Assembly (NCBI RefSeq): GCF_035083965.1 | Contig: NC_089722.1 | Coordinates: forward strand, 41,062,197 to 41,126,196 | Length of the DNA: 64,000 nt | Source: Branchiostoma lanceolatum | Taxonomy: Eukaryota; Chordata; Leptocardii; Amphioxiformes; Branchiostomatidae | Direction of reading: 5' to 3' | Shown: one piece after another, positions 1 through 64,000 of the stretch | Layout of the letters: each line of letters starts with the position of its first letter | Numbering within the stretch: the stretch's first letter is position 1 | The notes under the pieces: generated by a model | The model's database searches: none | Seen by the model: only the letters and a program-made list of their open reading frames with translations | What the model was told of the DNA's origin: nothing | Translations under genes and position numbers: made by a program

Positions 1-474
1 TCAATGTGACCATTTTTTGTGGTCCCTTTGATAATTTTCCCATTGACACAAGCATTAAGAATCCTTGATGAAGTTTAGACATCCAGGTAGTAAGATATGC
101 CAAAATTCGTCAGTCACTGACGAAAGATAGCGGATGCTGTCTAAAACGTCTGTTTCGAAATTTTATCCAGTTGCTTGAGTAACTATTTTGGGCGCATTAA
201 GAATCCTGTCCATGGTGTCACCACCTTTTCACATAGACCAGATTTTATGGATCTCCTGAGTGGTCTTCTTGTGCAGTTTTGACTGCATGTTCTTATCTGT
301 TTCATACAAATGAAACAGATGCAAGGGTACCCAACTAATACATTCACTCCTCACTAATTATGACTCTCAATTCATAAACTGTTAAGCCAAATTAGGAAAG
401 CAAAACATCACTGTACAATTTAATTGAATATATGACAAATGGAAAGGAAAGAAAATGAATCCATGTACATGTAC
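1..474. other. NCOR intron (3' part), with a decayed foldback repeat
   Basis: No coding sequence seen. Positions about 65-180 carry a repeat shared with 9780-9950 and 51240-51370 (see the hammerhead-like entries). The stretch at 1-270 resembles 1140-1290 at low identity, so it is an older duplicated segment within the gene. Confidence 0.5.
60..185 (+). repeat. Decayed foldback repeat with hammerhead-like motif
   Basis: Contains CTGACGA at 117-123, a 7-bp potential stem, then AAAACGTC at 143-150. This matches the better copy on the minus strand at 51321-51363, except that the conserved G of GAAA is an A here. Probably a dead copy of a retroelement end. Confidence 0.4.
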
Positions 475-3400
475 CTCGTTGTCCTGGGTGTTGTCCTCAT
501 CGCTGGAAGACTCTGACTCCGCCTCGTTCTCTGACTCGGCGGTGAGGGTGGACGCTGCGCTCTCAGCAGATACGGAGATGTCACGCTCCCTCTGAGCCTG
601 GGAAAGCAGATTAAAAGCCTTAAACAAGAGACAAGTTTGTGAACTATTCCCAAGCCAACCAGGTGTCTCAAATTGAGGTCACTGACCTCATCTAGCAGAC
701 CAACTGTCTATGGAGTATACCATTACCACACTATTTTCATGAAGTTAGAGCACAAAAAAAACATTAAAAACCATGTAGTTAGACAAACCAACACCCAATC
801 TACATATTGTAAATTTCTTTCTTTTTGCAGGAACTTAACTATGTGGTAGTGGGGGGGGGGGGGGGGGGGGGGGGGGGGAGCAGGTTTTCACAGTACATTT
901 GTATTTGAACTTGATAGAACTCAGAAAAGTACAGTGTATCTAAACCATGAAAATGCCTATTTTGGGTTTGATTTCACAATGGAGAGACCATTGCAAAAAC
1001 CCTGAAAATAAAACCACTAAGATCATTTCAGGCTGTACAATATACAAAAAGCATGAAGTCATATTCCATAGGACAAATATGTACGCTGAGCTGATACAGT
1101 AATGTTACACAGGTTGTGGGCAGGCGACCAGGATGCCTACTAACGAAATGTGATCACTTTTTGGTGCGTCCCTGAGATAATTTTCCCCATGGGCAAAAGC
1201 AGCAAGAATCCTACAGTGACCACCTGTCCACATAGACCAGATTTGCAAATTCTATCAGTCCCCTGAGTGGTCTTCAGCGCTGAGGGGCAGTGTTGACTAT
1301 TGTTTATTGTTTATTCGCATATGTACAATATAAAACAAAGATAAATAGAGCAAAGAATACATGCAGGGGAGGCCAGAAGCCTATACGGCTTTTCGGGGGC
1401 CTCCCCTAAACTACACAAATAGAATTTTTACAAAATTATATATATAATCGAAACTAAGAAAAATTAACGAAACAAGAAATTGGAATTGTAACATAAATCC
1501 TAAATGAAACAAATGAAAAGAGGAACTACAAAGTGAATTTTGAGTTGTAAACATAATAAGTATTATAATGAATAACAATTTATAAAGAAATAGGTCAAAA
1601 TTTTACAAAATAACAATCATATGAATCATATATGACTATACTGTACCTTGTTCCGCTTGTACTCCATTACCAGGGTCTCCAGGCTGAACTTGCGCTTGTA
1701 GTTGAAGTAGAAGTTCTTGCACTGCGCCGGCGTCTTGGTCATCACCATCTCCGAGATCGCCTCCCAGTCTCGCCCGTGCTCCTGCAGGCCGCGCTTCGCC
1801 ACCTCCATTTCATCCTCCGTCCAGCGGGAGGTCTCCACTGTCGGTGGGAAAATAGGAACCGGTTCTAGCTGGAACTCTTAAAACCCTTAAGCATGTCAGG
1901 CTCGGTTATATCAGGGATACAGAAACATGTCCTGTGTGCTGCACCCGGTTATAACTGGGATATATATACTAAGTGTATTCCCCGGAAGAAGACAGTAATG
2001 CGTGCATGTAGCCGGCTGTTTCGCAGGTTTCGTGAGGGAGGTCAGGGGTCAAACATTTATGATTCTTAATGGGCTGAAACTCTGGCAGCTTAAGGGCTAA
2101 AAGGTAGTCCCAAGGCCATCACTTACATTTCAACATAAATGTAGTTTTCTATCATAAAACTATCATAATATGTTCTGTTTTAAGCTACATGCAAGCAATT
2201 AGCACCATGCACCACTTACATGTAACAGCTTGTATTGCATCAAATCACATCGACTAAAGGGTATCACAATACACCAATAAACCAACATCCCATCACATCA
2301 CATCACATCACATCAACACACTAAATATTGTTTCATAAGTCTTATCCTTCTCATTGCTATGGGGGCATCCATGCACAATAACATGCATTATGTATAATGG
2401 TTAAAGTATGCGGGTTAAACAATGGAAGACAAGGGTTAAACAACATCCATATAAAAATACAACAGGTTCACCACAGTCAGTTGCCTATGCCCAGTTCTGC
2501 TTAATTGCAATCATTCAATGTCAAAATCAAGCCAGCATCTTTCAACAACTTGATTTGATTTCAAGGCTGCATTCGTTATGATACAATCACGGTTTAGCCA
2601 AGTTTTGTACTGCGATAATTCATGAGCAATCATCCTGACATGCCAGAAGACAGGCAGCTGATAGGTTGCAATCATTCAATGTCAAAGTCAAACAAGCATC
2701 TTTTAACAACTTGATGTGATTTCATTGCTGCATTCGTTATTGTGCAATCATCGTTCAGCAAAGTTTTGTACTGGAACGTATAAGAATTGATGAGCAATCG
2801 TCTTGACATGCCAAGAAGGCAGGCAGCTGTTAGATTGAAAAGCACTCGATTTTTTCAAGATCAGAGCAATGTGTTCAACATAACATAATGAAATTAATAG
2901 CCAGCAACAGCTACAAAAGATACAAAGGATTGTAATTCTAATTTATTAAATTGATAATTAGGTATGTTGCTGAAATGCAGCTTACTGATTAAATCATATT
3001 TCACCTCCATGCAGTTTGTCTAAAGATTTAAACAATTTGAGTGATGATGTTAGGATACATCAAACAAAATAAATGTAGTGCCAATTGCTTCCTTATTTAT
3101 TTATTCATTTGTTCTTCCTTTTTTTCAAAATACTTTAATTAATTGTGTGTATATGTCAGTAAATTGATGATTTACTACTACTACTACTAATACATTCCAA
3201 AAAGGCTAATACCAATCGAAATATCAAGGAACAAAGATTTAACAAATCTTAAGTGATGACTAAAATACTTCAAAATAATGAAAAAATTGTGCCACTTCCT
3301 TGTTTGTACTTTTTGTTGTACAAATTTCAGTACAGGCATGGTTCCAAAGAAGCCAATAACAACCTTGCTGTTTGAGAAATTTTTCTTCTTGAAGTTTTTC

Positions 3401-6400
3401 TTCTTGAAATTTTTCTTCTTGAAGTTTTTCTTCTTGAAATTTTTCTTCTTGAAATTTTTCTTCTTGAAATTTTTCTTCTTGAATTTTTTCTTCTTGAAAT
3501 TTTTCTTCTTCAAATTTTTCTTGGACTTTTTCTTCTTAAAAATTTTCTTCTTAAAATTTCTCTTCTTAGAATTTGTCTTGTTCGTGCAACGTCTCCAACT
3601 GTGGCTAAAACCTGTGTACCTTGCTCGGACGCACTTGGTGTCTCCTTGGTGTCCTCGTCGCCCGTGCCCGGCTCTCCACCCAGCCGGCGCGCGATCCGGT
3701 TGAAGCAGGTGGCGCAACACTTGCTGATCTCTTCTGTTAGACCTGAACGGCAAGAATCAATCATAATTTAATGTTAATTTAACGTCATTCATGTACATGT
3801 ACAGTTTGAACGGCTATGACTTTGAGTAATAGATTTTACAAATCAGATTTTATTTGCTCCATTGAATGTCGTCCACTTTTGTTAAAGCAGGTGGCGCAAC
3901 ACTTACTGATCTCTTCTGTTAGACCTGAACGGCAAGAATTAATCATAATTTAATGTTAATTTAACACCATTCATGTACATGTACAGTGTGAACGGCTAAG
4001 ACTTTGAGTAATAGATTTGACAAATCAGATTTTATTTTGCTCCATTGAATGTCGTCCACTTTTGTTAAAGCAGGTGGCGCAACACTTACTGATCTCTTCT
4101 GTTAGACCTGAACTGCAATAATCAATCATAATCTAATGTTAATCTAATGTCATACAATGTACATGTACAGTTTGAATGGCTAAGACTTTGAGTAATTATA
4201 TATTTGACATATCAGACGTTATTTGTTCCACTGAATGTCTGGAATAATCTACCCAAGAGCAACATAATATCATATAGAGAAAACAACACAAGGTACCAGC
4301 CTGGCCGAGGGTAGGATTGCCCGATGGCCATAGGGCGACCTGACTTGCAGGAGGGCTGGGACCGAGGGTCAAGTGGAATACACGATGACTTTATTTATGT
4401 CATACCCACCCAAGAAAACACGTTTCTTATATGCGAAATGTGCTGGAAGTTGGTCAAAGTTGGTATTCTCGAACAAAAAATTGCAACAAGAGCAACTGCC
4501 CAGGTATGATATAAACTCTTACCGAACTCCTGCATGACGGGCTCCTTCTGCTCTGCTGGCAGCTCGTTCAGTTTGGTGGGGAGGGTCTTCAGCCGCTTCA
4601 CCTTCCTCTTGGGCGTCTTGCAGGTAGGAACTGGGCAGCTGGGAAAACAAGTTTTTAGAAAGATTAAAAACGTACCAGGACCTCTAAGTGTATAGGGCAG
4701 CGCCCACCCCAGTATACTTAGCCCTTGAACCCAAAACCTCCTGATCTACACCACTCCGCAGCACTACTATGGTCAAACAGAAAATAAAAGCAGTCAGTAT
4801 CAGCAACAAACGGGACCACATGTACTGTTCTGTAAGTACCATGCCCTAACTAAGCTCATTCTAGGTAAAAATTTGAACCTGCAACCCTCAGATCTAAACT
4901 ACTGACCCCAAAAAACAAACAGACAGTAACAGAGACATACAGACGTTGGACAGGACCACATGTAACTGTTCTGTTTGCCCTACCTAAACCCAGTCACCAA
5001 CCTCATACTAGGCCAAGATTTGAACCCAAAACCTCCTGAACTAGACCTCTAACCAAACCTAACCATACCACAACTAGTACTACAACGGCTATACAAAATA
5101 AAAACAGACAGTAACAGTGACATACAGACATTTGACAGGACCACATGTACTGTTCTGTGTGCACCACGCCCTACCTAAGCTCGTACCGTTTGCGCACGGA
5201 GCGACAACGGCACTTGCTGCAGATGCGGTGCGCCGGCCGCATGTCCTCCTCCGTCAGACCGTAGAACTCCGCCAGGTTCCGCGTGATCGGGCGCGTCTCG
5301 CTGTAGTTGTCGATGATCTCGCCGCAGATGACGCACTTGGTGACGGAACCGTCATCAGGTACATCTGGGGGAATTTGAAGAAAGAGATATTTTCTCTGCC
5401 ATATCAGGCTTCGAAATAGTGGGTGCATGTGCACCTGTGTGCACCCAAAATTGGAGCTGTGCACCTAATTTTTGACTGTGGGTGCACCAGTGCACCTAGA
5501 TATTTTTGTAGGCTATAAGGTAAGGGTACTATTGTGCACTAGTATAGAGAAAATACTCTTGAAATGTAAGTATCTTGACTTACTTGACTTTTAGACAGAA
5601 AAGCTAAAATTACCCTTCGTTGTATTCTACTTGATGTTTCTAGTTTTAGAATTACAGATTGTAGTTCTTAAGAGCGTTAAACTTGGTAATTTTGTTTTGC
5701 TGACATTCAACTTTATTTTATGTGGTGCGCCCAAAATTTCTTCTGTGCACCTAATTTTTTTTTTGTCGGGTGCACCAGCGCACCTATTTCCAAAAATGAA
5801 TTTCGAGCCCTGCATACTGTAGTATCCATGCAGACTGCCATATGCCATGCTTGTTTTCAGTGCTACATGTACATGTATACGCAGCATCATTACTCTCAAC
5901 TCATGTATTACATGTGACCACTAAATATCATGCTGAAGATTTCTTTTAATCATTGAAAAATTTTTACAAATCAAGCAAATGATACATGCTATGTGATTGT
6001 AATGCTTCGTCCTTTTTTTCTTTATAAAAAAAAGACAACACTCAGGACATTCCAAAGTCAGCCTATGAAAGCAAAGAAGAACTTAACACAGATTTCCACC
6101 TTTACATTTGTGTTAGGTTCAACAAACAACAGCTCCATATATGACCAAGATCAGGTCCTTTTTTCCTTCATCCTGCAAGGTAAGTGACTTTATCATATCA
6201 TATTTTATCTACTTTTGCACTTCATGCAAGAAGCCAAAAGAGTAGCAGCGTTAAATACCATTTGAGGCGGTGCGCTCTGGACGCTGTCTTTCATCATCTT
6301 CAGCTGAGTCATCATCGTCGTCTTTGTCCCTGTCAAACAAAAATAAACCGTTAAACACAATAGTTTCTATCTGAGCTCATATAGTATAATGGTAACACAG

Positions 6401-9400
6401 CAAAATGGTACACAGTACAATCATGTACATACATCACATTACATATAAATATTCAAGCCTCTGAGTGCAATGACTGACTCACTTTTCTAGCAGCGATAAT
6501 GCATAGAAAGTAAAATGATATCACTCACTCACACTCACTATCCGGTTTATCGTCTTCTTCACATGTAACTATCAATACACAACTCAAAGAAAGTACAAGT
6601 AGTTGAAGTCATGTGCCACAAAAAAAAAGAGGAAAAAAAAGAATGTCTCACATACCTGCTTTTCTCATCATGGTCCATATCTTTGTCATCTCGGTGAAGC
6701 TGAAAAGACGGACAAAATTGTGCACTTCAGTGCCATGTTTCTTTGCTAGAACTTTTATCACAGCAAAACATGAAGACTGACACTAGTAGTAGTAGTCCAC
6801 TGTTTTCTGCTGCTGCAGTAGTTGAAACATCCTGCAGCCGCATTCAGTCTTCCTTCAGTCCCTTCCACTTTGTCCGATTCGCTGCAAGCTTCCTTAGCTC
6901 CCGTAAGTTTCTTTCTGACCGCAACGGTCCTTGACCTCTTTCCTTCAGGTCTGCCCTCAGTAGGCTCAGTAAGTTTTTGCAGTGTCTTCCTTTTCTGGAA
7001 CTATATCTGTTGCATCCTATACTATACTGATACTATTGGTAATTTACGATACTATCATCTTTCCAGCACTTTGCCTCCAAATTGAATCATCACAACATTA
7101 TTTATACTACTTATATTAGTGAAAATATCTTAAACAGATTTTGTCTCACTTGTCCTTTTCCGAAGGGCCTCTTGCGCTTCAGGGCCTGCTTCCTCATCAG
7201 CTGTTTGTAGTTTTCATTCTTCTTGCTTTGGTAGTAGTACAGCACACAGTCGGAGACACTCTGGAACAGGACAGGAATTTGGTTAGCATTCCTGTTCATG
7301 ACTAAGTATATGAAAGGCAACACGCTTCTTTCCCTTTACATACTGAGCTGGATCAACTGAAGACAAAAATGTTGTGCATTATGTGTCAATTTTCTTCTCA
7401 TTTTCATCTTGTTTTTGTGTTACCTTTACCTCTACTGTATCATCATGTCCAACAACCAGAACAAACAAAGGTAGTTAAAAACAAATTTAGGATTATTCAG
7501 CAAGATGTAGAGGCACATATTAAACTTGACTTACCTTCCTGTCCAGGTACGAGGCGATGAGAGCAAAGTTCTTGGGGTGCTGGATGAACCTGGGAGAGAG
7601 GGGACACAGGTTTAGAAATATCTGTGTAAACCACAGTTCTACCGAGATATCAAAACCTGAAGTTTTGCTGTGGTACTTAGGAAAGCTGTTTCTGCAGCAG
7701 TGTATATTTTTTACAGGGAGGGGTTGCCAGCCCTCTACCTTTAACAGGTCCAAGGCCAACCTCCAACAAGGGACCCCAATTTCACATCCCTTCCAAAAGA
7801 CAGTTGCAGCCCTAACTGGGATGTCCTGTTCCAGGATTGAACTGGGGTCTCAGGGTTAGCAACTAGTATTAGAACCAGAAGCTCAACTGTGAGGCTGCTA
7901 CAAGTTGAGCTACAGTGACATCCCTGTTCTACAAGAAAGGAGGTTGATATAAGATTGTACTTTTCCTTAAACTGTAAAGACCTGTTTCTCCTATTTGGTC
8001 CATGTGTTGATGAGCTGAAGATGACATACTCCTTTACACATCCTGGATACTACAACTTTCCTTTCCTATCTATTCAAAATGTAGATAATTATCTATAATA
8101 CAGGACTGTAGCTTAAATAAGACATACTTTTCCTTAAAGATCTGTTTCTCCTCCTCGGTCCATGTGTTGATGAGCTGAAAATAGTGTACTCCTTCACTTC
8201 ATACCCCTTTACACAAAGTTCCCAACGTTCCTTAGTCTTATATAGAGATTTAAACTTAAGTATGTATAAGTGTAAACTTTAAGACTTACTTCTCCTTAAA
8301 GATCTGTTTCTCCTCCTCGGTCCATGTGTTGATGAGCTGTCGCTCCTTATACTCCTTCATGGGGTCCTTGATCAGCCCGTTCTTGTTGATGAACTTGATC
8401 CGACGCTGGTCCTCGTCGAACATCATGGGGGGCACCACAGCCAGTTGGCGCATCTGCCGCTCGTTGTTCTACAAAAAATGAAGAAAAATGTTTTTTAACA
8501 ATTGGCAGGGATTTCCCTGAAAAATGGACCAACGGTGCTCCCTCATCATACTGTAATCCCTGCATCAACAGTTTGACAAAAAGGCTTGTTTACATTGTAA
8601 TTTTAGATCAAAGGGAATGCTTAACTCCCAAGAAATGGCATTTATTTGTATTTGGAAAAGGGCAAAATGACACAGCTTCCATCCCCAGTAGGGGGCTGTG
8701 CCTATCTCGCATACGCATTTTTGGCAAGTTAAAACATACATGTACATGTAAGATATTTCTACATCATACTTAGGGACACCCTCTTAACTATCAAAAACAT
8801 TAAGACATGGCAAGCCAAAGGTTCCTGAAATCACAGGATCATTAAATCTACTTCATACCCAAGGCAGTGCTGCCTATTGGTCGTCTGCCTGTGAGCCAGT
8901 CAGTATTTCTATAATGCAGTACTTGTGTGTTCTGCAAGAGGGTGCTTCCTGTCTGAGGAGGTGGAGTCTGCCCTCTCTGATTTCCTGTTTAGACTTAGAA
9001 TTTTGGTAACCAGCAAGTACTTCACTGATGTATATCTGCCTGTGAGTCTGTCTGTGTCACTGTCTGTATTTCTATAATGCAGTACTTGTGTGTTCTGCCA
9101 GAGGGCGCTTCTTGTCTGAGGGGGTGAAGTCTACCCTTTCTGATTTCCTGTTTAGACTTAGAATTTTGATAACCTCACCTCCTGTTCACTCAGGCTGTCC
9201 ATGATCTCTGCCATCTCCGCATCGCTCCTGGCAACCGTCGCCACGAAACTGCTTCCACGAGCGCCGGTCCTACAGATGAGGAGAAAAACTTTTCTTTCTA
9301 GTCTGCCATTTACCTTTAGCTTGCTAAGGTAGCAGTTTGGAACCAATGTTGTATTGGCAGGGCTCGAAATACTGGGTGCATGTGCACCTGTGTGCACTCA

Positions 9401-12400
9401 AAAATGGAGCTGTGCACCTAACTTTTGACTGTGGTGAGATTACCTGGTTGTGATAAAAGAAACTCCAAATATCCTTTGTTCTACCAACCTGATTAAATTA
9501 TTTTTGGAATATAACTTTGTTGTACATTGATGCATTACTTGTTTGGAATTTTGAAGTTACAGTAGATATACAATTGCAGATTGGAAGGGTTAAACTTAAA
9601 TATGTTTTTATGACAGTCAGCTAAATTTTACGTGGTGCACCCAATATTCTTTCTGTCCACCTAATTTTTTTGGTTGGGTGCACCAGTGCCCCTATCTTTA
9701 AAACTGAATTTCGAGCCCTGATTGGTTACCATGATGTTAGTCAGCAGGTGGAAGGCTTAAACTAAGACTAGGTGGATGAAGGTTAGACATCCTGGTAATA
9801 AGATACTCAATATAAGTTACTCATTACAACCATTGGATATGTTTTGAAAATGCTCAGATGTTTCAGACAGTAGTCACTAATGAAAGGTAGTTGATGCTAT
9901 CAGAAATGTCTGATCATTCTTAAAACTTATCAAGTTGCTCGAGTAACCTTTGTACATGACATGTGCATGTATGTAGTTTGACTTGTTTATGTCTAGACTA
10001 CATCATTTCTATCGAGTAAAAAGGAATTTGTTGGTTATGAATCTTCCCTAAGAAGTGATTCCACAGGACAGAGACTATTGACTTGATTGAGAGACTGATG
10101 AGCATCTAGAAATTTGACAAACCGTTAGAAGAGTCTTTCAGTGAGTACTCAATGATCTCCGAGGTGTTCTGATGATCTGCTAATGATCTAAATGACTTAT
10201 GATCTTGGTTCACTCTCAAAGGTCACTGTCTCAGTCCTGTGGTCTCAGTTAGATCTGACACAAGTTTACAGTACTAGATGTTCAGGGCACAAAATACCAA
10301 ATAGAAAATTGCACTTTTCTGGCAAGATGATCTGTAACTGTACCATCCATTTACCTGTGATATTCCAGGCAATCCTTTTCAAAATTGAAGCAACCTGACT
10401 TTTTGCGAGATATAGATTTTAAATGAAAAAGCTATTTTGTGGCCTGTGAACAGTCTACTTGTTAGGTAAGGAAAGGGAATGGATTATTACCTCCTTTCAC
10501 CGTTCTTTGCACTGAAAGGAGAGAAAGATAGGAGGACTGTAAACACACACTGTAGCTCACACTTTACTGACTAAATCCAGGCATAACCGTCACAGTGGAT
10601 TGGTGAACTTCACTTTACTTTATGAAATTTGCAGCTGTGAAGGTGCTTTATCACCAAGTCTTTTAGTAATGTGGCTGCAAGATAACTTAATATATAACTA
10701 AGTCTGCAGCACTGAAACTCCTCATTTTCATTAGGGTCTAACTTACGGAATGGCCAGAGATTTTAACTGTTCATATCAGGATTTGGGAATCAGGATTCAT
10801 GCAGGGTAAGAGACTGATCCCGATGCGCGAACCCTGATATGAACAGTTCGAATCCGACTCTGCAGGATGATTATTCCAGTCATAAATTCAAATGTCGTGA
10901 AAGTCACCAATCCACATTCAATACCTCAAAATCCTTGACCAATCTCAGTGAATAAGGAAGTACAAGCCATGCTAGATTTTATTCCTTGCTTCTTGAATTT
11001 TTCAATAAAAACTTTGTGTGACAAGAACAAATATATGATGTTAGACACTACCTTAATGTATGGTCTTTCCAACAAGTTATTGCAAAAATATTGGAGGGCT
11101 TATAACACAACCAAAAGAAAGTCATCAGCCAAAGATTCAGTACTCCCTCTGCTAACTTCCCAAGGGAAATACTGACTGTGGCTACAATTAGTACAGGTGT
11201 AGTCCCAGTCATTATAGCTCTGAGAAAATTTAAAGGTGGCAGGACCACAAAAACATTGGCAGGCTATAGAATTTTGATTGTGTAACAAGACTTAGTCTAG
11301 AAGTCAACAACGGATACTCATAAACATGGAGTGGCCTCTAGCATGGCTTGAGGTACAGGTAGAAAGATGATTCTGTCTTCAGCAGGATTCTAAGGTACAT
11401 CATGTATCTAGTCAGCAGCAACCACAACAGTCTGCTCAACATAATATTGCAACAACATCAAAGAGAAAAGCCAGTCATAGCAGACCAAAAGGTAAGGTCG
11501 TTTTTCCTCTGGGTTTTCTTACGTAACACAAGCTCTGAACTGCAAAGGCATGTTTTTTTTTTCAGGTGGGGGCCACAATTACATTCACTTAGTACATGTT
11601 TTGTGTCATAAAATGACAAGGAAAGAAGACACTGCATATATACATTTGTATTGCACAGGGGTATGAAGTTTTTAGGAAGAAAGATGTAACATTTCCAGGA
11701 AAATTTGAAAACATGTTAATCATACATTCAGTTTGGTGGGTGGGTGGTTTTGCCATTTGGGGGTAACATAGACCATACAAAAGGGCCAAATGAAACTTGA
11801 ATGCAGTAAGGACATTTCAAAACTTCTAGAAGTCAAGACAACATTTGTTTGGATGGTAATTTGACGGTTTATACAAAGCAAAAACTGCAGGAATTTTAGC
11901 ATACCTAGATCTTTGCCCTGGAGAAAGCCCCAGTGGAGAACCATGCCAGAAAAACAGTTGCAGTTCAGTTCTTGCTTGAATTTTCCACATTTTCTTATAT
12001 CAGAACCATCGTAATGCCATAATTGCTTCACAAGCTTTATTTTCAAATCCAATTTTGCACAATTTTTTTTACCTTTTAAGTTTGTCTTGGCAAGCAAATA
12101 CGGCATTTCTATACAAGTCTAAACCAATTTTGCACAATTTTTCTTCCCTTCCTCTTTGCAAGCAAATACAGCGTGTGGAAGTACCTTTGAACCTTGCTGC
12201 GAATACTTGAGCGCTGATTCGTTGGTTGTTCCCAACTCACAGCATTCGGACATGGGGAATGCGCCCTACACAGGCGCAACAACACGGCATGATAGCTCGC
12301 ACACGACAGGCCAATACAGGGCAATAATCGGCCACACCAACTCATTTCATTGGTTCTCAGACAATTTATAGAAAAAAAGTTGTCAAGAGATCCAAAATGA

Positions 12401-15400
12401 AACAATAAAGAAATAAAGAAAAAAAATTTAAGAAAATGAAAAGAGGTCAAGATTCCAACTTTTTGAAAATCAATTCAACTCAGTTGTATAATAAATAATT
12501 TGACATTAGCATTGAATCCAATGAAACTGGGAGCTGCAGTGCACCAAGGTAAAGACTTTCCCCTTAGACTCTGTTTTCATTCCAATTTTCCGACAAAGAT
12601 AAGATATAAAGGTTGCGACTCTGATTCTGAGAACCAGCAAATCAAATTGGTGTGGCCTTAATTTGGGAAGACACTGGGAATTTGGAAAATCTCAAGTACG
12701 TAGGCCTTACACTCAAACTTGTGGCTGAATGTATACATAATATAGGTATATCAATGTAATAAGCATGCTCACATCTATGTCATGGTATCTTTATGTCTGT
12801 GTCTACCTTCTGTAATCATTGAAATGTTCCACTTAAAACGTCAAGTTGTCTTGCCAAATTCCCAGTGTCTTTCCATGTTTCACATGAAATATCTCAAAGA
12901 TACCAAACTACAGGGGAAAGCATGCTCTCTCAATATACACATTTTTACCATATACTGACAGCAACAAGTTAAAACATAAGACTTAAAAACAATTATCATA
13001 TTTTCCAAATTTCTTATGTCTTTCCACATTTATAATGCCCAGTCATCTGCAGTTTTAGGCTACCATGCTTTGACATGTATGTAAAGAATAAGGGGCTCAT
13101 CAAAATTTGGAAATCTTGAGTTTTAATTTAATGTCAGTTGTGAGCATACATTGTATAAATGGACCTTTCCAACAGCTAGTGAAGAGTTGTAAACTCTTAT
13201 ACAACAGCAATTTCTTGCACGTTTCAAACAAGTAATTCTTGATCAGACACATGAAATAATAACATAATTTCTTTTTCATTTTCACAGTTCACATTTGCAG
13301 GTATTTTCTTTTGCTCTGTAGTTTTTTCATTTTTTTTTTTACCTTTTAAACATCTTATCAGAATCTTGAGACATCTTACCTGGAGAATCGTTCCTGTTGT
13401 TCTCGCTGCTTACGAATTTCAGGAAACATCTTCTCGTAAAATTCCCGCACTTTGGCGTCTTTTGCTCTGAAGAAATGCAACAATTAAAAACAGCTTTTGT
13501 TATACTGAAAAACTTTGAGGTCCCACCATCTTCTGTAAATTCCATAGGGACAGAGATTGTTGCATTTTTTTTTTTTTTCGTTTGGTCTGAAACACTATTT
13601 ACAGAAAAAACTTCCACCTTAGTCTTTCCATGATGCTTAATATGCATGTACATTGTACTTATATCAAACTTGTGTTCCACTGAAACTTTACCATTGTTCT
13701 GTTCAAAATGCCTTCATTTTAAATTCTTTTATCATTAAATCAAGTTGCAAAATGTATGCCACACTACCAGCTTGCACATTATGAATTTAAAATCTCTTTA
13801 TTTTGTGTATGCATGTTTACACTGAAGTAAAAAATCTAAAGCATTAATCTATTACAAAATGATAAAAAATACAAAGGTGGTTTTATTGCAGTTCTACCAC
13901 ACATGAAAAACACAGCAAACTTACTTTCTTTTGTAGCCGTTCTCGATGCGCTCCAGGCGTTTCTCCCAGGCCTCAAACAGCTGGTCGTAGCGCTGGCACA
14001 GGTACCGCTCCTGGTGGGTACAAACATCGTGGTTAGGGAGGCAGATCCAGGATCAAGAGTTCAAATCCCTGACAGGACATAATGATGTGCCCTTCGGAAG
14101 GCACTTAACACAAATTTTCACCTCAAATAATGATGTTAACTATCATCCAAGGGTACTCATTTTTCATGGGAGTGAAGTGATAGAAGTCTTGTTAAGTACC
14201 TTTCCCAAGAGCACAGCATTAGGCCTAGGGCATGTCAGGGGTTTGAACCCAGAACCGCTTGATTCTCGGGAAAACACACTAACCATTACCACACGAAGTC
14301 TTGTTTTGCCATCCTATCTATCTCAGATGGAAAATCAAGAATTATTAAAGAAAGAAAAAAATGACTATCTTACCCGTAACTTCCTCATGTGATGCCTTCT
14401 CTTGAAGTATAGCAGGAGCTTCTTCTTCATTGCTTGGTGCCTGCAGGAAGAAATCACTTTAAGGAACTCTACAAGACATTTCCGTCAACCATACTCAACA
14501 CTAACTTATCTAAACAGGGGTAGGACATCTTGTCTGTTTGTTTGTATGTATGTTCTAGCTCATTTACTTGGATTGTTTCAGTTATTGCAAAAGCCTCCTA
14601 AAAGAGGACAGAGTTGAGGCCGTACGTTTGTCTTGTGGTAGACTGCTCCTAACAATGGGTCCACGGTGGTTTATAAAAAGCGAACTATATTCTGTTATCA
14701 TACTTGACATATTTTCCTACTTCTTGTTGTTACTATGTTGGACTAACTTGATCTTCGATATTGGAACATACATTTTGTACACTGTATCAAGACAGCAGAT
14801 ACATGTACGTACGTTTTGATGTTATCGTGGTAGACTTGAGTGTCCGATGGCTGGTTGTAGAGTGGCTGGAGGAGACAACAAAAATCTATATTCAATGTGT
14901 CTGTATAAGAAGAAATAAAATCAATTTCTTCTTAGCATTTGCATTAACCTTTATCTGTTGTCTAGATATCACTCAGTTGACAAATGAAGCACAAAACTCA
15001 CCAGGTCAATCTTTGGACCAAGTCCTTCTAGAATCTTGTGAGCAGCCTCTGCCTTTTTCTGAAATTTGAAGAAAAAGTTTTGAGATCCCAGAAAGAAAAC
15101 ATAATCACCATGCAATACCATGGACAAAATTAGCTCTGAGCCTCAAAATTATTGATAAAAAATTGCAGATAACAGAAAGAACAGATTTGAAGCATTGATT
15201 TCGTTAAACGGAGAACCTCCTTCCTACCCTGTTCTCGGCATAGATGATCTGCACTACGCTCTGGTGTTTGTGTGAAAGGGAGGGGGTGTTCCTTGGGTTC
15301 ATTGAGCTGTACTAAACTGTGTTATGCCATGAAGCGGTCTACTACTAAAGCGAAACAAACAACATCAACAAACGGAGCCTACCCTGTTCTCGGCATATAT

Positions 15401-18400
15401 GATCTGCACGATGCTCTGGTGGCGAGGCTCCTTGGGTTCAGACACGATGTCCACTTCCTCCGGCTCATCCGGCTTTGCAGCCTTCTCCTCAAGCTCACCC
15501 TGGGGTGGGAAATAGTTGTGTGTCAGGAAAGATTATTCTTTTTCAGTTGAAAAGTGATACTAGGTATATGTAAGGTAAGATTTAAAATCCCCATAGTGTG
15601 TAGATATCTCAATGAATATATAACTTACTCAATGCATGCACCCATTTGGAGAGTAGCTCAATTTTGAGAGACAGTGACAAAGTAAGCACACATAATAAAC
15701 TGTACCATAGCAAAACTGCACTTGAACCTCAAACTTGTCATCTGAATAGAATCAAATATCTGTGACTTATATCAAAAGTACTGTCTCTGAGAGCAGTAGT
15801 TCCAGCTTCTTTAGCTGCAAAACCTGAGCATATATTCTACGTTTACACGTTCTCACAAACACTCTTTCTCATAATGTTTTGGATCTCGATTGTGATGGCG
15901 ATGTTAAAAAAAAATTAATTCGTCTGTTACAGAAAGTCCTATCTTTGAATATTGGTCATCATCATCATTTATTTATTTAAGGGTCCCCAGTAGAGCTGGT
16001 ACACGAGTTAAGGTACAGTTCCGGACCTGCACCTGTACCTAAACTACTTGTTCAGAAAATGGTAGATTTTCAATAAGGACAAAAGCATGTTTGAACTGGT
16101 AACAACATAATATTTAATTGTGCTGGGTATTATTTTCATGAAAACACAGATGAAAATTTGACTCCAGCCTTGCAAATGTGCTTTATGTGCTGGAGTATAG
16201 TATTGATGTGGCTTTAGTGCACTACCACGGTAATTTAATTGACTGTACCCGGTACTGTATTTTCACACCCACCTGTTTTTTCTGCAGCTTGCTGATCTGC
16301 TGCTCCACCTTGGCGATCTCCCGGTCCACCCGGTCCATGGACTGGAGAAGCTCCTCCTTCGACAGTTTGGAGGGTGAGTCTTTCCCTCCCCCCTCCTCTA
16401 CACAGGACGGCTGTCGGGAGGGCGACACGGCCTCAAGCTTAGGCACAAGAGCCGAGCCCTGGGGGGAATAGTGTAACATTCATTTATCGTTCATAGATTC
16501 ATCTTTCGACAGCTTGGAGGACAACACTGCCGCAAGCTTAGGAACAAGCAAGAGCAGAGCCCTGGGGGGAATATCGCAACATTTATTCATCGTTTAGACT
16601 CAATTAGAGATTTATCCTTCGACAGTTTGGAGGGCGAGTCTTTCCCTCCCCCCTCCTCTACACAGGACGGTTGTCGGGAGGGCGATACTGCCTCAAGCTT
16701 AGGCACAAATCTAATACAAGGCATCTACTACTTTGTTGTCTTTGTTCTGAAGAGAGTTTACTCCATGCCAGTGGTCAGTCCATACATCATACATGACACC
16801 AACAAATTCCTATGGTCGACAAGGAAACAAATAAAAACAAACAACACTCACCCTCCTGTGGTCGGAGGAATACCCCATGTCTGCCCCAGAGCTCATGGCG
16901 TGCGCGGCCCCTCGGGCCAGGGCCGCCTCATGGCTATCCTGGGGGGCCAGCCGGGGCCGCTTGTGCTGCGGGGCCTCCGACAGCTCCGACTGGGCGTGGT
17001 GCCCCATGTGGTAGGAGGTGTGGCCACGCTCGTACATGTGGCGGGAGTCCGGCATTCTGAAATAAAATGATACAGAAAATCATTGTAGTATTCCCTAAGA
17101 ATGGCCCACGCTACTGCGGCATCGCCAAAAAATTGTTATTCAGCAACATGAAATTATGTAAATTTGTCTGAGTGAGTAAAACCTTATCACAAACCTTACT
17201 GCCTCTTGAATATGACATTCTTTAGCTAACTTAAACAAATACAAAAATCTTTGTTGTATTACATGTTTACAATTTTGAAGTTAGAAACCAGGTTTTGTTC
17301 TACTTCATTTGATGCAATTCGAAAAAAAAAAAACTTCGAGCCATGTAAAACCTCGGAAACAAACTTCATGACTTATCAATATCCCTACATCCTCACCTGT
17401 CCCCACTGGCGGGATGTCCCTGGAACTCCGAGAGGAGCGACGGACGGCGGCGCATCTGTCCAGGCGGCTGGCCCTGAGGCAGGGCGTAGTGCGGCGTGTA
17501 GTCCTGCGGCCTGGCCTGGGGTAAGGTCCGGTACTCACTCACAGTGGACAACTCCTGTAAAACAGGGGTGGAGGAGGGTGTTATAATTACATGTATACAA
17601 CATCACACAAGCCATCTCTAGGTTTTTCTAAAGAGGGGCGCTGCGGCAAGGCGTAGTGTAGTCCTGGGACCTTGCCTGCGGTAATGCCCGGTACTCGCTC
17701 ACAGAGGACAACTCCTGCAACAGACAGGGATGGAGAAGGGTGTTATAATTACATGTATACAACATCACACAAGCCATCTCTAGGTTTTTCTAAAGAGGGG
17801 GGCTGTGGCAAGGCGTAGTGTATTCCTGAGGCCTGGCCTGCTTGAGCGACCGGTACATATACTCACTCACAGTGGACAACTCCTGCAACAGACGGGGATG
17901 GAGAAGGGTGTTATAATTACATGTATACAACATCACACAAGCCATTTCTAGGTTTTTCTAAAGAGGGGCCCTGCGGCAAGGCGTAGTGTAGTCCTGGGAC
18001 CTTGCCTGCGGTAGCGCCCGGTGCGTATACTCACTCACAGTGGACAACTCCTGCAGACATAGGAATGGGGGAGGGTGTTACATGTAGATGTTTTCAACAT
18101 CACACTCACAAGCAAGGGGTTTTTCTAAAGAGAGGAAGGGAGAGGGGCACTGTGGCAGGGCGTAGTGCGGCGTGTAATCCTGCGGCCTGGCTTGGGGTAA
18201 CGCTCGGCAATGCGACCTCATGCTCGTACCACACTTCCCCTTACCCTGGGGAGCAGATTTTCTGACATGCAAAAAATTTATCTGCGGCCACAGTCAGACA
18301 GTTATTTTCCCCCTCAAGAAGACTCTGAGTCAGTATATTCCGTTTTCACTTAAAATCATCTAAAACTCCACATCGGACGGGGGAAAATCCACACAATCTC

Positions 18401-21400
18401 CCTCCATCTTGATCTTGATCGGGTACTGGGCAACACCCCTCTTGTTGGGGTAAAGCGCCCAGGGGGGAGTGTGCTGCACTGTTATTTTCCTCGCAGGTGC
18501 AGGAGCACAGCCTCCTTGAACTTGGGAGGATCGGCTGTGACCGTGACTTCCTGGGGTAAAGAGTTCCAGTCTCTCACAGTTTGAGGGTAAAATGAATATC
18601 TATAACAGTCTTTGTGAAATGGTAGAGTCTTGTATGAATTTTGATTTGAGTGTCGCGATTGGTGCGGTGCAGGCCTCAAAAGAGTTTCGCTCCATCACAA
18701 TTTACAAGTTTTTCTGGAAAAAAACCTGCAAGACATTCAATTTGGATCTTGAATAAAGCAGATCAGAGTACCTGACTGTACACTGTACCACTGGTTACAT
18801 GTAGATATTACATAAAACTTCCAGGATTAGGCCACATTTTGGAGCAGTCTGTAGAACCTGATCCATTCACCGGCCCTTTCATGAGATAGAACTGAGACGT
18901 GAATATCAAACTGTCACACTAGTGTCAGTCCCAGCATACCACGATGTAAGCCCTTGAGTCTAAGCCAAAAGCTGTCCGTTCTAAATACACTCTAGCCCTT
19001 AGCGATAGCCCTTAAGAGTTGAGGAACCATAGCTAGCTTTTTTTTACTGCCCAACCAGTAAAGGAAGGAACTGGTGTGTTACAGTAACTTACACCTCAAG
19101 CTAGTTTACTGGTTGTGCGATGCAGACAACCTACAAAAGCTATGTGTACATACTTCTATGTGGAGCCGCCATTCAAAAGATTTCTGGTATAAAGTTCACA
19201 GAAGGTACTAGTAATCATGGCTATTGTTCGAGAAATGTACTTCTATGTGCAGTTATCATTCAAAAGATTCTGGCATAAAGTTCACAGAAGTTATAATGAT
19301 GGCCATTGTCCAAGAAACGTGGCTAGCAGCTCGCTGAGTAAAAAAGCTATGTTAGTATGTGGAGCTGCCATTCAAATTATTCCAGTATCAAGTTCACAGA
19401 AGGTGATCATGGCTATTGTCCAAGAAACGTGGCTAGCAGCTCGCTGAGTAAAAAAGCTATGTGTACATGCAGTCCTGTTCTTCTATGTGGAGTTGCCATT
19501 CAAATTATTCCAGTTTAAAGTTCACAGAAAGTGATCATGGCTTTTGTCCAAGAAACGTGGCTAGCAGCTCGCTGAGTACATGTACAAAAGCTATGGTACT
19601 AGTATGTGTACATGCAGTCATGTACTTCTATGTGGAGCTGCCATTCAAATTATTCCAGTATAAAGTTCACAGAAGGTGATCATGGCTTTTGTCCAAGAAA
19701 CGTGGCTAGCAGCTTGCTAAGTACAAAAGCTATGTGTACATATTGAGGTCTTGTACATATGGAGTTGCCACTCAAATTAGTCCAGTATAAAGTTCACAGA
19801 AGGTAATGATGGCTTTTGTCCAAGAAACGTGGCTAGAAGCTCGCTGAGTACACACTCCATGCTGGCAGGTGACCTGGGATAGCACTCGTTTGGTTAGGGT
19901 CCAGGACCTTGAGGTTTACTTTTCATCATCAAATCGTATAGTCACACTCGTTAAAAGTATAAGTTACTAGGGAGGGCTGGGAAGAAACCTTGCATCTGAC
20001 AACATTCATTCCCTGAAACTGTGTGCTACTTCTTACAAGGGTACAGGCTAGGCTTTCTACACAGATTCTGTTTTCATCATGTTCATATTCCAATGTCAGG
20101 TAGTGTAATTCAAAACTTAGAATCACTTTTCTAATTCGAAAGCATGCTGTCAAATGTTGTATTACATGTATGTACACAATGAAGCTTCATACACATTTTC
20201 AGAAGGACTGAGCCTATTTGGCAAAGTGCAAACCTCCAGAAAAATGCACAAAACACGACAAAAATATGTATGCTCAAAACATGCCCGACTGCTACATCTG
20301 CTGGGAGACTAGACTCACTGCCTTTATGTTACATGCAAGTTCTAGCCCTTTTGTACTATCGTCTGGCTAGTTGAGAAGCCCTGGCTGTAGGTTTTTTTGT
20401 ATATATTATACCAGGTGTTTTTCTAGAAAAACATTGCAAGGGAGAGCATTGCAAATGCAAGGGAGCGAAGCTACCAAGCGGAGGGATGGTGGAACCCCCA
20501 ATTGCACAGCATGGAGTTTTAGAGACTTTTAAATTAGAATGGGGCCTTCTTTCACTTCTTGAGGTGTAAATTACTGTCAGACAGGTCACAGTTGAAGACT
20601 GCAGCCACATGCAGATATGTGACCTAGAAGCATCCCTGGTCAATCAGAATTTTATGCTTGTCAGAGAATCTGCTCCCCAGGGTAAGGGGGTCCATGGTCA
20701 GGGCATGTGTCCCTGTTCCCCTCTTTAGATGAACCCCTGTATACACTGATACAACTGAATACATTTAAATGCTATCGTCGGATCTACCACTACCAGGATT
20801 TATCTCAATGGACTTGAATAGCAAATTTAAGTACATAATGAAATGTGACAACCCATGCATGGTATACATCGAGAAGTATATCAAAGAATGTCTAGACGTT
20901 AGAAACTCCTCCAATAAAATCCCATTGTCATCCCATACGACTACACCATATTGTATAAGATAGACTGATTAGCCTAATAGAATCTATGTACCAGTGAATG
21001 CCATACTTTGCACCTTGTACAATTGTTGTGCAATAAAGTTATTATTACTATCATTATTATTTAAATCAAATTAAGTCTTACCTGTCCATGGTGTGTTCTC
21101 TGCCCGTGCACTGCGTACACCGGGGTGGCGTACTGACTCGTTCCCAGCACGAACCGGCTCTGCTCCGGGCCGTTCTGGTACGGGGGCTGCACGCGGACCG
21201 ACGAGGACGGACTGGGTAGGCGGTGGCGCTTGAACGGCGGCGACCCCTCGTAAGGGGGGCCGTTCTGACCCCTGGGGATAAAGGTCAAAGTGTAAGTCAT
21301 TGACAGAAGGGGTGCTATCATCATAATTAATGGTCTGCTAGCAACAGAGTTCGTGGGCATAGAATTATAACAATAGCGAAACAGTTTTAAAAATGAACTA

Positions 21401-22606
21401 CCAATGAGAGCCAAGTATAGAATGGAAACAGAAAAACAGAACAGTTTTGATTGGTACAACTGAACATCAAAAATTTGCCCACAGCGGGGAGATATCCGTG
21501 AAAACCGTATAATTCAAACTTAAAAATGCAGCAAACATTTCAACATTTGCTTCCTGAAAAAGCTACATGTAGGAAATCTTTGCACTATAAATAAGCTGCC
21601 CTTAATTCCGCCCATATATAATTATAACTGTTGCTCAAAACTAGCAATTGATACAGCATACACTGAATTTCACAATGTCACTTTACAATTAAAAATTGCT
21701 TTACATTATTGTAATCATTATTGTAATCATTCACTCGTGCCTGTGCAGTTTGACAAATAATGATGATGGATGAATTAGAGAACAAGTCAGAAAAAGAGAA
21801 GTATAAAATAATCATAAGGAGAAAAATATAACAAATTTGCAATGATAAAAAGTCTTCTTTGAGTTTGAGTCCGAAGGACAATATCAAAACTAAACGTCCA
21901 CACTTAAATGATAGTAAAATCTAATTCCCTTATCCCTAAATTGAAAGAAAATAGATCAATTTTTGGTCGTCCATATCCTTAGTTGATGACACACTCTCCA
22001 TGTTACAATTCTAAAACACAAAACGTTACAAAAAACTAAAAGGGACTGACAAAATTAAAAGCTTCAAAGCTTTAGCCGTCCTTATAAAACTACGTGAATA
22101 ATAAGAAGATCTGTTCCCCAAGTCTACATCTTGAACATCTCTGTCTCTAGACGGGGAAGTTGGCCTTTGGCAGATTTCAGTAAACCACAGTCGCTAGAAA
22201 ATTTATGGTTATTTTCTTAAGATCAAATTTATTATTTCCCCCTTAGAAAGTAACTCTGCTCGCAAATGTTCCTATGAAAGTCAAATAACAGAGTTTAGAT
22301 CTGAAAAAGTTAAAGCTGGGTGTTTGACACAAGTTTCTAAAGCACAAATAGAGAAGCCGGGATTCTGTCAAGGCTAACTGTGCGATCTGTCGCCATTTTT
22401 TCGCGGGTGGATTTTGCGATGTCTCGGCGAAGAAATCGGGCGATTTTTCGCAACAAATCTCGACATCCTAACATTCAAACTCCCACCATAGCAATCCTGT
22501 GGTAGTTTTGTGCACAAATGTTGGGCGAAAGCGGGGAAAATTTGCGTAAAAGAGGGTAAAATATCGGTAAGAAAACGAACCTGTCGTTCGGCTGTCGCGA
22601 TGCCAT
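475..22606 (-). CDS. NCOR1: Nuclear receptor corepressor, NCOR1/NCOR2 (SMRT) type; 5' part of gene
   Basis: Nuclear scaffold that links unliganded nuclear receptors to HDAC3. Coding exons in transcript order: 22581-22606, 21082-21271, 17397-17554, 16852-17056, 16273-16458, 15383-15499, 15002-15058, 14813-14865, 14374-14440, 13925-14010, 13380-13466, 9179-9269, 8290-8468, 7535-7589, 7150-7260, 6656-6699, 6259-6329, 5175-5364, 4523-4638, 3620-3742, 1647-1837, 475-597. All have GT/AG borders, and phases join without a break (842 codons). Visible landmarks: [10 protein letters not shown] (about residue 160), the GPS2/TBL1-binding coiled coil with [16 protein letters not shown] (about 222-255), the deacetylase-activating region plus SANT1 (about 455-545), and SANT2 starting [11 protein letters not shown] (about 742-790). 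An acidic Ser/Glu stretch follows. Between the SANT domains lie ten cysteines (605-709), a possible zinc-binding region. The gene continues past position 1, so the receptor-interaction motifs are not seen. Family identity is secure; invertebrates are expected to have one gene for the vertebrate pair. Confidence 0.93.
850..878. repeat. Poly-G run in NCOR intron
   Basis: About 29 consecutive G on the plus strand. Length is unreliable in any sequencing technology; no function is inferred. Confidence 0.8.
1306..1625 (-). mobile_element. 3' end of a non-LTR retrotransposon (minus strand)
   Basis: On the minus strand the segment has a short GC-rich hairpin (arms GGGGAGGCC and GGCCTCCCC near 1366-1405) and ends in repeated AATAAAC units, the kind of simple tail many LINEs carry. 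A similar AATAAAC tail occurs on the plus strand at 48640-48668. No open reading frame is left. Clade not assigned. Confidence 0.4.
1838..3365. other. NCOR intron, low-complexity AT-rich, nothing coding
   Basis: A diffuse duplicated block is visible (about 2500-2660 against 2660-2840, sharing an ATTCAATGTCAAA start and a GGCAGCTG end). A short ATCAC repeat lies at 2290-2315. No gene or RNA recognised. Confidence 0.5.
3370..3575. repeat. 15-bp minisatellite (TTTTTCTTCTTGAAA unit)
   Basis: About a dozen imperfect head-to-tail copies of a 15-bp unit lie just downstream of the NCOR exon at 3620-3742. Read on the minus strand it gives a KKKNF pentapeptide repeat, but it lies beyond a good splice donor (GTACAC at 3614-3619), so translation is unlikely. 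Confidence 0.85.
3690..4235 (-). repeat. Three tandem copies of an exon 5' edge plus about 140 bp of upstream intron
   Basis: The start of the NCOR exon at 3620-3742 and the intron before it are repeated at about 3872-4050 and 4055-4235. Each copy keeps the acceptor region and the first roughly 40 coding bases, then runs into intron-like sequence. The outer copies are truncated and have no matching donor, so only the 3620-3742 copy is a plausible exon. Confidence 0.75.
5405..5812. mobile_element. MITE, family A, copy 1 (TIR CAGGGCTCGAAAT)
   Basis: Imperfect terminal inverted repeats (CAGG(G)CTCGAAAT at the left, ATTTCGAGCCCTG at the right). Inner ends are rich in the palindrome-like GGTGCACC. 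Flanks CCATAT and CATAC suggest a target duplication of about 5 bp. Two more copies lie at 9358-9720 and 47858-48298. There is no coding capacity. It sits in an NCOR intron. Confidence 0.75.
7590..8289 (-). repeat. NCOR intron with two partial copies of the SANT1 exon edge
   Basis: Segments at about 7960-8020 and 8128-8180 repeat the 3' end of the exon at 8290-8468 (region encoding [14 protein letters not shown]) together with its donor flank. The inner copy is closer, the outer has indels. Neither is needed to keep the frame, and each lacks a matching acceptor. Confidence 0.7.
8880..9178. repeat. Tandem duplication, about 170 bp, beside an NCOR exon
   Basis: Two similar blocks (about 8890-8995 and 9040-9165) share TTTCTATAATGCAGTACTTG and later TTTCCTGTTTAGACTTAGAA. 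The second copy abuts the donor of the exon at 9179-9269. Non-coding. Confidence 0.7.
9358..9720. mobile_element. MITE, family A, copy 2, with a nested insertion
   Basis: Starts CAGGGCTCGAAAT and ends ATTTCGAGCCCTG. It is flanked on both sides by ATTGG, a clear 5-bp target duplication. Positions about 9436-9500 differ from the other copies and match the sequence beside the foldback repeat at 49395-49440 (AAACTCCAAATATCC and TTCTACCAACC), so a second element has inserted or recombined into this copy. Confidence 0.75.
9778..9950. repeat. Foldback repeat with degenerate hammerhead-like motif
   Basis: Contains both arms of the repeat seen singly at 60-185 and 51240-51370. A degenerate core at 9876-9910 reads CTAATGA, a 5-bp stem and GAAATGTC, so it would not be expected to cleave. 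Confidence 0.4.
10765..10848. repeat. Short palindromic element, 16-bp perfect arms
   Basis: AACTGTTCATATCAGG at 10765-10780 is the exact reverse complement of 10833-10848, with a 52-base centre. Likely a MITE remnant in an NCOR intron; no flanking duplication was identified. Confidence 0.7.
10849..13379. other. Long NCOR intron, remainder
   Basis: No coding sequence recognised. A duplicated segment of about 60 bp (CAATTTTGCACAATTTTT with downstream GGCAAGCAAATAC) occurs at about 12045-12105 and 12120-12170. Confidence 0.45.
14020..14305. mobile_element. Two tRNA-derived SINEs in opposite orientation
   Basis: Plus strand from about 14020: a tRNA-like head with B-box-like GAGTTCAAATCCC and then TGTGCCCTTCGGAAGGCACTT, the same body motif as the other SINEs in this window. 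Minus strand from about 14305 down to 14195: a second head with GGTTCAAACCCC and a body motif CTTGGGAAAGG. Facing copies could fold into an RNA hairpin in the NCOR pre-mRNA. Confidence 0.65.
15215..15262 (-). repeat. Partial copy of NCOR exon 15383-15499
   Basis: Repeats the 3' end of the exon (region encoding [11 protein letters not shown]) and its donor with a few substitutions. The copy has no acceptor of its own and is probably not spliced. Confidence 0.65.
15500..16272. other. NCOR intron; fragment related to the 57.7-58.2 kb element
   Basis: Positions about 16000-16050 (TTCCGGACCTGCACCTGTACC region) resemble the start of the hAT-like MITE at 57746-58200. Otherwise nothing recognised. 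Confidence 0.4.
16495..16720 (-). repeat. Two partial copies of NCOR exon 16273-16458
   Basis: About 16618-16710 repeats the first roughly 90 coding bases of the exon with about four substitutions, and about 16500-16575 repeats a shorter, more altered part. The nearer copy keeps the GGCTCTGCTCTTG-like start and a CCCCAG acceptor. Neither has an exon 3' end, so they are broken duplicates. Confidence 0.7.
17635..18225 (-). repeat. Array of four partial copies of NCOR exon 17397-17554
   Basis: Copies at about 17640-17720, 17800-17890, 17960-18055 and 18145-18210 match the exon start ([19 protein letters not shown] region) and its acceptor flank. Three of them share the same 7-base deletion after GACTACAC, which shifts the frame and brings an early stop. 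The most distal copy lacks that deletion but has lost its acceptor. The pattern implies one damaged copy was then amplified. Confidence 0.75.
18480..18700 (-). mobile_element. 5'-truncated non-LTR retrotransposon (reverse transcriptase C-terminus)
   Basis: On the minus strand an open stretch ends with [18 protein letters not shown] and a short tail before its stop, the typical C-terminal block of CR1/L2/jockey-like LINE reverse transcriptases (FFPRTIREWNSLP type). Only the last 65 or so residues remain. It lies in an NCOR intron and has no catalytic motif left. Confidence 0.7.
19135..19860. repeat. Tandem repeat, about six units of 110-130 bp
   Basis: Each unit contains TTCTATGTGGAGCTGCCATT, then TATAAAGTTCACAGAAGG, then CCAAGAAACGTGGCTAGCAG. 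Units differ by small indels. Non-coding satellite-like array in an NCOR intron. Confidence 0.85.
20760..21061 (+). mobile_element. 5'-truncated LINE 3' end (plus strand)
   Basis: A short open frame to 20963 ends with [13 protein letters not shown], which resembles the extreme C-terminus of RTE/CR1-like reverse transcriptases. The following 3' UTR ends in AATAAAGTTATTATTAC and ATT repeats, a usual LINE tail. Assignment rests on the tail and weak similarity. Confidence 0.45.
21272..22580. other. First NCOR intron, nothing recognised
   Basis: AT-rich with no coding sequence, repeat family or RNA that I can name. Confidence 0.5.
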
Positions 22607-22650
22607 CTCAGCTCCGAACGGCGGCCATCTTGGGTATGACGTCACGGCGG
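22607..22650 (-). promoter_or_regulatory. NCOR proximal promoter/5' UTR with CRE and YY1-like sites and a uORF
   Basis: Just upstream of the NCOR start codon (22604-22606) the sequence has a perfect CRE/ATF palindrome TGACGTCA at 22637-22644 and, on the gene strand, AAGATGGCCGCC, which resembles a YY1 site of the kind found at TATA-less housekeeping promoters. The ATG inside the YY1-like site opens a six-codon reading frame that stops one base before the main ATG, so it could act as a uORF if it lies in the transcript. No TATA box was seen. Transcription start is inferred, not seen. Confidence 0.45.
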
Positions 22651-23459
22651 GAAGCAGAGGATCCTGGGAAGTTCCAAATGTGAGACGTTCGGGGGAAAGT
22701 GAAAAAGTGTGGCGTATTTTCTTCGCCATAACTTTGTAAAACTGTCTTAAAGATTGTAGAATTCATCTCTATCATATTCTAGAGGCTCTTTAAAAATGTC
22801 TAGTAGGTTACAGAGACTCCTGAAGGAGCTGAAACAGACCGTTGACAGTGATTAATGATGGTATGTCGTGCAGCTATGTACCCAGATCAAGGATGTCCAG
22901 TGGGGACACCTGGCGAATCGCATGCAAACTACATGGCGTTGGAACATTGCATTGATTGCAAGTACAAAATGTATTATAATATTCAAAGTTTAGTTTTGTC
23001 TAGCCTGACTAAACCATGCTTCTAGCCCTTCCATATAATTTAGGCCCCTAGAAGCTTTTAGGAGGTCCTAATATTGTAAAATAATTTTTTTTCACTTAAA
23101 AGTTTCACTTGTCCAGTTTTTGCACATGTCCTTGTCTACCCCCCTTTCTACCCTCTGTTTGCACCTGTTACTAACATTTAGCGCAGCTGCTAATAATCCG
23201 CCGAAAGGCGGGCTGAGCAGTACCGAAGAAGAAGAAGAGTAATTACTAAAATTGAATTAAATTAAAGTTAATTTTGACTATGCATTCTGGCTGATTTGCC
23301 ATGAAGAACATCTGAAGATTATCAATTTCAGCGTTACAGTTTTTTTTTTTTTTTGCTCAGAATTTCTCTGGAATGAGGAATTGCTCCAGAGTATTAGGTC
23401 AACACGAAGTCATAATATTGTTTAACAGTGGGGTTCAAGTGCCACTAACTGACCTAACT

Positions 23460-23560
23460 GGTCCAGACCTTCTAGCCTAGTGGTTAGTGCATTGAGTTCA
23501 TGGGTTGGTGGCCTGGGTTGGAATCCCGGGAGCCAGGAAACTGTATTACTCGCCTCTTGT
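23460..23560 (+). mobile_element. tRNA-derived SINE head
   Basis: CTAGCCTAGTGGTTAGTGCA resembles a tRNA A-box region, and GGTTGGAATCCCGG a B box one base off consensus. The body with the CCCTTGGGAAAGGCAC motif is missing, so this is a truncated SINE rather than a tRNA gene. Confidence 0.6.
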
Positions 23561-23563
23561 AAA

Positions 23564-23667
23564 AACGTGATCTTCACCTCCTGTATTATTTCATTTACCC
23601 GCCCTACCTATCCCGCAGGTAGGGTAGGGCGGGTAAATGAAATAATACAGGAGGTGAAGATCACGTT
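23564..23667. repeat. Perfect 45-bp inverted repeat with 14-base loop
   Basis: Positions 23564-23608 are the exact reverse complement of 23623-23667. The arms begin AACGTGATCTTCACC and end GCCCTACC. No mismatch, no obvious target duplication, and no coding content. It could be a young foldback element, an RNA hairpin locus, or a cloning or assembly foldback artefact. Confidence 0.9.
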
Positions 23668-23699
23668 GAATAGTCAAGAAGAAAATGATGAATGACGTC

Positions 23700-24357
23700 A
23701 TTAACATGGGCGAAACCATTTGACGAATAAAACAGGGTCCTTCGTAACCAATTACCCAGGATGCCCACCGTGGTGGTCATCATTACACCATTACACCATC
23801 AGTTACAACACTGGGAAGTCTCGGCATCTGTTGGCACATTTTATTCACCACATCACAGATTACTTCAGATTGGTACAAAATATCACAGTAGAAGTGAAGT
23901 GGGATCTCTGTGACAATCCACAAAGATTGCATGTCTACTAGAACAAGTCGAGTTTGTACAGTTTTGGTCTTAATTCAAGATCATGTTCTATAAATTGTGC
24001 TGCAAGACCTAAAAGTAAAACAAGCTACTCACTGCACCATGACAAGATGATCATTCTGAATAACTAGAATTATAAATGTGCTGGACTGTGATACTAATAT
24101 AACTAGGTGATTTAGTAAAATACAAAGATTTCTTGAAGAAATTCCAACTATAAAGTAACATGTCCTGGGAATGTTGTAGTATTGTTTGTTTAACTTTCTG
24201 TAGGCTCTTCATTCCATTCATGGTAAAAACAATTTGCCACTAAATCATATGTTAGATGACATATGTAACATAAAGTGTCAACAACATTTATAAAACAAAG
24301 TCCTAGGAAACCCTGGGGTTCTACTGTAATTGACCCCTGATCTTTGACCTGACCTCC
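23700..24357. other. Intergenic, nothing recognised
   Basis: AT-rich sequence between the NCOR promoter and the orphan exon at 24358-24472; no gene or repeat family identified. Confidence 0.45.
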
Positions 24358-24472
24358 CTACTCCCTTAATTTATTTTCTAGCTGCAGGAGTTTCTGGTAG
24401 AACTGCTCGGCTGTTGCCAGGTTGATGTCCAGTTTCTCCCTGTCCTCGTAGGCCGTCCCCCACACATTACAC
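24358..24472 (-). CDS. Candidate terminal exon, coiled-coil-like C-terminus
   Basis: An acceptor (CACCAGCAG) is followed by an open frame of 37 codons ending in TAG at 24358-24360. It contains YEDREKLDINLATAEQF and ends NKLRE, an amphipathic helix-like tail. I do not recognise the protein. The NLR gene just upstream has a GTGAGT at 26035-26040 overlapping its stop codon. If used as a donor, that site would join this exon in frame after the last LRR, replacing the stop. The donor is weak (ACA before GT), so the exon may instead belong to an unseen gene or be dead. Confidence 0.3.
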
Positions 24473-24890
24473 CTGCTGGTGTACTTACACAGGGGTCCAG
24501 ACTGGAGGGCACCTGTCGGGACAGCCACACCTGTAAAAAACACACCTGTTAGCACACCTGTTAGCACACCTGTGGTCCCCACACCTTACACCTGCTGGTG
24601 TACTTACACAGGGGTCCAGACTGGAGGGCACCTGTCGGGACAGCCACACCTATAACAAACACACCTGTTAGCACACCTGTGGTCCCCACACTTTACACCT
24701 GCTGGTGTACTTACACAGGGGTCCAGACTGGAGGGCACCTGTCGGGACAGCCACACCTGTAACAAACACACCTGTTAGCACACCTGTGGTCCCCCACACC
24801 TTACACCTGCTGGTGTACTTACACAGGGGGTCCAGACTGGAGGGCACCTGTCGGGACAGCCACACCTTCAAAACCTGTAAAAGAACACAC
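24473..24890 (-). repeat. Tandem array of four units of about 115 bp, each with a mini-exon-like core
   Basis: Each unit contains, on the minus strand, an acceptor-like TTACAG, a core starting GTGTGGCTGTCCCGACAG of about 42 bases, and a donor-like GTAAGT. Spacers are made of CACACCTGTTAG-type repeats. The most upstream core has one extra C, which changes the frame relative to the others. It lies just upstream of the candidate terminal exon. Confidence 0.7.
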
Positions 24891-26036
24891 TTTTTAGCAC
24901 ATCCAGGTATAACTGCAATGGAATAAAAAATTGCAGGCATGCAAACATCAGTCATTGCAAGTGAACTTTTGCCAAATAGATTAAAATGGCAATAACATTC
25001 TTACATTGAAAGACTGCATTCTTTGAATAGAGAACATTCTGTTAGAAATGAAGTTCTATTCTGATTATCACATAATTATAATCAAAAAAGCTAATTTAGA
25101 TATAGCCAGCTAATTTAGATATAGCCAACAATTGTATATAGTACCAGTAACCTATTGTTACAACAAAGTCAGACACAGTTTACTGACGCATGTATGTTTT
25201 TCCTATGTTTTTATCATGTATTTGCAATTAGCCCACGGGCATGAACTTGCAATAAACTTCTTATAATCAGCCTTATTTATTCCTAAAGAGCTTTTAAAAC
25301 TGTTGCACTGGGGCTTTAGCAAAGTTTTATGTTTTCAGGCCTTGAAATTAACTTGTTTCCCTACTGTGTTGTATTTAGCAGCTCTAACTATTTTAATGGA
25401 AACAAATGGAAATTAGTTCTACATCAATGTCATCAACATATTGGCATTGCCACACAAGTTTATATACAACCCCACAAATATATAGTATGCTGACCTCAGT
25501 TGAAACAATGTACAGGTCAGCATGTTGGGAACTCAGAACAGCATCAAGCAGCTGGCTGTGGTGTCCGCTCCCTCAGGAACTAGATCCCTACTGTAGCTGT
25601 ATAAAGGAACAGAACGTGGGAGTAAAACTAATGATTAACAAGAAATCCCCCCAATTGGCCTAAACCAATTGGTGCCACATAAAGTCTTTTCATTTGACGT
25701 CATCTGTACCATGTTAGATTAAAGCGTACACCTGTTCAGTACATGAAGATGCTACTGCTTGATCCAATTACAAGTATCTGCCAACATGGTCACCTTAGGA
25801 TTCAAGTTGTAATCATTATGAGGTCAATGAAAAGCCTGAATAGGATCGATGCACACTTAAGTTTGGTATATAACCTTATTGAAGAATATGTTCCAGAACA
25901 GGTGTGTATCTATCAGGTACATTTATCAGTAGTGCAGTCTTGGACTTGTGCAGCAAAAGTCAATTGAAAGACCACTGACTTAGAAATGTATCCCTGGAGT
26001 AGAGCATACCTATAGGATATTCAATATATATATAAC

Positions 26037-29000
26037 TCACTGTAGCCTCTCCAATGTTGGGTGTTCCTCAGCAGCCTGCACCACAGCCTGGAACCCTGCA
26101 GGCTCCATGGGGATGTAGTCAAGGTCCAGCCACTTAAAGGCAGGGAGTCTGGGTAGAGCCTCGGCCAGAGCCATGGCAGCTGTGTCAGGTAGGTGTACAG
26201 GTGTGTCCCAGTGACCAGACATGTTCAGCGTGGTCAGTGCCGGCAGTGCGCTGATGAGCTGTGTGACCCTACCCAGTCCGGCTCCTGTTACTCCACTATT
26301 CCTCCCAATGTCCAGCTCCTGTAGTGTGTTATTATAGTGAGGGGCAGTGGTCAGACTGTTGTCACCAGGGTTTTGCTTCATGTCCAAACTGCTGGGCTGG
26401 CAGAGTGTTTGCACCAGTGAGACAATCCCTGAGTCCCCTATGTGACTGCCTCTCACATCCAACACCTGTAACTGCACAAGGTAAGGCAAGGCTTTGATCA
26501 GGGATGATATTCCCTCGTCAGTGACACCTGTATATCTGAGATTCAACACCTTCATGGCTGTGAGGTGGTGGAGGATAGCAGCCAGGCATTCCAGCCCGGG
26601 GTCTCCTATGGCATTATGACTAATGTCCAGTTTGATGAGTCTGGTTAGCTGACACAGTGCAGGGACCAGTTTGCGCATGCTTGTGGGGCTGATACTGGTG
26701 TTGAACAGGACCAACACCTGCATGGCAGTGAAGATGGGGAGGACGGCGATGAGAGACTCCAGCCCAGTGTCACCGATCAGATTACTACTAATATTCAATT
26801 CTGTCAGTCCCACTAGGTGGCCCATGTAGGGAGCCAGGGATGACATGCCCACAGCTCTCATACCAACTCCCAACCATGGCCCTCCAAGACAGAGTACAGC
26901 CAGGTGTGGAACACTGGACAGCCCAATCTGTAGGACTTCCATCCCAGCATCACCAAGGTCACGGTTGCCAGCAAGATCCAGCTCCTCAAGCAGAGACATG
27001 TGACTGAACCCCTCCACAAGTTGCTGGAGTGATGATGGTGTTAGGTCTACGCATGACAGTTCCAGTGCTCTCAGACAAGGAACATACTTCAGACCTGAAA
27101 CCAGCCTGGCTGTCTGGTTAGGTGAGTCAAACCTTCCTGATAGTTTCAAGTCCAATTTAAGTCCAGGGAGTGAAGTTGTAAAACACTGCTGTAAGTACTG
27201 AACTGTGTCTCTGCTATCAGTGCCTCCACGGATCTTAATTATGAGTCTGTCTGGAAGGTTTGCTGCACGAAGATTTTGTATGTAATACTTAAGAGCTGTG
27301 GCTTCTCTACTGTTGGTGGAGCCGTCCAGCATAACGATTGGAAGGGCTTGACTGATACCCTGAAGCACTTCTGGTTCCTGTCTCTCACTAAGGATGGTCA
27401 GGCACAAGGATGCAAACCTTTCATAGGTTTTGCAGAACTTTTGCATGTCTTGATCCATTGGCACTTGTGAACATTCAAATTGTTCAGGTCGTAAGTGTGT
27501 GAACTCTCTGTTGCTGAGCTTGCTTAGTTCCTCCATTACAGCTTGTGCTGCTCGTGAGTCACAGCCACACGTGAACTGAAGCAGGTTACTGAGTTCAAAT
27601 ACCTTTGTTATGGAGGTGAGCTGCAGCAGCTCTACAATGTTCACTTGAGCATAATCAACATATCGTCTGGCAAGGAATTCTTGCATGGTCTTGTGGGAAA
27701 AGTTCAGCTGTTTCCTAGGATGCAATCTAGAGGAGGAAACCTCCAAGGAGACCACACCAAGCTTTAACAGCAGCTTCCAATTAACCTTTTCTCTCTCTAC
27801 TTCTGTAAGGTCAAGCAGGGTTTCATTCCTCAGCAGTGCCTCTAGCGCAAGCTTGCCAAGCTGCAGTAATGACTCAGTAACCTCTACAGGCAGGCCTTCT
27901 GTTGGCATGTCCACTCCTTCCCGCTCACAGTACTTTCTAACCAGACATGTCAGCAGGTTTTCGTACAGCCCTGTCATTGTTAAAGTAGACACCATCTCTT
28001 GGTCCTCCTCCCACAGGAGACAAAGCAACATCAGGAACATTGGGATCTGGAATAGGTTGCATAATAGTTCCTGATCCTTGAGAAATACAGCAGTTCCCAA
28101 ACGCCTTAAGTACCTTATTTCTTTAGTGACTATGAAATATTGCATAATGAGCGTCTTTGCCAGCTCAGGATGTTTTGTCATGACAAAGTATTCCTGCACA
28201 TATTTCACCATATGTTCAGGGGAGAAGCCCATGATGTGCACTTGATAGTCTGGCCGGGTGTGCTGCTGCACTCCTGCTGAGGGTCGGGAGGTGATCACAA
28301 TCGTGCTGTTGGGGTACATCTTGCCAGACAGTAGTTTGGGAATGGTCTGCCCAGCTGCCCTGGCCTCAGGCCGCAGCTCATCATACCCATCTAGGAGGAA
28401 GAGCACACGGGACTCATTCATCTGTAGGATTTCTCTGATGGACAGTACATCAATACCTTCAGCTGTCTCGGGAACACACTGGTCCCACACCATCTCCTCT
28501 ATGGTCTCCCCCTCTCTCACCTCCCGGAGTCGGATTAACAGAACGATGTCGTGCCGTCTGCCCAGCTCTGTTTTCTGTGAGACGGCATCTAAGGTTTCTT
28601 TGGACAGAAACGTTGTCTTCCCCCCTCCGGCTTCACCCTCAATCAGAATGCACCTTGGAGCTGTGGACAGTCTGGTGACATCTGGGTTGAACAAGTCATC
28701 TAGCGACTTCAGTTCTTTTCTTTCTTCTTTCCTCATTGATTCCGACCTATTAATAGTATTATCTTTTTCCAATATCTTATAGTGTTTTTTTTGTTTTTGT
28801 ACCAACTCCAATTGGGTGAAGATATCACTGAGGTTGAGTGTGTATTCGTCGTTCCAGATCAGAGGCTTAAAGTGAGTTAGTTTTAACTCATAGTACTTCT
28901 TCACAGATTTCTGGAACACATCTGGAATAGAGAGGTTTGTGTGATCGATTTCAAATACAAACTTAGTGAGAAAGTAACTTAGGCAAAGAGCAAAGACAAC

Positions 29001-32000
29001 ATTTCAGAGAATAAAGTTGTCAGCTCATGGTACTTGATGACAGAGTTTTGCAAGTTTAATTGATCTGCAATAATGAGTACTGGTACATGTACCTTAAGTT
29101 CTGCAATAATGAGTACTGGTACATGTACCTTAAGTTGATATTGCCTTTTACTATATATATATATATATATACATATACATGTGTATATCAAGGACTTATT
29201 CTACTTAATGGTCTATCAGGGTATATTTTGTTAATTCAAAGATAACCTGTATGTCACAAAAAGTACCGGTAGACCAAACTTAGATGAGATTTCCTGTACT
29301 GTAATTTGCCATTTAGAAATTAGGAATGGTCTGATTCACACCTGTCAATGAAGAGTCTGTTCCTGCAGCTCCAACTGGACCTGCAACTTCTGGAAGAGAA
29401 CAGAGAAGGTAACATTTATGATAATATTCAGCAAAATGCTCGGTTTTTATCCTTTTTTCAGCAGACTCTCTAAATATCTCTAGGGGAATTACAGACCAGA
29501 AAATTTTGGGTTTTGTCGATAGTGGAAGTATTTAACCCTCTCATAGTGATTTGATTATAACTATTCTTCTTTACACCTGCCAGCTTCAATCAAAGTAATG
29601 AGATATAAGACTAAGAGAAAACGTCAATTTCAAAGAAGCAATTTTAAAGCAATTTTAAAGTCAATTGATTTCAACTTATGGAATATAATGTTTCAAAGGA
29701 ATAAAAAGGAAATCAAAATATAAGCAAATATTAGGAAGAAATCTGAGACTACAAAGTTTTAGAATTTCCTACCGAGAAACTCCTTCCTTAGACCATCCAC
29801 AACACTCTGCAGGTTTGCCTCAGACAGAGCCTCCATCAGGACCTCTATAGTGGCTCTCTCTCCGTTACGCTTGAGCCATTCCTCCAACAGGTCCATACGG
29901 CGAGACTTGTCATCTCGGTTTCTTCCATCGATGTTGTCGATGTCAGACTGTTCAAACCCAAGATGGAAGGCCAGGTCCTTCCAGTCTGAGCTGACCTTTT
30001 CTTTGATGAAATAGAAGTACTTACGAGCATCTGTAAAACAAGATAGAATATTAAGTGTTACTGTACAGATCATCCCAATTTTTTTTTTCAATTTTGCCTG
30101 CACTGCTTGTTTTCTTTGCCTCTAGTAGTAGTGCCACTGTAACATTATTACAAGTATTACAGTATTATTAGCCCTGGCACAGGTAGACATAAGAAATACC
30201 TGGCAGACCTTCCATTTTACTATTTTATTATTGCGCTAAAATGAACATAAATATGCAAATGGTATTATGACCCAAAGTTAAGAAATCAATGTGCCTAGCG
30301 CCTACATTGTACCACTCTCTACATCCTACCGGTACCATATATGGAGCCCCTCACCTCCCACTGGTAACCCTTCCTCTCTACAAGGAGCTGGTTTCTTCTC
30401 CACAGGAAACTCTTCTCCATCCTCCCCCTTCCTCTTCAGCTGGCTGAAAGAGGGTTGGGGTGAACCTGTCTCAGAGAGATGGATTCAAGTATCAGTAATG
30501 CTCTCAATAGCTTCTCCAGAAATGTTGCATTGACCACTGTTTTTCCATAGCGTAACAGCGTTCATACTCGTCTGTTACCTGTTAAATTTCATTCTAATTC
30601 CTGCGAAACTTGATGTGGACACACTTTTGTATCTACTTTACCTTTTAACCTAAACATTACAATCTACTTATATGTACAATATCAAAGGTAAACTCACAAT
30701 CAAGACTTGCATAGTGGTTCTCGGCATAATGCCCCAGTAGCAGAGGCGGTTCTTTTCTGGCCGCAGTCCCGGTACATGGCGTCAGGATGGTGACGTAGTT
30801 CTCCGCCTCTACACTGGACACGATGCTGACGTCATGACCAAACATGTCTGCCATGGCCTGTAGGACAATGTGGTCTCCCCACGTCCCATCACGTGACATG
30901 GCGTCCAGGTAACCTTCCCAGTTTTGATTTGGGACGAAGGCACTGAGATGGTCACCGTTGTCCTGAAAGTACAATTTTAATCAGAACATCGGCATCAGCG
31001 TTGCGTCTATCGATTATATTCATATGCATATCGATTGTTTTGTCAATATTAGATGAGCTAATTTCAAAGACAAATGCAAGTCAAACCTGATCACGTTTCG
31101 CTCACAATTCGGTTATGATCATCAATGTGAGGCAACCTAAAGACATGTTATGTTACCATAAATATTGTTAAAACATTCGAGCGTTTGTCAGTATAGTTAA
31201 AGTTCTCTCACATTGTATGGGTTATCTCTTAAGAAGTCGACTGCCCGGTTCCGCAGCTGCACGTGACTAATGTCCTTCCCCTCTGTACGGAAGAGTTGAT
31301 CGGACACGGCGTGAAACATGCAGTTTCCGTCCTTCGGCACCTCAGCACGGAAGGTCAGACATGCCTCTGCCACGTGCCTGGCTAGTCTGTTGTAGGTGTC
31401 AGTTTGGGTGCCGTCCTCTATTCTCACCTCTGTCAACAGGTGCTTCAACCTCTCAAAGTCATCTATAAACAAGAAACAGCATCATTTTGATGTATTATGT
31501 CGGATGCGCAATCATGTTTACTGCTTTAAGTCCTTAAATGATAAATAAGCACAGTACACCTACGCTTCCCTTCTCCGCATTAATCATATCGCCAGATCCC
31601 CACTCTTTGTATGTTACCTGCATCTTCAGACTCACTCAGAGTATAAATTTGTATCTTGCATTCTTTTTGTCAATGTATGTCTATGTCTAATCACACAGCT
31701 TTTTTTTAAAACATAGGTCTAGATTAACTCTAGTGTAGGTAAGTAATGTATTACATGCTGTTAAAATGAATGTTACAATAAATTTAGATCAATAAAGACA
31801 TACAATAAATCTGTCATGATTTTCTATTGTTTAAATGGTTTATGAAACAATCAACTTCACCTACCTTCCTCTCTTGGTCTTTTGGCTGGGACAGTGGGGT
31901 TCCTTCTAAGCCCTGCGGGTATAAAATTGAAAACGAATAGTGTTTTCAACGAGAGTCAAAGTTCAACCTACAAATATGACGACATTCATGAATTGTCGGT

Positions 32001-33172
32001 TAGTGAAAAATGCTGCCGGACATTAATTCTGAGGGTTTACGGAGGGTGGTCTATTTGTTCACACGTTGTTCCCTTAATTGATTGTTTAAAGCCTTGGCAA
32101 CAACCTTATGCAAACGTAGCCATGTTGTTTACTTACGACGCCATTTTTGTGCCCACGAAGACGTGCATGGCGTCCGGCCATGTTAAGTGTTCTGGCGAGT
32201 ACGTAGGCCTTAGAACAAATTTTCATGACAACAGAATAGCCACATTAGACTAAAGACACGCAAACAATTCAGGACAGCTGTTAACTAGAAACACTGCCCA
32301 CAGTCCCAGGAGAATAGGTGTGCATTACTAGGATATTGATACATGAACCTTGGTCTAACGCTTGATCTAAACGATCCAACCTAGCGTACATGACTTGTTC
32401 AACCTAAAGCACAACGTTGAGGTGTTCAACGCCGTATACATGCGTGTTCCATATTCTTTGTTTTGTTGACGTGACAAAAACGTTAACCTCACACATATTA
32501 CAACGCATTTCACTGCCACCTCCGTCAATATTGCGTGTAAGGTTCTGAATGGAGCCAAAACAGCAATATAATTACTGACTCAGACTGTAAAATCGTCACC
32601 AACTTTGTATTTGTCATAGCAATTGATGTACACTGACATGCAGATTCTGTATACATATAAGTTTCAAGACAATTATGGATTGTAATCATTGTATCAAACA
32701 CGTAAACATGTTGATGTTTCGTACAAATAGTCCTACGATCATTGTGTGACATATCTTTCCTTTCATTCTCAGCAACCTGACCCAATGGCTTGTATTTCTC
32801 AAGACAACGCTGCTGTTGAAATATTAAAAAGTTATTACAGACATCTTTTCTTTCTTTTAATGCAACCGCCTTCATCACATACAAGAAAGTTGACATACCT
32901 TTCTTTTCATTCTCAGCGATCTTCTCTGCCTTCTCGGCGTAGTCGTGTCTGCCGATTTTTCTCAACAGGTCCGCCAGAATGGCGAGATCTCCCGGCCTTA
33001 ACTTCTGTACTTTCTCCAGTTGGTTAAAGATCTGGTGAGCGTTGGCTTTTTCCACGAATCCCGCTGGTAAAATGTTCGCACCGCTGACATAGTTGCGGAG
33101 ATCTGTTAGTTCTTCATGAACAAGATTTCTAGATATCTCCAGGTACAGATCCTGGCGAGGATTGTCCGCCAT
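26037..33172 (-). CDS. DED-OTU-Death-NACHT-LRR protein (NLR-type receptor with an OTU protease domain)
   Basis: Predicted cytosolic NLR-like sensor carrying a deubiquitinase-like domain. Coding exons in order: 32899-33172, 31865-31912, 31212-31462, 30698-30962, 30355-30465, 29773-30030, 29342-29389, 26037-28921. Every junction is GT/AG and in phase; CDS is 4140 bases, 1379 residues. Domains: death-effector fold (about 8-86, ending GRHDYAEK); OTU protease (about 110-280) with KDGNCMFH (Asp152, Cys155) and GHYAENHYASL (His274); Death domain (about 317-400, SDWKDLAFHLGF); NACHT with Walker A GEAGGGKTT (514-522) and Walker B LFLLDGYDEL; then about ten ribonuclease-inhibitor-type LRRs to the end. 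Lancelets are known for DED/Death-NACHT-LRR families; the OTU insertion is what is unusual. The start ATG sits in AAATGGCGGAC. Weak point: the join between the DED and OTU exons rests on one short 48-base exon and phase agreement, so transcript evidence would be decisive. Confidence 0.85.
28922..29341. repeat. NLR intron with a 37-bp tandem duplication and TA repeat
   Basis: The unit CTGCAATAATGAGTACTGG plus GTACATGTACCTTAAGTT occurs twice in a row (about 29064-29135), followed by a TA dinucleotide run at 29152-29170. Nothing coding. Confidence 0.7.
31913..32898. repeat. NLR first intron, with a partial copy of the DED exon 3' edge
   Basis: About 32748-32785 repeats, with several substitutions, the 3' end of the DED exon and its donor (on the gene strand GAGAATGAAAGGAAAGATATG, against GAAAAGAAAGGTATG in the real exon). 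The remainder of the intron shows nothing recognisable. Confidence 0.5.
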
Positions 33173-35245
33173 TTGGAGAACTTCAGCGCCAACACACTAT
33201 ATACTAGTATCGGCAAGCACCAACACCAGCCGATACCAGCGGAAATCCCCAACACTTCTGCACGTTCTAGCCACGGTGTTTTTTGCGAAGAGCGCGATTT
33301 TATTTCAAGTCTAATAAGGGGGACACATTTGGTCCTAATAATCATCATGATCTCCATTTCCCCTTCTGCAGCCTAAATTTCTTTAATCCCCAAGCCCATT
33401 CTGCAAGCTGTAGCAAGTTGCTAGCGTTACAATTGGATACATGTCGTCAAAGACATCCAAATGCCGTATTTATTTATAGAAGTGAAAGCGCAGGGATAGA
33501 CATCACCCCTGAAATTATTTGGCACCGTCCTATTGTTACCTGTGCCATGCTGTGGTAAATACGGTATGCCAGCCAGGTAGAGTTCAAAGGTGGGAGGTGG
33601 CAGATCGTGTGCACGTGGTCTTTCATTGTTCCTGACGGTTTTCAACCCTAATGCCCTAACCACAAGACCTGGTAACCTATTTGTCTGTTTCGCACACGGT
33701 TATGAAGAAAACCATATGTGACCACATTCCTCACATATAGGCGAAAAGACGTCACGTACTCTTAAGCAAATAGACTGGATCGCTAGTAACCTGGTAACTT
33801 GACTAACATTAAGTAAGTTTAGCAAATGAGCCACATGAAGAAAATAGTCTGGAATCCAGCCGTGAAAGCTATACTATTACCCGCTCCGATCAACCTCCGG
33901 TCTGCCTTCTGTACCTCACAGTAGCAGGTTTCCTAGGATGCTAGATAGAGATCTAGCCTGTGTTTATTATACACAATCTCTCGCTGGCGGAGGTTAATGA
34001 CCCACTCTTCTAGGGGGCAGTAAAAGCCTCGGACCGGCCGCTAGGAGCGCGACTTAGTCAGGCTAGATACTCAGACCATCATCTGCCACTAGATGGTCTC
34101 CATCTAGCATCCTAGGCCGTGTCATTTTGATACTCCTCATGGGCACAACAGGATCTTTAACATTTGCATGTCTCTTATATATAAATGTATAAGATAAAGA
34201 AGGAATAGCTTTTACCCATTCATAACGATTCCTGACTTTCATGCGTCACGTTGTATCATTATTAGATGTCAGGCTTTTGTATCTAGGCACAAGCGTAATC
34301 CTTCTATGAGTCGTTTTAAGAATTTTCGACCACCATTTGTGATCATTAACTATGTGAACTATGTAGAGAGTGGAGATGATATGGAAATTTCTGCCAAAAC
34401 GTTATCTTGTCTTAAGTTGGATAACAGCATATTCTTCAAAGAAGGAGAGCCGGCGAGAGAAGAGTCACATGTGCAAGTTTGATAATAGTCTTGAAAAATC
34501 ATTTTGTTTTATGTACAAGTACTATGATGATTGTTATAACTTAACTATGATCAATAAACTTTTATTTGTCTATCAAAATTCACCACATTTATTTGGATGG
34601 GGCAAGAGAACAGGTGAGTCTCACCTTTACTGACTCTCATCCCGGTGCACACAACATACAATCCGCAGCTACCGTTATAGTTTGAGAATTGCCCGTCTCA
34701 AATTTATGATATAAAGCCCTGAGGAGGATTTCACGTGTACTGTTATACCAAATGCTCGGTCTGTTCCAACCGATGACTTCGCAGACATCGTGTCGGCTCG
34801 ATCTTGATTTTCTCTTTTCTTATCAATCCCTCAAATCTGCTCCACGCCTACCAAAATTAATGATTGCATACACAAGTGCGTCAAAATATATTACGCTTCC
34901 CATCGCGTTGATTTCAACGCCCAGGAAAGTTTGGAATTGTCAGCCCGTTAAACACTTGCAATTCGGAAAATCCGATTGATCTAAAGTAAAGGTAAATATT
35001 TCTGTGCTATTAAGGTCATGGTAGGTATAAAGGCATTATAATATCAAGAAACCTTTAATATATAATATTATGTTCTTTCAACTTATCCTTGAGACGTTGC
35101 TGTACATTTGCTTACGGCTTTAAGAAAGGGGCATTACGTTGATGAACAGAGGAAGCTTTTCACATTCCAAGCGTCTTCTTAGATTAAGATGTTAAATCGA
35201 TAGTATAGTATTTAATGCAAAGTCTTCTGAAGATCCACTACTAGA
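33173..35245. other. Intergenic between the NLR gene and the TRIM gene
   Basis: Holds the NLR promoter, but no TATA box or named element was identified. Positions 33932-34116 contain 20-bp inverted ends. No gene was recognised in the rest. Confidence 0.45.
33932..34116. mobile_element. MITE-like element with 20-bp inverted ends
   Basis: CCTAGGATGCTAGATAGAGA at the left is matched by the reverse complement of the right end with one mismatch. A second inner pair (CAACCTCCGG and CGGAGGTTAA) also faces. No coding capacity, and no clear target duplication. Confidence 0.5.
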
Positions 35246-35440
35246 TTAACTCCCTTTGCAGACGTATGACGGTAGCGCGAGCCCCGTGTACACCGTGACT
35301 TCCCCCTTCCCAACGTCGAAGGCCGGGCGCACGGGGTCCTCGAACTTGGCGTGGAACGTGTAGATGTGCTCCTTTTTTATCGGGTTTAAGAAGGACAGTG
35401 TACCCTTGTCCTGCTGGATTTCCAGAGGAAAATAGAACCC
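35246..35440 (-). pseudogene. Second copy of the TRIM SPRY terminal exon (decaying)
   Basis: Encodes the same last SPRY residues as 35644-35830 (GTLSFLNPIKKEHIYTFHAK through ALPSYVCKGS and stop TAA at 35246-35248), with about 6% base differences. The first part has diverged, and the candidate acceptors at 35443-35448 and beyond put the reading frame out of phase with the upstream donor at 36513-36514. It therefore cannot replace the normal last exon without a frameshift. It may be an inactive duplicate or serve only as 3' UTR. Confidence 0.7.
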
Positions 35441-35643
35441 CACTGCTGAAGTAGTTTAAAACAAAGGCTACTAGTTTGATATTGCTCATTTTTAGTTACT
35501 TCGCTTTACAATAACTGCATAGCCACGGGTACAACGTGCACATTCTAGAAATACCCTCAACCTGACATTTCTTAGGGCTAGCAGACGGAACAAGCATGTG
35601 CAAACCGACAATTGTCGGGCTCAGCAGGACTAGGACTAGGGTT

Positions 35644-36825
35644 TTAACTCCCTTTGCAGACGTAGGATGGCAGCGCGAGCCCCGTGTACACCGTGACTTC
35701 CCCCTTCCCCACGTCGAAGGCCGGGCGGACGGGGTCCTCGAACTTGGCGTGGAACGTGTAGATGTGCTCCTTCTTCATGGGGTTATAGAAAGACAGTGTG
35801 CCGCCGGTGTAGTTCAGCAGCACACCAACCCTGCGGAAAATTACAATGAAAGAGCTTTATTGTGTGTTCATGCCAAAAAGTGATTGGCTACAGTTTGTCT
35901 ATGATATGACATATGACAACAAAACAAACAACCAATGACGACAAACAGACAAATAAACAAACAATTAAAAACGACAAAGAAACATATGGAAGTGTACATA
36001 ACAGTCCTATTCAATTCAATGTAAAGCCGACTTTAACTGTAGGTCCTGCATGGGTCTGCTAGTACCCAATGTGAGCCCTTCACCAGGGCTTTCTAGTGGT
36101 TATGGAGATTAGAATTGGGCAAAAGTAGGGTTAATGATTTGCCATGCGAGTAAGTCCGCAAAAAGCTCATTTCCCCATTGCGAGGGAAGTGTTCCCACAG
36201 TTTCCCTATAGCAAGTGTAGAATAGTTTAACCTCCTTGTTAATACCGCAAGGAAACCTCGGAGTCTTGTTTATGCTAGGGTCACATTTCCTAACCGGGGC
36301 CCGGCCGGGCTGTTTGGGGAAAGGAAAATCTAAATGTATATCAATAAATTTGCACAAGCCATGCTCTTAGATAATTTTGGGTAAGTTTTGTGTTTTTGTT
36401 ATCTTTTATATCATTCTTAATGTTCCGAAAGACTGCCCGACCAGGCCCCAGATTGGAAATGTGACCCTAGCATAAGACTACTCAATATTAGACGAGCGTG
36501 ATTCATGCTATTACCTGTTCTGCACGGGCGGCAGGGAGAGTTGCACCACCTCCCCCGCGTGCAGCGCCGAGTACTCGTGCAGGTACCGGTCCACGCACCA
36601 CGAACTCTCGTTCTCGCCCAGCGCCTGGTCTCGCGGGAACTTGTCGGACGCCACGCCCACGCGATAGAAGATGCTCCGAGAGACGTCCACCTGTAAGAGT
36701 TGGAGTAGTCTTGGTCACTTTGTTTGCTGTCTTATCCTTTCCTCCAGCTTAATGGAATCTAATATCTACACGCACGTACGCGGACACACACAAACACACA
36801 CACAAACACGCAAACACACTCATCG

Positions 36826-36897
<72 letters not shown>

Positions 36898-36949
36898 CGT
36901 GACAGTACACATACACACACACACACGCACAAACACACACACACACACG

Positions 36950-36992
<43 letters not shown>

Positions 36993-39900
36993 ACACACTG
37001 ACGCTCACCTCCCAGTAGTGAATGCCGCTTGAGAAGCTAACGTCCCCCATCGCAATGCTGTGCTTGCTGAAGCGGTTTGGCGCGTCGAAGGTGCGTCGGG
37101 TGGGCAGGCTGTCCGGATCGTAGCTCATCGTGCTGTTGTTGTTCGATATGCGGATGTACTTGTGCGCCGTCTTCGGGTCCAACTCGAACTGCATCCCAAC
37201 GCCTGCAAGCAAAAAGTCATTGATTGCTTTATTGATTGATAGAGTGGGAGAGTGAGTGAGGAATTGGTGCGTGCGTGCGTGCGTAAGTGTGAACGAGTAT
37301 GTGAGTGAACGAACGAGTGGAAGAAGCAAAGAAGGAAAGGAAGAAAGGGAAGAAAGGAAGGATGTAGGAAAAATGAAGAAGGAATTTGAAGGAAGCGTTC
37401 GAGATATCCTGGCGGAAGCGACCATAGGAATGGACGTAAATTAGCCATTATTTTTAATTAATAAATGAGTTAATGAATTCAAGCGATTACGAACGAAGTG
37501 TACAGCGTTGCCCTAAGACCCTGCTTTTAGAATAGTTACCTTTTCGACTCTTTCTCTTGAAGAATCCCGGCAACCTCTGCGCTAACGACTGGCGCTGACT
37601 CTCTTCCTCCACAACTTCCGGCTCCGGACTTCCTGTGAAGGCAGAACGAAACAAGTTTCAATTCGTGAAGCTAATAACGAAACAGTGATATTGATAATAA
37701 TAATATAATCAAGTCAATTAGCAATAGCTAACTTCGCATTCTACCAATACAGCATTGTGCACTGAGGCACCAAAGGCACTACAGACTTTCAAATGTTGTA
37801 TTCATAGATTCAGCTTTATTTTTCTACAAACAAGAAACTTTGACACCATTCACATTATCATACCTCTCTGGAAGTCTAGTCTGATGAGAGTGTCGATGTA
37901 CTGTGAGACGTCGAAGTCCAGCGGCGTGAGATGTTCACTGGTGACCGGGTACAGGGACAACTGGTCCATGGCCTGGCCTTTTACCCTGGCAATACAACAA
38001 GGTTATAAAGCAAATGTACAGTAATGTGTCGACGATGTCTGAGCTAAGGGCAATAGTCCGCCTAGTAGTCACTAAAAATAATGATCATGATTTTCGTCAT
38101 AACGATATAGGTTATTCTATGTTCAAGCAACCAATAACTAACCGTGGGCCAACCAAACAAACGCTGCTTAAGACGACAAGTGAGACTTGTTAGTCATCAG
38201 ACGCTTAGATTGAAACGGGTGAAAAAATTACTTACCGGTCCTTTAGCGTCTTTGCAGTCTGGAATGAATGATGAGAGAAATTAAGCAGCTTTGTTAAAAG
38301 CATTGTGTATCGTGAGTGTCATAGCTTAGGTGTTTTTAACACGCGGAACGGATACAACAGTTTATCGGAAATGAAATGATATCTATTCATAACTTTACAC
38401 CTGTGTTACTGGTTTCAACAATTCAGAAATGTCTTAGGTATAAGGAAACGGAGCTATACGAACCTGGAGACATTTCGCAGGGGCTCCTTTATCGAGAAGT
38501 TCCTGAGCTGTGTCTAAAACCTCCCTCACTTTGTCCAACTCCTGGGTACAGCTGGTCATCTGCTGGTCCAGACTTTCCCGCCTCTCGTCCTCCTCTCGCG
38601 AGATTTCGTCCAGCAGGGCGTTCTTCCGCTGCTGGATGACGGAGATGAGCGCATCGCAACCCTCGGTCACCATGTGCTTCCGCTGCGATGCGTTTGTCTG
38701 TAATCAACACGGCGCCTTGTTTTTGCACAAATATATTTTTCAGCATCAATGCTCAAAATGATTTTATAATGTAACAGATTGGTTTCCAATGTGTCATCTA
38801 TTTTTTCTGACCTTTGCAATGAAGGTTGTGGCACAACGCACGGCATGACGTTTCTGCTTCTTCTATTCACAGTGGGTTTTAGTCACAAATACATCTGTCA
38901 ACACATCTATTCTTTGTTACCTTGTGAATTCTCTTAATGACATAGCTATGTCGCAGAGCATTTTTCAACAAGACTTCGTTTCACATTTATGCCTAAAAAT
39001 AGCTGGTACATATCACATTATTGCTCAAAACGGCACCGTTACTGGGGTGTCGCCAAAATATCACCATTCGAATCGCGACGTACAAATCTTAAGTTCTGAT
39101 CCTATCTATCAAATGATCTTTTTCTCAAACAGTATCAAGAAAAATGTAAATTACAAGTTTTAAAAGGAACCATGCATGGAATGACACGAGGAGATAGACA
39201 AGATATCAATTAACATGCGTGTTACGACCCGAAAGGTGTCATAATTATACCCCGGAAACTAGACCCCCGAGACAGGTGATCCCAACACACCTGCACTGTC
39301 CCAGAACGTAATTAGCCTGGTTTCAATCAAGCCCCGTATCTGCTCGCCGCCTGTAACGGCCATCCACCCAGATACCCCCGGACAGCTGGAGTTTGCGTCG
39401 TACAGACTAGAACGTAATGTGCACACGCGGGACTCGAGGCGATCAGCCTAGCTGGTGAGTTGTTTGTATTTATCAACTAGTGATCAGTGGCAAAGCCAAC
39501 TGTTAACAATAACTAGGGAGCCTTTTAACCCTGACTAGCTATAGCATAGTACCTCAGTTGTAATGCGTTAGCATAAATGTACAGGATTGTCTTGTAGTCA
39601 CAATAGAATTCATCTGTTGGATATTTCGTCAATGCTGCATTAGAATATCGTCCATTTAATAATTTTCAACACATTCAAGATTCGGAAACTATAGACTGGA
39701 TATCCTTAGATACGCAAACGTGACCTATACGATACATTCTGTCGCAGTAGCCTGCATAGCAGGCTCTATTTGCCTTTTCTTGCTTATAATACACATTTTG
39801 CTGATGACCTCTTTTTGTACTGGGAGGTTTGTGCAGCCGGCCCGGACACCCAGTACAAAAAAAAAAAAAAAAAAATCATCAGCAAAAAGTGGATTTATAA

Positions 39901-41213
39901 GCCAGAAAGGCCCATAGATCCTGCTATGGAGGTTATTGTCGAAGTGCCCATCACACCTGTACTCACCTCGACTCTTTCACTGATGGTTTTCAGCTTCTCC
40001 ACAAAGTTCTCCACACTCTCGGTCTTTGTTCTTAAGATCTCGATGTTTCTTGAGAACGCGTCCTTAAGAGAAAACGGGCCGGGAGTAAATATTTAGTCAG
40101 CTGACAAGGAGGATAAGTACCTAAGCTTCAAAACAAGCGTCAGCTTTGTACAGTATTGTGGAATGATATTGCATTTGTATCTTCGTTTAAAACCATGATA
40201 CCCAGCTACGTATATTCTTCTGGACTGAGAGCTGACAAATATGATATAGCATGTCTTAAAAAGAGAACTTTTATGTAAATTTCTAAGCAGATGTTGGGTA
40301 CCGGAAGATCGTACAACTTGCCCTCCTAGCAAAAGAACGTCTTGAAACCGGAGAAGTTAAGGGTCGTGTGTCGGTAAGACGAAATAGGCTTGATAGAGAG
40401 TACGTGTTGCTCGATCTTTTCATCTTAACTTCTAACTTAAGGTTAAAGTCGAAGTTACCTTTCTTCTTGACCAGGCGTCTTCCAGTTGTAGAAGGGTGTG
40501 GTTCTTGTGGTCGTACGCCATGCACTTGTAGCAAACAGGCCGCTCACAGGGGTCGCAAAACATCTTCAACTCCAGGGCCTCGTCAGCGTGGTCCTGACAG
40601 GTGGGCGCCTCGGGCCCCCTCGCGTTTGCCCCCGAGGACTGCGCCGCCAGCTTCCCCTGCTTGCATCGGTCCACCATCTGCTGCAGGACCAGGTTCCTTT
40701 GGAGAGAGTCCACGGATCGAACGACGACATCGTAGCGACACTCCGGGCAGGGGAACATGTGAACGCCGTACGCCGTGCCCCCGCGGGATTCGATCAACCC
40801 CCGCACGCACTCACGGCACAGGTTGTGGCAACAGGGGAGAAACAACGGCTCCGAGAAGACATCCAGACACACCGGGCAGCGGAGCTCCTCCGGAAAGTCC
40901 ACCCCGTCAAGTCCCGGTACCGCCGACGCCATGTTAGCCGACGAGTGGTAGTGCCTCCGCCTCCTCTCATTCGGGCAGGCCTGTTAACACACACACACAC
41001 AAGCACCGTGAGGTCAGGGCATGAAAAATAAAACGCTCCTTTAACCAAATGTTGAACCAACACTATTGACACAATGCCGATTACGGCACGCCTTACGCTA
41101 CCAAGACAAAGGCACCGAGAGGGGAAAACAAAGACGAGGAACCAACTCACCTGCGATCGGACACCTGTTGAGGGAGCTAGGCGCAGGTCGGGGGCAGAAA
41201 ACACGCGCTCCAT
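35644..41213 (-). CDS. TRIM-family RING E3 ubiquitin ligase (RING, B-box, coiled coil, COS-like, SPRY)
   Basis: Predicted E3 ubiquitin ligase. Exons in order: 41151-41213, 40459-40980, 39967-40062, 38464-38697, 38236-38258, 37864-37985, 37540-37632, 37009-37202, 36515-36690, 35644-35830. Phases join cleanly into 569 residues. The 96-, 234- and 23-base exons are the classic TRIM coiled-coil pattern. RING: Cys56-x2-Cys59 to Cys99-x2-Cys102. One B-box (149-182), no first B-box. Coiled coil about 196-305. A COS-like segment (LDFDVSQYIDTLIRLDF), a linker, then PRY/SPRY about 370-569 (HYWEVDVS, GTLSFYNP). No fibronectin III domain was found between COS and SPRY, unlike MID/TRIM9 proteins. The first exon is inferred; an ATG at 40930-40932 in the RING exon is an alternative start. 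The exact orthologue is not recognised. Confidence 0.87.
36776..36993. repeat. (CA)n microsatellite in a TRIM intron
   Basis: Over 200 bases of interrupted CA dinucleotide repeat next to the donor of the exon at 37009-37202. The translated Cys/Val or His/Thr frames are artefacts of the repeat. Confidence 0.95.
38698..39966. other. TRIM intron, with one foldback element
   Basis: Apart from 39751-39932 nothing was recognised. The stretch around 39240-39420 is more GC-rich than its surroundings, but no exon could be defended. Confidence 0.45.
39751..39932. mobile_element. Foldback MITE, arms about 75 bp
   Basis: The left arm starting CCTGCATAGCAGG is matched in reverse complement by the right arm ending CCTGCTATGGAGG. 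Shared inner blocks are GCTTATAA, TTTTGCTGATGA and TTTGTACTGGG. An A run lies near the loop. Identity of the arms is roughly 85% by eye. Confidence 0.7.
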
Positions 41214-42481
41214 CTTAGATTCGCTCTCCTTACGACTGACTCCGAACCTCGATAAGAAATTCCTCCTCAAAGCTGTAATTTCCATACCTTTGTGTTATAT
41301 TCATTCGGCATGTCGTGCATTCTTTGCTACCCACTAACAAAACATTCCGCGACAAGTGTCTGCCATTCAAGAGACGGTTTTACGGCGTGATAATGAAACG
41401 GTCCGCAAAATAGGTGTTATTTGGAACAATTTAAAGACACTCATTGAGCATTTAGCCTTTGCTTCAAAGGATGTCTAGCATGACAGTTAAAAGTAATTGT
41501 TTGGTAATTTAGGGAGTCCAATAAAAAGAAGGTGGTTTTGATTTTGGGTGCCGTTTATCAGTTTTCAGACAACTTCTGCAATGAAACCGACACGGGACAA
41601 AGCAAAACTTTTAAGAAGAAGAAGGAAGAAAGTCTAGAAAGCCTTATTGAGTCGCTTTGGGTGTGACGAACATAAAACCTATTAAGCTACGTTGAAGCGG
41701 ACGTGTACGTACCTTAAGGTTTTTTTATCTTCATTTTTAAAGTATATTTGAGGTCTATAATATCATCGGCTTTTATTTGTACAAATGCCGATCTATTTTT
41801 TAAATGTAGCCAAAGATGAAATATATATTTAATGGGGCGTAGCGTGTCCTTTCCTTTCAACGTGAGTAACAAACTGGCGAGTTGTTCGGTGATGATAGTT
41901 ATTGTCGCCTGGGTTGATTTTTAGCTTGCGAACTAACAACGTGTTTACAAGCGTTGTTTGACCCACTTGTACATTTCCCAGTTTTGGAAGGTGGTGCGAT
42001 AAATTCAACGTTTTAGTTACTAGAAGAACTTTTTTTTTTACTTTAAAAAACACGCACAATCGCATTTTTTGCCAATTTGGTTCTAAGCTGAAGGAATTTC
42101 AGACCACTTTGGTTTAAACCTCCTTGGTTTTATATAGCGGAGCCTGAAAAGCAGTGCCGTATATGGTCATATCCTAGTTTTAAGAATATTTGAAATTTGC
42201 ATCGCTGATAATCTTTTTCATTTCAATAATGTTTCGATTAGGATACAACAAATTCATCCTCCTACGTTGTTTTTGAAGGAAAGTTCAACAAACCATCAAA
42301 CGTGAAATGATCCGCACGTGACGACGAATCAGCAGCTTTCGAATCGGAGGTTCGCAAACCAGCAGCTATTTTCACTACGCTACATGTGCTGATGGCGGCA
42401 GATTGAAACTGAATGACTTCCGAAGAATTTGGTGGAAAATTGAGTTCTCCTGTCTGTTATAAGCGAACATAGGAAATTAAG
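41214..42481. promoter_or_regulatory. Divergent intergenic region between TRIM and NDC1
   Basis: About 1.27 kb separates the two start codons, which point away from each other, so the promoters lie here. An E-box CACGTG is at 42315-42320. No TATA box was identified for either gene. The rest is AT-rich and featureless. Confidence 0.4.
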
Positions 42482-45400
42482 ATGACGGCGAAGCCCCACT
42501 GGTTTATGCAAGAGGTAAGTTGCAGTGTTTTTATGGACAGAATACTCGGAACCTGTTGTATTATAGTTTGCCCCCCTCCCACTCCTCGTACAATTTTACT
42601 TTATCATAATAATAATATCAGGTGTATTTGCAGCCAGTGCCACAGGCAGGTACCCAATGTGTAGGGTAATGAGGCTGTTTTAACGTGTTCGAGGCACCTC
42701 CTCGAGCACGGGACCCCCGTTTTACGTCCCTCCCGGAAGACGATTTCGTGGAAAGCTTCGTGAGGCTACAGCAATCCGGACGTCCTTGGTTGGTCCCCCA
42801 TCCAAGCACTGTCCGGACCGTGCGTTGCTTAACTTCCGAGATCGAGGGATCGGGTGTATCCAACGCGCCACGCGGCCGTAGCTCATATTAAAGATATTCG
42901 TATAACGTCGTTATAAGAAATGTATCTGCAAAGCCTTGTATGTATATTGATTGTAAACTATTATGAACCAGAGAGTTTAAAAAAAGATGTACTGTCCATG
43001 TTGAACTTGAAGCAAGGTTATGGTGACATGTCTCCAGCCGGTGTGAGTCTGTGTCAGTGTGTGTCAGTCACAGCAAGACGGATTTGATAAAACCTCTTTG
43101 GTCACAGTGTGTGTGTGTCACAGCCTGAGTGTGTGTGTGTGTGTGTGTTACTCTTGTGTCACTGTGTGTGAGCGACTCTTTGTGTGCGTGTGTGTGTGTG
43201 TGCGTGCGTGTGTGTGTGCAGATATTTGTGCGTATCTTCTGCCATCTCTGATTTTTTGCACTGAGACTGCAAGGTTTACAAAGCGTTATGGATAGTGTTG
43301 TGAAGTCTAACTGTTGACTGGGCCATACCACCTGTTCCCTGCCCACAGGTGTTCCTGTTTCGCACCATTGCCAGCCAGCTGTGGGCCGTACTACTGGTGC
43401 CGGCGGGGGTGTATGGCCTTCTACTCACAACCCAGGTGGACCTGCTGCATCCATGGCGCTGGATCATCGGTAATTTGTTTATCAAGTTACTCACTAATTC
43501 ACTCTAACTCTCACTCACTCACTCACTCACTCGCCGCGGGATCATTGGTAATTTGTTTATCAAGTCACTCACTAATTCACTCTCTCACTCACTCACTCAC
43601 TCACTCACTCACTCACTCGCCGCGGGATCATTGGTAATTTGTTTATCAACTCACTCACTCACTCACTCACTCACTCACTCACTCACTCACTCACTCACTC
43701 ACTCACTCACTCACTCACTCACTCACTCACTCCATTCCTGTCTTTTCTACCAAGAAAGAATTCTTAAACATTAAGATTTAAACAATAAAACAAAATATTC
43801 AAAAGATTAGTTTAGATGTAGGAGTAATAAAAGGGATATGCTCCAGTACATTACGAATTTACCTTAAAATATTTCTAGACAGCTACTCTCTCAGGATTAG
43901 CTGTTGTTATTGTTCTTGACTTGTTGTTGTTTATGTTGCAGGTTGTTTGTTTAAAGCGGTGTCTCCATACAACTGGGGTTACCTCCTGCTGCTGTGGGCG
44001 GCGGTGGTGGTGGGAGGGACCAGTCACGCCAGACACCTCACAGGTAGGGATGGCAATTGCTTATAGCTGTTGTTATGATAGTGGCGTCTGTGTGGCATAG
44101 TGGCAGAGCATCCGGCTATGAACCAATGAGACCCAGGTTCAATCCCCAGTGGAGTACCCAGACATGTCCGGACATGCACCCAGACGTTGTGCCCTTGGGA
44201 AAGGCACTTAACACATATTTCTCATGTCCTAAGCCCAGCAGTAGGGTTTGGGTTGGCGTTAGGAAGGGCATCCAGCCGTAAAAACTCTTGCTACAAAAAA
44301 GTTATATCTTATCCAAGGATATGATATAGAATGTCATTGATTTTATCAGCGCATTTGCAGTTAAATTGATTTTTTTGCTAAGCAGGGAACTGTCAAAACT
44401 CTGTACCTGGGATATCAAACATATCTGACAATCTGCTTTTGAAGTTCTGTGACAATTACTGAATTAGATTTGTGTCATAACATTCTAACATGCATCTTTT
44501 GAAATTCTTTTCCTCCAGTGTCTCCCAAGATCCCCCAGACAAGACTGGCCAGGCTGGTCCAGCTGCTGAGCCCCTCCAGCTTGGTGCATGCTGGGATGCA
44601 TGTCGTTATGGCGATGGTGATGTCATACTGTGCAGCAGCCCTGATTGGTCCACAGTTTTCCTCCCTGTCGCTGCCATGTCAAGGGTCAGACCAGAACTTG
44701 GGGTCAGTCTTGACTTTATTCCTCAGGAGAGGAGGTTATGTGTTTATCACTGTTTGTTTATTTATTTGTTTGTGCATGATTTGAAAAAGATCTGGATTGA
44801 TATATATTTTGTTCTTGAATCGATTTGGACTAGAACTAGAGAGGAGCACTAAACTTTGAGAAAGGACTGGCCACCGATAGAAACATTTTTGAAAGGATCC
44901 TTGACCATATTATATTGCAAGATGGCAAGTCCCCCTACCAGCTTTTCTGCAAACTGCAGATAACAAAGATGTAGATAGTAGCTAGTAGTAATAATATTTG
45001 CCAGAGAAGAATTAATTGCCCTGTTTCATGTTTGTATTCTTTGAGTAGATCCTTACTTTAGGATGACTATTGGCTTATCACAATCTATAACCTTGTCTTT
45101 GGTTATTGATTTTTATCCTGGTGTATAATGTTTTCTGCAGGGACAATGTTGGACCCCTTCACTGCCTGAATGAGAAGAGTGTTTTTGTGGTATTTTCTGG
45201 AGCCTTTCTGGTAAGGAGCTGTTGTTCTAGCCACTGTGATTCCTTCAGTACCAGTTAAACTTGTAACGGTCTAACAGGCTAACATTTAGCTTTTAGGTAC
45301 GTAAGACGCTGGACGTAAAGATATTTCATTGTTTTGTATAAAAGAGAGAGATATGGCTAAGGATCATACTTATCTCGTTCTTGATTGCTCATGAGAACTG

Positions 45401-47200
45401 ACTTTGGCGTAATACACCTTGACATGTGGACATGACCCAAACTGGACGATAACTGGTAGCGCATGATAATTGGACACGTTCCGTTACACGTTAAGTGCTG
45501 TCAATTGTACTCAAATTGTTTTTTCTTGTTTTTCTTCTTTTCCTCCCATGGCAGGGCCTATGTTACAGCGTGCAGTACTTCCTACATAGCAGACACCGGC
45601 TACAGTTCCCTCTTATTCAGGTGAGGCTGGATTTTCTAACAGAAAAATGTCTGTGTTTTTTTTGGAAAAAAAGTGTGAAGACTAGCCGACTGCTGCCTAC
45701 TCCTGTGTCAGGGACCACAGCAGTAGTAAAATCTATAGTAATACTGAAAACTGACTGACTGAACACTTGCGGCTAGATGTGCAAATGTTAGGTGTGACAG
45801 GTTGTTCAGTCTAATATATTGTAAATGCAATTTAATTTCGCAGCGGCTTAATGTTCATGTTTTTTACCTCTTCACCGCGAATCTAAAACCACTGCAAAAA
45901 AGCTTGTTCTGCCTGCCTTCTGCCTTGTTTCAACCACTAACTAAGAAACAGTGCGAATGCTCTGGACATTTTCTCCCTAATAGTATGGTGAAATTAAATC
46001 ACAGCGAACTAAAATACATTTACAGTAACCAGCTACTACTGCCTCTTGCCCTGAAAGCTGGTTTGTTGTGCTGAAGTTAAGGGTGTTTATACTGATACAG
46101 ATGAATCTTCATCCTGCGTTCCTTTCCAGCAAGCCAAGTTTTTCCGAGTGCGGACCCTCCTTCCCCAGCTGGTGATTGACTCCGCCTACCGAGTCACACG
46201 ACTCTTACCAGCGTACTACCTTGGATATTATCTACTAGGTGAGTAGAGCTGGGAATACTGCCTGCATATACTCAAGATATTAGTGCCGGTAAAGTTGTAG
46301 GTGTGTAGGACTGGTATTTGAAACTAACCTACACCAGTCCATGTACTGGTTATAGGAGTTGTGGATTTTTGTTTTCTAATTGACTAACAACCAATCAACC
46401 CACTACCATGCATGTCTTTGTTTTTGTATTTACTTAAGTTTGTTCATCACCCTCTTTAGGTCACGATGTAAAGACTTGGATGTGTGCTCTGCTACAACTG
46501 AACCCAAGGTATGTGAAGAAAGTACAGTCAAACCAGCCCAAGAAGACCGCTCAGAGGACAGATCAGATCTGGTCCATGTGGACAGATGGGCCCTATAGAC
46601 AGGATTCTTACTGCTTGTGTCAATGGGGAAATTTATCTAAGGGAACACCAAAAAGTGACAGGTCACACTGGTGAGGTGGTATTTATGTAGATGTGGTCAC
46701 TTATACAGGTTTGACTGTACAGTTTTTTGAAGCAGTAATACTCTGCCAAAATGTCGTTAGCACCTTTGTAGAGAGGTCACAGCAAAACCCTTGAAAATAG
46801 AGACACTGCTGAGGTTTGAAGATTCACAGTGATTTGAATGTGTTAACCCGTTCCAGCCCAGTGAACATCAGCAGTCTGCACGGCCTGCTGGATGTGGGGC
46901 TGCTGTGGCGGACGGTCGTCGGGGGAACCTTCGTCTTCTGTCTGCTGGATTAATGGCTGCCATGTGTTAACTGTTTATAACTCCTTCCAGCCCAGTGGAC
47001 ATCAGCAGTCTGCACGGCCTGCTGGATGTGGGGCTGCTGTGGCAGACGGTCATCGGGGGAACCTTCGTCTTCTGTCTGCTGGATACTTCATGGATGCTGC
47101 TGCACATCTTCCACGCTCAGGTCGGTTTTTGTTCATGGTTTATCTGTTGTTTATTCATTTTTACCTCCATGAAAAAAATGGAGGTCTGGTACAGTTTTTG

Positions 47201-47267
<67 letters not shown>

Positions 47268-50200
47268 TGCTTGTCCGGTGCAATAACTTAAGAACCTCTC
47301 GATGGATTGCGATGATATTTGATGTGTGGGTAGGTGTTGAGGACTAGATGGTCAAGGTCAATTGGGGGGCTCCTGGTGACCGACCTTGGTACTGCAGAAC
47401 CTCCTGTTTTTGTATCTTTTGCCATGGACAGGGGAATGATTGTGTTCTGTCTGTTGCTGCACATGAAGTTTATCTTCTCTATTTCACATGTTTTGTTTAG
47501 GTTTTCAAGTTCGAGGTAACGTCCAGCCTGGCTGACCAGACCGACCGTTATCTGTCGGATGCAGTCCAGTGCCAGGATGTGCCTTTGGTCCAGGTAGTCA
47601 TGCTCTCCAGAATTTTAGATATAAATCGTCTTCGTCTTCATCAAGTATGAAACTTAAGTCTCTTAACAAGTAGTGCAGAGCTTCTGTTTTGTATAATACA
47701 TCATCTACCCGCTGTCAGGTAAATACAGTTGTATTGCTTTTGTTTTAAACTTTTTTGACTTCTGCATCACAAGATATAAAGATGATAATGATCTGAATCT
47801 TTGACTAGTGAAGAATGTGATGTACCCTCAAGTTGAGGATTTACTAGTAGTACAGGCCAGGGCTCGAAATAGTGGGTGCATGTGCACCCAGTGCACCCAA
47901 TTTTGTAGCTGTGCACCTAATTTTTTACTGTGGGTGCACTGGTGCACCCAAATATTTTCGTACGTTCTAATGTGTAAAGGTATCACTGCACACTAGTAGA
48001 CAGCATATTCTTGACATCTAAGTGTAAGAAAATAATAAAATCTTTGTTGTAGTACTTCTTTAAGATTTTGATGTTAGAATTTGAGTTAATTTCGATTTTG
48101 AAAGCTTCAAAACTGCGTGCCGAGATCGTGTGCCAAACGCGCATGAAGAGGAACAGTAAGGTGTGTCATTAGGTTTTGCTTACAATAGTTACATTCTACT
48201 TTATTTTATGTGGTGCACCCAAACATTTTTTGGTGCACCCAATTTTTTAAGTTGGGTGCACCAGTGCACCTATTCCTAAAACTGAATTTCGAGCCCTGAC
48301 AGGTGACCAGATGTGCTATGCCTCTGCTACAGGAGGCTGAGAATTTAAATGTCAGCTATTGCATGTTACTGGAAAAGGTTGCAGCCAGAAATGTTAAGTC
48401 ATACATGACATTGTCATATCTCCAGAGCATTCTACTTTCGGCACAGCCTTTACATAATGACAAAAAGTTTATTGCAAATTCCTGCCTGAAGGCTAATTGA
48501 AAATAACATAGATAAAAGAACAGGGTACACATGCAATAGGTATAAAAGCGGCTAAACTAGATTATAAGATATTTATAAGATATTTAAAAAAAGGTAATTG
48601 TCTATAAGTATAACTAGTGAAGGGTTTGACTTCTCTTTTTTACAATAAACAATAAACAATAAACAACAATGGAAGACTTAATGAGGTACAAGACTGTTGT
48701 GGGGTCGTGTGGTGCAACGGCAGTGCGTTCGGCTCAGAGCCAAGATGTCCCGAGTTCGAATCCTGTCGTGTCACCAATCTTGTGCCCTTGGGAAAGGCAC
48801 TTTACACGACTTTCCTCACTCCACCCAGGTGTAAATGGGTACCTGACTTCGGTTGGGGAAGGTCGTATTGAGGTCACCTGGTGGCGCCGAATGGAAGTGT
48901 GGATAGCTTAGGTATATGTTGTGTATTATGTGAAACCTGTAAACCCTGCATCAATTCAGTGCTAGAAAGGCTGCCATTGTGGGTAATTTCTTACCAATAA
49001 AAACCATTAAATGTATTATGCCTTTGGATGATTCACAAGTGATGCAATGCAAGGAAACAAACAACAGTGTGTTTCCTCCCATTCCTTTACATGTAGTACC
49101 TTGGGTTCCTGGACACGGCCCTGTTAGCTCAGTTCTCACCTCAGCGCAGGAAACATATCTTCAGCCTCAGTCAACCAGGTAGGAACAGTCTTATCACAGG
49201 ATATTTGGATATTTGTAGTTTCTTTTTTTCACAACCAGGTAATCTCACCTGCTGACGTTTTGGTGTCTGTCAGACACCTTCTTCAGAGCTTCTGACCTGC
49301 TTCTCGCCGCTATAAGTAGCCAAAGCAGTACTCCAGTCAGAAGCTCTGAAGAAGGTGTCTGACAGACACCGAAACGTCAGCAGTTGAGATTCTTGGTTGT
49401 GAAAAAAGAAACTCCAAATATCCTATGTTCTACCAACCAAAATTATTTTCGGAAGTCTTATCACAATTTTATGTTCTCCTTGGAAGTGAAATTGAGTTCC
49501 TATATTTTTCTTTTCCATGGATGAAAAGTCAAGTATCATCTTGTTCTTTGAGCTAGATTTTGTGTCAAATCAATTTGATGAAGAAAGTTGACCTACTGTT
49601 GCTGAATATTATATGTATTCTTGGATGAAGTTCATGTACTCTAGATTCAATCTCATTGGATTGATTGGCTGATCAAAAGTTACTTTTTTGTATTTGCTTC
49701 TAACACAGGTGACTGCTGTTAGCATGTAAAATCATTGATTTGATTGGTAAATTGATTGATCGGGCAACTGTATCGTTTTTGTCTGTTCAGGTGGCCACCC
49801 TTACGTATGGAAGACTGTCAGTACCTCCAGCCTTGCAGTGCTGGATTCCCTCACCAACCGCCTAGCAGCCTGTCGCCAGAACATCGGGGTCACAGGTCAG
49901 AGGTTAAGCCCTGACCCCTCCAGGGTTCAAGGGTCACAGAAAGCGGGAGCCGGAGGTGGGCAGGCACCAGGAAACCTGGAGAAGGTCACTCAAGGGTTGA
50001 GAAGAACGCCTGTCTTGGCGTATTTCTTACAGCAGGTGAGAAAAATGTCTTAAAGTTTTCTCATTTGTTTTTTCTTTCTTAAAGAAGTTTCTCAGTGCAA
50101 TGCCACTTCTGGGCACGGAACTAACACTGTAACAGCATCTCTTCTGACCTTATCAAATTCTATTTAGGCCCAAAGCTTGCCTCTGATAGATTTACTTTTT

Positions 50201-53200
50201 AGGGAGACATTTTGATTTTACTTTTGTGTTGGTTGTGATCATAAGTGTCATCACCTCTAACCTTTGACCTTTGTACCCCCTCCAGCTCCCAGAAGCAGCC
50301 AGTGCAGAGCTGTTCAAGGATGCCCAGCTGGTGGTCTGGGCTCTGGAAGGTAAACATACATCTGCTTTCGCTGTTCTTTTACTCCACGGCAGGAAGGAAA
50401 AAAGATGTTTGCAGTTCAAACAATTCTGTAGCACAGTAGTTGTACACAGTATTATGGATTAGGGGTGGAGAGGTGACTGCAAAAACAAAACCACCGCAAA
50501 AGTTTCTATATTTACAGTACTTTAGACAGTAGTGTGAAGTGCTGTTCTTTAATGCATCTTTTCATTTTTGGATTCTATTTTGTAACTGTACATGATTGAC
50601 TTAATGTTGTTACCCCTTGACCTGCCATTTAACCCTTTCACCTCTGACCCTTGACCCCCTGCAGGCCTGTCCCACCTGGTGGCAGCCTCCTACACTGAGG
50701 ACACCTACGGAGTGGTGCAGAAGTCTCTACCTGACATCCTCACTGCCATGATGAGCCTGCACGAGGTCAGTAGTGTTTTGGCAACATGAGAAATGTAACC
50801 TATCCAAATCAAGTATCCCTCCGCTCCGGTATAGAAGACATCTCACATGTTAGGTATGGGGATTGATATCAGGTGTAAGTGGGAAGTCCTTCACTGACGG
50901 AGCCGATCTCTTCCAAACGTTTTTTTTTTTTAAAGTCGCCTCCTTCTCTTCCCTTCACCGACGCATCCGTCCCCTGACCCCGTCCACTTGACTCATCCTG
51001 TCCTTGCTTGTCCTTGTCTTCCTGTGCTCCTCATTTACGATTGAAATGGCACTACCTGGATTTCCTTTGTTCTGTACCTTTTATAGCCCTGTATACACGT
51101 GGCATGCCTCACCTGTTTTCCCTAATCTATCTTACCTGTTCTTGATGAGATTTGTTTGTATTCTGCACCTGCGCAAGGGATTACTTGATTAGAATAGGAG
51201 GACTGGTATAGTTTTCACTTTGTCGTGCCTTTGAGTGCGAGTCGATGAAGATTAGACATCCAGGTAATAAGATACGCCAAAAAAGCAGTTACTCAAACAA
51301 CTGGATATGATTTTGGAAACGGTCAGACGTTTCAAGTAGCATCCACTACTTTTCGTCAGTGACTGTGAGCAAGATCAGTCGAACAGCAGGTTTACAGTGC
51401 AAGTGATTGTAATGATATTTATGTTTAGCCATACCTAGTATGGCTCAACATATTGTTTTTGTTCATGTTCTTCTTCTTCTCCTGCCAAATCTTCAAATGG
51501 ATTCAACTCCGCCATTTTTTAATCAACCGACCTGAAATTTGGCATGGAGGTAAAGAAAGCAAATACCCTCAGGTGATTTTAAAATTGCTTTGAAACAGCC
51601 CTTAAAATCATTTTTATGGAGGTTTTTTGGGGCATTTTTAGGCAATTTTTATATTTTTGGCTCCTGTGGCCTGGTTTTACAAGCAAATGACCTGACATTC
51701 GGTACAAGGGCGCCTTGAACATGTCCCTACAGGATTTCAATCACAATTCTGGTGTACATCACTTCAAAATGCTTCATTTTGGGGACTTTTGGGCCCATTT
51801 TCAGACCAAAAACAGGCCAAAAGTGGTATCCCCGTTCCATGTTCTATTTGCTGCTGGCGAAGGAATCCATGTTCTATCTAAGGATCCCCGCATTCCATTT
51901 GCTACTGGCCAAAGAACGCGTGTTCTATTTAGGTCACCTGAGGTCATATTGCAGGAACACACGCAAGCCTTTGCAGTAAGATTACTAAGAAGCTCTTGGG
52001 GTCTCGCAGAACTTGTAGAGAGAATTTTTTTTGCACGGGTGATTTTGGAACAGTCAATTTATGCATCGGGAGGGAGATTGGCGAAGTATGATGCTCTCGC
52101 AAATGTTGCCTTTCTACATGCAGTTAATATTTCGATTTGCCCAGGCATTATTTTGGGACAGCCCACTTCTTGCATGGGGAGGAGTATGGCTAAACATGCT
52201 GTATTTGCTCAGGGGCAAATGACGGCCTTTCTAGTCTGGTTCTTCTTCTTCTTCTCCTCCTCCTGACAAATCTTCAAATGGCTACTACTCCGCCATTTCT
52301 TACCCAACCGACCTGAAATTTGGCATGGAGGTAAAGATGGCGAATACCCAAAGGCCCTTTTTTAATCGTTTTGAAACAGGCCTTAAAATCATTTTTATGG
52401 AGGTTTTTTGGGGCATTTTTAGGCAATTTCTATATTTTTGGCTCCTGTGCCCTGGTATTACAAGCAAATGGCCTGGAATTCGGCACAAGGGTGCCTGGGA
52501 CATGTCCCTACAGGACTACATTTCTGGTGTACATCACTTCAAAATGCTACGTATGGGGGACTTTTGGACCCATTTTCAGACCAAAAACGGGTCAAAAGTG
52601 CTGTCCCCGTTCCATGTTCTATCTAAGAATCCATGTTCTATCTAAGGTTCCGGGCGTTCCATTTGCTGCTGGCCAAAGAACATGAGTTCTTTTCTGGTTA
52701 CCTGAGGTCATGTTGCAGGTAAACACGCAAGCCTTTGCAGTAAGAAGCTCTTGGCGTCTCGCAGTGTAGTAGGGGTGGCGCAGATCCCGAAATTTGTTCT
52801 CCGGCCCCGTCAAAACCGAAAAATGCGCCAAATTCAAGGCGTACGATCTGATACATAACGGTCAAAAATCGCTTATAATTTTATACCAGTAGTTAAAGAA
52901 GGTTCTTAACTCAATATCTGTGAAGGATTTACTAAAATACCGTCAACCATAAGCGAGAAATCGCCCATCGGGTTACGCGCATTTCGCCCGCGGGAGCGGG
53001 TGCACCCGCTTCCCGGTCACGCACTTGGGGAGGGCCGGCTTCGCGCCGATCCAAATACGGATCGTTACGTCACTCGTAAACAAGAAAACTAGTCGCCAAT
53101 TTGTAGCCAGCATTACGATCTACAAAATGATGTAAGTGGTCAGCTTGTGCGACTTTCATTGGTGAAAATATTCACATTTTGATTTTTCAAATCGAAATTC

Positions 53201-56200
53201 CGGAGGGAGGTACCCCTTTAAAAAAAATTTCGACATTGGTATCGTTGGAAAATTCAAGAGATTGTTGTTATTTTGGTACCAAATTCGCATATATTCGAGC
53301 CATGGTGGGCTCCGTAATCGGCTGATACTTTTAAAATTGCGAGCCAATTTTGGGAAGGAAGCAAGATGGTGGACGGCGGCCTGGGCGCTACAGACCGCTG
53401 TAGTTCGGAGCCGATTACGTCGGCATCGGGCCAAAATACGGACACTTCTACCACCCAAATGCCAGGTAATGTCTTTTTCCAAGTCTGTACGTAGTTTTAT
53501 GTGGGTTTTGGGTTATTTTTATGTCAAATTTGACGGCATGATTATCGGTAAACACTGTTGTTTTTGTATGCCGCATGGTAGCTCAAATAATTTGAATTTG
53601 CCGTTTTAATACGTGGATTTTCGTGCCAGTGGTTGCATGTATGATTACTATAAATCATTTTCAACTTGCGCCCTTAATGGATGCATTTGGTTCCTGTTTT
53701 TTTTTGCTAGTGCCGTAATCTAAACTTAAAATGCAGAAAACTGTACTTGCTATCCTCACCTTCTGACGTCACTGCTAGGGCGAGGGGGGCGGCGGGGATG
53801 CCCAGCTGCCCTCTACTCGAGTCGTAGTTTCCGTTGTAATTTATTTTATGAGTAGAAGTATAAACCTCACTTGACAGAACTATGCTGGTCTGTTAAGTTT
53901 ATTAAGTTGTTACATTTATAATGAATGATAGCCTTTATTATTGTATGCAATTACCAGTACTACTTAGTATAAATGTATGGTAGCTAATGGAGGAAATAAA
54001 GTACCTAAGTATCCAAGTTTCATATTTATCTCATCATAGATTGTTTGAAATATGTGTCTGCCATGAATGTATTATATAGTTTGAATTTCAACAGACGTTT
54101 TCTCTTTTGACACAGGAATGAAGAGAGTGAAGAGGAGGAAAGTGATGAAGAACCAACAGAACTGCCAGTGAACTAGAAGACGAGACTAGATATAATTTCT
54201 ATTTGCCGTAAATAACTGTAGTTTTGGTACATAACGAAAGAGAACTTCAGTAACTTCTACCCTTGTAGTGATCAGCATGTGTGTCTTGGTTATCTCAGCT
54301 GGATAGAGAAACCATACAAAAAGTAGATTTAGCTTTTGTAGTTGATTCAACTGTAGAAATAGTTCCAGACCAGGGAAGCAATGGCCACCTGTTCCATGAT
54401 CCAGTTGTCTGATTCCCGTAAAATTGAAATATAATACATGTACATGTACGTATGTACTTTGCCACTCAACTGCCCTGCAACAAGAAACGAAATTCCTGCA
54501 GTGAAAAAAGGGGAAGAAATGAAATGAATGCTGGATATTGAATTGTCGGACCAATATTGCAGATTGTACAAAGAATGATATCAGTGTGTACAAATGTAAA
54601 TATATAGCATTGGGTAATACATGTAGTTCAATATTTCTGGATCAGATTATATTTTTGAGGCTAAAATTGGAATCAGCATGTGTCTAAACCTCTGTGTACC
54701 ACGTTTTTTTCTTTTGGTGTATCTTCAAGTATAAGGAAGATATGCAAGTTGCATATTTAATTAGCGGATGCACATCTTATTACCTCAGGAAATCAATTAT
54801 TCATCATAATTCATAATTTCTGAAGCAGATATATAGATTTTATGGCCGCCATATTTAGATTCAGCATGTTACAGAACCCATGTATGCCAAGTTGTTTCCT
54901 TGTATATTGTACGGTTACAGAGATATCGCAATCTTGCATATTTAAGATGTCCTGTGCCCATGTCCATTTTTTTCCCACTTTTGGTGATATTTTGAGATGA
55001 GAAATCTAAAGAAACGATGAAGGCAAAGCTACAAGCTTTAAGGACTTGTTAATATCATTGTAAATAAAGAGAATGCAGCTTATTTGGTGCTTCTATTGTG
55101 AATTATTACTGAGTTATGACAGTTTTAAGATATTACATTTTAACGGTTTTTACGGATTCCGGAGAATTTGAGGACTAATTCTCAGACCTTTGAATGGCCG
55201 TAACTCGCTAACGGTATGTCCGATTTTGTTGAAACAAAAAACATTCTGTTTCTTTCACAAATACCTATCAGATGACACCAAGTTTAAAAAGATATGAAGA
55301 GTTTGAAATTTTTGTTTTTGCACGGGTGATTCTGGAACAGTCAATTTATGCATCGGGAGGGAGATTGGCAAAGTATGATGCTCTCGCAAATGTTGCCTTC
55401 CAACATGCAGGTAATATTTCGATTTGCCCAGGAGTTATTTTGGGACAGCCCACTTCTTGCATGAGGAGGAGTATGGGCGAAACATGCTGAATTTGCTCTT
55501 AAAGCAAATGACGGCCAGTCTAGTTGGTGATTGCGATTATATGGGTTTAATTATAACACGTGGGCCCTACATGGCCAAGAACCGCTAGACAGAGGAAAGC
55601 CTGGAATCTGACAAGGGAGGGGTTCCTCCAAAGGAGCCATGACACCCTGAAATGATGACGATTATATGGGTAGGTGTTGTGAACCAGACGGTCAAGGTAA
55701 AATGAAATTGAAGGTAATTTCGGGCCTCCTGGTGGCCGACCTTGGTACTGCAGCAGAACCAATTATTGTATCTGTGGTCTTGGACATGCTGTGGTCTTTA
55801 TTTCCTCGATGAAAGGTAGATCTCGATGTAAAGAAGAAGTGGTATAGGTTTGGTCCCCCTATCAGCTTGTTTTTTTATGAATTTGCTCAGTGCAAACTTG
55901 GTACTTTCATGGCTATTGTTGTGATGAACTTACCATCTCACTTCTTGACCATCAAACAGCATGTACAAGAATCTTAAAATATGTCAGGGAGCCGTTAGAT
56001 CTTCAAAATGTTGTTTTACAAATTTGAAATTGACAGTTGAAATTCAGAGTGGAACATCAGGATTAAAGAGATGACAAACCAAGAACTTTTACTTTAAATT
56101 TATTCTTTTTAATCTTTTTCTCCATTTATTTCATCCACAGGCACTGGACCGACATTTCAAGATGCCCTTGGCAGGAAGTCGCCCCTCCCAACATGCTCGG

Positions 56201-57280
56201 TTGTCATGCCAACGGGACGTTTCCGGGCAGAACACACGCTTTTCCCTGCTGCCTGCTTCCACCACAGCCCTGCATCATATTGTCAACGTCTTCGGCAAAC
56301 ATGCAGAGTAGGTGTCTTCATAAGTTACAATTATCGTTATCAGCAACACCTTTTGTAGCATCGTGTGGTACAATCGGTAGGGTGTTTCGCCCAAAACCGA
56401 GAGGTCCCGGGTTCAAGACCACCGATATGCCCCAATGTTGTGCCCTTGGGAAAGGCACTTAACACGACTTTCCTCACTTCACTCAGGTGAAAATGAGTAC
56501 CTACATGTAGCTTCTATTAGGGACGTCCCTCGGATAGGATGCTAAATGTAGGTCCCGTATTTGAGGAGAGGCACGTTAAAGAACCTGCATCATATTGTCA
56601 ACGTCTTCGGCAAACATGTGGAGTAGGTGTCTTCCTGCAACTTCACAAGTTACACATTTTAAAGTTCAAAACCTTCTCATATCTTTCGATGTACTGGGGC
56701 AGTGCCCATCTCTGTTTCTACAGCCTTTGGGCCACGCAGGCCACTACAGTCTGGGGTTAGTCCACTGGTAGTAATAGTGGAGTGTGTTCAACCGCCATAT
56801 ACGGTCTCATAAATCTTTCTCGTAAGTGATATAAGCAGAGAAAGCAGTGTTTGCCATTTCTATCCAGTCTGTGGTATGAAAAGCATATTGTCAATGCGTT
56901 CGGCGAGCAAATGGAGTAGGTATCCTAAAGGGACAACTCAACAGATTCATGATTAAGAAACTACATAATTATATAAAGTGCAGCACCAATAAGCTTGTTT
57001 ATGGCTACAATTGCGAATGTGCAGTCTGGCATGTTTGGACACGTTTTAATATTGACTGGCTTTTTATGTCATGTATTCGTATAGCTGTTGTAACTGCCAT
57101 TAGGTGTAACACACCAGCTAGTAGCACACACCCAAAAAAGGTAGTAAATATGTGACTGTAGGCACTGCTAACTCGATGTTTGTTTATTTTTTCAGGTCCA
57201 TCCCTTTGTCATCAGAGCATAAACAAAAGCTGAGGCTTTTCCTGCCTCAAAAAGATGCGACAGGAGTCCCCAGGAGCTAG
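42482..57280 (+). CDS. NDC1: Nucleoporin NDC1 (TMEM48), complete
   Basis: Transmembrane nucleoporin that anchors the nuclear pore complex in the pore membrane. Sixteen exons: 42482-42514, 43349-43469, 43942-44043, 44519-44702, 45141-45210, 45555-45620, 46130-46238, 46460-46508, 46991-47120, 47501-47593, 49097-49178, 49791-50035, 50286-50349, 50665-50765, 56141-56307, 57196-57280. All are GT/AG and in phase: 1701 bases, 566 residues. Human NDC1 is about 674, the difference lying mainly in the disordered middle. Six hydrophobic segments fall in the N-terminal half (for example [17 protein letters not shown]). Conserved C-terminal blocks include [19 protein letters not shown] and [14 protein letters not shown]. 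The penultimate intron is 5.4 kb and full of repeats. Identification is secure. Confidence 0.94.
42603..42882 (-). mobile_element. 5S rRNA-derived SINE (SINE3-like)
   Basis: On the minus strand, 42882 down to 42765 (118 bases) matches 5S rRNA along its whole length: start GCTACGGCC, box A region CTCGGAAGTTAAGCA, box C region TGCTTGGATGGGGGACC, end GCTGTAGC. It is followed by about 140 bases of unrelated body containing GGTACCTGCCTGTGGCACTGG and a tail with ATTATTATT. A body and tail fused to a complete 5S module is the layout of a 5S-derived SINE rather than a genuine 5S gene. It lies in the first NDC1 intron. Confidence 0.8.
43060..43225. repeat. Interrupted (GT)n microsatellite
   Basis: GTGTGTGT runs broken by CACTGTGTGAGC-type units in NDC1 intron 1. 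Confidence 0.85.
43500..43733. repeat. (TCAC)n array with two copies of an NDC1 exon edge
   Basis: Blocks of the tetranucleotide TCAC alternate with two copies (about 43530-43562 and 43616-43650) of the last bases and donor of exon 2 (GGGATCATTGGTAATTTG against GGATCATCGGTAATTTG in the real exon). Only the first is joined to an open exon. Confidence 0.85.
44083..44290 (+). mobile_element. tRNA-derived SINE in NDC1 intron
   Basis: Head with GTGTGGCATAGTGGCAGAGC and B box CAGGTTCAATCCCC, then body motif TGTGCCCTTGGGAAAGGCAC. Same family as copies at 48690, 56358 and 14020. Confidence 0.75.
44703..46129. other. NDC1 introns 4-6, nothing recognised
   Basis: Between exons 45141-45210 and 45555-45620 there is no gene, RNA or named repeat. 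Confidence 0.4.
46857..46953 (+). pseudogene. Truncated duplicate of NDC1 exon 9
   Basis: Positions 46857-46950 repeat the first 94 bases of exon 46991-47120 with about four substitutions (for example N for D and R for Q). The copy keeps a CCAG acceptor and the correct phase, then runs into TAA at 46951-46953. If it were spliced in, NDC1 would be truncated, so it is either silent or a poison exon. The upstream flank (TGTTAAC then TTCCAG) is duplicated too. Confidence 0.8.
47150..47420. repeat. Interspersed repeat with embedded (TG)n, copy 1
   Basis: Contains TTTTTACCTCCATG, a TG run (47203-47266), then GATGATATTTGATGTGTGGGT and CCGACCTTGGTACTGCAG. Parts of it recur at about 55665-55765 (GGGTAGGTGTTG, GGTCAAGGT, GCCGACCTTGGTACTGCAG). 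Confidence 0.65.
47858..48298. mobile_element. MITE, family A, copy 3
   Basis: Starts CAGGGCTCGAAATAG and ends AATTTCGAGCCCTG. Inner ends carry the GGTGCACC motif as in the copies at 5405 and 9358. ACAGG occurs on both sides, one base off the left end. It lies in an NDC1 intron. Confidence 0.75.
48500..48668 (+). mobile_element. LINE 3' tail
   Basis: AT-rich segment ending in three AATAAAC units, like the minus-strand element at 1306-1625. No coding sequence remains. Confidence 0.35.
48690..48920 (+). mobile_element. tRNA-derived SINE, well preserved
   Basis: Head GTGTGGTGCAACGGCAGTGC, B box GAGTTCGAATCC (consensus), body CTTGTGCCCTTGGGAAAGGC followed by ACGACTTTCCTCACTCC. The best copy of the family here. 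The mid-body block resembles the conserved central domains known in metazoan SINEs. Confidence 0.8.
49205..49440. repeat. Foldback repeat, arms about 75 bp, ending of a retroelement
   Basis: The left arm (about 49219-49298) and right arm (about 49340-49415) are reverse complements over blocks such as ACACCTTCTTCAGAGCTTC and CTGACGTTT. The right arm holds a hammerhead-like motif, listed separately. Flanking TTCTACCAACC occurs again inside the MITE at 9358-9720. Confidence 0.75.
49336..49395 (+). ncRNA. Hammerhead-ribozyme-like motif
   Basis: In order: CTGAAGA (49346-49352, fits CUGANGA), a 6-bp stem GGTGTC/GACACC with loop TGACA, then GAAACGTC (49371-49378), then AGC, which can pair with GCT just before CTGAAGA to form helix I. 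Helix III would be only AC/GT, as in the minimal type I hammerheads of Penelope-like elements, which act as dimers. A caution is one extra A between the CUGANGA box and helix II. Self-cleavage is not shown. Confidence 0.4.
51240..51375 (-). ncRNA. Second hammerhead-like motif, in a related repeat
   Basis: On the minus strand: CTGACGA (51353-51359), stem AAGTAG/CTACTT with loop TGGATG, then GAAACGTC (51326-51333), then TGAC, which pairs with GTCA just upstream to give a 4-bp helix I. It has the same extra A before helix II as the motif at 49336. Decayed relatives lie at 60-185 and 9778-9950. Confidence 0.4.
51466..52770. mobile_element. Two tandem copies of an unclassified interspersed repeat
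   Basis: Copy 1 (about 51466-52245) and copy 2 (about 52246-52765) both begin with a pyrimidine run and AAATCTTCAAATGG, then CCGACCTGAAATTTGGCATG and TGGAGGTTTTTTGGGGCATT. The end of copy 1 (GCACGGGTGATT to ATGACGGCC) recurs at 55315-55520. Copy 1 contains an open frame of 183 codons, but its codons and composition do not look like a gene and no domain is visible. Confidence 0.65.
53404..54176 (+). CDS. Possible nested or alternative exons with acidic C-terminus
   Basis: Two candidate exons, 53404-53465 (after a CTGTAG acceptor) and 54116-54176 (after CACAG), join in frame to encode [18 protein letters not shown], then an acidic stretch ([12 protein letters not shown]), and stop at TAG. The first acceptor is phase 0, matching the NDC1 donor at 50765, so an alternative shortened NDC1 end is possible. 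A separate gene starting near 53365 (AAGATGGTGGACGG) would be in another frame. I do not recognise the protein. Evidence is limited to splice consensus and composition. Confidence 0.25.
55160..55540 (+). mobile_element. Third partial copy of the unclassified repeat
   Basis: Shares TTTGCACGGGTGATTCTGGA through ACGGCCAGTCTAGT with 52028-52240. The upstream part (GGCCGTAACTCGCTAACGG) is not seen in copies 1 and 2, so the family has variable 5' parts. Confidence 0.55.
55650..55800. repeat. Interspersed repeat, copy 2 of the 47.15-47.42 kb family
   Basis: Shares GGGTAGGTGTTG, GGTCAAGGT and GCCGACCTTGGTACTGCAG with the earlier copy; no microsatellite here. Confidence 0.55.
56358..56580 (+). mobile_element. 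tRNA-derived SINE in the last NDC1 intron
   Basis: Head GTGTGGTACAATCGGTAGGG, B box GGGTTCAAGACC (one base off), body TTGTGCCCTTGGGAAAGGCA and ACGACTTTCCTCACTTC as in the copy at 48690. Confidence 0.75.
56583..56925 (+). repeat. Two partial copies of the 3' edge of NDC1 exon 15
   Basis: About 56583-56632 and 56884-56922 repeat the end and donor of exon 56141-56307 (CATATTGTCAACGTCTTCGG and GAGTAGGTGTC). The first copy is near identical, the second diverged. Neither has an acceptor. Confidence 0.75.
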
Positions 57281-57555
57281 GCTTTGTACACTCCCTCTCA
57301 CCAGAATGTTACAGGATGTAGAATAATAGAATGCTGTAAATCTTGTAATCTTGAATTTTTATTCTTGAGGTGACCTCTCAATCAATATGACACAGCAGCT
57401 CATGTAAATGCATTTACTTTTGTGATCGTATAGCTCATTTACTTATATTGTCAACACACATCCACAGACACACACACACACACACAGACACAATCACACA
57501 CGCAGAATACACAATGTAACCTCGTCAGAAGTAAAAGAATCACTTTAATACGTTC

Positions 57556-57561
57556 AATAAA
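57556..57561 (+). terminator. NDC1 poly(A) signal AATAAA
   Basis: A consensus AATAAA lies about 275 bases after the NDC1 stop codon, the first such signal in the 3' UTR. A short CA repeat (57470-57490) precedes it. Confidence 0.55.
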
Positions 57562-57745
57562 CTTTACATCACTCAGAAATGTCTTTGATTCTTGGTGATG
57601 ATGACCAACGATTGTCATTCTAACGGCTATTAGTGTTTGAAACAAGAAGGAGAAAGTAATTCATAGTAACATTACAAAGTTAAAGTTTGATAGACCTACT
57701 CCTTTCATACTTATAAACCACTAGCCTGATTTATGCCCTTACACT

Positions 57746-58200
57746 AGTGCTGCGCACCTAAACTTGACATCAGGTGATAGTACAGGTACCGGTACAGAGG
57801 TTTAGGTACAGGTCCGGACCTGTACCTGTACCTGAACAATTGGAAAAATTAGCATGTGTTTTTCTGAACTTCTTCAATGACGAAACATAAACTGTTTTCA
57901 ACTTGTCAGTATCTTTATTCAAAGAACATAATTAGGTTTCCTACCACCAAACTCCCTTGGCCTTGCTATCAAAACTCCCAACCTGCCTGAATGATCTGTT
58001 GCATATTAGTTACGTTGTTCCAAGGTATTGGTCACGTTTGGTGTTGCATGAGGTCAGGAGATCAGTCACAAAATAAGCACATACTTAGTGTAAATTTATA
58101 TCGGAACAGTACCGGTACTGAATGATCCGGTATTTTCGACCTGTACCGAATCGATTTTTACGGTACAGTACCGGTACACAGTACCTGTACGCAGCACTAC
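57746..58200. mobile_element. hAT-like MITE with 8-bp target duplication
   Basis: Left end AGTGCTGCGCACC and right end GTACGCAGCACTAC are inverted. CTTACACT occurs directly on both sides (57738-57745 and 58201-58208), an 8-bp duplication as made by hAT transposases. The interior is rich in GGTACAGGTACC-like motifs, with no transposase. A fragment of the family lies at about 16000-16050. Confidence 0.7.
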
Positions 58201-58645
58201 CTTACACTGTATAGACTGGTTAAGATTTCATGTCTGGCATACTGCCTTAGTGACTACATAACCCAATTATTGCTGCACCACATATTACTTACTTACATAT
58301 TGCTACAATATTGCTACAATCAAAATACATCATTTCTCTGAACAACTTTATGTTTTTAAGATAAACATTTTGAAGAAACTACATGACAATTACAAATTAA
58401 TCTCCTTGGCAAACCTTGCTGTGAACCTGTAATATAATACACAGCAAGAATCGGAAAGTAAATATATAAAAACATCAAAGCACAGAAATAACAGACTGTT
58501 GCTATATCAGTACGCTTAAGCTTTGACATTTTTGGTTACACTTGATTGATTAAGCATTGTCGTTCTCATGTATTAACAAGAGAATGCTAATGGCCGCTAT
58601 GATATATATGATATACAAGTAGAAGAGAAGAAAAGTTTCAAAATG

Positions 58646-61600
58646 TCATCTCTCGTTCCCATAGACGAGAAGAGAGTCGGCAGACTCCGTTTTCTCGTGC
58701 TCGTTGCCGTATATTACTGGAGAAGCGGAGGCAACCCCAGATTCTTCGTTCTCATGGACTACCTGATAGGCATGAGATATTACCTCTTCGTGTTCAATGC
58801 CATAGATACGTCGAGAAATAGCAGAAACAACCTTCTCGTTTCCATAGACGCCCTGGGAAGCAGATGCTTCCGTCTCATGTTCATTACCATAGATACGTCG
58901 AGAAGTAGTAGAAACAACCTTCCCGTTTCCATAGACTTCCTGGGAAGTAGATGCTTCCACCTCATGTTCGTTACCATGATAGATACGTCGAGACGTAGCA
59001 GACACAACCTTCCCGTTTCCATAGACGTCCTGGGAAGCAAATGATTGGCCACTACCATAAATGCGTCGAGACGTAGCAGAAACAACATTCTCCTTTCCAT
59101 AGACGTCCTGGGAGGCAGATTCCTCCACTTCATGCTCATTATCATAAATGCGTCCAGACGTAGCTGACACAACCTCCTCGTTTCCATAGACGTCCTGGGA
59201 AGCAGATGATTGGCCACTACCATAAATGCGTCGAGACGTAGCAGGAACAGCATTCTCCTTTCCATAGACTACATAAGAAGCATCGGATGCTACCTTCTCA
59301 TGTTCCTCACCATAGATGATATGAGAAGCAGAGGATTCTACGTTCTCATCATCATTCTTACACACAGGAGTGTCTTGTTCATGCTGGGAATCATCAGATA
59401 TCACTACCCCCTTATTATTTACATGCATGGAAATACGATGCTCTGTAGCAGAACTCACAGGTAATATCCCCTTATGAGCATATTCATGCTCGCTTATTGA
59501 CTGGCCAGCTACAATATTTACAGCTTCCGTTTCATCCTTAACATGACAATGATTGTCGTTTGCAAACGTATCAGCGTGTTCTCCAGCAACAGATCTGATA
59601 TGATGATTTTCATACACGTTAATTTGCTGCCCTGTTACATCATCAACACTATCATTTTCAGACATAGCCTCTTGTTGCCCAGCTACAGAATGAACTAATT
59701 CTCTTTTATCATCGATATCAACACTATTATTTTCATCCATATTAATTTGTTGCCCAGCTACAGAATCAACTGATTTTGTTTCATCATCAACATCATAATT
59801 TTCATACATACCAGTGTGTTGCTCAGCTACATCATCTACTGAGACTATTTCATCATCAACATTATCATTTGCATACATATTAGGTTGTTGCCCAGAATCA
59901 GCAGATCCAATATTCTCCTCATCATTTTCATACACGCCAAGTTGTTCTACAGCTACATTATCGACATTATCGTTTTCATACTTGTTTAGGTGTTTCTCAG
60001 AAGCAACAGATTCTGTTTCAGCATTTTCATACACATCGACTTGTTGCCCTTCTACATTATCAACAACTGCTGGATCATCAAAATCCTCATGATTTTCATA
60101 TGCTATATTTTGTTGCCCAGTCTCATCATTAAGATCGACAGTCATCCCGACAGCATTTGCCAATGCAAAGCTTCTCGTGCCACCGGGAATGGTCAAAGTT
60201 ATGCCTGCTCTGACAATAGCTGTTGGGATCACAGCATGCTTGATTTTTTTGGACCTTTTGTAATACCAAAGAGCCATGGCAATGGAACACATGATTAGCA
60301 GTCCCAACAAGACCCCACTAATCAGAACAGGAATAGATAGAAATGTTGGGTCAGTGTCAATACTATCAATTGGAAAAAAAGTTGTCGTCTTCGTCGTTAC
60401 TGTAGACGACGTAGAAGGCAAAAATTGGGTGTAAACTGACGATGGGATTTGGACACCAACATATAGCGAAGCGGAGGTAGAGCCATTAAGACCTGCTGCA
60501 ATGCAAACGTACAGACCGGCATCTACTGCGGTAACATTTCTTACGATGATGGTACCATTAGCCTCCACAGTCACCCTCCCACCTGACTTAACAGTTGCAT
60601 TCTTTCCAGATGGGAGGGTGAATGTGATGTCTGGTGTTGGGATTCCTTCAGCCTCACAGTCTAAATGGCGTATTTCCCCTAGTACCCATGTCGTGTTTTC
60701 ATCCCCTTTAAAGCTCACAATTCTTGGTTCTTCACAGATCAGATCTGTGCGTTTGATATTTTCAAGGTTTTGTCCACTGACGTTGTCGGGACCCACACAA
60801 ATAATATCTCTGCCCCTATAATAGCGCAGATTCTGAAGTAAATTTAGCACAATTTGCCTAAAGGGAACAATTCTACAGTCGCACTGCCAGGGGTTGCTGG
60901 ACAGGTCCAAGAATTTGAGCTGAGAATTAAGAATTGAACTGAGACCCGGCTGAATGTGCGTTATCTGATTATGGTCTAGATCTAACCATCCAAGCTTATT
61001 TAGATTTGAGAATGTATCGGGTTGAATGTTAGCTATCCGATTGTGGGATAGATGCAAGTTGAGGATCAGGTTTGAAAACGCCCCAGGTTTGATGTTTGTT
61101 ATATGGTTGTAGGACAAATCCAACCATTTGATATTTGGGTTTGAGAATGCACCGGGTTGAATTTCAGTTACGTTGTTATAGCTAAGGCGGAGGTCTTTGA
61201 GACTGGGTAGATCTGAGAATGCACCGGGATGAATGTAGGTTACCTGATTATGTTCTAGCCTCAACAGTCGGAGCTGGGGTAAATTTGAGAATGTTCCAGG
61301 CTGAATCTGGGTCATCTCATTATGATGGAGGTGCAATTTCTCGAGCTTGAGTAGATTTGAGATCGCACCAGGCAAGATACGGGTTATCGTATTATTCTCC
61401 AGGGCAAGATGTGCGACCTGGGGTAAATTTGAGAATGTTCCAGGCTGAATCTCGGTTAGTTCATTATTCTTTAGGTCCACTTTCTCGAGTTTGAGTAGAT
61501 TTGAGAATGCGCCAGGATGGATACAGGTTATCTGATTATGGTAAAGGGGCAAGTCCTTGAGCTTTGGTAGATTTTGAAACACTCTAGGTTGAATGTGGGT

Positions 61601-62650
61601 GATTTTATTATGGCTAAGGGCCAACCATGTGAGCTGTAGTAGATTTGAGAATGTACCGGGCTGAATGTGGGTTATCCGATTGTTTGAGAGAAACAATTGG
61701 TCAAGTTTGAGTAAATTTTGAAAAGCCCCAGGTTGTATCTTTGTTATCTGGTTGTTGCACAGAGACAAATCGAGAAGCTGAGGCAGGTTTGAGAACGTAT
61801 CAGGTTGAATTTCTGTTATCTGGTTGTGGCACAGGTCCAACTCTTCGAGCTTCAGGTTGGAGAAGGTACCGGGATGAATTTTAGTTAGGTTGTTGTTTCG
61901 CAGGTCCAGATTTTGGAGCCTTGTGACATTTGAGAATGCACCCGGAAGAATGTTTGTAATCTGGTTGAAGCACAGGTGCAACTCTGGAAGCTGGAGAAGA
62001 TTTGAGAAGGTATCGGGCCGAACGGTTGAAAACTGGTTATGGTCAAGATGCACATCTTGGAGCTGAGCCAGATTTGAGAATGGACCAAGCTGAATGTCAG
62101 CTATCTGGTTGAACTGAAGGTTCAAAGCATTGAGTCGGGGAAGATTTGAAAATGCATGAGGTTGAATGTGGTTTATTCGGTTCTCAGAAAGGTATATCAA
62201 TGTGAGCTGCGACAAATTTGAGAACGTACCAGACTGGATTTTAGTTAATTGGTTGTTTTCTAGTGTCAATGATAAGAGCTGGTGAAGATTTGAAAATGCA
62301 TGAGGATGGATGTGGGCTAATTGGTTATCGGACAGGTCCAATGTTTGGAGATGGTTTAGATTTGTGAATATACCTGACGGAATGTTGGTTAGATTATTGT
62401 TTCGTAAATTCAATTTCTCCAACTTCGTGTACCTTGAGAAGCCAGACTCGTGTAATGATTTGATGACGTTGGATTGTAAGCCGAGAAAGGTGAGTCGTGG
62501 GCTTAGATCTTGCGGAACACTGCGAAGGTCGTAGCCGGAGCAGAGACATCTGGTGTACGGGTGATAACAGTAGCTGTTACAGGGTGTGGACGGTCCAGTT
62601 CCCATGAAGATGATGAGCAGTAGGACCAGAAGTCTCGACATGTTCCACAT
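58646..62650 (-). CDS. LRR-Ig single-pass receptor with multi-YxN cytoplasmic tail
   Basis: One uninterrupted 1334-codon exon. Signal peptide about 1-23 (SRLLVLLLIIFMG); about 22 tandem LRRs of 24 residues (about 50-585, consensus NQITxIQPGTFSNLxxL); cysteine-rich LRR cap starting NPWQCDC (about 583-640); one I-set-like Ig domain (about 640-735, with LDCEAEG and DAGLYVC); Ser/Thr stalk; transmembrane helix about 774-797 (LISGVLLGLLIMCSIAMALW); then a 537-residue tail. The tail has fifteen Tyr-x-Asn motifs (YEN, YGN, YAN, YDN), the pattern bound by the Grb2 SH2 domain when phosphorylated. They sit in two repeat blocks; the distal block is coded by near-identical DNA repeats at 58650-59280. There is no TIR domain, so it is not a Toll-like receptor. 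LRR-Ig genes are strongly expanded in lancelets. A TTTTATAG acceptor-like site just before the ATG suggests a 5' UTR intron. The exact orthologue is not recognised. Confidence 0.9.
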   Translation of the reverse strand: MWNMSRLLVLLLIIFMGTGPSTPCNSYCYHPYTRCLCSGYDLRSVPQDLSPRLTFLGLQSNVIKSLHESGFSRYTKLEKLNLRNNNLTNIPSGIFTNLNHLQTLDLSDNQLAHIHPHAFSNLHQLLSLTLENNQLTKIQSGTFSNLSQLTLIYLSENRINHIQPHAFSNLPRLNALNLQFNQIADIQLGPFSNLAQLQDVHLDHNQFSTVRPDTFSNLLQLPELHLCFNQITNILPGAFSNVTRLQNLDLRNNNLTKIHPGTFSNLKLEELDLCHNQITEIQPDTFSNLPQLLDLSLCNNQITKIQPGAFQNLLKLDQLFLSNNRITHIQPGTFSNLLQLTWLALSHNKITHIQPRVFQNLPKLKDLPLYHNQITCIHPGAFSNLLKLEKVDLKNNELTEIQPGTFSNLPQVAHLALENNTITRILPGAISNLLKLEKLHLHHNEMTQIQPGTFSNLPQLRLLRLEHNQVTYIHPGAFSDLPSLKDLRLSYNNVTEIQPGAFSNPNIKWLDLSYNHITNIKPGAFSNLILNLHLSHNRIANIQPDTFSNLNKLGWLDLDHNQITHIQPGLSSILNSQLKFLDLSSNPWQCDCRIVPFRQIVLNLLQNLRYYRGRDIICVGPDNVSGQNLENIKRTDLICEEPRIVSFKGDENTTWVLGEIRHLDCEAEGIPTPDITFTLPSGKNATVKSGGRVTVEANGTIIVRNVTAVDAGLYVCIAAGLNGSTSASLYVGVQIPSSVYTQFLPSTSSTVTTKTTTFFPIDSIDTDPTFLSIPVLISGVLLGLLIMCSIAMALWYYKRSKKIKHAVIPTAIVRAGITLTIPGGTRSFALANAVGMTVDLNDETGQQNIAYENHEDFDDPAVVDNVEGQQVDVYENAETESVASEKHLNKYENDNVDNVAVEQLGVYENDEENIGSADSGQQPNMYANDNVDDEIVSVDDVAEQHTGMYENYDVDDETKSVDSVAGQQINMDENNSVDIDDKRELVHSVAGQQEAMSENDSVDDVTGQQINVYENHHIRSVAGEHADTFANDNHCHVKDETEAVNIVAGQSISEHEYAHKGILPVSSATEHRISMHVNNKGVVISDDSQHEQDTPVCKNDDENVESSASHIIYGEEHEKVASDASYVVYGKENAVPATSRRIYGSGQSSASQDVYGNEEVVSATSGRIYDNEHEVEESASQDVYGKENVVSATSRRIYGSGQSFASQDVYGNGKVVSATSRRIYHGNEHEVEASTSQEVYGNGKVVSTTSRRIYGNEHETEASASQGVYGNEKVVSAISRRIYGIEHEEVISHAYQVVHENEESGVASASPVIYGNEHEKTESADSLLVYGNER
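58650..59280 (-). repeat. Coding tandem repeats in the receptor tail
   Basis: Near-identical blocks of roughly 100 bases, each coding a motif like SATSRRIYG and SASQDVYGNE, recur about five times, some differing by only a few bases. Such an array can gain or lose Tyr-x-Asn sites by unequal exchange or slippage. Confidence 0.85.
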
Positions 62651-63081
62651 TTGCTCTATAAAAGGAAGAGAAAACGATAAAAACGCTCAACTGCAAAGTA
62701 ATTTTTCTCTTCCAAATTTAGCCAAAACGGCCATGTCGGTTGTGGACAGATTGGAAATTTAGTACCCTCAAATGTACATCTGACGATACGCGTTACACAT
62801 CAAGGATACCAGTGGAGACATCTGTTCCATAACAAATGCTATGGACCTTCTTAGAGTTCAACCAGATTTCCATGATATCATTGACTCAATAGATCATCGC
62901 ATAATGTACATGATATTTGCACAATGACAACCCAAACCTTCCTTAAGAGATCATACATTTCATTTTTGATTGTGCAGATTAAGAACTTGTTTACAATGGC
63001 ATTCACAATGTAAATACATCGGCCTTATCCAAATCAACCTACATGCTAAAAATCATGTCTCTTCTGGAGTTATCCTCTACT
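62651..63081. other. Upstream flank of the LRR-Ig gene
   Basis: A pyrimidine tract and TTTTATAG (gene strand) end six bases before the start codon, consistent with a 5' UTR splice acceptor. No first exon or promoter element was identified. Confidence 0.4.
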
Positions 63082-63948
63082 TTAAACCTCATCCGACCGA
63101 CATTTGTGACAAATCTGGTCCAAACGGACCCCATTTTGTTTTGCTCCTTCATATATTTCAGGTGGATTTTTTGTCAGTAGTGCACATACACTGTTTCAAT
63201 ATGGAGAATATTTTGATAAGTTCTGGTTCAATTATTATTGCCCATTATCATAATTCATACAGACAATGCGGAGAACAAGTATTTTGCTTTAAAAATCTAC
63301 AATTATACCCCCCCTATTCCAACAGCTTAGTGTCCTATCATTTCACTTAACAATAATATCACGTCCAAATGGATTCTGAGAGCATAGAATGTTACTGAAT
63401 AAGGAATATTATCATGTGAAAAATAAAGATATTATCATTTGATTATGCACCATGGTCTACCATCTAGGCACACACATACTTAATATACTCTCGTCGATAT
63501 ACATCACAAAAATCTTGTCTGCTGGCTATTTTTGTTATTATCATGATTTTTCCAAGATGAATAAAAACCGCATTTTACACTCAAATGCTCCACCTATTTT
63601 TGAAAATGTTGGTATCTTACCTTTCTACGCAAAAGTAACCTGTTGCTATAATAGCACTGTTATTAGACAGAAATCTATTTCATATTACGTACATTGTATT
63701 AGACAAATAGAATGCAAGATCATCTAGGGTTCGTTTGACCACAGCGGACAGCACGCAAACTTTAGAGTATAACTCTATACAAAAATTAGCCAATCTCGGT
63801 AAATTTATCAGAAGTTGTATATACGTAAGACATATGTACACAACTAAACCCAGAGAATGAGTTTTTCTACGACGAAAAATGTTGATTTGGCACACATTAA
63901 TACACGCCTGGGGTCCAAACGGACCCCATACGGTGGGATGAGGGTTAA
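63082..63948. mobile_element. piggyBac-like non-autonomous element flanked by TTAA
   Basis: TTAA at 63082-63085 and 63945-63948 bracket inverted ends: ACCTCATCCGACCG at the left and, in reverse complement, CCCTCATCCCACCG at the right (two differences). Both ends also hold GGTCCAAACGGACCCC about 20-30 bases in. TTAA targets with short inverted repeats are the mark of piggyBac-type transposition. No transposase reading frame is present in the 860-base interior. Confidence 0.65.
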
Positions 63949-64000
63949 TGTCCTCAAACACCCCTGCAGTCAATAAATAGCTGCTGCCGCTATGGGGACC

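Follow-up and report, generated by a model that had tools for sequence, protein, structure and literature searches.

Gene organisation of the locus

The window, i.e. the whole 64,000-nt stretch of lancelet DNA that was analysed, carries on its minus strand eight exons between positions 33172 and 26041. The exons have GT-AG borders and, when joined in phase, yield 1,378 residues with zero stops. All seven GT-AG junctions from exon 1 to exon 8 are phase-matched, which bears out the claim of an earlier sequence-only reading that eight exons on one strand join in phase. The features of this NLR gene are as follows.

Exon 1, 32899..33172, minus strand: start codon and DED, residues 1-91; donor ranked 5 of 504
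Exon 2, 31865..31912, minus strand: basic linker in 1-1 phase, GLRRNPTVPAKRPREE
Exon 3, 31212..31462, minus strand: N-terminal half of the OTU with Asp152-Gly-Asn-Cys155; Pfam OTU E=1.7e-6 alone
Exon 4, 30698..30962, minus strand: C-terminal half of the OTU with Asn273-His274-Tyr275-Ala276; Pfam OTU E=3.5e-7 alone
Exon 5, 30355..30465, minus strand: linker in 1-1 phase, from OTU to Death
Exon 6, 29773..30030, minus strand: Death domain in 1-1 phase; Pfam Death E=3.8e-17
Exon 7, 29342..29389, minus strand: Gly/Ala-rich linker in 1-1 phase
Exon 8, 26041..28921, minus strand: NACHT, winged-helix region and ribonuclease-inhibitor-type LRRs
Candidate exon 9, 25533..25596, minus strand: last 21 residues and stop, with the in-frame tail HYSRDLVPEGADTTASCLMLF; acceptor score 4.62
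Candidate polyadenylation signal AATAAA of the NLR gene, 25276..25281, minus strand: predicted from sequence only

The earlier reading had placed the end of the gene at 26037. This position is indeed the end of a TGA; however, the TGA overlaps a splice donor, so that the gene may extend to an exon at 25596-25533. The acceptor of this candidate exon 9, fifth by score among the 12 acceptors listed, was picked by eye for its LRR-like tail, and with the exon included the predicted protein has 1,399 aa. The introns of the gene range from 232 to 986 nt, and the gap between exons 5 and 6 measures only 324 nt. A perfect tandem repeat (36 bases, two copies) is located at 29064-29136 in the intron before exon 8, and a tandem repeat of 107 bases (3.7 copies, 24458-24874) lies a short way beyond the candidate gene end. 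Lys/Arg clusters were observed in both linkers that flank the OTU (31865-31912 and 30355-30465, minus strand), reading PAKRPREE and LKRKGEDGEE; they might constitute a nuclear signal.

No tandem paralogue of the NLR was found within the window by tblastn with six segments of the model (non-self matches with E of 0.21 or worse). Upstream of the NLR, the nearest gene identified is one of the TRIM type on the same strand (35246-40983). The neighbouring features are the following.

RING and B-box of the TRIM-type gene, 40435-40983, minus strand: Pfam matches
PRY of the TRIM-type gene, 36823-37440, minus strand: just under the Pfam cut-off (25.1 vs 27.5 bits)
Tandem, near-identical SPRY pieces of the TRIM-type gene, 35246-35455 and 35644-35856, minus strand: E=0.0016 (below cut-off) and 5e-9
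GPS2-interacting domain downstream of the NLR, 16225-16479, minus strand: E=2.9e-20
LRR-Ig open frame, 58649-62686, minus strand: 1,346 residues, intronless, tandem repeats in the C-terminal part

The tandem C-terminal SPRY pieces are likely a duplicated exon. We take the gene with the GPS2-interacting domain to be an NCOR/SMRT-like nuclear co-repressor. The location of a ubiquitin writer (TRIM E3 ligase) next to a possible eraser is probably a coincidence.

Splice sites and linker exons

Splice sites were ranked among the 504 GT and 591 AG of positions 33400-25000 (minus strand), using generic scoring matrices that were not lancelet-trained. The donors of exons 1 to 8 took ranks 5, 4, 16, 21, 1, 35, 6 and 15, and the acceptors of exons 2 to 8 ranks 9, 12, 47, 32, 2, 1 and 5. 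Accordingly, the donor of exon 5 and the acceptor of exon 7 are the best of their kind, while the weakest sites of the set, the acceptor of exon 4 (47/591) and the donor of exon 6 (35/504), are both moderate.

Since the linker exons 2, 5 and 7 contain no domain, they allow the link between the domains to be tested independently of domain matches. The gap of exon 2 contains 73 candidate 1-1 exons, and exon 2 came out on top with a score of 10.11, the runner-up scoring -1.0. Exons 5 and 7 likewise came first among the candidate 1-1 phase open exons of their own gaps (28 and 16, respectively). For comparison, length-matched stretches, which may overlap each other, were sampled on both strands elsewhere in the window, with three intervals only being masked (NLR gene, LRR-Ig frame and RING region). 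The splice score of exon 2 was reached by 25 of 400 such stretches, that of exon 5 by 15 of 400 and that of exon 7 by 1 of 400; the three exons hence beat 94-99.8% of the sampled stretches. When exon 8 and the LRR-Ig frame (58649-62686) were used to train a codon score, it preferred the frame of the model in six of exons 1-7, the exception being exon 2.

One transcript or several

In the genomic sequence, exons 5 and 7 bridge the N-terminal death-fold part to the NACHT-LRR exon, with which it is in phase. In our judgement, all modules are probably carried on one mRNA, and DED-OTU-Death-NACHT-LRR is likely a single polypeptide.

The gap between exons 5 and 6 contains an AATAAA at 30224..30229 (minus strand), a putative signal that could terminate a short DED-OTU form. 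It also contains an ATG (30073) that lies upstream of exon 6 and is in frame. These two elements make it possible that the model joins, only on paper, two adjoining genes, of which the short first one (DED-OTU) would end near 30229 and the second (Death-NACHT-LRR) begin near 30073. Amphioxus Death-NACHT transcripts have been confirmed by RT-PCR (PMC2575513, excerpt), and there is a precedent of a predicted novel lancelet fusion architecture that was refuted by ESTs as an artefact (PMC4967905, excerpt). However, two genes would have to fit a 3' end and a promoter into the 324 nt between exons 5 and 6, the ATG at 30073 sits upstream of an acceptor that ranks 2/591, and exon 5, with the best of 504 donors, runs in phase into exon 6. 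We therefore regard two separate genes as improbable and retain the single gene.

Within a single gene, the OTU could be optional. Every junction between modules is in phase 1, while the sole intron within a domain, that of the OTU, is in phase 0. The frame stays open without exons 3-4, 3-5 or 2-5, and is lost without exon 3 alone (74 stops) or exon 4 alone (64 stops). Splicing could thus yield one form with the OTU (DED-OTU-Death-NACHT-LRR), one lacking it (DED-Death-NACHT-LRR) and perhaps a third, short one of DED and OTU only, and the choice of isoform would switch ubiquitin editing. Nevertheless, in-frame skipping of the OTU exons is what phase by itself permits, with no sign of actual use, and removal of the Death exon together with exon 7 likewise leaves the frame open. 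We consider such an isoform switch rather unlikely and continue with the full-length protein.

Identity of the OTU domain

The halves of the OTU, encoded on separate exons, obtained Pfam scores of 29.0 and 31.2 bits alone and 59.8 bits when joined (E=5e-16), which supports the splice between exons 3 and 4. The joined match is continuous and covers profile positions 2-116 of 128. With this profile match, the earlier label 'OTU deubiquitinase-like' proves right. The nearest solved relatives identified with phmmer are OTUD5 (1.7e-9), OTUD1 (2.1e-6) and OTUD3 (1.3e-4); beyond the OTUD chains, the remaining matches were to OTU1 and to OTUs of viruses and Wolbachia, all of them weak (E 0.03 to 1.4). 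Like these three proteins, the lancelet protein has a small OTU of about 130 residues; its Cys loop aligns with those of all three and its His loop with those of OTUD5 and OTUD1. In contrast to them, its OTU features an Ala at His+2 and is joined to parts of the death-fold and NLR type. OTUD5 is reported to require phosphorylation (PMC3705208, excerpt).

A20 (TNFAIP3) is another OTU in an inflammation-related protein and in this respect resembles the lancelet protein. The comparison with A20 drawn in the earlier reading did not hold, since OTUD5, OTUD1 and OTUD3 are nearest; A20 was absent among the 21 PDB matches to the OTU up to E=10. The catalytic domains of A20-like OTUs comprise 300-350 residues (PMC3705208, excerpt), compared to about 130 in the lancelet OTU. 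An A20-like origin was rejected on the basis of both size and best matches. Short peptide patterns of the OTU yielded no match to viral contigs, and the 30 pattern matches in prokaryotic genome contigs included none that was confirmed; both scans reach close relatives only.

Catalytic site

The Pfam OTU stretch (residues 151-268) ends just short of His274, and in the phmmer alignments with OTUD5 and OTUD1, His274 coincides with the His of these proteins. The catalytic site had been called intact. This applies to Asp152-Gly-Asn-Cys155 and Asn273-His274-Tyr275, which are in place, but not to the position His+2, at which the usual Asp/Asn is missing: the alignments show Asn in OTUD5, Asp in OTUD1 and Ala276 in the lancelet OTU. 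Cys-His-Asp/Asn is the usual OTU triad, with the third residue placed at His+2 by crystal structures (PMC3950621, excerpt). Ala276 thus weakens the case for catalytic competence. In A20, an acidic residue, Asp70, takes the role of the one at His+2.

With the usual triad incomplete, the OTU might be a pseudo-enzyme that binds ubiquitin chains on a signalling complex, or serves as a bait for pathogen interference, and does not cleave. Asp152, Cys155 and His274 are all retained, however, which speaks against this reading. In addition, four Toxoplasma OTUs are described as devoid of the His+2 residue, which is said not always to be essential (PMC10038098, excerpt), and Ala276 is hence not grounds to exclude the lancelet OTU from the deubiquitinases. 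We judge a pseudo-enzyme to be somewhat unlikely; a ubiquitin-cleaving activity of the lancelet OTU is plausible, albeit not assured.

DED, Death and NACHT-LRR parts

The DED encoded by exon 1 was recognised by Pfam in the first 418 residues of the joined protein (E=7e-10), which were also the query for the OTU and Death matches, and in its own open frame alone (2.2e-9). In a single-sequence search of the PDB it was closest to FADD with a non-significant E=0.033; the motif RHDY (residues 75-78), considered with regard to a possible binding of DED caspases, aligns with RHDL of FADD. For the Death domain, the closest solved chain is that of RIPK1 (6.5e-7), followed by THOC1, PIDD, NRADD, ankyrin-3 and FADD, among 35 PDB matches obtained with a query that held some intron read-through. 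DED and then Death, both above the Pfam cut-offs, occur with the OTU between them.

A DED followed by a Death domain is the layout of FADD. The N-terminal half of the predicted protein can be read as a FADD-like DED-Death pair into which an OTU was inserted and to which an NLR was joined, 'FADD-like' being a claim about how it would work only. The order of the two domains and the presence of FADD among the PDB matches of both are in line with this reading, whereas the OTU between the domains and the NACHT-LRR part behind them distinguish the lancelet protein from FADD itself.

Exon 8 matched the Pfam profiles NACHT (E=3.8e-22) and LRR_6 (E=2e-21, five stretches). By phmmer, the best 60 of 76 matches include ribonuclease inhibitor (4e-27), NLRP3 (1.2e-18) and NLRC4 (2.1e-16). 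The NACHT had been described as having Walker A and B, and these are found at residues 514-522 and 592-600, respectively. A sensor-type SRP is located in 627-632 and an FSHxxxQEF motif at 826-836. With a NACHT bearing Walker motifs and C-terminal LRRs, the predicted protein has the NACHT-LRR composition of an NLR. Support for the previously proposed order DED-OTU-Death-NACHT-LRR comes from profile matches as well as from phase and splice sites.

Comparison with known proteins

In amphioxus, DED-NACHT and Death-NACHT proteins have been described, some with transcripts verified by RT-PCR, as part of about 21 NACHT domain combinations (PMC2575513, excerpt). The predicted lancelet protein would share with them a death-fold N-terminus on a NACHT receptor. 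In contrast, the main text of that paper, the part compared, does not name an OTU (zero occurrences of the term); NACHT partner domains are listed in its additional file 4. The same count of zero was obtained for the main texts of PMC8195603, PMC7159879, PMC12909245, PMC11797021, PMC4284660, PMC6071037, PMC8260672 and PMC4852459.

Amphioxus bbtCaspase-1/2 also carries DED and Death in tandem on a single chain, but with a caspase in place of the OTU and NACHT-LRR parts (PMC3196919, excerpt). According to the same excerpt, DEDs are said to replace pyrin domains in amphioxus NLRs, and bbtCaspase-8 is reported to bind bbtFADD1 via DEDs, with co-localisation as prodomain only.

A fused OTU and NACHT/NLR protein was not found in the literature searched, judged by titles and abstract starts among the matches listed. 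Within this scope, the earlier statement that no NLR of this layout has been described agrees with our results. Measured against the literature, the DED-OTU-Death-NACHT-LRR layout may be new with respect to the known amphioxus DED-NACHT and Death-NACHT proteins.

In the lancelet genome, 1-1 exons are reported to make up a raised share, amounting to 51% of shuffled domain exons compared to about 28% of non-shuffled ones (PMC4284660, excerpt). Together with the phase-1 borders of the modules and the frame-neutral pair of OTU exons, this excess makes the OTU look like a shuffled cassette. It may have entered via exon shuffling as a cassette of two exons with phase 1 on both flanks.

Proposed function and implications

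Taken together, our best explanation is one gene for an NLR whose FADD-like DED-Death pair is split by an OTUD-type OTU, and which would combine sensing, death-fold recruitment and ubiquitin trimming. We put this forward tentatively, at slightly less than an even chance; exons, phase, domains and motifs are observed, while we infer all binding, cleavage and direction.

In such a protein, the LRRs would sense a ligand or damage, upon which the NACHT would open, bind ATP and oligomerise. The DED cluster of the oligomer could then recruit DED caspases, and the Death cluster RIPK1- or FADD-like partners. The OTU, held beside the recruited partners, would remove ubiquitin chains from them or from the receptor itself. 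Loss of the chains that keep survival or NF-kB signalling together would favour caspase activation, or would shut off the complex after use; that death, not shut-off, would result is a guess. The complete sequence of events, in which the activated oligomer would collect caspases and RIPK1/FADD-like proteins via the split FADD module and use its own OTU to take off their ubiquitin, thereby turning survival signalling into death within one polypeptide, is doubtful as it stands.

In vertebrates, separate deubiquitinases that act on RIPK1-type complexes determine the choice between NF-kB signalling and death. If the proposal is true, this choice can be wired straight to pathogen sensing, and the lancelet protein would provide a single-chain test system for the decision between NF-kB and death. 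It would also clearly exemplify an immune receptor that gained an enzyme cassette of two exons by shuffling.
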